A stretch of DNA of 64,000 bases from an uncultured Helicobacter sp. (lineage in GTDB: Bacteria > Campylobacterota > Campylobacteria > Campylobacterales > Helicobacteraceae). Made by a program: the position numbers and the translations under genes. Positions 1 to 64,000 of the stretch are shown one piece after another. Where the stretch lies: contig CASFYB010000007.1 in NCBI GenBank assembly GCA_949298825.1, forward strand, positions 62,001 through 126,000. Direction: 5' to 3'. Under the pieces are notes generated by a model that worked only from the letters and a program-made list of their open reading frames with translations, was not told where the DNA came from and did no database searches. Numbering within the stretch: the first letter of the stretch is position 1; each line of letters begins with the position of its first letter.

Positions 1-975
1 ACGCTCTCTCTCATACTTTGAGCTACCATGAGTATCTACAAAAATCGAAATAGGCTCTACCACGCCAATAGCATAAGAAAGCTGCACGCTAGCCCTATCA
101 CACACACCAGCTGCCACAAGATTCTTAGCTACATATCGTGCTGCATAGGCTGCGCTTCTATCTACCTTACTAGGGTCCTTCCCGCTAAAGGCCCCTCCTC
201 CATGTGGACAACTACCACCATAAGTATCTACGATGATCTTCCTGCCTGTAAGACCAGCATCACCCTGTGGCCCACCGATGACAAATTTACCTGTAGGATT
301 GATATGATATTTGATGTTATCATGCAAATATTCTTTAGGCAATATCTTTTTTACCACCTCTTCTATCAAGGCTTCCTTGATCTGTGCTTGGCTGACCTCT
401 GGATGATGTTGAGTAGAGATCACGATTGTATCTATCATCTTTGGTTTGCCATCCTCATAAGCGACAGTAACCTGAGCCTTGCCATCTGGACGCAAGAAAG
501 ATAGCTCATTGCTTTTTCTTTTGCTAGCTAGACTTGAAGTGATCTGATGGCTAAGATAGATAGGCAGGGGCATCAAGACATCTGTCTCCCTGCACGCATA
601 GCCAAACATCAAGCCCTGATCCCCAGCGCCTATCTCACCATCCTCCCTATCCACACCTTGGTTGATATCAGGACTCTGCTCACCAATTCCATTTAACACA
701 CCCGCACTCTTATAGTCAAAACCATAATCAGCATTATCATAACCGATATCTCTCACCACCTCACGCACGATATCAGAGATAGGCACATAAGTTGTTGTCT
801 TAAGCTCTCCAGCCACCACGCAAAAGCCATTGCTAACAAGTGTCTCACATGCTACACGCGCCTTTTTATCACGCTCTAATATATAGTCTAACACCGCATC
901 ACTAATCTGATCAGCCATCTTATCAGGATGCCCTTCAGTCACAGATTCTGAAGTAAAAAGATAGGACTTTTTCAT
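1..975 (-). CDS. metK: S-adenosylmethionine synthetase (partial, C-terminus outside window)
   Basis: Makes S-adenosylmethionine from methionine and ATP in the cytoplasm. Translating the minus strand from the ATG at 975 gives [19 protein letters not shown], the hallmark N-terminus with the ATP-binding GHPDK motif. Further on are [12 protein letters not shown] and the glycine-rich [19 protein letters not shown] loop, which binds phosphate. The frame is open to position 1, so about 325 residues are present of the roughly 385 usual for the family; the C-terminal end lies outside. An AAGGTGAG ribosome site precedes the ATG. The gene diverges from the autotransporter to its right. Identification is certain. 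Confidence 0.97.
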
Positions 976-1004
976 AAACTCACCTTGTGTTTTAAATTTT
1001 TCGC

Positions 1005-1010
1005 ATTGTA
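1005..1010 (-). promoter_or_regulatory. Possible -10 box of metK
   Basis: On the minus strand TACAAT lies 30 bp upstream of the metK start, in an AT-rich stretch and with the right spacing for a sigma80 promoter. No -35 box is evident, as is normal in Helicobacter. This is one weak motif match. Confidence 0.35.
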
Positions 1011-1125
1011 ACGACTTTTTGTAAATTATTATTTATACTCTCCTCCTTCTTCTTACCAAACTCCAGCATACCCATTTCAAGGTATTTTTCTATTAGATCT
1101 TAGAAATTTTTCAGCAAAATTAATC

Positions 1126-1189
1126 TACAATCTGTTCTTAGATTCTCCAAATCTTAGGAATCCAAAATTTATTTTAAAAGGAAATCTTT
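1126..1189 (+). promoter_or_regulatory. Putative promoter and ribosome site of the autotransporter
   Basis: TACAAT at 1126-1131 is a plausible -10 box. A good ribosome site (AAAAGGAAA, 1176-1184) lies just before the ATG at 1190. A strong ribosome site before a start codon whose frame then closes after 12 codons supports the view that the upstream ATG is the real start of a switchable gene. The rest of 976-1189 shows nothing else recognisable. Confidence 0.45.
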
Positions 1190-1212
1190 ATGAAACCTTT
1201 CACTTTTAAGCA

Positions 1213-1221
1213 GGGGGGGGG
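1213..1221 (+). repeat. Poly-G (G9) phase-variation tract in the autotransporter 5' end
   Basis: Nine G residues lie 23 nt after the ATG at 1190. With G9, translation ends at a TAG two codons past the tract. With G10 (or G7) the frame joins the 3.9-kb open frame. With G8 it also stops early. So two of three lengths are OFF, and the assembled state is OFF. Confidence 0.85.
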
Positions 1222-4200
1222 TATTTAGACTCTAATACTTCAAACCTCTCTAATACTCCTTCAAAGTCATTTTTTAAACCACTTATTGCAAGCTCTCTTA
1301 GCTTGGTATTACCAGGCGAAAGTCCAAAAATAAGCATCACCACAACTGAAGGTATGCAAGATCAATACCTAAATTGGTATACGCCTTATGATATGACTGA
1401 TAAGAGCGATTCTCTTCCTCTTAGAGTAGTATGGTATAGATCGAGTAATACTAGTGATGGCAATGGTCAAACTTGGACTATTACAACTGAAGAAAAGTAC
1501 CCTGATGGTATTCCTCCGGTATACATAGTAGATAGACTAGATCTATTTTTCAATGGTGATGCTGCTAGCCAGATATGGATACTAGACCCTGATCATGAAA
1601 CTTCAAGTGTTGGTGATGATAAATCAAATAACTATGTTGTCGTCAAAGGTGGCAAAGATGCTAGTGCTATTAAAGCTGATTTTGAAAAAAGCTCTTTAGG
1701 TGAAAGCAATAATAATAGGATCGATCTACACATCGACTTTGGTAAAACCACCAATAAAACAATTGAGGTAAATAACCTTAAAGATCTTTATGGGGATTTA
1801 TATATCGCTAGTACCGGGGCTGCAACTGATAGTAATACATACAAAATGGATGCAGATAATATCTATGGAAATATTAATGTAAGCGGGAATAATAATAGCT
1901 TTATGGGCACAGTGACCATCAAAGAATTATTACACGGAGATATCCAGACTAATTCAGCCTCACTAGAAGGTGGCAATACTCCATCACTTAAAGTAGTGTT
2001 TGAAGATAAAGCTAAGATGATAGGAAGTATCAAAGGCATAGAAAGTGGTCAAGATGGCATTAAAAGAGAGATAACCTTTAAAGGTGAAGGTAAAGTATTA
2101 GAAGGGAGTATCATCTCCTTTGGTACAGAAAATAGTACCGGTAATGTAGGCTTTAATGCAGATTCTGGTAATTTTGTAACCTTTGAAAAAGGAAGTATGA
2201 AAGGTAGCATCATCGCTAGTGGTGGTAAGTCTGGAACCATCACTCATCGTGGACAAAATGTTGTTACATTTGGCACAAGCGATAATACCGCTACTACCCA
2301 TACCATAGAAGGTGGTATCTTAGCCGAGCTTATCACATCTCCAGACTGGGGTAATAACTATGGTGCACCAAATAGTCTAGCTAAAAATATCATCAATGTA
2401 GAAAAGAAAAACACGTTAAATATCACTGGCTCTGGGATAGATAATAACATTGATGATAAGGCTATTAATGGTAATGGTAGTACATTCTCCGTGCCTAAGG
2501 GTGGCATCACAGCTAGAGGATTTGCTAGTAATGAAATCAATCTAAATGAAGGCTCTACTATCAATCTTGATAATGGTAATGGTGTGATGGATACAAGCCT
2601 AGATAATCGAAATGAAGGCTATGGTGGACCAAATACAAAAAGCATCCTAACCTTTAAAGGGAAAGATGGAACCTTCAATGGCAAGATACTCTCTGATGGT
2701 AGTAATGAATATACTGATGGTGGATCTGGTGGTATTCTAACAACTAATATTATTGTTAATAAAGATGCATCAGGTACTATCACAGGTGATATCACTCAAA
2801 ATAGTGGTGGTAAAAATATGATAGAACTAGGTGTTGCTAGTGCAGGTACAAATACAGAAGTTACTATGAAGGAGTCTAGCGATCCTGCTGCTAGCACAGT
2901 TACTTCTACCCTCACCCTACAAGGTGCTACAAACCAAATAGAGCAAGTCAAAGCCACTTCTGCTGCTACACTCTTTATTGATGGTAGCAAGCATAATGGC
3001 AATAAGACTACAATTAATAGTATTGATAATACTAGTTCTAATGGTCAGAATCTAACAATCACTTTTAAAGAAGGTAGTCAAAATAAAAACTTAGCTATAA
3101 AAGCTGCTAATGGTAGTGGCACCACCATTAAAGCCTTGACTTTAGAATCTGGCTCTACAAATAACACTTTTGATCCATCACTAGCAGATAGCACAAACTC
3201 TAAACTTAGCATAACAGAGAAAGTCTCTGTAGATGCTAATCAATCTTTAAACATTAGGTTAAAAAGAGGGGAGCTTAGCCTAAATGGTGGTATTGAAACA
3301 ACAAATGGCGGTAGAACTCATATTATCGTGGATGATCTTGCAAATGCTAATGGTCAAAATAGCACTTCTGGTAATGCAACCCTAAGTGGTGGCAATGGTA
3401 ATACCATCTCATCAATGGAATTTAAAAGCTCTGATAAGAGCAAATCTGCCCTTGTGCTAAAAACTAATCTCACCATAAATGGTGATATCAAAGCTAATGG
3501 TGGAGCAAATCAAGGGGATAAAGAGCTTTTAGTAGATGCTGCTACAAGTGCGATCACTGCTAAGGCTAACTCTGTTAGTGGTGGTGGGCTATTTTTAAAT
3601 CTTAAATCAACCAATAGCAATAAAGCTATGTTTGAAATCACTGGTACAAATAATAGCCATATCAAAACTCTAGGTATATCTAACGATGATAAGGCTACCT
3701 CTAATTTTTCTACCTTCAAAGTAGATGCTGGACGCACAACAGTGGATAATCTAGCCCTAAATAACAAGCAAATCAATCTTGAGATAGGAGGAACAAATCA
3801 ATCTGCTATCTTAGAGTTTAAAGCCACTGATGGCAAACCAGATAGCTTTAATAATGTGAAGTTTGATGGATCAAACTCTACCTTAGGTCTAGCTACTAAT
3901 AATAGTGCTCAACTAGCTACTACTATCAATAAACTAGAATCAACAGGGACTAATAACACCATCAATCTATCAGGTCAAGCTTACAATGGTGGAAACACTC
4001 CAGCTAGAGATCATTTCCAAACTTTAACAATTACAAATTTAGATGCATCTAAATCTATGAACTTCATAGTCTATGTGAATCCTAATGCTAAGAATGATGC
4101 TGGTGCTAAAGCAGATAGAATCATCATTGAAGGCGTAGGCACTAATGGTGTTAATTCTAACAAAGCCACTACCCACTACCTAGCTATCACTGGTAATGCT

Positions 4201-5182
4201 GCTGATATAGTAGGCAAAGATCTTTATAAAGAAGGTAGTGCTGATAATATAGCTCTAGCTACTGTTAAGAATAGTGGTGATACTCCTATTGTTAATCTAC
4301 AAACTACTAAAGTTGTCTCTGGCTTTAGTGTGATTTCATTTGATATGGTTAGTAAGAAGACAGATAAGAATGGTAAGGTTATTATGCTTACTAGTGATGG
4401 TCCTAGTGGTGATACCTATACTACCTACTTCCTAGGAACTCGCAACTTAGATGATATGTCTTTTTCTGGACAAAAGACATTAGCAGCTGCACTTGGTACT
4501 ACCTATGATTTATATCTAGCCAATATGAACTCTTTGAATAAGAGAATGGGTGAATTAAGAGATAATCCTAAAGGTCAAGGTGTATGGGCAAGAGTATTTA
4601 CAGGATTACAAACTTCTAAGTTTGCTCTACAAACAAACTCTTTTTATACAACTATTCAAGGTGGATATGATTATGCCTTTGGATTTAATGGAGCTAATAA
4701 CTATTTAGGTTTTGCAGTTAGCTATGCTAACTCTATTACTGGTGCTAAGATGAGTAATGATCATTTAAGTGGTATTAATTCAGTCAATTCTAATGCAGTG
4801 GAATTTGCAATCTATAATGCCTATGTACAAGATGGTGCTTCTAGTGCTACAGGATGGAAGAATGGATTATATACAGATAGTATTATAAAGTTTAGTTATA
4901 TTAATAGTTCTATCTCTCTTAAAGATGGTAGTATGATTGCTAATAGCTATGCTACTAATAGCTTTGCTTTCACTCTAAGTCAAGAAGTAGGCTATCGCTT
5001 TATTTTAGGTCAATCTAATGAGTGGTATATTGATCCACAAGCAGAACTTGCTTTTGGTTATTTAGATCAATCTAATTTCAAACAAAAGCTATCTAATAGT
5101 GCTTTTATAAATGGTATTCAAGATTCTATTTTCACTCTTAGAGGAAGAGTTGGATCTAGCTTTGGATATAAGTTTGATAAGT

Positions 5183-5244
5183 TTACTGAAGGTAAGAACT
5201 TTAAAGCTCAAGCTTACTGAAGGTAAGAACTTTAAAGCTCAAGC
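5183..5244 (+). repeat. 31-bp perfect tandem duplication in the autotransporter barrel
   Basis: Two adjacent identical 31-bp units (5183-5213 and 5214-5244), followed by three matching bases of a third. Because 31 is not a multiple of three, the second copy puts a TGA at 5218-5220. Both copies encode parts of TEGKNFKAQAY, and reading across a single copy gives a continuous barrel strand (FKAQAYLGTYFVGDYIAGG). Confidence 0.9.
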
Positions 5245-5819
5245 TTATTTAGGGACTTATTTTGTAGGGGATTATATAGCTGGTGGTGATATAGATGTAG
5301 TTCAAACACTAAATAACTCAACTGCTTCTAATTTTATCCAGCCTCTAAGCTCTACTGCTAGATTTACTCTTAATCTAGGAACTAATATAGCTATTAAGGA
5401 TGGTCATAGAATCTATTTTGATTTTGAAAGAAGCTTTGGTGGATCTATTATTACTCAATATCAATTTAATCTAGGCTATAGATATAGCTTTGGAGAATCT
5501 AAATACACTCCTTTAGAAAATATCAATACTGCTGAAGCAAGTAATGATTCTAAGATCAAAGAAGTAGCACCTACAGCAGGATATTACATCAAACTACTAG
5601 ATACCACTAAGCCATCTAAGAAAGAAAATAGAATCTTAAGCAAGATAGAAGATCTTAAAACTCAAAATAATGGTGATTCTAAAGCCTATCTAGTAGGACC
5701 ATTTAAGGATGCCGATGAGGCTAAGAGCGAGAAATCTAACTATGAGGGTGTATTAAAAGAGCTAGGTAGTGAAGGTGAAGTCATAGAGGTAGAGTAAATT
5801 ATTTTTATGATTAAATTTA

Positions 5820-5850
5820 ATCTCTTATAGGGATTATCCCTATAAGAGAT
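5820..5850. terminator. Perfect 13-bp inverted repeat after the autotransporter
   Basis: ATCTCTTATAGGG and its exact reverse complement are separated by ATTAT, 23 bp past the stop codon. The position fits an intrinsic terminator of the autotransporter gene, although the T-tract that follows on the plus strand is poor. Confidence 0.55.
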
Positions 5851-6112
5851 CATTAAACAAAGCTTAGAAACTTTAATTCTTTCTCTTGTCATCATTGTAA
5901 GTTTTTTGGACTTCCATACCAAGCAATGATAATAAGAGAGGGAAAGAGTGGAAAAAATAAAGAATAAATAAAAGACTAAGGCGCGTGCAAACAAGATAAG
6001 AAAAAAGATCAAAGCTTGTAAGAATGCTAAAGCCTTCTTATCTTTTGGCAGTGCAACTTGAGCCAATCCTATGGTCTTTTAGATTCCCAAGCTGACAATG
6101 ATTAAAAGAGAG
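5851..6112. other. Gene-poor interval with diverged inverted and direct repeats
   Basis: No convincing gene. A 15-bp imperfect inverted repeat (5883-5897 with 5924-5938, 13 of 15 matches) ends in CAATGATAATAAGAG. A related sequence, CAATGATTAAAAGAG, recurs at 6096-6110, with similar bases upstream of each. A separate perfect 10-bp pair, AAGATAAGAA (5993-6002) and TTCTTATCTT (6035-6044), could form a stem with a 32-nt loop. These may be dispersed repeat remnants or a small RNA. Confidence 0.4.
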
Positions 6113-6116
6113 TTTT

Positions 6117-6125
6117 TGCTATAAT
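6117..6125 (+). promoter_or_regulatory. Extended -10 promoter of speA
   Basis: TGCTATAAT is a perfect extended -10 element in a T-rich context, 26 bp before the speA ATG, and is followed by the ribosome site AGGGAG. No -35 box is seen, which is usual for Helicobacter sigma80 promoters. Confidence 0.7.
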
Positions 6126-6151
6126 TCTGCCAAATTTTAGGGAGATAGAGA

Positions 6152-7999
6152 ATGGTTGATTATGGGATAAAGTTCTGGGGGAATGATGACTTTTTTATCG
6201 AGGATGGGCTTATCAAAGTCAACCATAAAACAAATCCTGCTCTTATTGACATAGTCAAAGAAGCCAGAGAAAAGGGCTTTAGAGGTCCTTTATTAATGCG
6301 CTTCCCTCATCTTATAAAAAAACAGGTAGACAAGCTTTTCAACTCCTTTAGCAAGGCTATGAAAGAATATAGCTATAAGGGCAATTTTCATGCTGTTTTC
6401 CCGCTTAAAGTCAACCAAATGCCTCATTTTGTCCTGCCATTAATGGAGTGCTCCAAAGAGCGTAGCTATGGGCTTGAAGCAGGGAGCAAATCAGAGCTCA
6501 TCATCGCCATGGCCTATACAAATAAAAATGCTCCTATCACAGTCAATGGCTTTAAAGATAAAGAGATGATCACGCTTGGATTTATCGCGGCTAATATGGG
6601 GCAGGATATCACCCTGACTATTGAAGGGCTAAATGAACTTGAAACCATCATACAAGTAGCCAAAGAGATGGGTAAACCATGCCCTAATATCGGCCTTAGG
6701 ATCCGCCTACACTCTATCGGATCGGGTATCTGGGCTAAAAGTGGCGGGATAAACTCAAAGTTTGGTCTTACAAGCACTGAGCTTTTAGAGGCTATTTCTA
6801 TGCTTGAAAAATCAAAATTATTGGATAAATTTACAATGATCCACTTCCATATTGGATCACAAATTAGTGATATCTCTCCGCTTAAAAAGGCCATCAGAGA
6901 AGTGGGGAATATCTATGCAGAGCTACGTAAAATGGGAGCAAAAAATCTCAGATCTGTAAATATCGGTGGTGGGCTAGCTGTAGAGTACACCCAACATGAA
7001 GGCTGTAATCACTGCAACTATACTCTTTCTGAATTTTCTAGCGATGTGGTTTTCTCTCTTAAAGAAATCGCTAAAAATAAAAAAGAAAAAGAACCAGATA
7101 TTTTTATAGAATCAGGGCGCTTTATTAGCGCAAATCACGCTGTCTTGATCGCTCCAGTATTAGAGCTTTTCTCTCATGAATATGATGAAAAAGCCTTGAA
7201 ATTAAAAGATAAAAATCCCCCACTTATTGCTGAAATGGTCGACTTATATCAAAGTCTAAGTGAAAAAAATGCCATTGAATATCTGCATGATAGCCTTGAT
7301 CATATGGAATCCTTGCTTACACTTTTTGATCTTGGATATATTGATTTGCAAGATAGGAGCAATACTGAGGTTTTGGTGCACCTTATTATCAAAAAGGTCA
7401 TTTCACTACTCAAACACAAAAACCACCATGATATCCTCAAGATCCAAGAGCGAGTGCAAGAGAGATATCTATTAAACTGTTCTTTTTTCCAGAGCTTGCC
7501 AGATTACTGGGGGCTAGAGCAAAGCTTCCCTGTGATGCCACTAGATAGGCTCAATAAAAAACCAACCAGAAGTGCCAGTCTCTGGGATATCACTTGTGAT
7601 AGTGATGGAGAGATAGCCTTTAACTCTGCTTCCCCACTCTATCTACATGAAGTGGATGTGACTAAGGAAGAGTACTTTTTGGGCTTTTTCCTCGTGGGGG
7701 CATATCAAGAAGTGCTTGGTATGCGTCATAATCTCTTTACCCATCCTACGGAATTTAGCGTAGTCTTTAATGAGGATGGTGGATATAGTATCAAGCAGCT
7801 TTTAGAAGCCCAAACCATCTTAGATGTGCTAGATGATTTTGACTATGATACTAAAGAGATAGAAAGGATCTTAAAACAAAAAATCGAAGAATCTGCCCTC
7901 CTAGATGAAGATGGTAAAAAAGAAATCTTGGGAAGACTTTATATCATGCTTTCAGAAAATAGCTATTTACGCACGATTATAAGCGACCAAACACAATGA
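6152..7999 (+). CDS. speA: Biosynthetic arginine decarboxylase
   Basis: PLP-dependent decarboxylation of arginine to agmatine in the cytoplasm, the first step of polyamine synthesis from arginine. The 615-residue length fits the SpeA family. The PLP lysine is K86 in HAVFPLKVNQ; GSKSELI, HFHIGSQI and VNIGGGLAVEY are fold type III motifs; the substrate-side WDITCDSDG motif lies in the C-terminal third. The start has the ribosome site AGGGAG and an extended -10 promoter. The stop overlaps the next gene (ATGA), so the two are probably cotranscribed. Confidence 0.95.
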   Translation: MVDYGIKFWGNDDFFIEDGLIKVNHKTNPALIDIVKEAREKGFRGPLLMRFPHLIKKQVDKLFNSFSKAMKEYSYKGNFHAVFPLKVNQMPHFVLPLMECSKERSYGLEAGSKSELIIAMAYTNKNAPITVNGFKDKEMITLGFIAANMGQDITLTIEGLNELETIIQVAKEMGKPCPNIGLRIRLHSIGSGIWAKSGGINSKFGLTSTELLEAISMLEKSKLLDKFTMIHFHIGSQISDISPLKKAIREVGNIYAELRKMGAKNLRSVNIGGGLAVEYTQHEGCNHCNYTLSEFSSDVVFSLKEIAKNKKEKEPDIFIESGRFISANHAVLIAPVLELFSHEYDEKALKLKDKNPPLIAEMVDLYQSLSEKNAIEYLHDSLDHMESLLTLFDLGYIDLQDRSNTEVLVHLIIKKVISLLKHKNHHDILKIQERVQERYLLNCSFFQSLPDYWGLEQSFPVMPLDRLNKKPTRSASLWDITCDSDGEIAFNSASPLYLHEVDVTKEEYFLGFFLVGAYQEVLGMRHNLFTHPTEFSVVFNEDGGYSIKQLLEAQTILDVLDDFDYDTKEIERILKQKIEESALLDEDGKKEILGRLYIMLSENSYLRTIISDQTQ

Positions 8000-9162
8000 A
8001 ATGCCATCATTTTGGAATCTGTGGTGGCTGTAGTCTAGAGCTAGAGTATGATGCCCAGGTAGAATCTAAAAAGCAGTATTTTTTTGAGATTTTCAACTTT
8101 TATCCTAATGAGGTTTTTACATCGCCTGATTCTGGCTTTAGAGCAAGAGCTGAGCTAAGAATCCACCGTCATAACCATCTTGATAAATCAAAACCCCTAA
8201 AAATCAACCTCAGCATGAATGCACTAAACAAAAACTCCAGAATCCCTATTACCTCTTGCAAAAATCTACTGCCCATCCTAGATCAGCTTATTACTGAGCT
8301 GCCAAAGATTTTGGAGCAAAGTCCTATTTTAGAGCAAAAACTCTATGCTATCAATCTGCTTGCCAATACAAAAAATGAGTGCATCATCACCCTTATCTAT
8401 CATAAAACTTTAGATTCTATTTGGGAGGAAAATGCCAGAGAGCTTTTTAATACCTTAGGTCTTAGTAAAAATAGCGGTATTATTGGCATCTCTAAAAGAC
8501 AAGAAATACTCATCAACACCAAAACCCTCACACAAAGCATGACTTTAAACTATCCTTTTGCTAAAAATCATCAAATCCACCTATCTCACCTTGCTGGCAC
8601 CTTTTCCCAACCAAATCCCTTTATCAACCAAAAAATGCTGCAATACATTATTGATTCCATACTTTTGCATCCTAAAAAGGATTTGCTTGAACTTTACTGC
8701 GGAAGTGGGAACTTCACCATAGCACTGGCCCCGCTTTTTAAAAAAGTGTTTGCTACAGAGGTGGTAAAGACTGCCCTATCTATGGTCTCTCAAAATGCAA
8801 AGCAAAATCATATATCAAACATCACTTGTGCACGGCTTAGCGGAAGTGAGAGCATAGAAGCTTTGAATTTTAAAAGAGATTTTTTTCGTCTTAAAAACAT
8901 TGATTTAAAAGATTTTAGCTTTTCTCATATTTTAGTTGACCCTCCAAGAAGTGGCATCAATGACACAGAGATGCTAGAGTTTATGGGCAATTTTGAATAT
9001 ATTCTTTATATCTCTTGCAATGTGCTTTCTCTAAAAAAAGATCTAGCCATACTAAGCAAAACACACAAGGTTATCCACAGCGCTATTTTTGATCAATTTC
9101 CCCATACCACGCATCTAGAATCTGCTATGATTTTACAAAAACTAAGGCATCTTGATGAATGA
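7996..9162 (+). CDS. trmA: TrmA/RumA-type RNA (uracil-5-)-methyltransferase with Fe-S-type cysteines
   Basis: SAM-dependent C5-methyltransferase acting on uridine in tRNA or rRNA. The C-terminal Rossmann domain has LELYCGSGNFT (SAM binding), LVDPPRSGI and the catalytic cysteine in YISCNVLSL. At 388 residues it lacks the N-terminal TRAM domain of RumA, yet it has C3, C9 and C12 (CHHFGICGGC) and C88 (ITSCKNLL). This spacing resembles the [4Fe-4S] ligands of RumA/RlmD. The family call is secure; whether the target is tRNA U54 or rRNA is not. It overlaps speA by 4 nt and the next gene by 8 nt. Confidence 0.85.
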   Translation: MKCHHFGICGGCSLELEYDAQVESKKQYFFEIFNFYPNEVFTSPDSGFRARAELRIHRHNHLDKSKPLKINLSMNALNKNSRIPITSCKNLLPILDQLITELPKILEQSPILEQKLYAINLLANTKNECIITLIYHKTLDSIWEENARELFNTLGLSKNSGIIGISKRQEILINTKTLTQSMTLNYPFAKNHQIHLSHLAGTFSQPNPFINQKMLQYIIDSILLHPKKDLLELYCGSGNFTIALAPLFKKVFATEVVKTALSMVSQNAKQNHISNITCARLSGSESIEALNFKRDFFRLKNIDLKDFSFSHILVDPPRSGINDTEMLEFMGNFEYILYISCNVLSLKKDLAILSKTHKVIHSAIFDQFPHTTHLESAMILQKLRHLDE

Positions 9163-10456
9163 AGCTAACAACCCTAAAATCACTAAAAATCTACAAGATA
9201 AGATCCTTAAAATCCTAAAACATGAAATGCGTCCTGCACTAGGCTGCACAGAGCCCATCTCCACAGCCCTAGCCTGTGCTAAACTACGCGAAATTATAGG
9301 TGGGATTCCTGATAGTTTGACCCTTTATGTTTCTGGGAATCTTTTTAAAAATGCAATGGCAGTTAGTGTGCCTTATACAGGGCTAAAAGGGCTGAAAATC
9401 GCTGCTGGGATGGGAGTTATCTGCGGTGATGCAAACCTAGGACTAGAGGTCTTAAAAAATGCTAAGAGCGATGATGTGATAGAGGCAAAGCGATTTTGTA
9501 AGAAAATCACCATTGAGATCAAAGAAAATGTACCCACCTTGTACGTGCAAGCCTGTGGAAGACTAAACTCCACTCAAGCAAGCATCACCATTGCATATGA
9601 ACATACATTCATCACAGAGATCAAACTTGATCAAAAAGTCATTTTTTCTCAAGCCTATCAAGATAACCAATGCGATATGGAAGTTTTAGATTCTTTAAAT
9701 TTACGTGATATTTATGATATTGCCCTTAGCTTTGAAGAAAGCGAGCTTGAGTTTATGCAAGAGGCAGCAAGACTAAATGAAGCCCTTAGCCTTGAGGGAT
9801 TAAAGCAAGATTATGGGCTTGGCATAGGCAGGACCTATCTTAAGCACACACAAAATAATCTAGCTCCAAAAGATTTGCAAAACCAGATTCTCATCTATAC
9901 GACTGCAGCATCAGATGCTAGAATGGGTGGGGCTAATCTCCCTGCTATGACCAACTCTGGCTCTGGGAATCAAGGCATTACTGCAACCATCCCTGTTGTC
10001 ATTACTGCTAAATATCTAAATAAAGAAGATAAACTTAATCAAGCACTATTTTTATCCCACCTTATAGCCATATACATCCATAGCAAACTTCCTAGACTAT
10101 CTGCTCTGTGTGCTGTAAGCACTGCTAGCATAGGTAGCTTTGCTGGTATTGCTTGGCTTTTTAGTGAGGATTTTGGGCTTATTTCTCAAGGGATCAACAC
10201 AATGATTGGCGATATTAGCGGGATCTTGTGTGATGGTGCAGCAAACTCATGCTCTCTAAAAGTAGCCACAGCCATCCAAAGTGCTTATAAATCCCTTCTT
10301 TTAGCACTAGAGAAAAAGGGTGTTGGGGGAGATGAAGGGATTGTAGATAATAGTACAGATAAAAGCATTGAAAATCTATGCAAACTTGCCAAAAAAAGTA
10401 TGCAAGCCACAGATGCACAGATTCTAGATATTATGCTTAAAAAATTTAATCAATAA
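9155..10456 (+). CDS. L-cysteine desulfidase / YhaM (CyuA, UPF0597) family protein
   Basis: The family degrades L-cysteine to pyruvate, ammonia and sulfide, or is related to the alpha subunit of serine dehydratase; members carry a labile Fe-S cluster. The sequence shows MRPALGCTEP near residue 31, GGANLPAMTNSGSGNQGI in the middle and CDGAANSCSLKV near the C-terminus, supplying the expected cysteines. The ATG at 9155 is preferred over an upstream TTG because TAAGG lies 8 nt before it. The length of 433 residues is normal. Substrate specificity is inferred from the family. Confidence 0.8.
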   Translation: MNEANNPKITKNLQDKILKILKHEMRPALGCTEPISTALACAKLREIIGGIPDSLTLYVSGNLFKNAMAVSVPYTGLKGLKIAAGMGVICGDANLGLEVLKNAKSDDVIEAKRFCKKITIEIKENVPTLYVQACGRLNSTQASITIAYEHTFITEIKLDQKVIFSQAYQDNQCDMEVLDSLNLRDIYDIALSFEESELEFMQEAARLNEALSLEGLKQDYGLGIGRTYLKHTQNNLAPKDLQNQILIYTTAASDARMGGANLPAMTNSGSGNQGITATIPVVITAKYLNKEDKLNQALFLSHLIAIYIHSKLPRLSALCAVSTASIGSFAGIAWLFSEDFGLISQGINTMIGDISGILCDGAANSCSLKVATAIQSAYKSLLLALEKKGVGGDEGIVDNSTDKSIENLCKLAKKSMQATDAQILDIMLKKFNQ

Positions 10457-10464
10457 GGATAGTT

Positions 10465-11199
10465 ATGCCAAAAATCGCAACAATCCTAGATACGCTCAAT
10501 CAAATCTCTCCATTTGACAGACAGGAATCTTGGGATAATAGCGGCCTTCTAATAGGGTCAAGAGAAGATGAGTATGATCAAATCATCCTAGCCTTAGAAG
10601 CAGATTACAAGATCATAGAAAACCTTAAGCCAAAAAGCTTGTTAATCACTCATCACCCTCTTATTTTTAAATCACTAAAAAGCTTTGATACTACAAGCTA
10701 TCCAGCCAATCTTATAGCTAAGCTCATACAAAAACAATGCAGCCATATTGCCATGCATACTAATTTTGATTCTACGCATTTAAATGAAGCCTTTGCACAA
10801 AAAATCGGCTTTGAGAGCAATGACTTTCATGGCATAAGACTAGCAAAACTCAAAGCACCAACCACCACTATTGAACTGGCTAAAAATATCAAAAAAGCCA
10901 TGCCCTCAAGCACGATCAAAATCACAGATGCGAATAAAGAGATCACTCAAGTTGGCATTGTATGTGGATCTGGACTATCTCTTTTGAGCGATATAGAAGA
11001 TAAAAAGGGCTTATGTTTTATCAGCGGGGATTTGAAATATCATGAAGCCATGGCTGCACTAAGCATGGGGGTGAGTATTCTTGATGTTGGGCATTATGAT
11101 TCTGAATGCCATTTTGCAGAAGTTTTGCAAAGAATTTTGCAAAAAATGGGATATAAAGCTATAATAGCGCAGTCAAAGAACCCATTTTACTATTTATGA
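10465..11199 (+). CDS. Nif3-like dinuclear metal centre protein
   Basis: NIF3/YbgI (DUF34) family. Members form hexamers with two metals per site and are proposed to have GTP cyclohydrolase I type 2-like or cofactor-repair roles; the function is unsettled. Conserved metal-binding elements are visible: WDNSGLLIG, LLITHHPLIF, IAMHTNFDS and the C-terminal DVGHYDSE. It is 244 residues, full length. It sits 8 nt after the desulfidase-like gene behind AAGGAT and overlaps the next reading frame. The same order (Nif3, zinc-ribbon protein, waaA, rluA, lgt) is known in H. pylori. Confidence 0.85.
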   Translation: MPKIATILDTLNQISPFDRQESWDNSGLLIGSREDEYDQIILALEADYKIIENLKPKSLLITHHPLIFKSLKSFDTTSYPANLIAKLIQKQCSHIAMHTNFDSTHLNEAFAQKIGFESNDFHGIRLAKLKAPTTTIELAKNIKKAMPSSTIKITDANKEITQVGIVCGSGLSLLSDIEDKKGLCFISGDLKYHEAMAALSMGVSILDVGHYDSECHFAEVLQRILQKMGYKAIIAQSKNPFYYL

Positions 11200-11207
11200 G
11201 GAAAAGT

Positions 11208-11912
11208 ATGAATAAACATCTAGAGCAATTAATCAAAGTTGTAACTCTTGATAGAGAGATTGATGGGATGGAGCCGCTTATCCTACAGAAGCGCTCTAAG
11301 CTAGATAAAATGCTAAAAAGCAAAGAAAGCAAAGAACTTATGATCAAGCAGATCAATGAAGAAAAAAATGATTTGCAATTACGCTACAACCAAATCAACA
11401 ATTCCATTGAAGAAACAAGCATACGCCTAGAGCACATCACAGCTAAAAATCAAGAAGTAAAGTCTGAACGTGAATTAAGAGCACTTGGCATTGAAGAAGA
11501 GCTAGCTAGAGAGCAGCTTAATAAGGCAAATGCCGATATTGCTGCTATTGAGGAAGCCAGAGCTCAAAAAGATAGTCAAATCCAGAATCTACAAGATGAA
11601 ATTGCCACAATCCAATCTGAAATCAAAACAGAAGAAGAGGCGATCACTGGCGAGATTGCTACCATTAAGGCTGAGCAAGAAAAACTCTTTGCCAAAAAGC
11701 AAGAAATCTATGCGACTTTGGAGCAAAAGCTTGCCATCTTTTATGAAAAGATCCGAAAATGGGCGAAAAATACAAGTGTCGTGCCTGTGAAAAAACAAGC
11801 CTGTGGCGGGTGCTTTATCCGCATTAACGATCGTGTTTTTGCAGAAATCAAGCAAAGCAATGACATCATCACATGCCCTCACTGCGGAAGAATCCTCTAT
11901 ATCGAGAGCTAA
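11208..11912 (+). CDS. Coiled-coil / C4 zinc-ribbon protein, HP0958-like flagellar factor
   Basis: 234 residues. A long charged antiparallel coiled coil (about 1-185) is followed by a C4 zinc ribbon with C199, C202, C223 and C226 (CGGC...CPHC). This matches the H. pylori HP0958 family, needed for motility, where it stabilises sigma54 (RpoN) and affects flaA mRNA. The ATG at 11208 is chosen because GAGGAAAAG precedes it; an in-frame ATG at 11196 overlaps the stop of the previous gene and has no good ribosome site. The family also occurs in non-flagellated bacteria, so the flagellar role is inferred from its close relatives. Confidence 0.85.
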   Translation: MNKHLEQLIKVVTLDREIDGMEPLILQKRSKLDKMLKSKESKELMIKQINEEKNDLQLRYNQINNSIEETSIRLEHITAKNQEVKSERELRALGIEEELAREQLNKANADIAAIEEARAQKDSQIQNLQDEIATIQSEIKTEEEAITGEIATIKAEQEKLFAKKQEIYATLEQKLAIFYEKIRKWAKNTSVVPVKKQACGGCFIRINDRVFAEIKQSNDIITCPHCGRILYIES

Positions 11913-11927
11913 TTTCTGGATTTTTCT

Positions 11928-13091
11928 TTGAAAGTCCTTATCTATCGTATTATTTTAAGTGTCATTTATCTAGTGGCACTTCCTATCCTCATCCTTCTAT
12001 CCTTAAAACAAAAATACCGCCAGTCTATCCCGGCTCGTTTTTTATTTGCCCAAAAAAAGCCCAGCAAAGATAGAGAGATCTGGCTTCATGCTTGCAGCTT
12101 TGGTGAGGTAAAAGCACTTAGCCCGATCATTTATGCCCTAAATCATCAAAAACTTTTGCTAACTACCACCACCCATACTGGCTACAAACTAGCCATACAA
12201 AGCTTTGGGGCTCAAGATATAGAGGTGCGTTATCTACCTTTTGAACCCCTTATCTACCTGTGGAAGTTTGATCATCTTAAAAGCCTGGTGGTGATGGAAG
12301 CAGAAATATGGCTAAGCCTCTTTGACTTTGCAAAAAAGATGGGAGCACGCACCCATCTTATCAATGCGCGCATATCAGATCGATCCTATATGCGATATTT
12401 AAAGTTTAGATTCTACTATCAAGAGGTTTTTAAGCATATTGATAGCATTTTTGCTCAAGGGCAAATTGATGCCATCCGCCTTGAAAGTCTTGGTGCTAAC
12501 AACCCGCAAGTATTTGGCAATCTTAAAATCTATGTACCCATAGAGCCCAAGCATCTTTATAACAAACCTAAGCGACCTATTATTGTGGCTGGTAGCACGC
12601 ATCCAGAAGAAGAGCTCTTAGTGCTATCAACCTTTTTAAAGCTACAACAAGCAGGCATGAATGCCCAGCTTATCATCGCTCCACGTCATCCAGAACGCTT
12701 TGATGATGTATATGCGATGCTCCAAGGCCTAAAAGCAGGCAAAATCTCAGAAATAGGCATTGATGAAGAAATGGATATTTTATTGCTTGATTTACTAGGA
12801 GATCTTAATAGTATTTATCGTATTGCTGATGTTGTGATTTTATGTGGAAGCTTTGTCAAGATAGGTGGGCACAACCCACTGGAGCCAGCCTTTTTTGGCA
12901 CACGCCTTATTAGTGGACCTTATATTTTCAATCAATATGCACTTTTTGACTGCATACAAAACTACCTCATAGTGCAGAATCAAAATGAACTTTATGATGC
13001 CCTTATAAACTACCCCTCTTTAGCACCAAGCTCTATTTTGCCAACCAAAGGCACACTAGATCACCTCATCAAAGATATCACCCATGGATAA
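11928..13091 (+). CDS. waaA: 3-deoxy-D-manno-octulosonic acid (Kdo) transferase
   Basis: Adds Kdo to the lipid A precursor at the inner membrane, the entry step of LPS core synthesis. The N-terminal membrane anchor is residues 6-25 (YRIILSVIYLVALPILILL). It is followed by HACSFGEVKA, EAEIWLSLF (the catalytic-type glutamate) and the C-terminal GGHNPLEPAFFG of GT30. The start is TTG with a weak ribosome site, 15 nt past the zinc-ribbon gene. It overlaps the rluA-like gene by 8 nt. Length (387) is normal. Confidence 0.93.
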   Translation: MKVLIYRIILSVIYLVALPILILLSLKQKYRQSIPARFLFAQKKPSKDREIWLHACSFGEVKALSPIIYALNHQKLLLTTTTHTGYKLAIQSFGAQDIEVRYLPFEPLIYLWKFDHLKSLVVMEAEIWLSLFDFAKKMGARTHLINARISDRSYMRYLKFRFYYQEVFKHIDSIFAQGQIDAIRLESLGANNPQVFGNLKIYVPIEPKHLYNKPKRPIIVAGSTHPEEELLVLSTFLKLQQAGMNAQLIIAPRHPERFDDVYAMLQGLKAGKISEIGIDEEMDILLLDLLGDLNSIYRIADVVILCGSFVKIGGHNPLEPAFFGTRLISGPYIFNQYALFDCIQNYLIVQNQNELYDALINYPSLAPSSILPTKGTLDHLIKDITHG

Positions 13092-13809
13092 AGCCTATAA
13101 ACTCTTAAGTCTGCAACTTGGCATCTCTAATAAAAAAGCAAAAGAAATGATTGATAGAGGGCTTGTGCAAGCTAATGGAAAGCGCATCAACCTGGCACGA
13201 GAGAATCTCCCTGCCTCAACACACTTTCACATCACACAGCTTAAATCCACTAAGATTCTTTTTAAGGATAGCAATCTCTTAGCCCTTGATAAACCTGCCT
13301 TTGTAGAAAGCTATGATTTATGCAGGGAATTTCCAGAATGGGTGCTTTTACACAGGCTGGATAGAGAGACAAGTGGTGTTATCTTGCTAGTCAAAGAAAA
13401 TAGCGACTTTCATATCAAAGCCAAAAAAGCCTTTGCCAACAAAGAAGTCTATAAAGAATATCGTGCTCTAGTAAGTGGCTTTATTAGCGAAGAAAGAAGC
13501 ATTGATGAAAGGATATTGACCATAAAAAAAGGCTTTGCTAAAAGTAAAATCTCCAAAGATGGCCTAGAAGCGCACACTCATATAACCCCACTTAGCATCA
13601 GCGGCAAAAAGACATTGCTAAAGGTTATCATTACAACTGGGCGTACCCATCAGATTAGAATCCACCTTAAACATATTGGTCATAGTATTATAGGAGATAA
13701 GATTTATGGAGGGATAAATGCAGCAAGATTGATGCTGCATGCCCATAGGATCAAACTTTTTGGCTATGATATTACCAGTCAAATCCCAGCAGAATTTGAG
13801 AGAGAGTAA
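13084..13809 (+). CDS. RluA-family RNA pseudouridine synthase
   Basis: Isomerises uridine to pseudouridine in rRNA or tRNA. An N-terminal S4-like RNA-binding segment (residues 4-50) is followed by the catalytic motif LHRLDRETSGV with the nucleophile D93. TTGRTHQIRIHLKHIGH and GDKIYGG near the C-terminus are also typical of RluA. It is 241 residues. The start overlaps waaA, and its stop shares TAATG with the next gene. Which uridine is modified cannot be read from the sequence. Confidence 0.9.
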   Translation: MDKAYKLLSLQLGISNKKAKEMIDRGLVQANGKRINLARENLPASTHFHITQLKSTKILFKDSNLLALDKPAFVESYDLCREFPEWVLLHRLDRETSGVILLVKENSDFHIKAKKAFANKEVYKEYRALVSGFISEERSIDERILTIKKGFAKSKISKDGLEAHTHITPLSISGKKTLLKVIITTGRTHQIRIHLKHIGHSIIGDKIYGGINAARLMLHAHRIKLFGYDITSQIPAEFERE

Positions 13810-14117
13810 TGAAAATTTACATACCTGAAGGCATTGATGATTGTATTATATTTAGTGGCAAGATAAAAGACTATGATCAATTTGTCTTGCTTAAAGGCGA
13901 ACTATCTCAAATGCTTGCTAATTATAATAAGCAAGAACCTCTATGCTTTTTCTTAGATAAATGCTTACCATTAGAATCTTATTTTATCGGCTACCTTTTA
14001 AAGCTTAAGGATAATGATGGGTGGAATATCAAGATCCACACAAATGAATATGAAATACAAAGGTATTTTGAACAAATCGCTCTTAGCGATAAATTTGAAG
14101 TAATGGTACGTCTATGA
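13809..14117 (+). CDS. Small conserved-position protein, STAS-like
   Basis: 102 residues, translationally coupled on both sides (TAATG after the rluA-like gene, ATGA into lgt). Not recognised by name. Its pattern recalls STAS domains: an early strand with FSGKIKDYD, a central CFFLDKCLPLESYFIGYLLKL where STAS proteins have a conserved strand then a loop-helix, and an end of FEQIALSDKFEVMVRL. If this is right it would be a small regulatory or scaffolding domain. The function is unknown. Confidence 0.65.
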   Translation: MKIYIPEGIDDCIIFSGKIKDYDQFVLLKGELSQMLANYNKQEPLCFFLDKCLPLESYFIGYLLKLKDNDGWNIKIHTNEYEIQRYFEQIALSDKFEVMVRL

Positions 14118-14965
14118 ATCATGAGAATCTAAATACCTGGAATCTTATTTATTCGCATTTTGATCCTGTTGCTTTGCATATTTTTGGACTTTCGCTGCAT
14201 TGGTATGGCATAGCCTATGTATCAGCCTTACTTATCACTTTTTATATGGCCAAATATTTTGTCGCTAAAAACCAAAATCAATTCCCCATCAATACCAAGA
14301 TGTTGGAAATATTTTTTATCTATGCAGAAATAGGTGTGATCCTTGGTGCTCGCCTGGGCTATATCCTCATCTATGACCCCAACACTTCCTACTACCTCAC
14401 CCATCCATGGCAAATCTTTAACCCTTTTGATTCTCAAGGTAGCTTTATTGGCATTAGGGGGATGAGCTATCATGGTGCGATTATCGGGTTTTTGATAGCT
14501 AGTCTTATTTTTGCTAAGATTTATAAGCTCTCTTTTTTGATGCTATTAGATTTGATTGCGCTCTCTGTGCCACTTGGCTATGTCTTTGGCCGCATAGGCA
14601 ACTTTCTCAACCAAGAGCTTTTTGGTCGCCCCATCCCAGAAGGTAGCCCATGGGAGTGTGTAGGGATTATGGTTGATTCTACACTGCGCTATCCAAGCCA
14701 GCTTATTGAGGCATTTTTAGAAGGCATAGTAGTTTTTTTATGCCTACTTTATATCAAGACTAAAAAGCCTGCAAATGGGATCCTTATTGCCAGCTATGGG
14801 CTTTTATACTCATTGGCACGATTTATTGCAGAATATTTTAGGGAGCCAGATTCTCAAATGGGTGTTTTTATATTTGGGCTTTCTATGGGGCAAATTTTAA
14901 GTATTATTATGATAGTTGTTAGTATCAGTATTTTGATTTATGCACTTGCTTTTAAGCAGAGGTGA
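14114..14965 (+). CDS. lgt: Phosphatidylglycerol:prolipoprotein diacylglyceryl transferase
   Basis: Transfers diacylglycerol to the lipobox cysteine of prolipoproteins in the inner membrane, the first step of lipoprotein maturation. 283 residues with about seven membrane segments, the family signature GRIGNFLNQELFGRP, and an active-site-region HGAIIGFL segment. Clients in this window include RlpA and the two lipoproteins near 59-60 kb. It overlaps the genes on both sides by a few bases. Confidence 0.95.
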   Translation: MNHENLNTWNLIYSHFDPVALHIFGLSLHWYGIAYVSALLITFYMAKYFVAKNQNQFPINTKMLEIFFIYAEIGVILGARLGYILIYDPNTSYYLTHPWQIFNPFDSQGSFIGIRGMSYHGAIIGFLIASLIFAKIYKLSFLMLLDLIALSVPLGYVFGRIGNFLNQELFGRPIPEGSPWECVGIMVDSTLRYPSQLIEAFLEGIVVFLCLLYIKTKKPANGILIASYGLLYSLARFIAEYFREPDSQMGVFIFGLSMGQILSIIMIVVSISILIYALAFKQR

Positions 14966-14970
14966 TTCTT

Positions 14971-15984
14971 GTGGCATTTTTTTCTATCATCATTCCTATT
15001 TATAATGTCAAACCCTATTTAGATGAGTGCCTTAGCTCTGTAGAGATGCAGAGTTTTAGTGATTTTGAAGCTATTTTGATCAATGATGGTAGTAATGATG
15101 GCAGCAGAGAGATCGCTCAAAAATATGCCAGCAAAGACCCTCGCTTCATCCTCATAGATCAGGAAAATATGGGGCTTAGCGAGGCTAGAAATACCGCGCT
15201 TAAATTCCTTATTACTCGTGAAAATCTCTGGGGGGGGGGGAATATAGGACAAAACCCATCAGCACCCAGCTATATACTTTTTTTAGATTCTGATGACTAT
15301 ATCAAAAAAGATTCTCTAAAAAAGATTTTCCATATGCTTCAAAAGAAGGCTAATGGGGTAGATGTGCTTAAATATAGCTATGAGTTTATGCCCAAAAAAC
15401 CCATCCCCAAACACTTCACTCCCGCACTATATCAAAATGGCATAGATTTTATTTTGCAGCATCCATCAGTTTTAGGTGAAGGGTGTGTGTGGCTATATGC
15501 TATTTCTTTTAAATTTCTCCTAGCCCACCATTTCTCTTTTATACCTAGAATCTACTTTGAAGATATGACTTTTATTGCTGATATTCTAGTTTATGCAAAA
15601 TCAATCTATATTTGTGATGATCCATTTTATATCTACCGCTTACGAGAAGATTCCATCACACGAGCACAATGGGATGAAAAGCGCACGCTTAAAGCCTTTG
15701 AGAGTTATCTAGCCATCCTAGAGCATCATCACAATCTTATGAATAATATGGAAAATAAACAAGCTAGGAAAATTTTAAAGAGACTTATTCAAGCCTATGT
15801 CTGGTCATTTCATAATAAAGCAAGACAAACCGGCCATAAAGCCACGCCTAGCCTATATCAAAGACTGCATATTTATGAGCAAATCTACAGCCCTATGAGT
15901 AGGATCAAGATTTACTTTCCTAAAACCTATCAAACCCTAAGATCTATGAAATATCTTATTGCATCCATATTTAAAAAAAGTTAG
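14971..15984 (+). CDS. Phase-variable family 2 glycosyltransferase
   Basis: A GT-A fold, inverting glycosyltransferase, probably building LPS or another surface glycan. Visible elements are FSIIIPIYNVKPYLDECL, ILINDGSNDGS, NMGLSEARNTAL and the metal-binding FLDSDDYIKK. Between the last two lies an insertion coded by a G11 tract (NLWGGGNIG) that replaces the short loop normally found there. With G11 the frame is open, giving 337 residues, so the assembled state is ON. The GTG at 14971 is preferred (AGAGGTGA upstream, usual N-terminus AFFSIIIP); a GTG at 14962 is also possible. The C-terminus is basic. The sugar and acceptor are unknown. Confidence 0.88.
   Translation: MAFFSIIIPIYNVKPYLDECLSSVEMQSFSDFEAILINDGSNDGSREIAQKYASKDPRFILIDQENMGLSEARNTALKFLITRENLWGGGNIGQNPSAPSYILFLDSDDYIKKDSLKKIFHMLQKKANGVDVLKYSYEFMPKKPIPKHFTPALYQNGIDFILQHPSVLGEGCVWLYAISFKFLLAHHFSFIPRIYFEDMTFIADILVYAKSIYICDDPFYIYRLREDSITRAQWDEKRTLKAFESYLAILEHHHNLMNNMENKQARKILKRLIQAYVWSFHNKARQTGHKATPSLYQRLHIYEQIYSPMSRIKIYFPKTYQTLRSMKYLIASIFKKS
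15230..15240 (+). repeat. Poly-G (G11) phase-variation tract inside the GT2 gene
   Basis: Eleven consecutive G residues. G11 keeps the frame. G10 gives a TAG two codons after the tract. G12 gives a TGA about 20 codons later, in both cases before or at the DXD region, so the enzyme would be lost. This is a classic contingency tract. Confidence 0.9.
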
Positions 15985-16009
15985 AATAAGACAAAATTTT
16001 AGAGGGAAA

Positions 16010-16978
16010 ATGCTATTTTATAACCTTAAAGGTATCTATCACTGTCTAGTCCCAACCCCAAGAAAGCTAAAGCACAAAATCAAAATACTAGAATCAATGC
16101 AAGATACCAAGCTACATAGGATAAAAGAAAGATTGCAATACTACTACAATCTCAAAAAAGAAGATTTTAACCCCAAGCCTCAAACAAACCTTGCCCTAAA
16201 AAATATGCTCAAAAATCATGGTTCGCGCTACTGCTATGATTTATTCTCCCTACTGCGCTATTTTGATTTTAAAAACCTTAAGCTAGAGTTTGTTTCAGGA
16301 GATATCAACTCCACTCTTCCAACCCCAGCTATCTGCAAATCACGTCCCATTGGATCTGATAATAATATTTTGCTGAAATTAGATTCTGCTAGGCATTTTA
16401 AATTTCTCAAAAAAACACAAGAAAATAACCCCTATCACACTAAAAGTGATATTTTATTTTTTCGGGGTGGATGCTATCAAGCTCACCGCAAAGATTTTAT
16501 GAGGAAGTTTTTTGATCATCCGCTAATAGATGCTGGGCATGTAGGCTCGCTTAAAGATTTAGAGCTGAAAAAATGGTTTAAAGGCAAGGCAAGCCTAAAA
16601 ACCCACCTCAAACATAAATTCATCCTATCATTAGAAGGGAATGATGTGGCGACAAATCTAAAATGGATCATGAGCTCAAACTCTGTTGCCATAGCCCCTA
16701 AGATGAAGTTTGAAACATGGTTTATGGAAGGGAAGCTTATAGAAAATATTCATTACTTAAAAATCAAAGATGATTATAGCGATTTGCTAGAACGGCTTGA
16801 GTTTATTAGAGAAAATCCAAGTCTAGCTAGCTTTATCATCCATAATGCCAATGAATATACTAAGGAATTTCAAGATCAAGAGATGGAAGAAATTTTAGGA
16901 ATCCTTGTATTAAGAAAATACTTTTATCTTACAGACCAAATACAAGTCACGCCACTAGAAGTAGAGCTTTTTAGCTAA
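16010..16978 (+). CDS. Glycosyltransferase family 90 (CAP10/LpsA-like)
   Basis: About 322 residues. The C-terminal half has the CAP10 pattern: LFFRGGCYQAHRKDFM, then KFILSLEGNDVATNLKWIM, SSNSVAIAPKMKFETWF and HYLKIKDDYSDLLERL, found in bacterial LPS glycosyltransferases of the LpsA type and in eukaryotic O-glucosyltransferases. The ATG at 16010 with AGAGGG upstream is preferred; the open frame reaches back over the end of the GT2 gene. Together with GT2 it forms an accessory pair placed between lgt and rpsO. The donor is unknown; members of the family often use UDP-glucose or UDP-xylose. Confidence 0.8.
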   Translation: MLFYNLKGIYHCLVPTPRKLKHKIKILESMQDTKLHRIKERLQYYYNLKKEDFNPKPQTNLALKNMLKNHGSRYCYDLFSLLRYFDFKNLKLEFVSGDINSTLPTPAICKSRPIGSDNNILLKLDSARHFKFLKKTQENNPYHTKSDILFFRGGCYQAHRKDFMRKFFDHPLIDAGHVGSLKDLELKKWFKGKASLKTHLKHKFILSLEGNDVATNLKWIMSSNSVAIAPKMKFETWFMEGKLIENIHYLKIKDDYSDLLERLEFIRENPSLASFIIHNANEYTKEFQDQEMEEILGILVLRKYFYLTDQIQVTPLEVELFS

Positions 16979-16979
16979 A

Positions 16980-17002
16980 AGATCATGCTTAAAGCATGAT
17001 CT
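16980..17002 (-). terminator. Intrinsic terminator of rpsO, shared with the converging GT90 gene
   Basis: AGATCATGC and its complement GCATGATCT form a perfect stem around TTAAA. On the minus strand the stem is followed by TTTTAGC, fitting the end of the rpsO transcript; GT90 converges from the other side. Confidence 0.7.
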
Positions 17003-17007
17003 ATAAA

Positions 17008-17280
17008 TTATCTATCCTTAATGCCCAACTCAGCAATAAGCTTAGCATAGCGATCATGCTGTGTGCGCTTAAGGTATTTTAAAAGATGCTTGCGCTGACC
17101 TACAAGCTTTAAAAGGCCAAGTCTGCTAGAGTGATCTTTTTTATTTGCCTTAAGATGCTCAGTAAGATCTGAGATCCTTTGAGAAAGAAGAGCGATCTGC
17201 ACCTCTGAAGAACCTGTATCCTTGCTATCGCGAGCAAATTTTTTAATAATTTCTTGTTTTTTCGCCGTATCTAAAGCCAT
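17008..17280 (-). CDS. rpsO: 30S ribosomal protein S15
   Basis: Primary 16S rRNA-binding protein of the central domain of the small subunit. 90 residues, normal length, with the recognisable [15 protein letters not shown] and [20 protein letters not shown] segments. The GGAGGTCGTT leader gives a good ribosome site. Transcribed alone, divergently from flhA, as in H. pylori. Confidence 0.97.
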
Positions 17281-17319
17281 AACGACCTCCTGATTGGTAT
17301 TTTTAAATTTAAAGGCATA

Positions 17320-17330
17320 ATTTTACTATA
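17320..17330 (-). promoter_or_regulatory. Candidate rpsO promoter
   Basis: The minus strand reads TATAGTAAAAT 40-50 bp before the rpsO start, giving overlapping -10-like boxes. A near-identical string (TATAGTAGAAT) stands before rpsJ, so the two ribosomal transcripts may share a promoter type. The flhA side of this 120-bp gap has GTAAAAT near 17361 as a possible -10 box. Confidence 0.45.
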
Positions 17331-17400
17331 AAATAGCCAAAAATACGAAAAAAATTGTGTAAAATTCTTTGATAAACTAGAAAATACTAAAGAGGGAATC

Positions 17401-19611
17401 TTGGCCAAAAAGCGACAAATCAATGTGATGCAGTCTATAATGTCTGTACTGCGCACATTTACACAAAGCAAGGATCTTACTGTTGTTGCTTTTGTGATTA
17501 TGATTCTAGCCATTATCATAGTACCTCTTCCTCCTTTTTTACTAGATTTTATGCTCACTATTTCCATAGCCCTATCTGTGCTTATCATCCTTATTGGGCT
17601 TTATATCACTAAGCCTACAGATTTTTCTGCCTTCCCTACCCTGCTGCTTATTGTCACCCTCTATCGCCTAGCGCTCAATGTCGCTACAACAAGGATGATT
17701 CTAACTGAGGGTTATAAGGGTGCAGATGCAGTAAGTGATATTATTGCTAGCTTTGGTGAGTTTACTGTCGGTGGTAACTATATCATTGGTTCAATCATCT
17801 TTATCATTCTTGTCCTAGTTAATCTACTTGTTGTTACCAATGGATCTACGCGTGTTACTGAAGTTAGAGCTAGATTTGCGCTAGATGCGATGCCTGGAAA
17901 ACAAATGGCTATTGATGCGGATCTAAATGCCGGATTGATCGATAATGAAGAGGCAAAAGCCAGACGTGCGACCCTGACACAAGAAGCAGACTTTTATGGA
18001 GCGATGGATGGTGCTAGTAAGTTTGTAAAAGGGGATGCTATTGCTTCTATTATCATCACTCTTGTTAATATCATTGGTGGTTTTCTTATAGGTGTCTTTC
18101 AGAGGGGTCTTCCTGTAAGTGAGAGTGCCTCAACTTTTACCATCCTTACAATCGGGGATGGTCTAGTAGGTCAGATTCCAGCACTCATCATTGCCACAGC
18201 CACTGGTATTGTCGCTACACGTACTACACAAAATGAAGAGGAAAACTTTGCTAGCAAACTAGTCACCCAGCTGACCAATAGAAGCAAAACGCTTATTATT
18301 GTAGGCGTGATCTTGCTACTTTTTGCCACTGTCCCTGGACTACCAAGTATATCCTTAGCATTTGTAGGGGCTTTATTTTTATTCATCTCATGGCTTATCT
18401 CTCGAGAGGATAAGGAAAGTCTATTTAGCCTTTTTGAAAAATGGCTATCTAAAAAAACAAATCTCAACCTAAGTCCACAACCTGAAAAAAAGGAAGCCGA
18501 TATTAAGTCCCATGCACCAGTTGCTGCACAAAAATCACCAGAAGAGATCAAAAAAGAAGAAGAAAAGGCTATTGATGAAGTACTCAAGGTTGAGCTCTTA
18601 GAATTAGATCTTGGCTATGGCCTTATCTCACTGGCTGATGTCAAGCAAAATGGCGATCTTTTAGAGCGTGTTAGAGGTATTAGGAAAAAAATCGCTCAGG
18701 ATTATGGATTTTTAATGCCACAAATCCGCATCAGGGATAATCTCCAACTTGAACCAAACAACTATGAAATAAAGCTAAAAGGTATTGCTATTGGCGATGG
18801 TAGCGTAATGGCAGATAGATTCCTAGCGATGAATACTGGCTTTGTAGGAAAGGAGATTGAAGGTATACCAACCAAAGAGCCTGCCTTTGGCATGGATGCA
18901 CTATGGATCAAGCCAGAAGATAAAGAAGAAGCGATCATACAGGGCTATACCATTATTGATCCAGCAACTGTTATTACCACACATATGAGCGAATTAGTAA
19001 AAAATTATGCTGAAGAATTTATCACAAAAGATGAAGTCAAATCCATCCTTGATCGTCTGGCAGAAAACTACCCAGCTATTATTGAAGAGGCTAGAAAAGT
19101 GCAGTCTGGTGTTATCAGATCTGTGCTTCAAGAATTACTGCATGAAAAAATCCCTATTAAAGATATGATCACTATTCTTGAGACCATCACTGATGTGGCA
19201 ACTCCATTGCAAAATGACATTGCCCTTATTACAGAGCAAGTACGCTCAAAGCTATCACGCGTTATTACCAATATCTTTAAAGGTGAGGATGGGAATCTTA
19301 AGCTCCTAACCCTAAGCCTAGATACTGAGCAATACCTACTTGGCAAACTACGCGAACAACCTAGTGGTAAAACCCTGCTCCTTAATACCATAGAAATGCA
19401 AAAGCTGCTTGATACCATCAGTGAAGAATCAATGAAGATCCTCCAAAAAGGTATCGCGCCTGTCATTTTGATCGTCGATCCACAATTACGCCGTGCTCTT
19501 GCATCTAAGCTTGAACAATTTAAAATCGATCTTGTCGTGCTTAGCCATGCAGAGCTAGATGTCAATACTAAATATGAAGTTTTAGGCAGCATTAATATTC
19601 AATTTAGCTAA
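17401..19611 (+). CDS. flhA: Flagellar type III export gate protein FlhA
   Basis: Inner-membrane export gate component whose cytoplasmic ring docks chaperone-substrate complexes. 736 residues. About eight membrane segments lie in residues 20-330, with the FHIPEP family signature in [27 protein letters not shown] charged linker ([10 protein letters not shown]...) is followed by the C-terminal domain from about residue 390. It starts at TTG 17401 behind AGAGGG; there is no nearby ATG in the right place. In Helicobacter FlhA is also needed for expression of flagellar regulon genes. Confidence 0.97.
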
Positions 19612-19620
19612 AGGAGAATC

Positions 19621-20730
19621 ATGCAAGTTTTTCATCTCTCTCATATTGATCTTGATGGTTATGGTTGTCAGTATTTAGCACGAGAATTCTTTGAAGATAT
19701 CACCTTTTTTAATGCCAACTATGGCAAAGAGATTATGGTTAGACTGCAAGATATCCTTAGGCTTATCCAAAAGCCTGCTGATGATCTTGATCGCCTTGGT
19801 GAAAAGTTTCGCACTAAAAACAACAAACCAGAGAAAATCCTCATCCTCATTACAGATCTCAATCTCTCCTTGCAAGAATCTAAATTTTTGCAAGAAAGTG
19901 TAGATTCTATTAGACTTGGTCTTAATGGAAATCCCATAAAAGAAATTGAGATTTTATTGCTAGACCATCATATTAGCGGGGAAGAAAGCGCTAAAGAATT
20001 TAGCTGGTATCATCTAGATATCACTCGCTGTGCTAGTAAGATTACCTATGAAACCCTAAAATCCCGCTTCAATCTGCTAAATCCTTCAAATGAAAAATTT
20101 TTAACCTCTCTTGTACAAGTTATCAATGCTGTGGATATTTGGAGAGAAAATGATGAGGGGTTTGAGCTTGGCAAAGTAGCAATGGGCATGATAGCCTCAA
20201 GCAATGAGCTTAATCGCTTTATGTTTGATACGCACAATCGTAGCTATAAATTTAAACTCTTAGATTCTCTAAAGGAGTTTATCCATTTGCCAGATGCTCC
20301 TGTAAGCTTTGATAATGCTATCTTTAGACTTAAAAAAATAGCACTTGGTGGTGATCCTAATCAAGATACCATGGATAATATAATCTCCTTAGCTCAAGTC
20401 AAACTTCTAGAATCAATGAAAGAAAAATGCAGTGTCACATATCAAGAAAAACAAGGTTTTTTAAGCTATTCGATGGGAGGAGTAAGCGTATTGGCAAACC
20501 TCTTTTTAAGACGCAATCCCGAATTTGATTTTTATATTGATGTCAACTCAAAAGGAAATATCTCCTTGAGGGCTAATGGCAAATGTGATGTTAGCACATT
20601 AGCACAACATTGCTTTAATGGTGGTGGCCATAAAAATGCCTCTGGGGGTAGATGCGATGGCTTTAGAGAAAGCTTTTTGTATGAAGATATAAAAACGCAA
20701 ATAAGCTCTGCTCTTAAAAAAATTAAATAA
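19621..20730 (+). CDS. DHH/DHHA1 family phosphoesterase
   Basis: 369 residues. Metal-binding motifs of the DHH superfamily: HIDLDGYG (8-15), LLDHH (113-117) and a C-terminal GGGHKNASGG of DHHA1. Such proteins hydrolyse oligoribonucleotides, pAp or cyclic dinucleotides; which of these cannot be told here. The first motif reads HxDxDGYG rather than the more common HxxxDGD. It follows flhA by 9 nt with AAGGAG, probably in one operon; H. pylori has the same order (HP1041-HP1042). Confidence 0.85.
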   Translation: MQVFHLSHIDLDGYGCQYLAREFFEDITFFNANYGKEIMVRLQDILRLIQKPADDLDRLGEKFRTKNNKPEKILILITDLNLSLQESKFLQESVDSIRLGLNGNPIKEIEILLLDHHISGEESAKEFSWYHLDITRCASKITYETLKSRFNLLNPSNEKFLTSLVQVINAVDIWRENDEGFELGKVAMGMIASSNELNRFMFDTHNRSYKFKLLDSLKEFIHLPDAPVSFDNAIFRLKKIALGGDPNQDTMDNIISLAQVKLLESMKEKCSVTYQEKQGFLSYSMGGVSVLANLFLRRNPEFDFYIDVNSKGNISLRANGKCDVSTLAQHCFNGGGHKNASGGRCDGFRESFLYEDIKTQISSALKKIK

Positions 20731-20739
20731 GGAAATAAA

Positions 20740-20958
20740 ATGAATGATAAAGAATATGAAGAATTAGCACTTGAAATTATCGATATGCTTGGAGTAGCCT
20801 TTCATTTTGCTGGAGCAAAATCACAACACATAAAAGAACTAATTGATATTTATATTAATGAAGTGGATAATATGTCAGATAATGAAGAATTTACGCAGGC
20901 TATAATTATTACTATTATTAATAATGTTAAAATTAAATATCCGCAGTATTTTGAATAA
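20740..20958 (+). CDS. Small acidic hypothetical protein
   Basis: 72 residues, acidic and helical (MNDKEYEELALEIIDMLGVA...), with no signal peptide or membrane segment. Starts 9 nt after the DHH gene behind AAGGAAATAAA. Not recognised. Its position in the flhA-DHH transcript and the good ribosome site make it a likely real gene. Confidence 0.6.
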   Translation: MNDKEYEELALEIIDMLGVAFHFAGAKSQHIKELIDIYINEVDNMSDNEEFTQAIIITIINNVKIKYPQYFE

Positions 20959-20962
20959 ATAC

Positions 20963-20980
20963 CTCCCCTAGCAAGGGGAG
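20963..20980. terminator. Bidirectional terminator hairpin between the small plus gene and rplQ
   Basis: CTCCCCT / AGGGGAG with the loop AGCA, directly between two converging stop codons. It would end both the flhA transcript and the long ribosomal transcript; the flanking T-runs are short. Confidence 0.65.
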
Positions 20981-20981
20981 A

Positions 20982-21332
20982 TTATACAAACTCAATCACT
21001 GCCATAGTAGAAGCATCTCCACGGCGAATTCTAGTTCTTTGGATTCTTGTATAGCCACCATTTCTTTCTTTGTATTTAGGGGCAATTTCTGTGATCAACT
21101 TTTTTGTAGCAACTTTATTTTGAAGAAGCGCAAATACTGCTCTATGAGAATTAAAGTCGCCCACTCTAGCAGTAGTGACAAGCTTTTCAATATAAGATTG
21201 AAGCTCCTTTGCCTTAAAAACACCTGTTTCAATCTTGCCATGCGAAATTAGCGCAATAGCAAGATTCTTAAGGAGAGCTTTTCTATGAGAAGTTGTTCTT
21301 CCTAGTTTTCTATAATCTTTATTATGTCTCAT
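20982..21332 (-). CDS. rplQ: 50S ribosomal protein L17
   Basis: Last gene of the alpha operon part. 116 residues starting [20 protein letters not shown], the standard N-terminus, ending in the family's [14 protein letters not shown]. It lies 10 nt after rpoA. Confidence 0.97.
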
Positions 21333-21342
21333 AGTTCTTCCT

Positions 21343-22344
21343 TTATGATTTTAGTTTTGCAATCTTAGCATTTAGGGCTGATTTTTTATCATCTTCAAGC
21401 TCAGTACCTACTGGATAACCAAGCTCCTGAAGTTTTTCAGCAATTTCATCATAAGATTTTTTACCCATATTCTTGATATTTTTAAGCTCAGATTCGCTCA
21501 TCAAGACTAGCTCACCAATAAATCGAACCCCTATTCTATCTAGACAGTTAAAACAGCGGGCACTTAGATTTAATCCATCTATTTTAGCAAGCAAGCCCTT
21601 AAAGTCAAAATTATCCTCATTCCCATTCTTTTGAATTGCAGGGATGGAGCTAATATCTGCATTAAAAATAGCCATTTGAGAATGCATAATCACAATAGCT
21701 TGTTTAAAGGCTTCATAAGGATTAACCTGCCCATCAGTTTCTACTTCAAAAATAATCTTTTCATAAGTAGGATCATCATCTACAAGCACATTTTCAATCT
21801 CATAAACTGCCTTACGAACAGGTGTAAAATATGCATCCAAAGGAATATAATCTTCTGGGATTATATTACGAATATCCTCGCTAGGCACATAACCAATACC
21901 CTTTTGCACAATAATAGAAAAATCTAAAACTGCATCTTCATTAATTGTCGCCAAAGCTGCTTCTTTGTTTACTACATCTATATCAGCATTAGCCAAATGA
22001 GCACCTGTAAGGTTAAGAGGGCCCTTAAAGGAATAATTAATAACAATACTCTCATCAGTATCTTGCTTACTTAAAAAACGAATATTTTTTAAATTAACAA
22101 TAAAAGGAGAAACATCTTCTACGATCCCACGAATAGAATCAAATTCATGAGCAACTCCCTCAATCTTTAAGGCTATAGGAGCCAAACCTACAGAGCTAGA
22201 GAGTAATAATCTGCGCAAAGGATGAGCTAAGGTTACAGCATAACCAGACTCAAAAGGATATGCTGAGATCTTGACCCTATTCTCTCCCAACTCTTGCACA
22301 TCAACAGTTGTCGGAATATAAGGTGTAGTTTTAATCGTTTTCAT
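21343..22344 (-). CDS. rpoA: RNA polymerase alpha subunit
   Basis: 333 residues. The N-terminal dimerisation domain (about 1-230, with [13 protein letters not shown] and the region around [19 protein letters not shown]) assembles the polymerase. The C-terminal domain (about 255-320, [30 protein letters not shown]) contacts UP elements and activators. In Helicobacter rpoA is a separate gene; only rpoB and rpoC are fused. The gene lies between rpsD and rplQ as usual. Confidence 0.97.
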
Positions 22345-22361
22345 CTATCTACTCCCCACTA

Positions 22362-22988
22362 TTATTTAGAATACAACTCAACAATGAGTCTTTCTTCAAT
22401 AGGAATAATCACTTCCTCTCTCTCAGGATAACGCGTAAAAATACCAAATTTCTTATCCTTATCAATGTCTACCCACGGAGAAATACCAGTTTGAGAGGTT
22501 AATTCCAAAGAGCGTAGAATCTGAGGATTATTCTTTGATTTCTCTACTATCTCTACTTTTTGTCCTTGCTTTACAAAGTAAGAAGGAATATTTACGGCCT
22601 TACCATCAACAAGAATATGTCCATGTGTCACAAGCTGACGTGCAAAACGACGAGTTGTAGCAAACCCCATGCGATATACAACATTATCCAATCTACGCTC
22701 AATAAGACGGATTAGATTCTCACCTGTATTTCCTTCTAAACGATTTGCTTCTCTAAAAATAGAGCGGAATTGCTTTTCAGATACTCCATACATAACCTTA
22801 GCTTTTTGCTTCTCTCTAAGCTGTAAACCATACTCTGAAATCTTCCCGCGCTTCTGACCATGCTGACCAGGTCCATAAGGACGCTTATCTAATGCACTTT
22901 TACCTGCCAATCTTCTCTCACCCTTAAGTGCAAGAGAGACGCCAAATCTTCTTTCTAGTTTTTCAACCGGTCCTCTATATCTTGCCAT
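22362..22988 (-). CDS. rpsD: 30S ribosomal protein S4
   Basis: Binds 16S rRNA early in assembly. 208 residues with the S4 domain ([36 protein letters not shown]). The N-terminal arm has no cysteines, so this is the zinc-free C-minus form. Confidence 0.97.
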
Positions 22989-22998
22989 ATTCTACCCC

Positions 22999-23394
22999 TT
23001 ATACTCTTCTTCTTTTTGGTGGTCTACAACCATTGTGTGGTAGTGGTGTAACATCCTTAATCCACAAGACTTTGATGCCCTCAATAACACCCACACTTTT
23101 AATTGCAGTTTCTCGGCCGCTACCAGGCCCTTGTACTTTGATGCCAACTTCTTTGATACCATGCTCTTTAGCTTTCATCATTGCACTTTCCACCGCCTGC
23201 TGCGCAGCATAAGGAGTTGATTTTTTACTTCCCTTAAAGCCCAAGCCACCAGCAGTAGCCCAACAAATCACATTACCCATCTCATCAGTAACAGTAACAT
23301 TTGTATTATTAAAAGTAGCAGAAATGCAAACAATACCTCGAGCAATATTTTTCTTAACAACGCGTTTTTTAGTCGCTGAACTTCTCTTTGCCAT
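22999..23394 (-). CDS. rpsK: 30S ribosomal protein S11
   Basis: Platform protein near the mRNA exit. 131 residues with [26 protein letters not shown] and the C-terminal [18 protein letters not shown], all standard for the family. Confidence 0.97.
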
Positions 23395-23405
23395 TATTTG
23401 CCTCC

Positions 23406-23768
23406 TTACTTACTACCCACAGTTTTCTTCTTACCTTTTCTAGTACGGGCATTATTTTTTGTTGTCTGACCACGTACAGGCAAGCCTTTTCTATGTCTAA
23501 GACCTCGATAATTTCCTAAATCCATTAAAGCCTTAATATCCATCTGGACTTTCTTTCTTAAGTCCCCTTCAACCATATAACTCTCTTGAATCTTTTTTGC
23601 GATTGCAGAAACTTCATCTTCGCTGAGATCATTAACTCGCTTATCAAAAGAAATCTTTACAGCATTAAGAATATCTCTGGAGCTTTTAAGCCCAATGCCG
23701 TAAATGTATGTAAGAGCATATTCTACTCTTTTCTTTTTTGGCAAATCTACACCAGCAATTCTAGCCAT
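23406..23768 (-). CDS. rpsM: 30S ribosomal protein S13
   Basis: Head protein that contacts the P-site tRNA and the large subunit. 120 residues: [35 protein letters not shown] and the basic [12 protein letters not shown] tail. Confidence 0.97.
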
Positions 23769-23771
23769 GTT

Positions 23772-23885
23772 TTATCCTTGTCTTTGTTTATGTTTAGGAG
23801 TAGAGCAGATTACACGCACTACACCTTTTCTCTTAATGACCTTACACTTGTCACACATCTTTTTAACCGAGGGTCTCACTTTCAT
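23772..23885 (-). CDS. rpmJ: 50S ribosomal protein L36
   Basis: Short 37-residue gene read directly from the sequence: [19 protein letters not shown]... ending KHKQRQG. It keeps the zinc ligands C11, C14, C27 and H32, so it is the zinc-binding form. It is placed between infA and rpsM as in most bacteria, with the ribosome site GGAGTT upstream. Confidence 0.95.
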
Positions 23886-23967
23886 AATAACTCCTTCTGT
23901 GATATACACCTTACCTTTTATATTCCAAAAAACTCAGAATAAAAGCTTACATTATATCATAAAAAAC

Positions 23968-24186
23968 TTATTTATACCTAAAAGTGATGCGTCCTTTATC
24001 AAGACTATAGGGGGTCAATTCGATTTTCACCTTATCTCCGGGTAAGATCTTAATGTAATGCATTCTCATCTTACCAGAGATATGGCATAAAGCAATATGA
24101 CCATTATCTAGCTCCACCCTAAAGGTCGCATTAGGCAACGCCTCAACAACTTTGCCATCAATCTCAATTACATCATCTTTTGCCAT
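23968..24186 (-). CDS. infA: Translation initiation factor IF-1
   Basis: 72 residues, one S1-like OB fold ([51 protein letters not shown]). Binds the ribosomal A site during initiation. It overlaps the end of map by one base, so the two are translationally coupled. The 82-bp gap to rpmJ holds nothing clear. Confidence 0.96.
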
Positions 24187-24947
24187 TACTCATTCTCCGT
24201 TAAAATTTTTGCTCTACCGTTAATAACAGCGACAGTGTGTTCATAATGTGCACCCCTAAAACCATCTTCTGAAACCACACCCCAACCATCAGACAATACT
24301 TTAGGTTTTCCACTTTCAACACAAATCATAGGCTCAATACAAAAAACCATACCATTGCGTATCTTTGGGCCCTGCTTTGCATTATTAGAATCTAAATAAT
24401 TCATAATCATAGGCTCATCATGAGGTTTCCTTCCAATACCATGCCCACAATAATCCCTCAAAGGCACAAAACCTCTTGCAAGAATAAAATCTTCTATAAT
24501 CTTGCTTAATTCTTTAAAGTACATTCCATCTCTAATTTCTGAAATAGCATGCATTAGAGAATCTTTTGCACAAGCTATAAGAGCCTTGCTTTGAGAATCT
24601 GTATTTCCAACTGACAGAGTGATAGCACCATCACCATACCATCCATCCAGCTCGCTACCAATATCTATCCCAACAATATCTCCTTCTTTTAGGCAATAAG
24701 AAGAGGGGATACCATGGATTATCACTTCATTCACTGAAATACAAGCAGCATGAGGAAAACCATAGAGCCCCTTAAAAGAAGGTCTAGCACCAAAAGAAAT
24801 AATATGCTCCTCAACAAGAGAATCTAACTCCAATAAACTAACTCCTGGTTTGACAAAATCCTTAATATAGGCTAAGGTATTCCCAACTATCTTAGAAGCA
24901 TTATGGAGCTTATCAATTTCACCAGCATTACGAATAGGAATAGACAT
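24186..24947 (-). CDS. map: Methionine aminopeptidase, type I
   Basis: Removes N-terminal methionine from new proteins. 253 residues. Metal ligands are visible in [19 protein letters not shown] (two aspartates), [13 protein letters not shown] (histidine), VFCIEPM and HYEHTVAV (two glutamates). Starts one base over the secY stop. Confidence 0.96.
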
Positions 24948-26203
24948 TAAAATCCTACAGCACTAAGCGTTTTATATTTGCTCATATAAACCTGAGCTTC
25001 GATTTTTCTCATTGTATCAATCGCAACTTGTACAACAATCAACACAGCTGTCCCACCAAAATAAAAAGGGACACCCATGCTTTTTACTAAAATCCAGGGT
25101 AGTGTTGAAATAATAGCCAAATAGAGGGAACCAAAAAGAGTGATTCTACCTACTACTCCATTTAGAAAATGCACAGTACCTTCACCTGGACGCATACCAG
25201 GGATATACCCACCTTGTCTTTTTAGATTTTCTGCAATATCCTTAGAATTAAAGGCGATGGAAGCATAAAAATATGCAAAGAAAATAACAAAAAAGAACAT
25301 CAAAATATTATAAATATACTTATCTGGTCCTAGAAAATCTGCAATTGCTCTCAATGTTTCATTACTAGAAGCATGAAGTATGGTAGAAGGGAAAACAAGC
25401 AGGGCAGAAGCAAAAATTGGAGGGATAACTCCACTTAGATTAATCTTAATGGGAATATAATTCATGATGCGCTTATTTTGATTCTGCATAATAACTTTGC
25501 GCGCATAAGAAACAGGTATTCTGCGCTCACCTAATTCAACATAGATAATCGCAAAGACAGTCAAAATAATAATAGCCAAGATAGCAACTAAAACAAGATA
25601 ACTGATCTCCCCAGTATTCACCAAACCAAATGTACCCTCAATGGCAGATGGTATCCCAGAAACAATACCAGAAAAGATAATAAGACTGATACCATTACCC
25701 ACACCTCGTTGAGTGATTTGTTCACCAATCCACATTAAAAGCATTGTGCCTGTTAACATTGAAAAAATAGCAATAAAAATAAAGCTTTGCATATCAATCA
25801 TAATAGCATTGCCATTGCCCATATTTCTTAATAAAAAAGAGACGCTTACTGCCTGTACAATAGTTACTAAAATAGTAACATAGCGGACAATCTGCATATA
25901 TTTTTGCATGCCATCACGCTCTTTCTTCATTTTTCCTAAAGCAGGGAATGTAGCTGCCAAAAGCTCCATCACAATAGAAGCTGTAATATAAGGCATAATA
26001 CCTAGAGAAATAATACTAAGCCGTTCAACAGCATGTCCACTAAACATATTAAATAAACCTAGGGCATTCTGACTACCAGCTGAGCGGAAAAAATCCTTGA
26101 TTACCTCAATATCTACACCAGGGATAGGCACATAAGCCAAAACCCTATATAAAAATAAAAAAATAAGGGTAATGAGAATCTTATTAACAATTGCTCTATT
26201 CAT
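24947..26203 (-). CDS. secY: Protein translocase subunit SecY
   Basis: Channel of the Sec translocon in the inner membrane; needed for export of the autotransporter, lipoproteins and periplasmic proteins in this window. 418 residues, about ten membrane segments, with the plug-region signature ALGLFNMFSGHAVERLSI and the cytoplasmic-loop motif GERRIPVSYARK. It sits between rplO and map. Confidence 0.97.
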   Translation of the reverse strand: MNRAIVNKILITLIFLFLYRVLAYVPIPGVDIEVIKDFFRSAGSQNALGLFNMFSGHAVERLSIISLGIMPYITASIVMELLAATFPALGKMKKERDGMQKYMQIVRYVTILVTIVQAVSVSFLLRNMGNGNAIMIDMQSFIFIAIFSMLTGTMLLMWIGEQITQRGVGNGISLIIFSGIVSGIPSAIEGTFGLVNTGEISYLVLVAILAIIILTVFAIIYVELGERRIPVSYARKVIMQNQNKRIMNYIPIKINLSGVIPPIFASALLVFPSTILHASSNETLRAIADFLGPDKYIYNILMFFFVIFFAYFYASIAFNSKDIAENLKRQGGYIPGMRPGEGTVHFLNGVVGRITLFGSLYLAIISTLPWILVKSMGVPFYFGGTAVLIVVQVAIDTMRKIEAQVYMSKYKTLSAVGF

Positions 26204-26218
26204 TATTGTCTACCGCTA

Positions 26219-26617
26219 TTATTTACCACTTGTTGTGATACGCTCATCTTTAATCTTAGATACAAATGTCTTAGCATCTGCTCCAATAAGTTTAATCTTC
26301 TTTACATATTTTGGAAATCTATGTACCGCACGAATGCTATCAAATGTCAGTTCAGCAAGCTCTTTAATTGCAGCAACTTTTGCAGTATTAATTACATAGA
26401 TACCATTATATGCGACACGAAAACCAACTTTTGGTAGACGTCTTTGTAATGGCTGCTGACCACCTTCAAAGCCTCTTTTTGCTTTATAACCAGTTCTGGC
26501 AGTTTGACCCTTTCCACCACGAGTAGAAGTCTTGCCCATACCACTTCCCTGTCCACGACCAACTCTCTTAATATCGCGAACACTTCCTTGTGCTGGTTTA
26601 ATATTCTCTAATGCCAT
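26219..26617 (-). CDS. rplO: 50S ribosomal protein L15
   Basis: 132 residues with the glycine- and arginine-rich N-terminus ([35 protein letters not shown]). rpmD (L30), which stands between rpsE and rplO in many bacteria, is absent, as is usual in Campylobacterota. Confidence 0.96.
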
Positions 26618-26628
26618 ATCCTAACTCC

Positions 26629-27075
26629 TTAAGCCTTAATTCTAGCAAGTGCATCAATTGTAGCACGTACAACATTATAAGGATTATTTGATCCAAGAGA
26701 TTTTGTCAAAATATCCTTAATACCAGCAAGCTCTATTACAGGTCGAGCAGATCCACCAGCAATAACACCTGTTCCTTCGCTGGCAGGTTTAAGCAAGATT
26801 CTACTTGCATTGTACTTGTGCTCAATATCATGTGCAATTGTTGTACCCTTAACATTAACCTGAATAATATTTTTAAATGCATCATCCACGGCCTTTTTAA
26901 TGGCATCAGGCACTTCTTTAGCCTTGCCCAAGCCAAAGCCAACAAGACCATTTTTATTACCCACGACAACTAATGCATTAAAGCGGAATCTTCTACCGCC
27001 CTTAACAACCTTAGTTACTCTACCGATATTGACCACTACTTCACTGAATTCTTCTCTATTAATTTCCATTTCCAT
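26629..27075 (-). CDS. rpsE: 30S ribosomal protein S5
   Basis: 148 residues; double-stranded RNA-binding N-terminal part ([19 protein letters not shown]) and the family segments [20 protein letters not shown] and [18 protein letters not shown]. Helps decoding fidelity. Confidence 0.97.
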
Positions 27076-27078
27076 CCT

Positions 27079-27435
27079 TTATAGTGTAATGCCATTTTCT
27101 CTAAGCGAATCAGCAAAAGCTGCCACTACGCCATGATAGAGGTAACCATTTCGATCAAGCGCCACTTCTGAGATCCCTTTATTTTTAAGCATATCAGCAA
27201 AAGCTTTGGCAATCTCTTTAGCATTCTCTTTATTATTGCCAAGTTTAAGTTTTTTTCCATCAACATTAGCTAATGTTATTTGCTTTTCATCATCAATAGC
27301 TTGTGCATAGAAATATTTATTACTTCTAAAAACACTTACTCTTGGCTTATTTGCTGTACCAAAAATAGAATTTCTAATTCTAAGTTTCCTTTTATTTCTT
27401 AAGGCTTTCTTCTTTGCTAAAATTTTACTTGTCAT
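27079..27435 (-). CDS. rplR: 50S ribosomal protein L18
   Basis: 118 residues, binds 5S rRNA. Contains [20 protein letters not shown] and [20 protein letters not shown], the typical end. Confidence 0.96.
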
Positions 27436-27449
27436 ACCATCACCCCTAA

Positions 27450-27986
27450 TTATTTCTTGGCAGTTTTACCAGCTTTGCGAATAATTGTTTCATCGCTGTA
27501 TTTAATACCCTTGCCCTTATATGGCTCAGGTGGGCGAAACTCTCTAATCTCTGCGGCTATCTGTCCTACCTGCTGCTTATCACTTCCCTTAATGGTAATA
27601 AGATTCTTATCTACTGTCATTTCAATACCATCTGGGATAGCATATTTTACAGGATGAGAAAATCCGAGTGCTAAATCTAGCGTCTTGCCAGAAACAGCAA
27701 CCTTATAACCAACGCCATTTACCTCTAAAACTTTAGTGAAACCTGTAGTCATTCCAATAACAATATTATTGGCCAATGCTCGATATGTCCCCCAATACGC
27801 TCTAGATTGTGGCTGATCATCTATAGATTTGAAACTAAGCTCATTATTACTATAATCAATCTGAACTCTTCCATAGGTTTCTAACTCTTTTTGGAGTTTG
27901 CTATTTTTAAACACAATTTTGCTCCCTTGTACACTTACTTCAATAGTGCTTGGGATGCTAATAGGTCTTTTTCCAACTCTTGACAT
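27450..27986 (-). CDS. rplF: 50S ribosomal protein L6
   Basis: 178 residues with two related domains; [12 protein letters not shown] at the start and [16 protein letters not shown] near the end are family signatures. Lies near the GTPase-associated centre. Confidence 0.97.
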
Positions 27987-27996
27987 TATTTTTCTC

Positions 27997-28392
27997 CTAC
28001 CAAATACTGCATAGCGCTTCGCCGCCTACATTTTGCTTATATGCTTCCTCATTGCCAATCACACCCTTATTCGTGCTCACAACAATAACACCATAACCAT
28101 TTTTAAATCGCTTTAACTCTGTATGGCTTTTATAAACTCTACGTCCAGGTTTACTAATTCTCTTAATTTCATTAATAACAGAATAGCCTCTATCATTATA
28201 GGCTAACTGTACTGATATGGATTGCTTCCCATCCTTATCATTTATACTAAAATCCTTAATAAACCCTCTGCTTTTAAAAACTTCTAGAATAGAAACCACA
28301 ATCTTAGCATAGTAAAGTGTAGTTGTATCAAGACGTCTCATGGACGCATTTCTAATGCGAGTTAAAGAATCTGCAATAATATCATTTACCAT
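27997..28392 (-). CDS. rpsH: 30S ribosomal protein S8
   Basis: 131 residues ([16 protein letters not shown]..., ending [19 protein letters not shown] plus EALCSIW). Binds 16S rRNA helix 21; in other bacteria it represses the spc operon. Confidence 0.97.
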
Positions 28393-28401
28393 TTTTTCTC
28401 C

Positions 28402-28587
28402 TTACCAACTAGCTTTACGAAGACCTGGAATAAGTCCCTCATTACCCATTTTTCTAAGGCATACTCTACAAAGTCCAAAATCTCTATATACAGAATGTGG
28501 TCTTCCGCAAACTTGGCATCTCGTATAAGCACGTACGCCAAATTTAGCTTTTCTATTTGTTTTTGCAATCATTGATTTCTTTGCCAT
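28402..28587 (-). CDS. rpsN: 30S ribosomal protein S14, zinc-binding type Z
   Basis: 61 residues; two CxxC pairs ([20 protein letters not shown]) bind zinc. This is the short C-plus form. Confidence 0.97.
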
Positions 28588-28589
28588 AA

Positions 28590-29135
28590 TTATCTCCCTT
28601 TTGAAAACGGCATACCAAACATTTCAAGAAGTTTGAATGCTTCTTTATCACTATTAGTTGAAGTAACCATTGTAATATTCATTCCATGTGTTACCATAAT
28701 ATCATCATATACCACTTCAGGGAACATTAGCTGCTCATTAAGACCAAAACTATAATTACCGCGACCATCAAAACCATTTCTTGGCACACCACGGAAGTCT
28801 TTCACTCTTGGAAGAGCGATAACAATAAGCTTTTCTAAAAAGTTGTACATCTGATTCCCACGCAAAGTAACTTTTACGCCCATAGGCATTCCTTCACGCA
28901 TTTTAAAACCTGCTACAGACTTCTTTGCTAAAGTAACTACAGCCCTTTGACCAGCAATTAATGATATAGTATCTGCCATATTCTGGATAATTTTCGCATC
29001 CTTAGCATAATCACCAGCACCAACACTAATTACAATTTTCTCAAGCCTTGGAAGCAGCATTGGATTCTTAATTTCAAGCTCACTAGCAAGTTTTTGCTTT
29101 ATTTCTTCATTATATTTTCGCTTCAAATCAAACAT
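28590..29135 (-). CDS. rplE: 50S ribosomal protein L5
   Basis: 181 residues; central protuberance, 5S rRNA and P-site tRNA contact. Segments [38 protein letters not shown] and [17 protein letters not shown] are diagnostic. Confidence 0.97.
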
Positions 29136-29369
29136 TTACTTCTCCTCAGCCTTCTTCACATTAGAAATGTGCATAGGCATTTCCTTTGAGATAAAACCAC
29201 CTTTTGGATTATTATCACTTGGTTTAATAGCCTTTTTTGCGATTTTACAACCCTCAACTACCACCGTAGAATCCTTAGGCATTACAGAAAGAACCTTGCC
29301 TGTCTTACCCTTATCATCACCGGCAATAATTCTAACCATATCACCTTTTTTAATCTTTAACTTTGCCAT
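29136..29369 (-). CDS. rplX: 50S ribosomal protein L24
   Basis: 77 residues with an N-terminal KOW motif ([19 protein letters not shown]). Assembly initiator of the large subunit. Shorter than the E. coli protein, as in related species. Confidence 0.96.
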
Positions 29370-29737
29370 TACAATACCTCCGGAGCTAACGATACGATTT
29401 TCATAAAGTTTGCATATCGCACTTCTCTACTAACAGGTCCAAAAATCCTTGTCCCAATGGGCTCTTTTTTAGCATCAAGAATTACAGCTGCATTATCATC
29501 AAATCGGATAAGAGAACCATTTTCTCGGTGTACTTCTTTTTTTGTGCGCACCACAACAGCCTTAACAACTTGACCTTTTTTGATCTTGCCATTTGGGAGA
29601 GCTTTTTTTACAGATGCAACAATAACATCTCCCACACTTGCATAGCGTTTATGGCTACCACCAAGAACCTTAATACACATAATTTCTTTAGCACCACTAT
29701 TATCAGCAACAGTTAATCTTGTGAAACTTTGTATCAT
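29369..29737 (-). CDS. rplN: 50S ribosomal protein L14
   Basis: 122 residues, starting [20 protein letters not shown] and ending [18 protein letters not shown]; binds 23S rRNA at the subunit interface. Confidence 0.97.
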
Positions 29738-29738
29738 T

Positions 29739-29999
29739 TTACACTCCTACTGAAATAATGTCTTTAAGTTTAAAAGCCTTGGTTTTAGACAATGGCTTGC
29801 ATTCAATGGCGGTGATTACATCACCCACTTTTGTACTATTCTGCTCATCATGAACAGCATATTTCTTAAATCGCTTAACGATCTTTCTATATTTTGGGTG
29901 CACAACCTTTCTCTCTACTAAAATTGTTACGCTTTTATCACCAGCTTTGCTAACAACTTCACCCTGAATTATTCTCTTATGTGGTTGCTTTTCACTCAT
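29739..29999 (-). CDS. rpsQ: 30S ribosomal protein S17
   Basis: 86 residues, OB fold; [19 protein letters not shown] and [13 protein letters not shown] match the family. Confidence 0.97.
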
Positions 30000-30008
30000 G
30001 CCAAATCC

Positions 30009-30203
30009 TTAATTATTCTTTGCAGATATTGCAGTATTGATACGAGCAATATCCTTTCTTACTACTGCAATCTGACTAGGATTAGTCAACTGCATTGTTT
30101 TAAGCTTTAAGCGTAGTTCAAAAAGCTCTGCCTTTTTATCCTTTAACATCTTACTCAATTCATTGATATCTTTATCTTTTAACTCAGTAAATTTCATTTT
30201 CAC
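30009..30203 (-). CDS. rpmC: 50S ribosomal protein L29
   Basis: 64 residues, two-helix protein near the exit tunnel ([33 protein letters not shown]). The frame starts MKMKFTEL and overlaps the end of rplP by 20 nt; the second ATG (30197) is also possible. Confidence 0.95.
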
Positions 30204-30609
30204 TCTCGCTTGTCACAATTTTTGTTTTAAATGGTAATTTACTTTGTGCTAGAGCCAAAGCTTCACGTGCAGTCGCTTCATCAATCCCAATCATTTCATA
30301 AACAATTCGACCAGGCTTGATATTCATTACCCATTTTTCTACAGAACCCTTACCCTTACCCATTCTCGTAGCCAAAGGCTTAGCTGTAAGAGGCTTGTCA
30401 GGAAATACACGAATCCACACTTTACCCGCTCTTTTGATATGACGAGTCATAGCAATCCTTGCTGATTCAATTTGACGAGAATCAATTCTGCCATGCTCCA
30501 AAGCTTTGATGCCGATATCTCCAAATGCGAGTTTTGCACCCCTGAAAGACTTTCCTCTGTTTCTGCCTTTCATTTGTTTTCTGTATTTTGTTCTTTTAGG
30601 CATCAACAT
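30184..30609 (-). CDS. rplP: 50S ribosomal protein L16
   Basis: 141 residues, [19 protein letters not shown] at the start; helps organise the A-site tRNA site. A strong AGGAGG lies 9 nt before the first ATG, supporting this start. Confidence 0.97.
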
Positions 30610-30611
30610 AA

Positions 30612-31307
30612 TTATTGTCCTCCTTTCCTAGATCTTTTTGCTTCAGTTTCTTCTTCTTTTCGTTCTGGCTGGATACCTTTTTGCAATACCTCGCCTTTGA
30701 AGATCCAAACTTTAACGCCAATAATTCCATATGTTGTCATTGCCTCAGCAAAACCATAATCAATTTTTGCACGCAAAGTATGTAGAGGCACTCTTCCTTC
30801 CATATACCACTCAGTCCTTGCCATCTCTGCACCCGCAAGTCTTCCAGAAACCTTAATTTTAATACCTTTTGCTCCAGATTTCATTGCACTTTGCATAACC
30901 TTTTTCATAGCACGTCTGAAAGCTACTCTCTTTTCTAGTTGAATGGCTACATTTTCAGCCGCAAGCTGTGCATTTGATTGAGGGCGTTTAACCTCTTTGA
31001 TATTAATAGCTACATCTTTCTTGATTAAATTCTTCAAAGAATCTCTAACTTTTTCAATATCTGCACCCTTTTTGCCAATAATTAGACCAGGACGAGCAGC
31101 AACCACAGTAACGCGGATTTTCTTTGCTGCACGCTCAATAATAATCTCACTAACACCAGCATAATAAAGCTCTTTTTTTAAGAACTTTCTCATCTTGTGA
31201 TCTTCAGCAATATTACTTGGTGTATTCTGTGAGCCAGGGAACCAACGTGAATTCCAGTTCCTATTAATACCTAATCTTAAACCTATCGGATTAACTTTCT
31301 GTCCCAT
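30612..31307 (-). CDS. rpsC: 30S ribosomal protein S3
   Basis: 231 residues; KH domain ([20 protein letters not shown]) and C-terminal S3 domain ([20 protein letters not shown]). The tail is charged ([16 protein letters not shown]). Part of the mRNA entry channel. Confidence 0.97.
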
Positions 31308-31309
31308 AC

Positions 31310-31735
31310 TTATTCCTCACTCGTTTTATTAGTTGCTTTTGTAACTTTAGCTGATGATTTTTTTACAGCTTTTGGTGCTGCCTTTTCAGTCTTTTTTTCT
31401 ATTTTTGTTTCCTGCACAGGTTTAGAAGCAACCTCTACTAAAATATGAGATGTTGGCTTTCTAATTGGTGTTGCACGGCCACGAGCACGAGGCATAAAAC
31501 GACGAAGAACAGGGCCAGCATCTACGCGGCAAGAAATAACAATCGCATTCTTAGCATCAAGCCCACCATTTGCCAAAGCAGATGCAATTACCTTTGAAAT
31601 CACTTTGGCTGCCTTATTTGGTGTAAACTCAAGACTTGCCATTGCAAGCTCTGCATTCATACCTTGTACTTCTCTAGCAACCAAACGTGCCTTAGTCGGA
31701 GAAAGTCTAATAAAACGCAACAATGCTTTACTCAT
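31310..31735 (-). CDS. rplV: 50S ribosomal protein L22 with Lys-rich C-terminal extension
   Basis: About 141 residues. The core (1 to about 106) ends at [11 protein letters not shown]; a low-complexity tail of about 35 residues follows ([18 protein letters not shown]). The core lines the exit tunnel. The second ATG is chosen because AAGGAGTGA is better spaced to it; an ATG one codon upstream is possible. Confidence 0.95.
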
Positions 31736-31745
31736 CATTCACTCC

Positions 31746-32027
31746 TTACTTACCAATTTTCTTTTGGACACTGCCTTTGTGCCCTTTAAAAGTACGTGTT
31801 GGAGCGAATTCACCCAATTTATAACCCACGTGATTCTCCGTAATATATACGGGAACAAATACCCTACCATTATGTACATTAAATGTTAGTCCAATCATAT
31901 CGGGTAAAATAGTACTACGTCTTGACCAAGTTTTAATAGGCTTATTATCTTTAGCCTCCTTAGCTTTGAGTACTTTCTTTACCAAATAATCATCGATAAA
32001 AGGACCTTTTTTTACTGATCTTGCCAT
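31746..32027 (-). CDS. rpsS: 30S ribosomal protein S19
   Basis: 93 residues: [38 protein letters not shown] and GHKLGEF-type end ([18 protein letters not shown]). Head protein paired with S13. Confidence 0.97.
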
Positions 32028-32037
32028 CGTTTATTCC

Positions 32038-32865
32038 TTATTTCTTTCTTCTTGAGATGATGAGTCTATCACTAGCTTTTTTCTTTCTTGTTTTATAACC
32101 CTTAGCTGGAGTTCCCCAAGGTGAAACAGGATGTCCGCTAGAACCGGTTTTACCTTCACCACCACCATGTGGGTGATCTACTGGGTTCATTGCACTACCT
32201 CTAGTTTGAGGGCGGATTCCTCTATGGCGATTTCTACCAGCCTTACCAATACTAATATTGATAAAATCTTCATTACCAACAACACCAATAGTGGCCATAC
32301 ACTCTCCTAGAATGTATCTCATCTCGCCACTTGGCATTCTAATGATAATATACTTGCCTTCACGACCCATGATCTGTGCACTAGCACCGGCACTTCTAGC
32401 CAATTGCCCACCTGCACCTGGATGCATTTCAATATTATGAACAATAGTTCCAACAGGGATATTTTTCAATCTCATTGCATATCCCACTTTAATATCAAGT
32501 CCATCCTCTGCTGCAATAACCTTATCGCCAACCTTAAGACCGCTAGGTTGAATAATATAACGCTTATCTCCATCTGGATAGAACACTAAAGCAATGCGAC
32601 AATTTCTGTATGGATCATACTCAATTGCTGCAACCTTACCTTCAATATTAAATTTATTACGCTTAAAATCAATAATACGATAAAGTTTTTTAGCGCCACC
32701 CTCTTTATGACGGCTTGTAATTCTTCCATTGTTATTTCTTCCTGCGCTAACTGGAAGCTTTATCAAAAGTTTTTTTACACTAGCCTTTGCAGTGATATCA
32801 CTGGAGCTAAGCCCAGACATAAATCTTCTGCTAGGCGTATATGGTTTATAAGTTTTTACTGCCAT
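32038..32865 (-). CDS. rplB: 50S ribosomal protein L2
   Basis: 275 residues; [12 protein letters not shown] near the start, [19 protein letters not shown] and the conserved histidine region [14 protein letters not shown], important for subunit joining and peptidyl transfer. Confidence 0.97.
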
Positions 32866-32875
32866 TTCCTACTCC

Positions 32876-33157
32876 TTACACTGCAAGCGAATCAATTTTC
32901 GCATCATCTGGAATTTTTACATAAAATTTCTTAAAAGAGCTTCTTTGACCCAAACGCCCTCTAAATCTCTTTGTTTTTCCCTCTTGATTTAAAGAGTTGA
33001 TCTTAAGTGGAATAAAACCAAAATACTCTTTAAAAACTTGCTTAAGCTGATTTTTGGTTACCTTGCTTGATGTCTGGACTACAAGCACACCACTTTCTTT
33101 TAGATTTAAAGACTTTTCGGTATAAAGGATTGATTTTATATCTGTAATATCTGCCAT
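32876..33157 (-). CDS. rplW: 50S ribosomal protein L23
   Basis: 93 residues ([19 protein letters not shown]...), at the exit tunnel, docking site for trigger factor and SRP. Confidence 0.96.
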
Positions 33158-33168
33158 TCTATCCTCCT

Positions 33169-33786
33169 TTACTGATTTCGCGCAACAATGGAATCAAATA
33201 CTGCTTTTTCCATCACCACTGATCTAAATGCTGCTACCAAGTAGGCGTTCAACTCATTTGCATCAACAAGATAGCAATTCTCAAGATTTCTAAATGCCAA
33301 GAAAGTATTTTCATTACTCATCTGAGCTACAAATAGTGTGCTGCGCTCATTAAGAGTTTTAAACATTTTGAAGGCATCTTTTGTCTTGCCACTTTCAATC
33401 TCAACAGAATCTACAATATAGAGTTTACCCGCATTAGCTTTTTGCTCAAGTGCAAGCTCCAATGCCAAGCGCTTCTGCTTTTTATTTACCTTTAGATCAT
33501 AGTTTCTATTATTAGAAGGACCATGAGATACACCACCACCTACAAAAACTGGTGAAGTGATACTACCGGCTCTTGCGCGACCACCACCCTTTTGACTCCA
33601 AGGCTTTTTACCACCACCACTAACTTCGCCACGATTCTTAGCCTTAGCGCTATTATTGCGCAAAGAAGCAAGATAGGACTTAATATATAGGTAGAGATTA
33701 TGCTCTTTAATTTCGCTATAGCTTTTCGGCAAATCAATTTCACTATTTTTCTTCAGTTGTTTATCTAATACAATTGCTTTACTCAT
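33169..33786 (-). CDS. rplD: 50S ribosomal protein L4
   Basis: About 205 residues with the tunnel loop [20 protein letters not shown] and [11 protein letters not shown]. The start at MSKAIVLD is preferred (AAGG 9 nt upstream); an ATG two codons earlier exists. In enterobacteria L4 represses the S10 operon; no such leader can be shown here. Confidence 0.96.
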
Positions 33787-33797
33787 ATTCATCTACC

Positions 33798-34376
33798 TTA
33801 TTTGAGGATTTGGATTTTCCCATATGCACCAGAGAATCCAGAAACAGAACCCTTTAGTACTAAAATATGGCTATCTTTATCAAAAGAAATAACATCATTT
33901 TGTACACTAACAGTTTCATTTCCATAGTGTCCGGCCATTTTCTTACCTGGTTGAACACGCCCTGGCCATTCACGATTACCAATAGAACCTAATCTTCTGT
34001 GGAATCTACTTCCATGCGCTGCTGGTCCTCCTTGGAAATTCCATCGTTTCATAGCACCGCTGAAACCACGACCCTTAGTTTTAAAAGTAACCTTTAAACG
34101 CTTAGCACTCTCTAATGCGCTCATATCTAAATCGCCTGCTTCTGTATTAGCTACTGCCAATGTAGCAAAACGATTAAACTCTTTGCTAAGGTTATATTTT
34201 TTCTGCTGTCCAGCAATAGCCTTATTCATCATTTTACCCTTAGCATAGGCTACTAGTGCTTTCTTATTTTCATATACTTCGCAGACCTTAGCATCAAGTA
34301 CTCTTAGCAAGGTTACTGCCTTGCTTTGAGTATCGATGGTTCTGCTCATTCCGATTTTTTCTACTAAAAATTCCAT
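33798..34376 (-). CDS. rplC: 50S ribosomal protein L3
   Basis: 192 residues from [13 protein letters not shown]; the start is chosen from AAGGAATAGCT directly before this ATG, while the open frame extends seven codons further up. Contains [19 protein letters not shown] and [20 protein letters not shown], the methylation-site region. Confidence 0.96.
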
Positions 34377-34397
34377 AGCTATTCCTTCAATCCTCAA

Positions 34398-34709
34398 TTA
34401 TTTGCCCATTTGCGTTACTTCAACATCTACTTCGGGCGCCAAATCAAGCTTCATTAAGCTATCCACTGTATCAGGCGTAGCTGACATAATATCTATGATT
34501 CTACTATGTACTCTAATCTCAAACTGCTCGCGAGAATCTTTATTAATATGTGGTGAACGCAAAACAGTATATCTTCTATTTTTTGTTGGCAAGGGAATAG
34601 GACCTTTGATATCTGATCCAGTACGTTTGACAGCCTCAACGATAGCCGCCACAGACCTATCCAACACTCTATGATCATAAGCCTTTAACTTAAGTCTGAT
34701 TTTTTCCAT
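34398..34709 (-). CDS. rpsJ: 30S ribosomal protein S10
   Basis: First gene of the merged S10-spc-alpha run. 103 residues: [39 protein letters not shown]. The S10/NusE family also joins transcription antitermination. Confidence 0.97.
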
Positions 34710-34772
34710 AAAATATCCTTGAAAAAAGAACTCATCAATAAAAAGTGATGTTTACCAAAAAATGGAAGCTAA

Positions 34773-34783
34773 ATTCTACTATA
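34773..34783 (-). promoter_or_regulatory. Candidate promoter of the ribosomal protein operon
   Basis: The minus strand reads TATAGTAGAAT about 65-75 bp before rpsJ, after a T-rich stretch. It closely matches the string before rpsO. This is the only clear promoter-like site before the 27-gene run. Confidence 0.5.
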
Positions 34784-34825
34784 AAAAATCAATCAATTCA
34801 ATTATATATGACGCTTTTTTGGCTA

Positions 34826-34874
34826 AAAATGTTAAATTTATTTCCTTTTTATAAGGAAATAAATTTAACATTTT
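34826..34874 (-). terminator. Perfect 22-bp inverted repeat ending the mrdA transcript
   Basis: Two 22-base arms, exact complements of each other, flank TTTAT. The minus-strand end runs into TTTTTAGCC. It begins 11 bp past the mrdA stop and before the rpsJ promoter, so it should separate the envelope operon from the ribosomal operon. The arms are very AT-rich and unusually long for a terminator. Confidence 0.75.
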
Positions 34875-34885
34875 GATGCAACAAT

Positions 34886-36673
34886 CTATTTAATATAGCC
34901 ATATGCCTTAAGTGCATTTGCCATCCTGGCTAAAATAGGCCCTGCTCGTCCTCCCCCCTCTCCATGCTCAATAAAAACTGTAATCGCATATTTAGGATTG
35001 CGAGCAGGGACATAGCCAGTGATCCATGCATGAGAACGATGATAATAAGGCAACTCAGATTCTTTAACCCTAACTTTGATATTCTGAGGGATACTCACCA
35101 CCTGTGCTGTCCCTGTTTTACAAGCCAAAGGCAATAAAGAATCTTTTGTAGATCGTCTAGCAGTCCCTTGTGGGGAACTACAAGCTTGATACATCCCTTC
35201 TTGAATAAACTTTAGCTTTGATTTTTGAAAATCACTTAAAATGTCCTTATTTTCAAACTTTGCTGGTTTATCTTGAAGCTCTTTGGCAAAATGCGGTGTA
35301 GGCAACTCCCCTGTACCCATTAAAGCTGTATAACGTGCAATCTGCATAGGTGTGACCAAAAAACTACCCTGACCAATAGAGGTGATAACCGTATCTCCTA
35401 GATACCAAGGTTGACCCTTGCTCATTTTCCACTCCGGACTAGGTAAAATACCCACAAATTCATTAGGCAAGTCCACTCCTGTGCGCACCCCAAAACCCAT
35501 CTCAGATAATACACCAGCAATATTAGTCATCCCTGCATTTTGTGAAAGTTTGTAAAAATACACATCTACAGATTCTCTAATAGCCTTAATCACATCACTT
35601 TTGCCATGTCCACCAGGCTTCCAGTCACGAAATTTTCTACCACCAAGCTCAATATATCCTGGCGTATCCACTAAAGTATGCTCACTAACACCAGCATACT
35701 CCAAAAGCGCTAGCGCCATCCCCATCTTAATAACTGAACCAGGCGCATAAAGACCATTTACAAGCTTATTTAACAAAGGATTTGCCAAATCATCCTGCAA
35801 GGCTCTCCATTTATCAAAACTAATACCTCCAACAAAATCATTAAGATCATATTCTGGATAGCTTCCTGCAACTAGAATCTCACCATTTTCTATATCCATT
35901 ACAATCACAGCACCATTTTTATCCTCAAATGCCAAGTCAGCTATCTTTTGCAAGCGCATATCAAGCGTTGTGGTTAATTCATTTTGATTCACACTATCTT
36001 TTTGATACTCTGCATACACAACACGATTATGGGAATCTACCCTCAAAATCCTCTCGCTAATCTCTCCTTGCAAGAAAGTATTATAGTTGCGCTCTAAGCC
36101 AGTCTTACCCACAATCCCCGTATATTTACTTACAATATTTTTTGCAATATCATTTTCATCGCTAGCTCCCACATAGCCAATGACATGAGATGCGCTAGAT
36201 CCAAATGGATAATAACGTTTGCTGGCTGGCTCAATAAAAATAAAGTGATTTTGCATTAAATAAGGATAGTGCAACTGCATCACATCAGAAGGGATAAATC
36301 TCACCACTTTAATAGGCACATGATTATAGGGGGATTGCTCTTTGAGATAAGCTTTTTGCATCTCTAAAGGATCTAGATCAGGGAAAAATTTCTGTAAAAA
36401 CGCAATTTGGTTTTCCAGTTCTGCACGCTTTAAATGTGGATCTAGGGCGATAGAAAACCCAATTTTATTCAACGCAATGAGTGTGCCATTGCGATCCTTA
36501 ATAAGACCACGAAATGGCACTTCAATATCTTTTCTAGTGATATTTTTTAACGCTAACTGACTATAGTAGTGATTAGACTGGATAGAAATAGCAAAAATCC
36601 TTACAAGCAGCACAAGCCATACAAGTAAAAAAAATGCAACAATAATTTTTATTCTAAATTCTATCTTTTCCAT
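34886..36673 (-). CDS. mrdA: Penicillin-binding protein 2 (elongasome transpeptidase)
   Basis: Class B PBP that cross-links peptidoglycan during side-wall growth with RodA and MreC. 595 residues: a membrane anchor at 9-27, a dimerisation/pedestal domain with RGLIKDRNGT, and a transpeptidase domain with the nucleophile S313 in SVIK, SVD at 368-370 and KTGTA at 519-523. All catalytic motifs are intact. Its start overlaps the MreD-like gene. In H. pylori the counterpart is HP1565, followed upstream by a similar gene set. Confidence 0.96.
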   Translation of the reverse strand: MEKIEFRIKIIVAFFLLVWLVLLVRIFAISIQSNHYYSQLALKNITRKDIEVPFRGLIKDRNGTLIALNKIGFSIALDPHLKRAELENQIAFLQKFFPDLDPLEMQKAYLKEQSPYNHVPIKVVRFIPSDVMQLHYPYLMQNHFIFIEPASKRYYPFGSSASHVIGYVGASDENDIAKNIVSKYTGIVGKTGLERNYNTFLQGEISERILRVDSHNRVVYAEYQKDSVNQNELTTTLDMRLQKIADLAFEDKNGAVIVMDIENGEILVAGSYPEYDLNDFVGGISFDKWRALQDDLANPLLNKLVNGLYAPGSVIKMGMALALLEYAGVSEHTLVDTPGYIELGGRKFRDWKPGGHGKSDVIKAIRESVDVYFYKLSQNAGMTNIAGVLSEMGFGVRTGVDLPNEFVGILPSPEWKMSKGQPWYLGDTVITSIGQGSFLVTPMQIARYTALMGTGELPTPHFAKELQDKPAKFENKDILSDFQKSKLKFIQEGMYQACSSPQGTARRSTKDSLLPLACKTGTAQVVSIPQNIKVRVKESELPYYHRSHAWITGYVPARNPKYAITVFIEHGEGGGRAGPILARMANALKAYGYIK

Positions 36674-37134
36674 ATTACCACCAAGGCTTCAGCTATGATA
36701 TACCACAATACCCATAAATCAAAACTCACTGATCTTTGCGCACTCAAAATTCCCAAACATTGAGATGCAAAAAAATACCCAATATAGGGCAAAACAACAT
36801 ACACTACTCCAAATAAAATATTTTCTTCATCTAACCAAGCTGCGATCTTTCCTACTACAACACCCAAAAACACAAAAAGCAAAAATATGATTCCTACCAT
36901 ATTTGCTTTTTGCACCTCAAAAAGCAGGCAAGAGCTAAAAACCACAAAAAGTCCTAAAAAATTAGCTTCCTTATAATCTTTAATATATTTAGCAAAGAGC
37001 ACTCCTAGTAATGGAGGAAAGAGGGCATAGATACTAGATAATGCTATATAAAAAATATAAAAAACCAAAAAGCCAAAGTTTTTTAATAAGTCTTTAATAA
37101 AGCTATTTCGTTGCAGTTTGGGAAATGTTGACAT
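36661..37134 (-). CDS. Small membrane protein, MreD-like by position
   Basis: 157 residues, with about five hydrophobic segments (e.g. FGFLVFYIFYIALSSIYALF, FGVVYVVLPYIGYFF). No clear family motif is visible. It lies directly upstream of mrdA, where many bacteria have mreD, and has MreD-like size and topology, so a role in rod-shape synthesis is plausible but inferred. The ATG at 37134 is preferred to a TTG at 37143; it overlaps the GNAT gene by 52 nt. Confidence 0.65.
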   Translation of the reverse strand: MSTFPKLQRNSFIKDLLKNFGFLVFYIFYIALSSIYALFPPLLGVLFAKYIKDYKEANFLGLFVVFSSCLLFEVQKANMVGIIFLLFVFLGVVVGKIAAWLDEENILFGVVYVVLPYIGYFFASQCLGILSAQRSVSFDLWVLWYIIAEALVVIWKR

Positions 37135-37556
37135 TTGATACAATCCGCCCAGATTTTTTGATTTGGAACCTTATCCTTGGCAATCTCTTTAAAACCGATT
37201 CTCTCAAAAAGATTAGGCCTATAGGTAAGGACCAGAAATTCTCTTATACCTAAGTCTAAGCCCTCATTGATTGCGTGCATCACAAGATCCTTAGCTATAC
37301 CATGATTGCGGTATTCTTCTGCCACGACAAGGGAGCGAATCTCTGCTAAGGTTTGCGAATAGATCTGCAAAGCGCAAAAGCCTGCTATCCTATCTTTAGA
37401 TTCCTCCTTATCAAAGGCTATAAAAAAGGCTCGTATCTCCCTTGCAAAGCTATCCTTACTTCTGGGTAATACCAATCCCTTTTTAACCTCAACTTCTAAA
37501 ATCTCTACCATCGCATCTATATCACTAAGCGCTGGCTTTTTATAGTCAATCTGCAT
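37083..37556 (-). CDS. GNAT acetyltransferase, short N-acetylglutamate synthase-like
   Basis: 157 residues. GNAT core with the acetyl-CoA motif VVAEEYRNHGIAKDLV, then LTYRPNLFERIGFKEI. The C-terminal KIWADCIKCQHFPNCNEIAL matches the KxWxDCxxCxxFxxCxE pattern of stand-alone ArgA-type synthases, so the likely reaction is acetylation of glutamate for arginine synthesis. Three cysteines of that motif are present. The start at 37556 follows AAGGA; it overlaps engB by 11 nt. Confidence 0.75.
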   Translation of the reverse strand: MQIDYKKPALSDIDAMVEILEVEVKKGLVLPRSKDSFAREIRAFFIAFDKEESKDRIAGFCALQIYSQTLAEIRSLVVAEEYRNHGIAKDLVMHAINEGLDLGIREFLVLTYRPNLFERIGFKEIAKDKVPNQKIWADCIKCQHFPNCNEIALLKTY

Positions 37557-38166
37557 AAAACAGTCCTTCAAATATTGCTTTCAAAATCTTTTCTCTCCCG
37601 CCTTGATTGGGCTTAAAGATCTTTTCATCAGCACTCATTAATAAGGCATTTTTCTGAGCCAAAGCCCCCCTCTTATTTGCCGTTATTTTATCGCATTTAG
37701 TATAAATTTTTAAAACCTTTTGATCTCCTCTACAAAGCTTATTTAAGCTATCTTGCACCCATTTATCAATCTCTAAATCCACATGACGAGAATCAACAAG
37801 ATGAACAAATAATTTTATAGCGCTCCTCTGACACAAAAAATCCCACAAATCTCTTTCCCACCGGTTTTTTAAACTCTTTGAAACCTTTGCATAGCCAAAT
37901 CCAGGTAGATCGACAAAATAACTCTGAAAAACAGGATTCCCATCTTTTGTCTGATCTTCAAACTCAATGCCAAAATAATTAATAAGCTGTGTTTTGCCAG
38001 GAGTAGCAGAGCTTTTTGCCAACTTTTTACCTGTAATAAGATTGATAAATGTACTTTTACCTACATTGCTACGCCCTAAAAAAGCGACTTCTGGGTATAA
38101 AATAGGAGGGACTTGAGTGATGTTTTGCGCACTCTTAATAAAATGTGCATTTTTAATCTTTATCAT
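37546..38166 (-). CDS. engB: Ribosome biogenesis GTPase EngB (YsxC/YihA)
   Basis: 206 residues with G1 GRSNVGKST, the G2 threonine in SATPGKTQLI, G3 DLPGFG, G4 TKCDK and G5 SADEK. Needed for assembly of the 50S subunit. It overlaps lptA as ATGA, so the two are coupled. Confidence 0.96.
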   Translation of the reverse strand: MIKIKNAHFIKSAQNITQVPPILYPEVAFLGRSNVGKSTFINLITGKKLAKSSATPGKTQLINYFGIEFEDQTKDGNPVFQSYFVDLPGFGYAKVSKSLKNRWERDLWDFLCQRSAIKLFVHLVDSRHVDLEIDKWVQDSLNKLCRGDQKVLKIYTKCDKITANKRGALAQKNALLMSADEKIFKPNQGGREKILKAIFEGLFYAD

Positions 38167-38639
38167 TTATCATCCAGATTGAAAATAAGCTTGGCTGGTT
38201 TGTTCCCTGCACCCTTAACGCTCATTTCTCCTGTTTTATTATTAAAAAAGATAGCATCTCCATTAAGCACATTTGCCTTTCCTACCTCCTTAAGGTGAGC
38301 ATTTTTGTTTAAAAAATAATCTCCGCTTATTGCATCATATTTTAGCTCTTGGCAGTTACCTTCCACCTTTCTGCCATCTTGAGTTGTGACAAAAAAATAC
38401 ACTTCGCCAATTGCACGAATATTTTTTAATCTCCTATTAGAATCCATATAAATTTCCATTTCACTAGCCCTAAGGATATCTCCGTTTTTTTTCACCTCTA
38501 CATTCCCTTTTAGCACACTCTTACCACTTATGCCATTACCCATAAACTCCTTAGCACTAACTTCTAAAATCTCACTAAAAGCACTAGCAAAAAAACCAAG
38601 TGCTACTAATACAAAACAATATCTTATTACTATTTTCAT
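38163..38639 (-). CDS. lptA: LPS transport periplasmic protein LptA
   Basis: 158 residues: a signal peptide (1 to about 22, CFVLVALGFFASAFS), then an OstA-like beta-jellyroll with GKSVLKGNVEVKKNGDILRA and DAISGDYFLNKNAHL. Forms the periplasmic bridge that carries LPS to the outer membrane. Lies directly downstream of lptC. Confidence 0.88.
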   Translation of the reverse strand: MKIVIRYCFVLVALGFFASAFSEILEVSAKEFMGNGISGKSVLKGNVEVKKNGDILRASEMEIYMDSNRRLKNIRAIGEVYFFVTTQDGRKVEGNCQELKYDAISGDYFLNKNAHLKEVGKANVLNGDAIFFNNKTGEMSVKGAGNKPAKLIFNLDDK

Positions 38640-39184
38640 TATTGATTCTCACTAAGAAGATAGCGGCCCTTAATATCTTTGGCATAAAAATCTTGATTTT
38701 TATTGTAATAAACAAGATCCCTACCTATAATATTCCCCTCTCTAGCCTCAAGCCTAAACTTACCCTCGCCATTAAAAACTTCTTTAACAGTATCTAGCAC
38801 CCCATTTTCAGAAAAAAACTTTAAGCCATCACTACGCTCATAATGCACACCAGAAGGAAAAGTATAAATCTTTTTTATGTGATTGACCACAGATCCACTT
38901 ACCACTTCAATCCCCTGTTTACCAAGGCTTCTTGATAATGACACATCTAAAAAAATATCCTTGTCTTTGTATTGGGTTGCATGTGCACCACGGATAATAA
39001 TATCTGTCACATCCTGGCTAATCTGATACATCACAAAATCGCTAATATCAATCTTAGCAATATTATGCTCCTCAAGATCACTCAAAACCTCATTGCGGAA
39101 CTGGAAGCTAAATAATGCCACAAGCGTGATAATAAAAAGCCCCATAAAAAAGAGGTTGATTGTATTATTTTTTAAAGTATTCAA
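38639..39184 (-). CDS. lptC: LPS export protein LptC
   Basis: 181 residues: one N-terminal membrane segment (LFFMGLFIITLVALFSF) and a periplasmic jellyroll with the late GREGN-like EAREGNIIGRDLVYYNKNQD. Links the LptBFG transporter to LptA. The first possible start is TTG at 39184, overlapping kdsC; an ATG at residue 14 is a shorter alternative. Divergent in sequence, so position next to lptA is part of the evidence. Confidence 0.82.
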   Translation of the reverse strand: MNTLKNNTINLFFMGLFIITLVALFSFQFRNEVLSDLEEHNIAKIDISDFVMYQISQDVTDIIIRGAHATQYKDKDIFLDVSLSRSLGKQGIEVVSGSVVNHIKKIYTFPSGVHYERSDGLKFFSENGVLDTVKEVFNGEGKFRLEAREGNIIGRDLVYYNKNQDFYAKDIKGRYLLSENQ

Positions 39185-39695
39185 GCATTCTACCTTGTAA
39201 ATTTTGAGAATCTAAAATCATATTAATCGCCTCTCGCACACATCCCTCCCCACCATTTCTAGTAAGTCTAATGTTTGCCCGATCTAAAAGGATAGTATCG
39301 GCATTTGCTGGAGTAAAGCTTATAGCACAAAGCTCAAAAAGTGGTAAATCATTTAAATCATCACCAATGCATGCGCACTCACAAGGCTGTATATTTAGCC
39401 TAGTAATCAAGTCCTTTGCTACCTCTGCTTTATTGCTAATGCCAAGATGTATTTCAGGAATGCCTAATTCCTTGCAGCGATATAAAACTGATTCTGCCTT
39501 GCGTCCAGAAATAACAGCAACCTTCCCTCCAAGTTTCTGCCAAGCTACAATCCCCAGTCCATCCTGAGTATGAAAGCTTTTGATCTCCTCACCATTATTA
39601 CCATAATAAAGCTTCCCATCTGTAAGCGTGCCATCAACATCTAAAAATAAAATCTTAATCTTGGCAAGCAAGGCTCTTAGATTCTCCACACACAC
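39165..39695 (-). CDS. kdsC: KdsC-type HAD phosphatase (Kdo 8-phosphate phosphatase)
   Basis: Releases Kdo from Kdo 8-phosphate, supplying WaaA and LPS synthesis. 176 residues; HAD motifs FLDVDGTLTDG, VISGRKAESV, the lysine in SNKAEVAKDL, and GDDLNDLPLF. The cap-less C0 form is typical of KdsC. Starts at a GTG after AAGGAG. Confidence 0.9.
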   Translation of the reverse strand: MCVENLRALLAKIKILFLDVDGTLTDGKLYYGNNGEEIKSFHTQDGLGIVAWQKLGGKVAVISGRKAESVLYRCKELGIPEIHLGISNKAEVAKDLITRLNIQPCECACIGDDLNDLPLFELCAISFTPANADTILLDRANIRLTRNGGEGCVREAINMILDSQNLQGRMLEYFKK

Positions 39696-39721
39696 TCCTT
39701 ATAGCGATAAATTATAACAGA

Positions 39722-40483
39722 TTAAATTTGCTCATAAATCAACTTTATGCACATGATCATACAGACACCAACAACAAGTGGCTTGATCAGTTTGCTACCT
39801 ATTTTAATAGCTAGACGTGCACCAAGAAAAGCCCCCATAAATTGTGCAAGTCCCATTAAGATTCCAAGCCCAAAAAGCACCTCTTTATTTAAAGCAAAAA
39901 TAATCAATGCAGCTATATTAGAACTAAAATTAAAAAACTTTGCCTTACCTAAAGCACTATAGAGTGGATTGCCCGCTAAGGCAATAAGGATAAAAATAAA
40001 AAAAGATCCCGTCCCTGCTCCAAAAAATCCATCATAAAACCCTACAATACTTAATAAAAAACATAGAGAAACCATGCCTATTTTTGGTTCTTTAGCAGAA
40101 TCTAGACGTGGGGAAAATAAAAAATACAAACCAAATAAGAATAAAAATAAAGGCACGATTTTTATCAAAAAAGCTGGGCTGAAAGTCAATACAAACAAGC
40201 TCCCAAGTATGGAAGCTACAAAAATAATAAAGGCTATTGGCAAACTTGCCTTAATATCCAAATGACCTTTTTTGTAAAATTGTACACTGGCAGATAAGCT
40301 ACCAAAGCAACTCTGAAGTTTATTTGTCCCTAAGGCTAAATGCGGAGGGATCCCTGCTAGCAAAAGCGCTGGGGTTGTAATCATACCTCCTCCACCAGCT
40401 ATAGAATCTACAAAACCAGCAACAAATGCCACAAGCATCAATACAAGATATAAATACCAATCAAGTCCAACAAAAAGCTCCAT
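39722..40483 (-). CDS. TSUP (TauE/SafE) family membrane transporter
   Basis: 253 residues, about eight membrane segments, with FVDSIAGGGGMITTPALLLA and GTNKLQSCFGSLSA in the first half and FYDGFFGAGTGSFF in the second, the internal repeat typical of the family. Members export or import sulfite, sulfonates or other organic anions; the substrate here is unknown. The ATG at 40483 with AGGTGAG is preferred to a TTG at 40501. Confidence 0.85.
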   Translation of the reverse strand: MELFVGLDWYLYLVLMLVAFVAGFVDSIAGGGGMITTPALLLAGIPPHLALGTNKLQSCFGSLSASVQFYKKGHLDIKASLPIAFIIFVASILGSLFVLTFSPAFLIKIVPLFLFLFGLYFLFSPRLDSAKEPKIGMVSLCFLLSIVGFYDGFFGAGTGSFFIFILIALAGNPLYSALGKAKFFNFSSNIAALIIFALNKEVLFGLGILMGLAQFMGAFLGARLAIKIGSKLIKPLVVGVCMIMCIKLIYEQI

Positions 40484-40533
40484 TTTCTCACCTACTAGCA
40501 AGGGCTCTATCCCTTATTTTAAACTACTTTTAG

Positions 40534-41490
40534 TCAATCTCGTAAAGTGATAGGATTGTCAATACCAAGCTTTTGGGCAAAATCATAAGCTTCATCCTCA
40601 CTTCTAAAACCCGTAATAAAAACTCTATAAATTGAAGAATCTTTTTTTACCACGACCTGGTAGTTCTCTCCAGCCTCTCTGCCAAAACGATCTTTAGCTT
40701 CATTAGCACCCTCTTCCTTTTTAAAGGCCCCTACCTGCAAGGAAAAGCCACCCCCCTCTACACTCTCTGCGCTCTCTCCTACCTTAAACTCTTTTTCTAG
40801 CTCATTTTTGGCAACTCTTTTAAATTTTTTCTCATAATTTTTAGCAACCACTCCGCCAAAACCAATCACTTCTAGCCTGACCTTTGCAGTCCCTTTATCT
40901 ACCATCGCTATATCATGAGCTGCTGCATTTGACAAATCTATAATCCTACCATCTACAAAAGGACCTCTATCATTAATACGCACAATAGTAATTTTGCCAT
41001 TTTCTTTGTTAGTTACTTTGACAATTGTATTCATAGGAAGAGTTTTGCTTGCCGCAGTATGAGCATGCATATTATAAGTTTCCCCATTACTGGTTTTTTT
41101 ATCATGAAAATTAGGTCCATACCAACTAGCAATACCATCAAAAATATCCCCAATATCAACACGACTTGGGTGATACCACTTACCAGCAATTTTATAAGGG
41201 CGCATCGTGGCCCTCTGGATGGCAGCTGATTCCCTCATGCCCACCATCATTGAAGAATCTTTTTCAAACAAATCAGCAGGTATATTACCACCCTCAAAGC
41301 CACTAGTATAATCACTTGGATACTGTGCAGCAAAATTTGATGTCATTTTGCCCCTATTGCTCCATTGGCCATAGTTTTCATACTCTTTAAAGTTGCCATT
41401 GCCTCCACGATACACACTCTGTGTCGCACAACCAGCAAACCATAAAATACATGCCACACCAAAATATATTGATGATCTTAAATTAAACAT
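40534..41490 (-). CDS. rlpA: RlpA-family lipoprotein (septal lytic transglycosylase) with SPOR domain
   Basis: 318 residues: lipobox WFAGC with C21, a double-psi beta-barrel (ASWYGPNFHDKKTSNGETY, MNTIVKVTNKENGKITIVRI, NDRGPFVDGRIIDLSNAAA) with the catalytic aspartate in NDRGPF, and a C-terminal SPOR domain (SLQVGAFKKEEGANEA...YRVFITGF) that binds denuded glycan strands at the septum. The start overlaps the mltD stop as TGATG. Confidence 0.93.
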   Translation of the reverse strand: MFNLRSSIYFGVACILWFAGCATQSVYRGGNGNFKEYENYGQWSNRGKMTSNFAAQYPSDYTSGFEGGNIPADLFEKDSSMMVGMRESAAIQRATMRPYKIAGKWYHPSRVDIGDIFDGIASWYGPNFHDKKTSNGETYNMHAHTAASKTLPMNTIVKVTNKENGKITIVRINDRGPFVDGRIIDLSNAAAHDIAMVDKGTAKVRLEVIGFGGVVAKNYEKKFKRVAKNELEKEFKVGESAESVEGGGFSLQVGAFKKEEGANEAKDRFGREAGENYQVVVKKDSSIYRVFITGFRSEDEAYDFAQKLGIDNPITLRD

Positions 41491-42602
41491 CAATAATTGC
41501 CCTTATTTGCAACCTTTTTATAATTATGGCGCATAATAGGGATTATAATCTTTTGTTTTGGTTTTAAAAACACCTTTTCCATCTGATTGGCCAGACGTAT
41601 ATCATCCATACTCACGCCATACTTCTTAGATAGGCCATATAGCGTATCTCCCTTTTTAATCTCATGAAGAACAAAGCTTCTATTGGCATTAGGATCAGGG
41701 ATATAAGCCTGTCTAAATCCTGAAAGCTTCTCATAAGGGATATAAACTGTATAATCACCTTTGCCGGGTGGGAGAAAGTCAAAACGGAATTGACGATTAT
41801 ATTTTTTTAGCTCTACTAGTGACATATCTAATTGTTGAGCTATATATTCTAGGGTTGTGCCTGCACCTATTTTAACCCCCACAATAGTATTGCTAGCACC
41901 TCTATTAAGCAGGTATTTTTTATTGCTTTCTTGAAATTTTTCATAGCTATTAAATGCCAATGACATCTCTAAAATCATCCGTATATAGCTACGAGTTTCC
42001 TGGGGCAAATATTTTTTCTCCTCATCTAAGAGCACTTCTATATCATTACTATTGGCCTTTTTTATGGCTGCTTTTAATCTCCCTAGACCACAGTTATAAG
42101 CCATAGCTGCTAAATACCACTCTCCAGTATGCTTATATAAATATCGTAGATACTTTGCTGCTGCCTGGGTGCTTTTAATAGGATCTCTGCGCTCATCTAA
42201 ATAATCATTGATTTTTAACCCTAGATCCTTTGCAGTCTTTGGCATGATCTGCCAAATCCCAGCAGCTTTTTTGGGACTATAAGCACGGACTGAAAAACCT
42301 GATTCTGCCATGGCTAGAAATAAAAACTCTTGCGGGATCCCAGCCTCTACCATAATAGATCTTAAAACAGGGATAAATGCATAGCCATTATCAAACTGCT
42401 CTAAAAAGAAATCCCATCTTGAATGCAAGCGATTGGGCGCTGTGACTGTCTTTTCTTGAAGCTTTGCTAAATAGCTACCTGAAACGCCAAAGGAATTAAG
42501 CACTCCTTCATTGTGTCTATCATAGGCCATACGATTAAAGTCTGCAAATAATACAGAAATACCCAAAAAAACACCGCAGCTTATTTTCAATATTTGCGTC
42601 AT
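41490..42602 (-). CDS. mltD: Membrane-bound lytic murein transglycosylase D-like, with LysM
   Basis: 370 residues: signal peptide (1 to about 21), SLT domain with the catalytic glutamate in MAESGFSVRAYSPKKAAG, IWQIMPKTAKDLGL and AYNCGLGRLKAA, and a C-terminal LysM (HEIKKGDTLYGLSKKYGVS). A YIAQQLDMSLVELKKYN segment at about 250 may be a second, weaker LysM. Cleaves glycan strands; in Helicobacter the counterpart (HP1572) is linked to flagellar passage or wall growth by some authors. AAGGAATTTT fixes the start. Confidence 0.92.
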   Translation of the reverse strand: MTQILKISCGVFLGISVLFADFNRMAYDRHNEGVLNSFGVSGSYLAKLQEKTVTAPNRLHSRWDFFLEQFDNGYAFIPVLRSIMVEAGIPQEFLFLAMAESGFSVRAYSPKKAAGIWQIMPKTAKDLGLKINDYLDERRDPIKSTQAAAKYLRYLYKHTGEWYLAAMAYNCGLGRLKAAIKKANSNDIEVLLDEEKKYLPQETRSYIRMILEMSLAFNSYEKFQESNKKYLLNRGASNTIVGVKIGAGTTLEYIAQQLDMSLVELKKYNRQFRFDFLPPGKGDYTVYIPYEKLSGFRQAYIPDPNANRSFVLHEIKKGDTLYGLSKKYGVSMDDIRLANQMEKVFLKPKQKIIIPIMRHNYKKVANKGNY

Positions 42603-42629
42603 AAAATTCCTTAAAATCAAAGCAGTATT

Positions 42630-43415
42630 TTACAAATTTTTACCTAAATTCAAGCTAAGGCCAAATAAATTTTGTGCATTTTGCGTGCTCTGCTTTTCTA
42701 AAAAATCCATAGGCCTTCTTAGTATCTCTCCCATCCTTTGAGCAATCAATGGGATAAAAGCTGATTCATTTCTCTCTCCTCGATGAGGCGTAGGAGCAAG
42801 ATAGGGCGCATCTGTTTCAAGTACAATCCTCTCTAAAGGAATAAGAGGCAGCACTTCCACTAAACGCCTAGCATTTTTAAAAGTACAAACCCCGCCAATA
42901 CCATAATAAAAACGCTCCTTAAAATCAAGCAAAATAGAATCTGCATTAAAGCAATGAAACACACCGCGCGCAGAAGGGAAGCAACGTAGAATTTCAGCAG
43001 TATCAAAACTTGCTTCCCTTACATGCAGGATTAATGGCAGATCATACTTGATAGATAGCTCAATTTGCTGGATAAATACCTCTTTTTGCCTTTGTTTATA
43101 CTCAAGCCTATATTCTTCTTCTGGTAAACGATAATAATCAAGCCCGCACTCCCCAACTGCAACGCACTTAGGATGAGAAAGATATTTTTCTAAATCCTCT
43201 ATGCTACCCTTTTGAAGATCATAGGGGTGGATTCCAGCAGCAAAATATATATCCTCATGACATTCAGCTAGTCTTATTGCTTCTTCTAGCTCCAAAGGAT
43301 CAGCACCAGGGATTATAAAACCAACTCCACCAGCCTCCCTCGCTCTAGCTATCACATCTTGCACATCATGAGCAAAAGCCTTATCATTAAGATGGCAGTG
43401 CGTATCCACCCACAT
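42630..43415 (-). CDS. tatD: TatD family metal-dependent hydrolase/DNase
   Basis: 261 residues, TIM barrel with metal ligands in WVDTHCHLND, GECGLDYYR, LILHVREA, FHCFNAD and ETDAPYLAP. Family members are 3'-5' DNases or RNases in repair. Begins behind GGAGTAAG and diverges from ribE. Confidence 0.9.
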   Translation of the reverse strand: MWVDTHCHLNDKAFAHDVQDVIARAREAGGVGFIIPGADPLELEEAIRLAECHEDIYFAAGIHPYDLQKGSIEDLEKYLSHPKCVAVGECGLDYYRLPEEEYRLEYKQRQKEVFIQQIELSIKYDLPLILHVREASFDTAEILRCFPSARGVFHCFNADSILLDFKERFYYGIGGVCTFKNARRLVEVLPLIPLERIVLETDAPYLAPTPHRGERNESAFIPLIAQRMGEILRRPMDFLEKQSTQNAQNLFGLSLNLGKNL

Positions 43416-43491
43416 TAGTCTTACTCCTTAAATTTTTAGCTAAGATTCTAGCCAAAAATCACAACCTAAGATCAAAGGAGCTCTATTTTCA

Positions 43492-44115
43492 ATGTTTAGC
43501 GGATTGGTGCGTGAGATTGCTAAAGTTATATCCCTAGATGGATCTATTTTACGCTTAAGGGCCAAATATATTCCAGAAATTGGTGATAGCATCGCAGTAA
43601 ATGGTGCTTGCCTAACTGTAATTGATATTTTTAAAGATGGATTTGCACTGGAGCTTAGCGCCCACACAAAAGAGCTTCTAGCCATAGAACGCCTCAAAGA
43701 TAGCGTGCATATCGAACCAGCACTAAGAGCAGATTCCAGATTAGATGGACACTTTGTGCAAGGGCATATTGACTTTATAGGAGTTATTACAGATATTAAA
43801 GTTTTTAAAAATCAAACCCATTTCCTAATCCAAGCACCAAAAAAAGCAATCACACTCTGTATCCCAAAAGGATCTATTTGCATAGATGGCATCAGCCTAA
43901 CAATCGCTGATGTAAAAGAGAATAGCTTTGAGCTTATTCTCATCCCACATACGATGCAAAATACACTTTTTGGCAGCTACAAAGTTGGTATGAAAGTGCA
44001 TATTGAAACTGATATGATCGTAAGAAGCATAGCCCATATGCTTAATAAACACAGCCCCTTAAATCAGCAAAATAATCTAGAGTGGCAAATAAATGATATG
44101 CTTATGAGCTACTAA
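43492..44115 (+). CDS. ribE: Riboflavin synthase alpha subunit
   Basis: Dismutates two 6,7-dimethyl-8-ribityllumazine into riboflavin and a recyclable pyrimidine. 207 residues with two lumazine-binding repeats: MFSGLVREIAKV...VNGACLTV and GHFVQGHIDFIG...IDGISLTIADV. AAGGAG lies upstream of the ATG. Same place next to flhX as in H. pylori. Confidence 0.95.
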   Translation: MFSGLVREIAKVISLDGSILRLRAKYIPEIGDSIAVNGACLTVIDIFKDGFALELSAHTKELLAIERLKDSVHIEPALRADSRLDGHFVQGHIDFIGVITDIKVFKNQTHFLIQAPKKAITLCIPKGSICIDGISLTIADVKENSFELILIPHTMQNTLFGSYKVGMKVHIETDMIVRSIAHMLNKHSPLNQQNNLEWQINDMLMSY

Positions 44116-44128
44116 ACTAAGGAATACA

Positions 44129-44392
44129 ATGCAAAAAGCAGCAGCACTTGCCTATGATCAAAAAAAAGATGCCGCACCTAAGGTTGTGGCCTCGGGCAAA
44201 GGAGCCATAGCACAAGCTATCATCACCAAAGCCAAAGAGTTTGATGTCCCCCTTTTTAGTAATGCTGCTTTGGTAGATTCTCTACTTGGCATTGAAATTG
44301 ATACTCAAATCCCTCAAGAACTATATGATGGAGTAGTCGAAGTTTTTATCTGGCTTTCTCAAATCGAGCAAAATGCTCAAGCTAGCAAATAA
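44129..44392 (+). CDS. flhX: FlhX, stand-alone FlhB C-terminal domain paralogue
   Basis: 87 residues that match the C-terminal cytoplasmic part of FlhB after its autocleavage site (AALAYDQKKDAAPKVVASGK, AKEFDVPLFSNAALVDSLLG, QELYDGVVEVFIWL). No membrane region and no NPTH site. In H. pylori, HP1575 is such a spare part that can stand in for the FlhB C-terminal fragment in the export switch. It lies 13 nt after ribE behind AAGGAA. Confidence 0.9.
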   Translation: MQKAAALAYDQKKDAAPKVVASGKGAIAQAIITKAKEFDVPLFSNAALVDSLLGIEIDTQIPQELYDGVVEVFIWLSQIEQNAQASK

Positions 44393-44393
44393 A

Positions 44394-45074
44394 CTAGCGC
44401 AAAACCCCAAATTGATTTAAGCTATTTAGCATCTCACAAGATGATCGCCCTCCATTTTGGCATTCTATCTCCCAATATTGCCTGGCTAAAGCAAAATATG
44501 CTAATGCCATATCATCATTTTGTTCTACCTTTCCATCACCATTTTGATAAATTAGCCCCAGATTAAAGCACCCTTCAGCGCTCTTTAGCGAGCAAGCTTT
44601 TTGATAATAAAGCACTGCACTCTTTGCATCCTTTGGTTGCCCCATGCCTTTATAATATAGATTCCCCAAAGCCAAGCAGGAATTCTTCTTTTCCTCATCA
44701 CACCCTTTAGAATACAGCTCTACTGCATTCTCACCCTTCTCTAATATTTGTTTAGAAAAACATCCAAAAGCATCATTATGCTTGCATGCATATTCATAAT
44801 ATTCCTGCGCTTTTGATAAATCTTGTAAAACCCCATGCCCTCGCTCAAACAAAGTCCCAAGTCCACTACAACCTAAATAATCTCCCATTTCACAAGCCTG
44901 CTGATAGGCCTTTTTAGCAACCAAATAATCCTTTTTTAAATAAGCATCCTTAGCTTTTTGCACGAGCATCCTACTCTGCTTACTACTCTTAGCCTCTAAA
45001 GTTTGCAAAACCCCTAATGTCAAAAACAAAACCCATATATTGCATAAAAAAAATATTTTCTTACACACAATCAT
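44394..45074 (-). CDS. Secreted Sel1-repeat (Hcp-like) cysteine-rich protein
   Basis: 226 residues: a signal peptide (LCNIWVLFLTLGVLQTLEA), then Sel1-type helical repeats with paired cysteines (ACEMGDYLGCSGLGTLF, ACKHNDAFGCF, GCDEEKKNSCLALGNLYYKG, ACSLKSAEGCFNLGLIYQNG). Such Helicobacter cysteine-rich proteins (HcpA and relatives) are periplasmic or secreted; some bind penicillin or stimulate host cells. The third repeat is shortened. Converges on flhX; only one base separates the stops. Confidence 0.85.
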   Translation of the reverse strand: MIVCKKIFFLCNIWVLFLTLGVLQTLEAKSSKQSRMLVQKAKDAYLKKDYLVAKKAYQQACEMGDYLGCSGLGTLFERGHGVLQDLSKAQEYYEYACKHNDAFGCFSKQILEKGENAVELYSKGCDEEKKNSCLALGNLYYKGMGQPKDAKSAVLYYQKACSLKSAEGCFNLGLIYQNGDGKVEQNDDMALAYFALARQYWEIECQNGGRSSCEMLNSLNQFGVLR

Positions 45075-45091
45075 CTAGCCACTCCCAAGAA

Positions 45092-46009
45092 TCATATTTT
45101 TGGCAACTGGATATTTGCTTTTTTTAAGCGCTCCTCTCTTTCTTGCTCCTGCTCTTTATATAAGAGAGCACAGGCCTTAGCTAATTCCCTAATCTTTAAA
45201 ATAAACTCTTGTCTTTGAGAAACAGAAATAGCCTTCCTAGCATCCAAAACATTGAAAAAATGCGAGCTTAAAATTGTAAAATCATAGGCTGGCAAAGGCA
45301 AAGAAGCCTCTAAGCATCTCTTTGCTTCATTTTGCATTTTGCTAAAAAGGTCTAAAAGCATCTTAGTATCTGCTACCTCAAAATGATATTTAGAAAATTC
45401 ATATTCACTCTCTAAATGAACATCCCCATAACTCATCATCTCACCTTGTGCATTCTCCCCCCAAGCGATATCCAAAATAGAATCCACACCCTGGATATAA
45501 GTGGCCAAACGTTCAATCCCATAGGTAATCTCAATGGCTACATTCTCACAAGCAATACCACCTACCTGCTGGAAATAAGTAAATTGCGTGATCTCCATCC
45601 CATCTAGCCAAACTTCCCATCCAAGCCCCCATGCTCCAAGTGTAGGCGATTCCCAATTATCTTCTACAAAGCGTACATCATGATCTTTAAGCTCTATACC
45701 CAAAAACTCCAAACTCTTCAAATACAAATCCTGGATATTTTCTGGACTTGGCTTAATTAGCACTTGAAATTGATAATAGCTGCCAAGACGATTTGGATTC
45801 TCCCCATATCTACCATCTGTAGGGCGGCGAGAAGGTGCGACATAGGCTACACTCCATGGCTTCTTATCCAAAGATCGTAAAAGAGTGGCTGGATGAAATG
45901 TCCCTGCACCTGCTGGCAAATCATAAGGCTGCAAAATAATGCATCCTTGCTTTTTCCAAAACTCCTGAAGTTTTAAGATAATATCTGAAAATGTACTCTT
46001 CATTGACAT
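45092..46009 (-). CDS. glyQ: Glycyl-tRNA synthetase alpha subunit
   Basis: Charges tRNA-Gly together with the beta subunit (glyS, not in this window). 305 residues with the class II catalytic core: [35 protein letters not shown] and [20 protein letters not shown]. Starts behind GAGAGGATGAG; an ATG two codons further in is possible. Confidence 0.96.
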
Positions 46010-46038
46010 CTCATCCTCTCATAAGACAAATTCTGCTG

Positions 46039-46047
46039 ATTATAGCA
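46039..46047 (-). promoter_or_regulatory. Extended -10 promoter of glyQ
   Basis: The minus strand reads TGCTATAAT, a perfect extended -10 identical to the one before speA, 30 bp from the glyQ start. The rest of the 203-bp gap to serS is AT-rich, and a serS promoter near 46183 (TTAATATTTTG) is only a guess. Confidence 0.7.
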
Positions 46048-46212
46048 AATTTCCTAGCCTACACAAGTTACACTTCCCATAAACAACAAGCCATCAAGTA
46101 AGCTCTATAGCCAGATTTTATGATTTTAAAAACAGTCACTTTGATAGAGTTTTATTTTAAACTTTTTATTTATTGTGTTAATATTTTGTAACATTTTTTT
46201 AGGAGTGGCTAA

Positions 46213-47502
46213 ATGATTGATGTAAGAGTATTACTAAGCGACTTTGATGCCATAGCACAAAAACTAGCACTTAAAAAGGTAAGCCCTAATACTTTAAATG
46301 AGCTAAAAACACTTGCACAAAACTATAAAACTAGCAAACAAGACCTAGAAGCGCTTCAGGCTGAACAGAATCAGAAATCAAAACTATTTGGCACCCATAA
46401 AGCTCAAGGACAGGATATAAGCGAGCTTAAAAATGAACTAGATACCCTAAAAACCAAACTTGGCCATCAAGAAAAAATTGTCAATGAGGCTAAAAATGCT
46501 TTAGATACACTGCTTTTTTCTATCCCAAACACTCCTGATGAGACAACACCAGAAGGCGATGATGAAAATGACAATGTCGAACTAAAAAAAATCCTAACCC
46601 CAAGGGTATTTGATTTTGAGCCAAAAGAACATTGGCAACTAGCCCAACAAAATGGCTGGATTGACTTTGAACGTGGGGTAAAGCTGGCTAAAAGTCGCTT
46701 TTCTGTCCTTAGAGGCGAAGGTGCTAGAATCAATCGCGCCCTCATCAACTTCATGCTAGATGTCAATCAAAAAGCAGGCTTTGAGATGGTAGTCACCCCC
46801 GTGATAGTAAATGAAAAAATGCTCTTTGGCACAGGGCAACTACCAAAATTTGAAACTGATATGTTTCAAGTCAATGCCCAAACAGACCCTCTTTTTGAAG
46901 GAGGAGAAGATGAGAGTAAGGGACAAAACTTTTACCTCATCTCTACTTCTGAAATCACACTTACTAATCTCTATCATGATGAGATCTTACAAGAATCTGA
47001 ACTCCCCATCTTGCTTACTGCACAAACTCCATGCTTTCGCAAAGAAGCAGGTAGCGCAGGAAGAGATACTCGCGGGATGATCCGCCAGCATCAATTTGAC
47101 AAAGTCGAGCTAGTAGCCATCACCACACCAGAGCAAAGTCCTGCTATACAGCAAAAAATGATACAAACAGCCAGCTCCATTTTAACCCAACTAGAGCTTC
47201 CTCATCGTCTCATCCAGCTATGTGGTGGGGATCTAGGCTTTAGTGCTAGCAATACAGTTGATATTGAAGTATGGCTACCTGGACAAAATTGCTATAGAGA
47301 GATCAGCTCTGTTAGTAATTGTCAAGATTTTCAGGCACGTCGTGCAAAAATCCGCTATAAAAGCAATGGAAAAAATAGTCTTGTCCACACACTCAATGGA
47401 TCATCTCTAGCTGTAGGTAGGACACTCATTGCTATTATGGAAAACTATCAAAATAAAGATGGTTCTATTTCAATCCCAAATGCACTAAAACCCTATCTAT
47501 AA
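46213..47502 (+). CDS. serS: Seryl-tRNA synthetase
   Basis: 429 residues: an N-terminal long coiled-coil arm (about 25-105) that binds tRNA-Ser, then the class II core with motif 2 [17 protein letters not shown] and motif 3 [30 protein letters not shown] precedes the ATG. Heads a plus-strand operon of eight tightly spaced genes. Confidence 0.97.
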
Positions 47503-47515
47503 AGGTCAGATTTAG

Positions 47516-49948
47516 ATGGCAAAACAGCCCTTAGATATAAACTCTATTAATGCATCCAATAACAATACGCCCCCTAATGCACAGAAAAATGCATTTTTAG
47601 AAAAACTACTTAAGCTTAAAGAGCTTCTTATCACTAAGTTTCAAAAACTTGATAAAAAGCAAAAAATCATTTCTCTAGCAGCCCTATCTGGCATCCTTAT
47701 CCTTATTATCGCACTTATCCTTGCCCTTGCACTTAGGCATAAAAAAACCTCTCAACCCACAAAACCATCTATGCAGCCCAATGAACAATCTGAAGAGATC
47801 ACACACGAGCTACTAAACTCACTGCCCAAGGTAGAATCAAAACTAACAGAAACTAATAATAGTGATTTAAACTCACTTATCCAAAAAGCAAATATACTCT
47901 ATAGCAATGGCAACAAGCTAGAAGCCCTAAGCATCTTTAATAAAATCAATACCTTTTCCCAATCTCTTGCAAACTACAACCTTGGCATCATGCAGCTTAA
48001 TCAAAAAGATTATGATTCTGCGATGAAATCTTTTATCAATGCGATTAATGCGGGTGAGGATATTAGCCTAGCAAGCCTTTGCGCTGCTCTTACAGCTAGA
48101 TATATGGGCGATGCCAAATCTTATGCCTACTATCTTAACCAAGCCACTAAGACATTACATGAAGAAAACAAGCGCCCATTTTACTCTTATTTGTATGCCC
48201 TCATCCACTACTATAATCAAAACTACTTTGCCGTACTATCTGGTATCAACAACCCAACATCCCAAGCCTATGTGCCCGAGCAGGCTGCACTAGGCGCAAA
48301 AGCCTATCTTGTCTTTGGGGATAATCTAAATGCTATCAAATCGCTAGAACAGGCCCCTCAAGATAATCTAGATATCAAAAATCTTGGTCTTTTATATGCA
48401 CGATTGGGCGATTATGAAAAAGCCAAAAAGCTGCTTTTAAAATATGAAGAATCTAATCAAAAAGACCCTGAAACCAAAATGGCACTAGAGCTCATCGCGC
48501 TTAAAAATAGTGATTATATCTCTGCAGCTAAAATACTAGATACATTAAGCAAAAATGATTCTATGCAGGATCAGGCACAAAAGTCCTATCCAATTAAAGT
48601 CATCTTGCAATCCCGTTTATTTGATGTAGATGATGCACAGAAAAACTTCATCCAACAAGGTCTTGGCAATACGGGGTTTCTTGCAGATAGATTGCTATTT
48701 TACTATGCGCCCTTCAAAGTTTTTGATGCAAAGCAATCGCTTGATATCCTAAAACAAAGCGGCATTTTCAGCGGATACAATATCATTGCTTCTGAACAAA
48801 AAATCCTTCAAAGCCAGACAATCACTCATATCAACCAACAAATCACGCAAGCTCTTATTGCCATCCATCATAAAGATCTAAGAAAAGCTCTTAAAATACT
48901 GCAAGATTCTATCGCCACTAATCCCAATCATTCCATCTTGCACTACAATATAGCCGTCTTATATGCCCAAATCAATGAATATCAAAAAGCTTATGATCAT
49001 TTTTTAAGATCTTATTATCTAGATTCTAAAAATATTGATTCTGGTCTTTTTGCAATCCTTACTAGCCACTTTCTGCAAAAAGATGTCGATAGGATAAAGC
49101 TTGATATCACTCAAGATCTTGATAAGATTGAAACAACAAAAGATCAGCTTAACTTTTTCTATGCATTTTTGACCTATCTTAATGATGGTGGTGTTAATGA
49201 AATGAGCTGGATTGATAAAGCAGAGAACCCTCTGCCTTTATACTATGCGCTTAAGGCTGCCTATGGCTTACAAGCTAAGACCTACCAAAGCGCTCATGCT
49301 GCATTTGAAAAGTTACTACAATTTTACCCTGATGATCTTATCACCCTGACTATGGAAAACCTTACAGAAAATCCAGTCATTGGCTTTAAACAAATAGCCC
49401 TCAAGCTCCATAGAATGTTAATCAGTCAAGCAATCAATCTAGATACCATCTATTATGGTCCAGCCATAGCCAGAGAGTTTTATGTCTATGTCGGCTTTAT
49501 TGCTGGGACACTCAAGACGCAAGAGAATGTCATCCAAGAAAAGCTTATCGGGGAGCGCACTAATATAGCTGGTGTTCTGCAACTACTAGGGCTATTATCA
49601 ATTTATCAGCACAAATTTGATCAAGCCAGTGCGATTTATGATGTGCTTATCAATAAGATAAAAGAAGATGATTCTAGAACTCAATTTCTATCAGCTGTCT
49701 CTGCTATTGGCACTGGGAATTATGACAATGCTGCCCTAGCCTTGCAAATCTCTAAAATGGAATCTGAAGATAGCCATGAAACCCGTCTAGTCTTAGGTAT
49801 GCTTTATCAGCAAACAGGTAATTTTAGGGCTGCGGCTAATCTTTTTAATGCCATTGCCAACAAGCCTTTTACATCTAGCTATTTTGATTTCATCATTGAT
49901 ACGCAAAAAATCGCTAAAAATATGGCTGCTAGCCAAAGTCAAAAATAA
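47516..49948 (+). CDS. pflB: TPR protein, PflB-like flagellar motor scaffold
   Basis: 810 residues: a short cytoplasmic N-terminus (1 to about 58), one membrane segment (SGILILIIALILALAL), then a large periplasmic part of TPR-type helical repeats (e.g. ANILYSNGNKLEALSIFNKI, YNLGIMQLNQKDYDSAMKSF, HYNIAVLYAQINEYQKAYDH). The same architecture next to serS is known in Campylobacter jejuni (Cj0389-Cj0390), where the gene is pflB; PflB with PflA builds the medial disk that anchors the wide stator ring. The symbol rests on architecture and synteny. Confidence 0.82.
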   Translation: MAKQPLDINSINASNNNTPPNAQKNAFLEKLLKLKELLITKFQKLDKKQKIISLAALSGILILIIALILALALRHKKTSQPTKPSMQPNEQSEEITHELLNSLPKVESKLTETNNSDLNSLIQKANILYSNGNKLEALSIFNKINTFSQSLANYNLGIMQLNQKDYDSAMKSFINAINAGEDISLASLCAALTARYMGDAKSYAYYLNQATKTLHEENKRPFYSYLYALIHYYNQNYFAVLSGINNPTSQAYVPEQAALGAKAYLVFGDNLNAIKSLEQAPQDNLDIKNLGLLYARLGDYEKAKKLLLKYEESNQKDPETKMALELIALKNSDYISAAKILDTLSKNDSMQDQAQKSYPIKVILQSRLFDVDDAQKNFIQQGLGNTGFLADRLLFYYAPFKVFDAKQSLDILKQSGIFSGYNIIASEQKILQSQTITHINQQITQALIAIHHKDLRKALKILQDSIATNPNHSILHYNIAVLYAQINEYQKAYDHFLRSYYLDSKNIDSGLFAILTSHFLQKDVDRIKLDITQDLDKIETTKDQLNFFYAFLTYLNDGGVNEMSWIDKAENPLPLYYALKAAYGLQAKTYQSAHAAFEKLLQFYPDDLITLTMENLTENPVIGFKQIALKLHRMLISQAINLDTIYYGPAIAREFYVYVGFIAGTLKTQENVIQEKLIGERTNIAGVLQLLGLLSIYQHKFDQASAIYDVLINKIKEDDSRTQFLSAVSAIGTGNYDNAALALQISKMESEDSHETRLVLGMLYQQTGNFRAAANLFNAIANKPFTSSYFDFIIDTQKIAKNMAASQSQK

Positions 49949-52000
49949 ATGAGTTCTGTTTTAGATTCCCTAAACCCTGCTCAAAAAGAAGCAGCCAGCC
50001 ATATTGATGGAGCATTGCTTATCCTAGCAGGTGCTGGATCTGGCAAAACCAAAACTCTGACCACTCGCCTAGCCTATCTTATTGATGAAATAGGCATCCC
50101 CGCACACAATACCCTAACCCTCACTTTCACTAACAAGGCTAGCAATGAAATGCGTGAACGTGCCTTAAATTTGCTCACCCATCATGCTTCATCCTCGCCG
50201 CTTCTATGTACATTTCACCGCTTTGGTCTTTTGTTTTTAAAGTTCTATATCCATGTTCTTGATAGACAAAATAACTTTGTGCTCCTAGATTCCCTAGATA
50301 AAAAAAATATTTTAAAAAACTTTGAAATGCGCCTTAACCTTCCTTTGTCCTATCTTAGAGATGGCATTTCAAATTATAAAAATAACCTCATCACCCCACA
50401 AGATGCCCTAATAAATGCGCAAAGCAAAGAAGAAAAAGAGCTAGCTAGAATCTATAATCTCTATACCAACCAGCTCAATGAGCAAAACCTACTTGACTTT
50501 GATGATCTCCTGCTTCTCCCCTATCAGATCTTGAAACACGATCAATCCCTATGCCAAGAAATCTCTAAGCGCTATTGCTATATCATGGTTGATGAATATC
50601 AAGATACCAACTTTTTGCAGTTTAAACTCTTAGAGCTTCTATGCACTAGCCACCAAAATCTTTGTGTGGTAGGTGATGATGATCAGAGTATTTATTCCTG
50701 GAGGGGGGCTGATATTAGCAATATCCTTAACTTCCAAGAGTACTTTCAAGATGCCAAGCTTATCAAGCTAGAAGAAAACTATCGCTCAAGTATTGAGATC
50801 TTAAACACTGCAAATACACTTATCGCACATAATGCAAACCGTATTGGCAAAACCCTAAAATCCATGCAAGGGCATGGGGATGAGGTGGAGCTTTTGCATT
50901 TCTTAGATGGTAATATAGAGGCAAAAAATATTGCCAAAAAGATCCTAGAGTTGAAAAATAAAGGCATCAAACCTCAAGAAATTGCCATTTTATTCCGTCT
51001 TAATGCCCTATCTAGGAATCTAGAAGAGAGCCTATCTCAATATCACATTCCCTATAAACTACTAGGCACAATTAGATTCTATGAACGTGCTGAGATTAAA
51101 GATATTTTAGCCTATCTACGCTATTTGTGTAATCCTAGCGATGACTTCTCGCTTTCTAGAATCATAAACAACCCAAGACGAGGCATAGGCTCTAGCACAC
51201 AAGAAAAGATCTTTGAGCTTGCTAAGATGGAAAACAAAAGTGTCTATGAGCTTTTTATGCAAGATGGCTACTCATCTATCCTGTCTGCTAAAATCCTAGA
51301 TACACTGGATAAATTTTTTAAAATGATTGATATGCTAAAGGATTTTTTGCAAACACCCTATCTTCTCTTAGAGAAAATCTTTGAATACACTCAAATCCTG
51401 CAAACCTATGATAAAAGTGAAGAATCTTTGGATCGTCTAGCCAATATCGAAGAGTTTGCTGCACTTTTGCGCGACTATTTTTTGCAAAATCCTGATGATT
51501 TGCTTCAAGATTTTCTAAATAATATCCCCTTGCATTCAAATCTTGATGATGCAGATGATAGCAATTGTATTCGCGCACTCTCTATCCACACTGCCAAGGG
51601 CTTAGAGTTTGATCATGTTTTTGTTATTGGCATGGAAAATGGTCTTTTCCCGCTTATGTATGAGGGGAGCAACCTTGAAGAAGAACGTCGTCTAGCCTAT
51701 GTAGCCTTTACAAGAGCGCGCAAAAACCTCTATGTATCCTATGTAGATTCTCGCTTTTATAAGGGAAAAACCTCCCATCTTGAACCCTCAATCTTCCTTA
51801 AAGAATCAAATCTCATTAAGCAAAACAAACCATCCAATACTCATGATCAGGCATTTAATATAGGCGATAGGGTTGTGCATAAAATCTTTGGGAATGGTAG
51901 AATAGAAGATATTAAAAACAATGGCGAGATGCTTGTTATTAATTTTGGCGGGCTTATTAAAACCATCATGGCAAATTTTATTCAAAAGTTGGAGGATTAG
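49949..52000 (+). CDS. uvrD: UvrD/Rep-type superfamily 1A DNA helicase
   Basis: 3'-5' ATP-dependent helicase for repair and replication. 683 residues with Walker A GAGSGKTKT (28-36), motif II VDEYQDTN, motif III VGDDDQSIYSWRGADI, motif V IHTAKGLEFDHVFVIG and motif VI EERRLAYVAFTRARKNL. A C-terminal patch (FNIGDRVVHKIFGNGRIEDI) resembles the RNA-polymerase-binding Tudor-like end of UvrD/PcrA. Starts at the base after the pflB stop. Confidence 0.95.
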   Translation: MSSVLDSLNPAQKEAASHIDGALLILAGAGSGKTKTLTTRLAYLIDEIGIPAHNTLTLTFTNKASNEMRERALNLLTHHASSSPLLCTFHRFGLLFLKFYIHVLDRQNNFVLLDSLDKKNILKNFEMRLNLPLSYLRDGISNYKNNLITPQDALINAQSKEEKELARIYNLYTNQLNEQNLLDFDDLLLLPYQILKHDQSLCQEISKRYCYIMVDEYQDTNFLQFKLLELLCTSHQNLCVVGDDDQSIYSWRGADISNILNFQEYFQDAKLIKLEENYRSSIEILNTANTLIAHNANRIGKTLKSMQGHGDEVELLHFLDGNIEAKNIAKKILELKNKGIKPQEIAILFRLNALSRNLEESLSQYHIPYKLLGTIRFYERAEIKDILAYLRYLCNPSDDFSLSRIINNPRRGIGSSTQEKIFELAKMENKSVYELFMQDGYSSILSAKILDTLDKFFKMIDMLKDFLQTPYLLLEKIFEYTQILQTYDKSEESLDRLANIEEFAALLRDYFLQNPDDLLQDFLNNIPLHSNLDDADDSNCIRALSIHTAKGLEFDHVFVIGMENGLFPLMYEGSNLEEERRLAYVAFTRARKNLYVSYVDSRFYKGKTSHLEPSIFLKESNLIKQNKPSNTHDQAFNIGDRVVHKIFGNGRIEDIKNNGEMLVINFGGLIKTIMANFIQKLED

Positions 52001-52675
52001 ATGGATATTCTCTTTAGATTCTTGCTTTTTTTCTGTATCGCTACCCTGGCATTTGGAGATAATATTGATCTAATCAGGCAAAAAATCAAAGCCCAATATG
52101 AAAACTTTTATAAAGACTATGATATAGAAATTGAAAGCATCACACCCTACTTTACACAAGATTCTAAAATCAATGATGTAAAGATTAAGGCTATCTATTT
52201 TCCAGATAGCTCACTACCTTCTACCTCTAGCCTTAGACTTGATTTTGTATATAAAGATAAAAATCTTACCCAGATCCTAAACTATGATATCAAGGCTAAT
52301 ATCAAGGCCATCTATGCAAAAACAACAATCAAAAAAAATCAAGATATCACCCCTGAAATCACCTATATAAAAACCATGCCACTCTCTATGCTTAAAGCCC
52401 CACTACTCACGCAAAAAGATCTCAACTCAACTAGTGCTAAAGTCCAAATCCCTGCCAATACATTAATCACACTCTCTCAAAGTACAGGCAAGATTCTTAT
52501 CCGTCAAAATGAGCCCTTTATCGCGATCTACCGTGATGGTGGCATCCTCATCCAGACCACACTGATCGCCAAACAAGATGGTCGCAAAAATGACATCATC
52601 CAAGCCCTAAATCCAGAATCCAAAAAAACCATCCGCGTACGTGTACTAGAAAATGGCAATGGAGAAATCCTATAA
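52001..52675 (+). CDS. flgA: Flagellar P-ring assembly chaperone FlgA
   Basis: Periplasmic chaperone for P-ring protein FlgI. 224 residues: signal peptide (FRFLLFFCIATLAFG), SAF-like domain (IYAKTTIKKNQDITPEITYI) and a C-terminal beta-part with LIAKQDGRKNDIIQALNPES and KKTIRVRVLENGNGEI. Begins directly after the uvrD stop and ends on the ubiX start. Confidence 0.9.
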   Translation: MDILFRFLLFFCIATLAFGDNIDLIRQKIKAQYENFYKDYDIEIESITPYFTQDSKINDVKIKAIYFPDSSLPSTSSLRLDFVYKDKNLTQILNYDIKANIKAIYAKTTIKKNQDITPEITYIKTMPLSMLKAPLLTQKDLNSTSAKVQIPANTLITLSQSTGKILIRQNEPFIAIYRDGGILIQTTLIAKQDGRKNDIIQALNPESKKTIRVRVLENGNGEIL

Positions 52676-53244
52676 TGGAAAAGTTTATTTTAGGCATCTC
52701 TGGGGCCTCTGGTATCAATCTTGGTCTACGTTTCTTAAAGGCTCTGCCAGATGATTTGCAAATTTATGTAGTCTTTAGTCAAAATGCCAAACAAGTCCTT
52801 CTTAAAGAAATGCGGCAAAATAACATCCAGGAAGTTCAAAAGAATCTTAGCCTAACTAGTCACATCACCTTTTTAGATAGCACAGATATTGGGGCAAATA
52901 TCGCCTCTGGTAGCTTTGGGGCTGATAAAATGGCTATCATCCCGACCTCTATGAACACTCTAGCTAAAATTGCTTGTGGCATTGCTGATTGCCTTTTAAC
53001 TCGTGCTGCAAGTGTAATGATAAAAGAATCTCGCCCCCTACTCCTAGCACCACGCGAGCTGCCTCTCTCAAGCATTGCTTTAGAGAATATGCTTAAACTA
53101 TCAAAATGTAATACCATCATCGCCCCACCCATCCTAGGATACTATGCAGATATCAAGAATCTAGAGCAGATGGAGGATTTTTTAATTGGAAAATGGTTTG
53201 ACTGTCTTAAAATACAACATTCACTATACCGGAGATGGCAATGA
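52675..53244 (+). CDS. ubiX: UbiX-family flavin prenyltransferase
   Basis: Makes the prenylated FMN cofactor of UbiD-type decarboxylases (menaquinone or ubiquinone related). 189 residues: [17 protein letters not shown], a central [20 protein letters not shown] and [19 protein letters not shown]. Lies in the serS operon, overlapping flgA by one base. Confidence 0.93.
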
Positions 53245-53729
53245 TAGCAATTTACCCAGGCACCTTTGATCCCCTTACCAATGGACACTTAGATATTATT
53301 AAACGTGCTGCCAAGCTTTTTCCAAATCTCTTAGTCGCTGTAGCAGAATCTAGTAGTAAAAAACCTCTCTTTAGCCTTAGCTCTCGTACACAAATGGTAC
53401 AGGCAAGCCTTATTGAAGCCAATCTTACCAATGTAAGCGTAGAGGGTTTTAATCACCTCTTAGTAGACCTAGCTAAAGAAAAAAAAGCCTGTGCGATCAT
53501 AAGGGGCTTGCGCGTAGTAAGCGATTTTGAATACGAGCTTCAGATGGGATATGCCAATGCATCGCTAGATCCAAATCTTGAGATGATTTATTTTATGCCG
53601 AGTTTAGAAAATGCTTTTATCTCAAGCTCTATTGTGCGCAGTATCCTAGAGCACCATGGTAAAATATCACATCTCTTACCACAAAGCGTGCTTAAGCTTA
53701 TTCAAAAAGAGGGGTATGTATGTATGTAG
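53241..53729 (+). CDS. coaD: Phosphopantetheine adenylyltransferase
   Basis: Fourth step of coenzyme A synthesis. 162 residues from [20 protein letters not shown] with the TxGH site and the C-terminal SSSIVRSI. The ATG at 53241 is preferred (GGAG 6 nt before) to one two codons upstream. coaBC, the preceding steps, is at 60-61 kb. Confidence 0.95.
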
Positions 53730-54307
53730 TTTTTGAAGGCATTGATACTTGTGGCAAAAGCACACAGCTTGAGCTATTAAAACCTATTTTTCCTGATGCC
53801 ATTTTTACCAAAGAACCTGGAGGCAGTCCACTGGGTGTTAAGATCAGAGAAATCCTACTAGATGAAAAGGAGTTTCATCTAGACCCCTTAGCTGAGTTTT
53901 TCTTATTTCTAGCAGATCGAGCCCAGCTTTCATCAAGCTTGATTGCCCCTATGCACAAAGAGCATCTCATCCTATCAGATAGAAGTCTCTTATCTGGGAT
54001 TGCCTATGCCAAAGATGAGCTATTTTCTAGACTATCTGCGATAGATTTAAACCTCTTAGCAGTGCAAAATATCCTACCTGATAAAATCATACTTTTTGAG
54101 ACTACAAAAGAGCTGCTGCTTAAGCGCCTAAAAACAAAGAATAATGATTCTATAGAATTGCGCGGTATTGAATATTTGCTAGATATTCAAGATCGTCTGA
54201 AACATATCACCTTTAAGCTATGCAAAGATAAAGAAATCTTACTACTTGATGCGAGCAAAGATATTACATCCTTGCATACACAAATCCTTAATTTCCTTAA
54301 AGACTAA
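53720..54307 (+). CDS. tmk: Thymidylate kinase
   Basis: Phosphorylates dTMP. 195 residues with the P-loop [14 protein letters not shown], the DR motif in [13 protein letters not shown], and [11 protein letters not shown]. Overlaps the end of coaD and shares its last base with the next start. Confidence 0.95.
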
Positions 54308-54876
54308 TGCGCTGCATAGTATGTGAGGCCCTAAGTCTTAGGGCAATCTGCACTGCCTGCCAAGAAGAATTTCTAGTCCCAAAAATACAAGTCCGTCTTA
54401 TTGAAAATATTAAAGTCTATAGTTTTTATAGTTTTGATTCACTTCAATTTTTACTCAGTTCTAAATACTATAGCATTGGCTCACGCATCTATACCATTAT
54501 GGCTAAACGCGCTATGTTATATTTTAAAAACCACCCACCATCTCATATAAACAAAACCACCTATGCGTTAGGTATTGATTCTCCTCTTTATAATGCCTAC
54601 TCTCATACTGCCATCATTCTACATGCCTTTAGAAAGATCTTTATACCAATTTATGGCGAGCTAAGAGCACAAAATAAAGTTAAATATGCTGGCAAAAGCT
54701 TAGAGTTTAGACGCAATAATCCTAGAGGCCTAATCTATAAATCTGGAAATATTGATTGTGTAGTCATGGATGATGTGATCACCACAGGTACAAGTATGCT
54801 AGAAGCTAGAGATGTGATTACAAAAGGTGGAGGGAATTTCCTTTATGGTATCACGCTCTGTGATGCTGCTATATAA
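54307..54876 (+). CDS. ComFC-like phosphoribosyltransferase-fold protein
   Basis: 189 residues: four N-terminal cysteines (C3, C6, C15, C18) suited for zinc, then a PRTase fold with the PRPP loop VVMDDVITTGTSML. ComFC/ComF proteins are needed for natural transformation after DNA uptake. Last gene of the serS operon. Confidence 0.85.
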   Translation: MRCIVCEALSLRAICTACQEEFLVPKIQVRLIENIKVYSFYSFDSLQFLLSSKYYSIGSRIYTIMAKRAMLYFKNHPPSHINKTTYALGIDSPLYNAYSHTAIILHAFRKIFIPIYGELRAQNKVKYAGKSLEFRRNNPRGLIYKSGNIDCVVMDDVITTGTSMLEARDVITKGGGNFLYGITLCDAAI

Positions 54877-54993
54877 CCACAACCCACAAAAACCTCCAAG
54901 CAAGTTAAATAAAAAGTAAAAAATACTTAATACCTCTCTTTTTTCTAGGTTACAAGAATTTTTCTAGTTTCTAGCAATCAAGGTCTGTAATAA

Positions 54994-55002
54994 TGATAAA
55001 AT
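54994..55002 (+). promoter_or_regulatory. Candidate extended -10 promoter of the GT6 gene
   Basis: TGATAAAAT, 36 bp before the GT6 start, fits an extended -10 with one mismatch. The 162-bp gap after comFC shows no clear terminator hairpin; AAGGATTTTT is the ribosome site. Confidence 0.5.
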
Positions 55003-55038
55003 AGGAGATTATTAAAGTTAGTACTATCAAGGATTTTT

Positions 55039-55863
55039 ATGCAGAAAAAACAGCAATATAAAATTGCTATCCTCTATATATGTACAGGAAAATATGATAT
55101 TTTTTGGAAAGATTTCTTTCTTAGTGCAGAAAAGTTTTTCCTACCAAAGCATCATAAAGAATATTTTATTTTTACAGATAAAGAACTCTATGCACAAGAT
55201 ACCTGCTCTAGAATCCATAAATTCTATCAAGAAAATTTGGGCTGGCCATTTAATACCCTCAAGCGCTTTGAAATGTTTTTACGCATCAAAGAGCAACTAA
55301 AAAACTTTGATTTTATCTTTTTTATGAATGCAAATTTAGAGTTTTTAAAAGAAGTAAATGAAGAGTTTTTACCCATAGAAGAGAACTTCACTCTTGCACA
55401 ACATGCTGGATTCTACTACAACAAGCCAGCAGAGTTTACCTATGACAGGAACCCCAAAAGCACTGCTTATATCCCATATGATAGAGGAAAATATTATGTT
55501 TGTGGTGGTATGAATGGTGGCAAAACTAAATATTATTTAGAGCTGATACAAACCCTTTATGAAAATACAGAAAAAGATCTGCAAAATAATGTCATTGCCC
55601 TATGGCATGATGAATCTCATCTCAATCACTACATACTAGATAGAAATGACTATAAACTTTTACATCCTGGATACTGCTACCCTCAAGATCAGGATAATAT
55701 CCCTGAATGCGAATGCTTCATCCTAGCCAGAAATAAAGATCGCTATTTTGATACCTTTAAACTCAAAGGCTGGAAACGCCATCAAGAAAGCAAGTTAAAA
55801 AAGCTAGTTAAAAAACTTATCCACAAAAAAGTTAGAACTGTTATTAAGTCCTTACTAAAATAA
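55039..55863 (+). CDS. Family GT6 glycosyltransferase (ABO histo-blood-group type)
   Basis: 274 residues, related to mammalian ABO and alpha-1,3-galactosyltransferases. Seen in order: EYFIFTDKEL, GWPFNTLKRFEMF, FMNANLEF (N97-A98-N99 where mammals have DXD), YDRNPKSTAYIPYDRGKYY, CGGMNGG and WHDESHLNHYIL (189-200, with the catalytic-type glutamate in HDES). Bacterial members have NXN and are metal-independent. The retained reaction is alpha-1,3 transfer of Gal or GalNAc, usually onto a fucosylated H-type acceptor. The residues aligned to the human A/B-deciding pair read C-G-G; the glycine suggests, but does not prove, GalNAc (A-type). The end is a cationic helix (KLKKLVKKLIHKKVRTVIKS), probably membrane-binding. 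It is a single gene between housekeeping genes. Confidence 0.92.
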   Translation: MQKKQQYKIAILYICTGKYDIFWKDFFLSAEKFFLPKHHKEYFIFTDKELYAQDTCSRIHKFYQENLGWPFNTLKRFEMFLRIKEQLKNFDFIFFMNANLEFLKEVNEEFLPIEENFTLAQHAGFYYNKPAEFTYDRNPKSTAYIPYDRGKYYVCGGMNGGKTKYYLELIQTLYENTEKDLQNNVIALWHDESHLNHYILDRNDYKLLHPGYCYPQDQDNIPECECFILARNKDRYFDTFKLKGWKRHQESKLKKLVKKLIHKKVRTVIKSLLK

Positions 55864-55902
55864 CACAAACATGCTCATAAAGTCAAAAATGCTTTAAACT
55901 AA

Positions 55903-55922
55903 TTTACTTTTTTAAAGTAAAA
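55903..55922. repeat. Small AT-rich inverted repeat between GT6 and yceI
   Basis: TTTACTTT and AAAGTAAA lie about four bases apart in the 95-bp gap. It may terminate GT6 or sit at the yceI promoter. It is too AT-rich to say more. Confidence 0.35.
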
Positions 55923-55958
55923 TTTAATTGCATTATATTTTAACTTAAGGATGTGATT

Positions 55959-56519
55959 ATGAAAAAATTTCTTGCTTTTTTAGGATTAAGCATTGCCATC
56001 AGCTCACTTCAAGCAGCAAGTCTAGATCTGCAAAACGCAACTACAACCTGGACTGCCTATAAAACAGAAGATAAAACTCCTGTAAGTGGCTCATTTGAAA
56101 AGATTGAATATAAATTTGGTAAAAACATCAATGATATAGCCAAAACTCTAGAAGGCGCAACTGCCATGATCGATCCAATGAGCGCTGATCTTAAAGATGA
56201 GGTAAAAAATGCCAATGTTCGTGGACACTTTTTTGCTCATTTTGCAAAAAAAGATTCTATTAAAGTAAAGTTTTCTAATGTATTTCTAGCCAAAGATAAA
56301 GGTAGCCTTCTTGCTTCTGTTAATATGAATGGCAAAACTATAAAAGTACCTATGCAAATTGAAATATCTAATGGAAAACTTGTAGCAAAAGGAGTGATTG
56401 ACATCCTTGCCTTTGGTGCTAAAGATGCACTCAAAGCTTTAGCTACACAATGCTTTGACTTGCACTCTGGCATTACTTGGCCACAAGTAGAGATTAGCTT
56501 TTCTGCTCCTGTCAAATAA
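55959..56519 (+). CDS. YceI-family periplasmic lipid/isoprenoid-binding protein
   Basis: 186 residues: a signal peptide (MKKFLAFLGLSIAISSLQA) and a lipocalin-like beta-barrel (TTTWTAYKTEDKTPVSGSFE, VRGHFFAHFAKKDSIKVKFS). Family members bind polyisoprenoids; the H. pylori homologue HP1286 binds a fatty acid or amide. The ATG at 55959 behind AAGGAT is used rather than a GTG two codons upstream. Confidence 0.88.
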   Translation: MKKFLAFLGLSIAISSLQAASLDLQNATTTWTAYKTEDKTPVSGSFEKIEYKFGKNINDIAKTLEGATAMIDPMSADLKDEVKNANVRGHFFAHFAKKDSIKVKFSNVFLAKDKGSLLASVNMNGKTIKVPMQIEISNGKLVAKGVIDILAFGAKDALKALATQCFDLHSGITWPQVEISFSAPVK

Positions 56520-56523
56520 ATAA

Positions 56524-56545
56524 GGGGGTGCCTACCCCCCCCCCC
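56524..56545 (+). terminator. yceI terminator hairpin containing a C11 tract
   Basis: GGGGGT, loop GCCT, ACCCCC form a stem four bases after the yceI stop; the C run then continues to eleven (56535-56545) and is followed by CTATCTTGCTTTATTTTA. A homopolymer of this length is slippage-prone. It lies about 30 bp upstream of a likely modA -10 box. Confidence 0.6.
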
Positions 56546-56573
56546 TATCTTGCTTTATTTTATATTTTTATAT

Positions 56574-56579
56574 TATAAT
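56574..56579 (+). promoter_or_regulatory. Likely -10 box of the mod operon
   Basis: TATAAT, 44 bp before the modA ATG, in a very AT-rich stretch. No ModE-like palindrome is clear. Because of the spacing, the C11 tract falls near or above the -35 region. Confidence 0.55.
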
Positions 56580-56622
56580 TATCCCCGTGTGCGCGTATTA
56601 GCTTATTAATCAAAGGTTCTAA

Positions 56623-57333
56623 ATGCGCTTTATTTTTCTTTTTTTTACCCTACTTCTTAGCCTCAAAGCAGAAACACTTCATATCCTGGCAGCTGCCAAT
56701 CTATCCAAAGTTCTTGAAACAATCAAGCAGGAATATATCAAGAATCATAAAAATGCCCATATCTCTATCAGCTATTTAGCATCAGGCAAAGCCTATGCAC
56801 AAATAAAAAATGGGGCAAAGGTTGATATTTTCATCTCCGCAGATACATTCTATCCTCAAAAGCTCTATGAAGCCAAGCTTGCTTCTAAGCCTATCATATA
56901 TGCACAAGGTGTGCTCGTGCTTTTTAGCAAGATAAATAAAATAGATTCTCCTAATGATCTTTTAGAAGCTAAAAATATCGCGCTACCTAGCCCTGATCTA
57001 GCACCATATGGACGCGCAGCAAAAGAGGTCATACAAAAGCTAGGGCTTTATGAGGCATTAAAACCTTCTTTGCGCATCGCCACATCCATCTCTCAAGTCC
57101 ATCAATGGGTAGATACCAAAAATTGTGACTTAGGATTTGGCACACTTAGCCTTATTGATCCTAAAAATACATTTTTTATCAAACTAGATCCCCTACTATA
57201 CAGCCCTATAAACCAAGCACTCACCATCACCAAAGAAGGTGAAAAAAAGCCACTATCTCAAGAGTTTATAAATTTCATTCTAGCTTCTATGGATATTTTT
57301 AAATCCTATGGCTACCTTATTCCAAAGCAATGA
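56623..57333 (+). CDS. modA: Molybdate ABC transporter substrate-binding protein
   Basis: 236 residues with a signal peptide (MRFIFLFFTLLLSLKA), then LHILAAANLSKVLETIKQEY and SYLASGKAYAQIKNGAKVDIF, the anion-binding serines of ModA. Binds molybdate or tungstate in the periplasm. Overlaps modB by 4 nt. Confidence 0.94.
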   Translation: MRFIFLFFTLLLSLKAETLHILAAANLSKVLETIKQEYIKNHKNAHISISYLASGKAYAQIKNGAKVDIFISADTFYPQKLYEAKLASKPIIYAQGVLVLFSKINKIDSPNDLLEAKNIALPSPDLAPYGRAAKEVIQKLGLYEALKPSLRIATSISQVHQWVDTKNCDLGFGTLSLIDPKNTFFIKLDPLLYSPINQALTITKEGEKKPLSQEFINFILASMDIFKSYGYLIPKQ

Positions 57334-58019
57334 ATTTTTTTGATACTGAGTTTCTAGCCCCACTATTTTTAAGCTTGAAGCTAGCAAGCATTACTACAAT
57401 CATCCTATTTCCTATCGGGATCTTACTGGGTTATCTACTAGCCTTTTGGGATAAATGGTGGATCAAAATCTTAGAAACCCTTATCTGGCTACCCCTAATA
57501 TTGCCTCCAAGCGTTCTTGGATTCTACCTCTTGCTTACCTTTTCTCCAAACTATGCTTTTGGAAGTTTTTTAGAAAATACACTAGGTATTAAGCTTGCCT
57601 TTAGCTTTTGGGGGATTGTTATAGGCAGCATCATCTTTTCTCTACCCTTTATGGTAAATCCGATTAAAAGCGCGCTAATCTCTCTGCCAAAAAATCTAAA
57701 AGAAGCCAGCTATACACTGGGCAAAACTCCATTGCAAACACTTTTTCTTGTCCTTTTGCCAAATATTATCCCAAGCCTCCTTCTAGCCTGTATTACAACC
57801 TTTGCACATACGATCGGAGAGTTTGGTGTTGTTTTGATGCTAGGAGGCGATATAGAAGGGGTAAGTCGCACAGCAAGCATTGCTATCTATACTCAAACTG
57901 AACTTTTAAACTATATGCAGGCAAACTACTATGCACTTATTTTAACCATCACAAGCTTTTGTCTTCTTTTTGCAGTTATCCTGCTTTCCTCTAAATTTGG
58001 CAAAAGGAGCATCCTATGA
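57330..58019 (+). CDS. modB: Molybdate ABC transporter permease
   Basis: 229 residues, about five or six membrane segments, with the EAA loop KEASYTLGKTPLQTLFLVL and FAHTIGEFGVVLMLGGD typical of ModB/CysT permeases. Overlaps modC by 4 nt. Confidence 0.95.
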   Translation: MNFFDTEFLAPLFLSLKLASITTIILFPIGILLGYLLAFWDKWWIKILETLIWLPLILPPSVLGFYLLLTFSPNYAFGSFLENTLGIKLAFSFWGIVIGSIIFSLPFMVNPIKSALISLPKNLKEASYTLGKTPLQTLFLVLLPNIIPSLLLACITTFAHTIGEFGVVLMLGGDIEGVSRTASIAIYTQTELLNYMQANYYALILTITSFCLLFAVILLSSKFGKRSIL

Positions 58020-58885
58020 TCACCCTAAAATGCCAAAAATATCTCCATGGGAAAAATGGCGGCTTTAATCTGGATATTAATACAAGCTTTGAAGCGGGTA
58101 AAATACACGCCATATTTGGGGAATCTGGTAGCGGCAAAACTAGTATTTTAAAAATGCTAGCTGGGATTTTAAGGCCTGATTGTGGTGAGATAGAAGTAAA
58201 TGGTCAGTATTTTTTTGATTCCCAAAAAGGTATCAATCTAGATATTTGGAAGCGCGAGATTGGTTTTGTCTTCCAAGATAATGCGCTATTTCCTCATCTA
58301 AATGTCCTTAAAAATATCACCTTTGCAAACAAAGTAGAAACCCAGATGCTAGAAGAGATCATCCATATATTAGAGCTCAAATCCCTTTTAAAACACAGAA
58401 TTGATAAACTCTCTGGAGGGCAAGCCCAAAGGGTGGCTCTTGCTCGCGCACTTTGCTTCAAGCCCAAGATATTGCTTTTAGATGAGCCATTTTCTGGACT
58501 TGATATAGAAGGCAAGCAAAGACTGCAAACTAAGCTTAAAAATATATTATCTTATTTTAATCTTACAGTTTTTCTAATTTCACACGATATTAATGATATG
58601 CTTTTTTTGTGTGATATGATTCACCATTTGAAAGACAATAAGCTTAGCTCTAGCAGGTCTTGGGATTTTTTTCATAATAAAAATACTTACCTAATGGCTA
58701 AAATCTTAAGTATTTCTCAGGATAGTATCAACTCAAATAGTATAAATCTGGTTGTACTTGTGCAGAATCTCACCCTAAATATCTATTTAGATAATATGCC
58801 AAAAGGCCTTAAAATAGGGGATTTTATAAGATTGGAAAATGGTTTCTCTCTTAAATTTGATAATAGAATCAAAAAAGTGGAATAG
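58016..58885 (+). CDS. modC: Molybdate ABC transporter ATP-binding protein
   Basis: 289 residues: Walker A GESGSGKT (35-42), Q-loop FVFQDNALFPHL, signature LSGGQAQRVALARAL, Walker B ILLLDEPFSGLD, H-loop ISHDIND. A short C-terminal beta-part (NIYLDNMPKGLKIGDFIRLE) could be a reduced TOBE domain. Its stop lies inside a candidate sigma54 promoter. Confidence 0.94.
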   Translation: MITLKCQKYLHGKNGGFNLDINTSFEAGKIHAIFGESGSGKTSILKMLAGILRPDCGEIEVNGQYFFDSQKGINLDIWKREIGFVFQDNALFPHLNVLKNITFANKVETQMLEEIIHILELKSLLKHRIDKLSGGQAQRVALARALCFKPKILLLDEPFSGLDIEGKQRLQTKLKNILSYFNLTVFLISHDINDMLFLCDMIHHLKDNKLSSSRSWDFFHNKNTYLMAKILSISQDSINSNSINLVVLVQNLTLNIYLDNMPKGLKIGDFIRLENGFSLKFDNRIKKVE

Positions 58886-58894
58886 TTGTTGCTT
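58878..58894 (+). promoter_or_regulatory. Candidate sigma54 (RpoN) -24/-12 promoter before the flgP-like gene
   Basis: TGGAATAGTTGTTGCTT matches the sigma54 pattern TGGCAC-N5-TTGC with the invariant GG and GC exactly 12 bp apart. It lies 36 bp before the ATG at 58930 and overlaps the modC stop codon. Sigma54 drives mid-class flagellar genes in Helicobacter, which suits the gene downstream. Confidence 0.6.
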
Positions 58895-58929
58895 TTACCA
58901 TGGTACATATTTTTTCTAAAGGATTTTTT

Positions 58930-59610
58930 ATGAAAACTACAACAAGAAGGTTCTTACTTGGTTCTTTAATGATTAGTGGCTCTCTAGCTCTTAGTGGATG
59001 TGGTAACTTTGGTGCAATGGGTGGAGATGATACAAGTCTTGTTCCACCTTCAGCTGTTTATCAGCCTGGTTCTGTGCAGTCTCCTGCTTATCCTCCAGTA
59101 GGTTTTAACAACCCTAATTTAGTAGCTGGAAATGGTCTTCCTGCTCTACCTGGAGATTCACCTCTACCAGATACAAGATTTGATGCTCCTCCTGCTGGAG
59201 ATGCACCTTCAGCAGATGTAGCACCTGGCGGTACAGCTAGTGAAGTAGGAATCCAAAATAGCCCTATCTTAACACCAAACAACATCATTGAGCTAAGCGC
59301 AGTAGGTATGGGCGTGGCTCCAGAAGCTACTATCTCTCCATCTCAAGCACTTGCTCTAGCTAAACGTGCTGCTATCGTAGATGCTTATCGTCAATTAGGC
59401 GAGAAAATGTATGGTATCCGCGTCAATGCACAAGATACTGTAAGAGATATGATTTTACAAAACTCTACAGTGAAAACTAAAGTTCAAGCATTAATTAGAA
59501 ATGCTGAGATTACAGAAACTGTATATAAAGATGGTTTATGTCAAGTAAGCATGGAGCTAAAACTAGATGGCCGTGTATGGTATCGCGCTCTTAGCGGAGA
59601 TAGAGGCTAA
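58930..59610 (+). CDS. flgP: LPP20/FlgP-like outer-membrane lipoprotein
   Basis: 226 residues: lipobox LALSGC with C24, a Pro/Ala-rich linker (about 35-110, e.g. SAVYQPGSVQSPAYPPVGF), then an LPP20-like domain (ATISPSQALALAKRAAIVDA, YRQLGEKMYGIRVNAQDTV, ELKLDGRVWYRAL). In Campylobacter FlgP forms the basal disk around the flagellar motor. The start at 58930 follows AAAGGATTTTTT. The linker makes it longer than Campylobacter FlgP. The assignment is by domain and context. Confidence 0.75.
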   Translation: MKTTTRRFLLGSLMISGSLALSGCGNFGAMGGDDTSLVPPSAVYQPGSVQSPAYPPVGFNNPNLVAGNGLPALPGDSPLPDTRFDAPPAGDAPSADVAPGGTASEVGIQNSPILTPNNIIELSAVGMGVAPEATISPSQALALAKRAAIVDAYRQLGEKMYGIRVNAQDTVRDMILQNSTVKTKVQALIRNAEITETVYKDGLCQVSMELKLDGRVWYRALSGDRG

Positions 59611-59620
59611 GGTTTAGTCA

Positions 59621-60229
59621 ATGTTTTCATCCAACCTTCTTTCTAAAGCCCTAGTCATCCTAATGACTGGGGTTTTGGCATTTTTACTTTCTGCTTGCTA
59701 TGGGGCTAATCGTCTCTTTTCTGGGCAGCCTATACGTCCTATACCTCAAGCAAAACAGGATCAGCCATCCTCGCCACCAGACTTTAAGATTCTCACTATT
59801 AAAAGTCCAATTTTTACCTATTATGATTATGCGCTTATCCGCACTCAAGATAATGCACTAGTTATTGAGCTTTTTAAACTAGGAAATAACATTGGCAATA
59901 TTACAATTGGGAAAGATAAAATCTGCTTTATGAATGACTGCGCGCCTAAGTGGCCTGCTGCAAAAAAATTCTTTGGCAAGGTAGCCTATAGAGATATGTT
60001 TGATGATATTATCATGGGACGTGATATCTTTAGAGGCAAAGGGAAGATGATAGGGGCAGACAATGCCACGATACAACGCTTCCAAGAAGGTGGAGAAATA
60101 CTCTTTTATGAGCGAAAAGAAGGGCATATTCTCTTTCGCAATCTAAGTAATGGCTTTGTTCTGGCTATAGATGACTATGTAGATCCAGCCAAGCAATATG
60201 ACATCATAGATGATGATGACGCTTTTTGA
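59621..60229 (+). CDS. Second lipoprotein after flgP (positional FlgQ counterpart)
   Basis: 202 residues: lipobox FLLSAC with C26, a short Pro-rich linker, then a compact domain (ILTIKSPIFTYYDYALIRTQ, ICFMNDCAPKWPAAKKFFG) that could carry one disulfide. Ends in an acidic run (DIIDDDDAF). A similar lipoprotein pair occurs near coaBC in H. pylori (around HP0837-HP0841), and flgP-flgQ is a pair in Campylobacter, so a motor role is inferred. It overlaps coaBC by 20 nt. Confidence 0.7.
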   Translation: MFSSNLLSKALVILMTGVLAFLLSACYGANRLFSGQPIRPIPQAKQDQPSSPPDFKILTIKSPIFTYYDYALIRTQDNALVIELFKLGNNIGNITIGKDKICFMNDCAPKWPAAKKFFGKVAYRDMFDDIIMGRDIFRGKGKMIGADNATIQRFQEGGEILFYERKEGHILFRNLSNGFVLAIDDYVDPAKQYDIIDDDDAF

Positions 60230-61460
60230 TAAACCCGATTTATTAAAAAATCGCAGAATCCTTCTTGCTGTTAGCGCATCCATCTCTGCTTACAAGGCAT
60301 TAGATCTCATCTCTAGCCTAAAAAAACTAGGCGCAAAAGTACGCGTAGTCATGAGTGAGGAGAGCAAAAAATTTATCACTCCTCTAAGCTTTGAAGCACT
60401 AACTCACTCTCCTGTTTTACATGCTGATAGCGAATCTTGGAGTGGTGATATTACAAATCCTGATAGCAAGGATATTTCCTGCAACCACATCTCTTATGCC
60501 AAATGGGCAGAACTGCTTATCATCATACCCGCTTCTGCAAATACGATTGCTAAAATTGCTCATGGCATCGCAGATAATGTCTTATTATCTACCATCCTAG
60601 CTTGCAATGCAAAAAAACTACTAGCTCCTGCCATGAACACTCAAATGCTCCAAAATCTAGCCACTCAAGATAATATCAATATACTAAAAAATAGAGGCTT
60701 TGAAATCATCCCCACAAGAAGTGCGCTTCTAGCATGTGATACCTATGGGGATGGCGCGCTAAGTGAGATTGACCAGGTTATCTTTAAGAGTGCTAGAGCG
60801 CTTTTAATAGATCAATCCTGGGAGGATAAAAATATATTTATTAGCGGTGGAGGCAGCGTAGAATCAATTGATTCTATTCGCTATATAAGCAATCATTCTA
60901 GCGGACTTATGGCAAGTGCATTGGCCATAGCCCTATATCTTAAGGGGGCTGAAGTTAGCTTTATTAGCTCCAGCTTCCCTACTACTCTTCCAGATGATGT
61001 AAAAAAGATCTCTGTAAAAAGCTCTAAAGACTACCTCCATGCCCTAGAAGATGAGATCAAAAAGATCACATCCCCCTCCTATCTCTTTATGGCTGCAGCG
61101 ATTGCTGATTTCATCCCTAATAACCCCATAAATGGCAAGATCAAAAAAACTAGCAAAGAAAAGCTAGAACTTGTTTGTGATAAAAATATTGATATCCTCA
61201 CACTTATTAATCATCCAAAACTTAAGAAAATTGGCTTTAAGGCTGAGTTTGATTCTCAAAATTCCATTGCCAATGCTACCTATATGCTTGAACAAAAAAA
61301 ATGTGAGGCTGTGTGTCTTAATACCCTAAGTAAACACAATGCTTTTGGCTCTAAACAAAATACCATGGTCCTTATCTCAAAAAATAAGCAAGTAGAACTC
61401 CCGCTAGCCAATAAGCTAGAAATAGCCCTTCAAATTACCAATTTTATAGCAGAGCTATGA
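60210..61460 (+). CDS. coaBC: Bifunctional phosphopantothenoylcysteine decarboxylase/synthetase
   Basis: Steps two and three of coenzyme A synthesis. 416 residues: N-terminal CoaC flavoprotein (ILLAVSASISAYKALDLI, the histidine in SCNHISYAKWAELLII, APAMNTQM) and C-terminal CoaB (FISGGGSVESIDSIRYISNH, FMAAAIADFIP, IGFKAEF). Full length. Confidence 0.95.
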   Translation: MMMTLFDKPDLLKNRRILLAVSASISAYKALDLISSLKKLGAKVRVVMSEESKKFITPLSFEALTHSPVLHADSESWSGDITNPDSKDISCNHISYAKWAELLIIIPASANTIAKIAHGIADNVLLSTILACNAKKLLAPAMNTQMLQNLATQDNINILKNRGFEIIPTRSALLACDTYGDGALSEIDQVIFKSARALLIDQSWEDKNIFISGGGSVESIDSIRYISNHSSGLMASALAIALYLKGAEVSFISSSFPTTLPDDVKKISVKSSKDYLHALEDEIKKITSPSYLFMAAAIADFIPNNPINGKIKKTSKEKLELVCDKNIDILTLINHPKLKKIGFKAEFDSQNSIANATYMLEQKKCEAVCLNTLSKHNAFGSKQNTMVLISKNKQVELPLANKLEIALQITNFIAEL

Positions 61461-62197
61461 TCTCAAAAGTCGCCTCATTAAGTCAAAATATCACAAAAAT
61501 TGCCCAAAATAAGGAATTTAACAACACTCTTCCTGTGCTTCTAAAAATCCTAAGCAAAGAAGGTGGAGATCTCTACTCTATTAAGATTGGGAATCTTACC
61601 CAGCAAACCAAAAGCCTCAAAGAACTTCAAATTGGCACACGTTACTTTGCTAATATTTCTAAAAGCTCTGTAGGCACCACTCTTATTTCTAATCTCACCC
61701 CCTACCCAGAACGTCTTAGCAATCTCATATCTTCACCCTTGCGATTTAAACATAATGAGCTAAAAGCCCTACTTGAAAGTAAGGATTTTGGCAAAGATTA
61801 TAAAGATTTTCTTACCCAGCAATTTGTGCAAGCTAATAATAAAAATGATTTTTTCTTTTATGGCAATATGCTTTTAGCGCTACAAAAAAATATCTATAAT
61901 TTTATAGTTGATGAAAATGGGCGGAATAAAATCCTGCAAATTAAAGCAAAAAACACTTCTTCTCATCTTGAGTTTTACGCCCTATTTCCAGCCCTTGGGA
62001 ATATCTCTGGGATGGTTTATTATGACAAAGATGCTCAAATGGGGCTAAATTTAAATACACATTTTAAAAGTGTAAAAAGTCTACTTGAGAGGAATCTAGA
62101 TTCCCTACATGGCTTTAAACAAATAAATATCTCTGTACAAGAAAACATCCCTCCGCTTTTCACCCTTGAAGATCATCTATTAAATATCACGGGTTAG
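61457..62197 (+). CDS. Hypothetical protein with a FliK-like C-terminal region
   Basis: 246 residues, no signal peptide. Not firmly recognised. The C-terminal part (HLEFYALFPALGNISGMVYY, LNTHFKSVKSLLERNLDSLH) has the LG-v-v-y...F...S...LL...L rhythm of the FliK/flagellar hook-length control C-terminal domain. If so it would be a flagellar export-related factor; this is an inference. It overlaps coaBC by 4 nt and converges on prmC with an 11-nt overlap. Confidence 0.6.
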   Translation: MISKVASLSQNITKIAQNKEFNNTLPVLLKILSKEGGDLYSIKIGNLTQQTKSLKELQIGTRYFANISKSSVGTTLISNLTPYPERLSNLISSPLRFKHNELKALLESKDFGKDYKDFLTQQFVQANNKNDFFFYGNMLLALQKNIYNFIVDENGRNKILQIKAKNTSSHLEFYALFPALGNISGMVYYDKDAQMGLNLNTHFKSVKSLLERNLDSLHGFKQINISVQENIPPLFTLEDHLLNITG

Positions 62198-63038
62198 CCA
62201 CATAGCAAGCCACAAACCCTCTATCAAGCCTTGCATAATCACGATAAAACTCTGGCTTATAGCTAAAATGCTCTAGCTTTTTTTGCATACTTTGGCGTTG
62301 GTCACACCCCATCTCACAAGCCAAAATCTTAATCTCCCTCTCTGCGCTAAGTGCTATAATCTCGCTTAAAATCTCATCTCCCACTTCCCCGCCAAAAAGA
62401 GCAATATGAGGTTCTGATAGCACATCCAAATCAAGCTCTTCTCCTCTGGCAATATAAGGTGGATTAGAGATCAATAAATCAAACTCCTCTTTTATGCCAT
62501 CTAAAAGTGATGTATGCCTAAGGCTAATGCGTTTTTTTAAATCAGAATCTATAGTGCTAAAACGCTCTAAATTTACACTTGCTACCTCTAGGGCATCCTT
62601 TGAAATATCAGTTGCGACAATCTGCAAATGCGGGTATTTAAGCGCAAGAGTAATAGACAAAACTCCACTCCCAACACCAATCTCAGCAACCCTTGCTACA
62701 TTATATTCCCTAATATAGAAATCTAGATTATCAATCAAAAGCTCACTTTCAGGTCTAGGGATGAGCACAGAAGAATCAACATAAAAATCTCTAGAATAAA
62801 AACTAGCTGACTGGATCAAATAAGCAATAGGGATATGAGAAATGCGCTTTGAAATAAGCTCTTGAAAATCCTTAAACTGATCTTCTTCTACTTGCTTTTC
62901 TCCCCATGTATGCAACCACTGACGTGTCACACCCATCACATGAGCCAACAAAATCTCTGATTCTAATCCGACTCTTAAGGTTTTATTTGAGGCGATTAGC
63001 TCACGCTTGGCCCACATCAAGGCTTGAGCAACGGTCAT
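62187..63038 (-). CDS. prmC: Release factor glutamine methyltransferase
   Basis: Methylates the GGQ glutamine of RF1 and RF2. 283 residues: N-terminal helical domain, SAM motif VAEIGVGSGVLSITLAL and the catalytic NPPYIARGEEL. Overlaps the peptidase gene by 4 nt (ATGA). Confidence 0.94.
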   Translation of the reverse strand: MTVAQALMWAKRELIASNKTLRVGLESEILLAHVMGVTRQWLHTWGEKQVEEDQFKDFQELISKRISHIPIAYLIQSASFYSRDFYVDSSVLIPRPESELLIDNLDFYIREYNVARVAEIGVGSGVLSITLALKYPHLQIVATDISKDALEVASVNLERFSTIDSDLKKRISLRHTSLLDGIKEEFDLLISNPPYIARGEELDLDVLSEPHIALFGGEVGDEILSEIIALSAEREIKILACEMGCDQRQSMQKKLEHFSYKPEFYRDYARLDRGFVACYVANP

Positions 63039-64000
63039 ATATCATACTCCAATGCCCTCAATCTATCCAAAAGTGGTGGATGGGTATAGTGAAATGCTAC
63101 ATAAAGGCCATGAGAATAAGGGAAGGATTTATTCTCATTAACAATACGAATAAGCGCATTGGCCAAAGTAGTCTTTGAGCTTAATGAAGCACCAAACTCA
63201 TCAGCCCTATACTCTGCTTTTCTTAAGAAAATACCCAAAATAGGCATGATCCAGAAAAACACAATTGGACTCCAAAGAACGACACATGCAAGCACTCCGC
63301 CCTCACAAGCAATACCAAATGCTTCTAAAAGCCACTTACAAGCCACACCAGCCAAGAAAAAGATCAAAAATAGCACGACTGTATTTAAGACCATATTTCT
63401 TAAGATATCGTGATTTTTAAAATGCCCAAGCTCATGTCCTAATACAGCTAAAAGTCCATCCGTGCTAATATTTTTTAAAAGCGTGTCAAATAAAATAACT
63501 CGCTTGCTTTTAGACAGTCCGCCAAAATAAGCATTTAAACGCCCATCGCGCTTGCTAGCATCCATCACAAACACGCCATTACTCTTAAAACCAACAGAAT
63601 CTAAAAGCCCCTCAACACGCTGCTTTAAGTTCTCATCTTCTAATGGGGTAAAACGGTTAAAAATAGGTGCTAGGATAGTTGGATAAATCGCATTAAGCAC
63701 AATGCCTAAGACCCAAACAAATAAAAATGCCCATAGCCACCATAAGCTAGTATGCTCAATAAATGCGATCACACCTCCAGCGACAATCCCTCCAAACAAT
63801 ATAGCAAGCACTAAGCTTTTTATACAATCAAGCACAAAAAGCCCTAAGGTAGTTTTGCTAAAGCCAAAACGCTTATCTAGAATCATCTCTGTATAAAAAC
63901 CTAATGGCAAGGATATTAAAATGTGGATTATCAAAAATCCTAGAAAAAATCCTAGATTCTGCCAAAATGAAGAAAGACTAGTAGATGTCCAAAAAGACTC
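63035..64000 (-). CDS. M48 family zinc metallopeptidase (Ste24/HtpX-like), 5' end outside window
   Basis: Membrane-embedded zinc protease, family M48. The frame is open to the window edge, giving 321 residues here, so the N-terminus is missing. Seen: several membrane segments, the zinc site VLGHELGHFKNHD and the third-ligand region KAEYRADEFGASL. The C-terminus HYTHPPLLDRLRALE is typical of CAAX-protease-like M48 members. Substrate unknown; family members take part in membrane protein quality control. Confidence 0.92.
   Translation of the reverse strand, partial: ESFWTSTSLSSFWQNLGFFLGFLIIHILISLPLGFYTEMILDKRFGFSKTTLGLFVLDCIKSLVLAILFGGIVAGGVIAFIEHTSLWWLWAFLFVWVLGIVLNAIYPTILAPIFNRFTPLEDENLKQRVEGLLDSVGFKSNGVFVMDASKRDGRLNAYFGGLSKSKRVILFDTLLKNISTDGLLAVLGHELGHFKNHDILRNMVLNTVVLFLIFFLAGVACKWLLEAFGIACEGGVLACVVLWSPIVFFWIMPILGIFLRKAEYRADEFGASLSSKTTLANALIRIVNENKSFPYSHGLYVAFHYTHPPLLDRLRALEYDI

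Follow-up and report, generated by a model that had tools for sequence, protein, structure and literature searches.

A family 6 glycosyltransferase gene in an uncultured Helicobacter without a detectable GT11 partner

Natural anti-carbohydrate antibodies are suspected to stem from bacterial A, B and alpha-Gal-like sugars, which also constitute host mimicry. ABO enzymes require a Fuc-alpha-1,2-Gal acceptor. The closest known counterpart is H. mustelae BgtA, an alpha-1,3-GalNAc transferase of family GT6 that makes blood group A on LPS and is encoded in a GT6/GT11 gene pair, HMU12050 and HMU12060 (PMC2846917). B. ovatus BoGT6a (4ayj, 4cj8) is a metal-independent GalNAc transferase that acts on 2'-fucosyllactose, and NXN-type GT6 enzymes are metal-independent (PMC3961637). 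Those bacterial GT6 enzymes that have been characterised take Fuc-alpha-1,2-Gal as their acceptor, and the internal fucose of Lewis b blocks them; HmBgtA and WbnI are reported inactive on Lewis b (PMC12723683).

Here we analyse a GT6 gene in a 64,000-nucleotide stretch of DNA (the window) from an uncultured Helicobacter sp., whose genome is a 1.42 Mb draft in 25 contigs that is 99.99% complete. The gene encodes a further member of an already known family, and the surprising part is its absent partner.

The GT6 enzyme and its donor sugar

The 55039-55863 ORF starts with ATG and encodes a true bacterial GT6 enzyme. Pfam PF03414 matches it with E=1.3e-32 and 113 bits (cut-off 25), the profile covering the catalytic domain, and NCBIfam NF041524 scores 282.9 bits (cut-off 250). 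The latter model is titled 'family 6 glucosyltransferase', yet characterised members transfer Gal or GalNAc. In a PDB search the protein matched BoGT6a (4ayj) with E=3e-67, while for the human ABO transferases E was about 1e-28. BoGT6a was also the top Foldseek match (E=4e-27, TM (target) 0.85) of an AlphaFold2 model whose mean pLDDT is 70 and which is poor beyond residue 215 except for the final helix. Alignment and model together reveal a GT-A fold, the WHDE motif and the catalytic Glu. When aligned with the residues described for BoGT6a, N97, A98, N99, W69, H122, T134, W189, D191, E192 and K233 are retained, E192 corresponding to the key residue by BoGT6a numbering (PMC3961637). The catalytic residues are all kept in both the window gene and its H. 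anseris counterpart. The WHDESHLN motif is letter-identical to that of human GTA, and the loop FYYNKPAEFTYDRNPKSTAYIP is similar to the BoGT6a acceptor loop. A preliminary description had recognised the GT6 pattern and a bacterial NAN in place of DXD, and both readings are upheld. Feature positions are collected in Table 1.

Table 1. Features of the GT6 locus, in window coordinates
Feature	Position	Strand	Basis or remark
comFC, end of conserved run	54307..54876	+	run seen in four other genomes examined
Intergenic stretch 5' of GT6, 162 bases	54877..55038	.	GC 27.8%
GT6 glycosyltransferase gene, 274 aa	55039..55863	+	PF03414, NF041524, PDB and fold matches
N97-A98-N99, in place of DXD metal-binding motif	55327..55335	+	alignment
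H122-A-G124, matching human GTA His233 and Gly235 (ABO-like; 235 as in A)	55402..55410	+	alignment
C155-G156-G157, donor-selecting tripeptide (human codons 266-268)	55501..55509	+	alignment
W189-HDESHLN196, catalytic and acceptor motif	55603..55626	+	alignment; PMC3961637
K233, equivalent of BoGT6a Lys231 (leaving-group stabilisation)	55735..55737	+	alignment; PMC3961637
Basic amphipathic helix at the C-terminus, candidate inner-membrane anchor	55783..55857	+	model helix 249-273
YceI-like gene 3' of GT6	55959..56519 (alternative start 55953)	+	PF04264

At the donor-selecting tripeptide, human enzymes carry L-G-G (A) or M-G-A (B), and alignment places C-G-G at these positions in the window GT6. 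Other aligned enzymes have Y-G-S (BgtA), Q-G-S (genome G044), R-G-G (G093) and A-G-G (BoGT6a), and the paralogues of G101 and G102 have A-G-G and M-G-A. At the equivalents of 235, 266 and 268 the window enzyme reads G, C and G, and the proven A-type BgtA reads G, Y and S. The glycine of the tripeptide had been noted as the one found in A-type enzymes, and it is indeed A-like, but the motif does not settle the donor in bacteria because Y-G-S stands there in BgtA, whose GalNAc transfer is proven; we therefore rejected deduction of the donor from C-G-G alone as proof. Glycine at both the 235 and 268 equivalents leans toward GalNAc as the predicted donor.

Campylobacterota GalE enzymes of the kind found here also act on UDP-GlcNAc. 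The GalE of the window genome exceeds its NCBIfam cut-off and has 7k3p as its closest PDB entry; a UDP-Gal supply is present in this genome, and UDP-GalNAc probably is too.

Two Helicobacteraceae genomes, G101 (L091/L007, L094/L009) and G102 (L092/L006, L095/L010), have two GT6 genes each, one copy being A-like (G235, A-G-G) and the other bearing the human B tripeptide M-G-A. The M-G-A copy of G101 also has Ser at 235, as does human GTB, and lies behind a GT9 heptosyltransferase domain in a single 640-residue ORF (L094:7596-9518, minus strand) with a second GT9 gene upstream.

The C-terminal helix has a hydrophobic moment of 0.59 and the last 37 residues carry a charge of +12, in a weak test in which 7% of shuffles reach this value. 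As the C-terminal tail of BoGT6a has lipid-binding character (PMC3961637), the basic amphipathic helix suggests a peripheral place at the inner membrane, which is plausible on the model and the BoGT6a analogy.

Genomic setting, distribution and selection

The GTDB genus set of the window genome consists of six genomes, one of which (1,576,607 bases, one contig) carries the GT6/GT11 pair expected of H. mustelae. The nearest named relative, the goose isolate H. anseris 2013ZJHSD2 (JXTW01000008), shows 83.7% DNA identity over 16.7 kb and is therefore a different species; it has a GT6 gene at the equivalent place with 93% protein identity.

Upstream of GT6 lies what we take, by gene recognition, to be the run UvrD/Rep-like helicase-flgA-ubiX-coaD-tmk-comFC, which is kept in all four of the other genomes examined. 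An M23 peptidase gene and further genes come after comFC in G001 and G005, and GT6, yceI and mod genes were not found near comFC in either genome or in H. mustelae. Because the surroundings of comFC differ in these genomes, GT6 sits at a rearrangement point, and the intergenic stretch before it has another length and sequence in H. anseris. The gene lies outside any polysaccharide cluster. At 32.4% its GC content is below the ORF mean of 37.8% and is the second lowest among 60 ORFs. The order comFC-GT6-yceI given previously is correct as stated, and the GC content and the location agree with the acquisition proposed along with it.

A hairpin, GGGGGTGCCTACCCCC, with an 11-C run occupies window positions 56523-56546 between yceI and modA, and the H. 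anseris yceI-modA gap holds an unrelated hairpin without a C run. A GT2-like glycosyltransferase gene at 14962-15984 has a G11 tract inside it at 15230 and is likely phase-variable. A G9 tract at 1213 stands just before a large autotransporter-like ORF (1303-5220) with a TTG start, the real start of which may lie upstream, beyond the tract.

No homopolymer tract was found in the window GT6 gene, and phase variation of GT6 itself is rejected on this ground. The GT6 genes of H. anseris and H. mustelae likewise carry no such tract, but the majority of those elsewhere in Helicobacteraceae have G or C tracts of 10-16 bases; the tract-bearing loci are L093:7340-8340 (G093), L026, L006, L007 and L010. 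In G093 the GT6 gene is broken into two reading frames, has a G10 tract close to it and looks phase-off, not dead.

Of 121 genomes of Helicobacteraceae, seven were positive for GT6, as against none of 14 controls, which bears out the earlier remark that the family is patchy. In the GT6 tree, of which the root and long branches are unsure, the window enzyme pairs with that of H. anseris, and a clade with support 94/97 unites it with BgtA, G044 and a human-gut scaffold. The parallel with H. mustelae that had been drawn thus holds, BgtA being 49% identical, from the same genus group and in the same supported clade. Recent capture from an animal host is rejected on the basis of the bacterial clade and of an identity of 32% to human GTA versus 45-49% to bacterial GT6.

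Searches for GT6 in viral contigs and, by DNA similarity, in E. coli found none. Phage GT6 matches are mostly from cyanophages (33-38% identity), and the closest 'phage' record, at 49%, is MT838506 (L102), a human-gut scaffold deposited as 'Bacteriophage sp.' that carries a C-G-G GT6. Its GT2 genes and O-antigen-type ABC exporter suggest that it is a bacterial polysaccharide cluster.

Between the window and H. anseris the dN/dS of GT6 is 0.066 at a dS of 0.475. The dS of GT6 (0.48) is close to that of yceI (0.50), and other neighbours range from 0.65 to 1.9. A dN/dS this low between two species indicates purifying selection with function kept, and judged from these substitution rates the window GT6 is retained and functional.

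Fucose pathway and the candidate acceptor

The window genome has the GDP-fucose synthesis genes manC and gmd in one cluster and fcl beside a PglK-like flippase gene, the fcl profile score of 472 being slightly below the curated cut-off of 500. A search for GT11 (PF01531) gave no match in this genome or in H. anseris 2013ZJHSD2, an independent assembly that is ~99% complete; the same search was positive in H. mustelae and in 60 of 121 family genomes, and GT11 is present in the remaining five GT6 carriers of the family. Likewise, a tblastn search using 30 GT11 proteins as queries gave no hit in the stretches fetched from the window genome, among them contig C24 (3084 bases) and the end of C15. 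At these contig ends a sugar-nucleotide cluster is interrupted, its genes encoding a glucose-1-phosphate cytidylyltransferase, epimerases and a nucleotide-sugar dehydrogenase.

GT11 adjoins GT6 in H. mustelae. In one Prevotella record and one Phocaeicola record it lies directly 3' of GT6, and phage P-SSM2 has the two close together. Across the family, co-occurrence of GT6 and GT11 was not significant beyond chance (5/7 versus 60/121, Fisher p=0.21), so we rely on gene adjacency only.

The fucosyltransferase that was found stands beside gmd (L023:9594-10634, contig C5) and is a GT10 of alpha-1,3 type with FucT_N and Glyco_transf_10 domains, its best structure match being H. pylori FucT. The gene contains an in-frame G11 tract and is likely phase-variable; H. 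anseris 2013ZJHSD2 also has a GT10 gene next to gmd, again with a G11 tract. Given this tract, the switch would act on fucosylation and not on GT6. A GT25 enzyme was found in the window genome and in H. anseris 2013ZJHSD2, and the linkages made by GT25 and GT10 in the window genome are predicted ones.

The preliminary description had proposed a blood-group antigen and suggested looking for an alpha-1,2-fucosyltransferase. The fucose donor pathway is there, but GT11 is missing from both the window genome and its nearest relative, and the claim of an ABO antigen is not supported. With no alpha-1,2-fucose there would be no H antigen, and a classical A or B antigen is not to be assumed. Blood-group mimicry by this enzyme is possible, although the gene inventory gives no support to it. 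Because the genome has no detectable enzyme for the usual blood-group precursor, it is more likely that the window GT6 caps a different surface sugar.

Family, motifs, gene inventory and purifying selection are shown; from them we infer which donor and acceptor the enzyme uses, and where and in what order it acts. Our leading though tentative reading, which we hold at somewhat less than an even chance, is that the window GT6 is a metal-independent alpha-1,3-Gal/GalNAc transferase capping an LPS beta-galactose without alpha-1,2-fucose. The retaining enzyme would probably work on the cytoplasmic side of the inner membrane and, prior to export, give a beta-galactose in a lipid-linked O-chain or in the LPS core a terminal alpha-Gal or alpha-GalNAc. 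As the usual GT11 is missing in this lineage, the acceptor would most likely be a galactose without alpha-1,2-fucose, e.g. Gal-beta-1,4-GlcNAc made by the GT25 enzyme; with GT11 absent and GT10 and GT25 present, this galactose with an alpha-Gal or alpha-GalNAc cap is the simplest product. The phase-tract GT10 would add alpha-1,3-fucose on the neighbouring GlcNAc, perhaps after GT6, since HmBgtA and WbnI are inactive on Lewis b. Such a product would look like linear B/alpha-Gal, or like the GalNAc analogue of it, and might also bear a Lewis-x-type fucose; it would not be a true ABO antigen. Some observations count against this reading: H122 and G124 match GTA His233/Gly235, the loop FYYNKPAEFTYDRNPKSTAYIP is like that of BoGT6a, which uses 2'-fucosyllactose, BgtA, the nearest characterised enzyme, uses Fuc-alpha-1,2-Gal, and GT6 and GT11 do not co-occur in the family more often than chance predicts. 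The fuller scenario, in which GT6 has parted from an alpha-1,2-fucosyltransferase and now places an alpha-Gal or alpha-GalNAc end on a Lewis-x-type backbone switched by phase-variable GT10, is a possibility that we rate well short of probable.

The same acceptor-side residues, being ABO-like, are why we still give a true A-like or B-like antigen on LPS a chance of roughly one in three. GT6 would then complete GalNAc/Gal-alpha-1,3-(Fuc-alpha-1,2)Gal as in H. mustelae, using an alpha-1,2-fucosyltransferase of unrecognised type or one encoded in the unassembled part. The clade shared with BgtA, the GT11 genes beside or near GT6 elsewhere and the cluster broken at the ends of C15 and C24 are consistent with it; the absence of GT11 from two near-complete assemblies of two species and the empty tblastn search argue against it.

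It is unlikely that GT6 caps an unrelated glycan, either a beta-GalNAc acceptor (Forssman-like) or a protein or flagellin glycan. Mammalian GT6 relatives do use Gal, GalNAc and glycolipid acceptors, with tripeptide changes shifting the acceptor (PMC6351642), and the window gene stands outside polysaccharide clusters; however, the closest characterised bacterial enzymes (BgtA, BoGT6a, WbnI) use fucosylated galactose, and the GT6-GT9 fusion in the relative G101 points to LPS. That the gene is an orphan relic heading for loss, its product no longer made, would fit a missing GT11 partner and a gene standing alone, but is very improbable given the low dN/dS and an intact ORF with every catalytic residue in two species ~16% apart in DNA.

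If capping of a non-H acceptor is correct, it would constitute a bacterial route to alpha-Gal-like antigens separate from ABO mimicry, and a selected GT6 without an alpha-1,2-fucosyltransferase in Helicobacter would show that bacterial GT6 is not always ABO mimicry. GT6 genes should not be read as blood-group genes before GT11 has been checked. This organism, in whose 1.4 Mb genome a single GT6 and a single fucosyltransferase were detected, offers a clean system for finding the true acceptor.

Comparison with known systems

Mammalian GGTA1 acts on LacNAc without alpha-1,2-fucose and in this resembles the activity proposed for the window GT6; at the site of the window His-Ala-Gly-Phe it presumably has Gln-Ala-Trp-Trp. 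Its tripeptide is H-A-A (PMC6351642). Human GTA and GTB share with the window enzyme the GT-A fold, WHDESHLN and the His233 and Gly235 equivalents, but they are 32% identical to it, have DXD, depend on metal and are type II Golgi proteins; the window GT6 groups with bacterial enzymes and, although rooting is weak, is not a recent host gene.

BoGT6a is 49% identical, with the same catalytic and UDP-site residues and a near-identical acceptor loop. It differs in its tripeptide (A-G-G versus C-G-G) and in its C-terminus beyond the conserved Lys, and a GT11 partner is absent from the window genome. BgtA is likewise an NXN-type GT6, at ~49% identity, and differs in its Y-G-S tripeptide. The two Helicobacter genomes diverge in the surrounding gene inventory: H. 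mustelae has GT11 adjoining GT6 with a C12 tract upstream, and neither GT10 nor GT25 was detected there (the latter by the search that found it in the window genome), whereas the window genome, without a detected GT11, has both.
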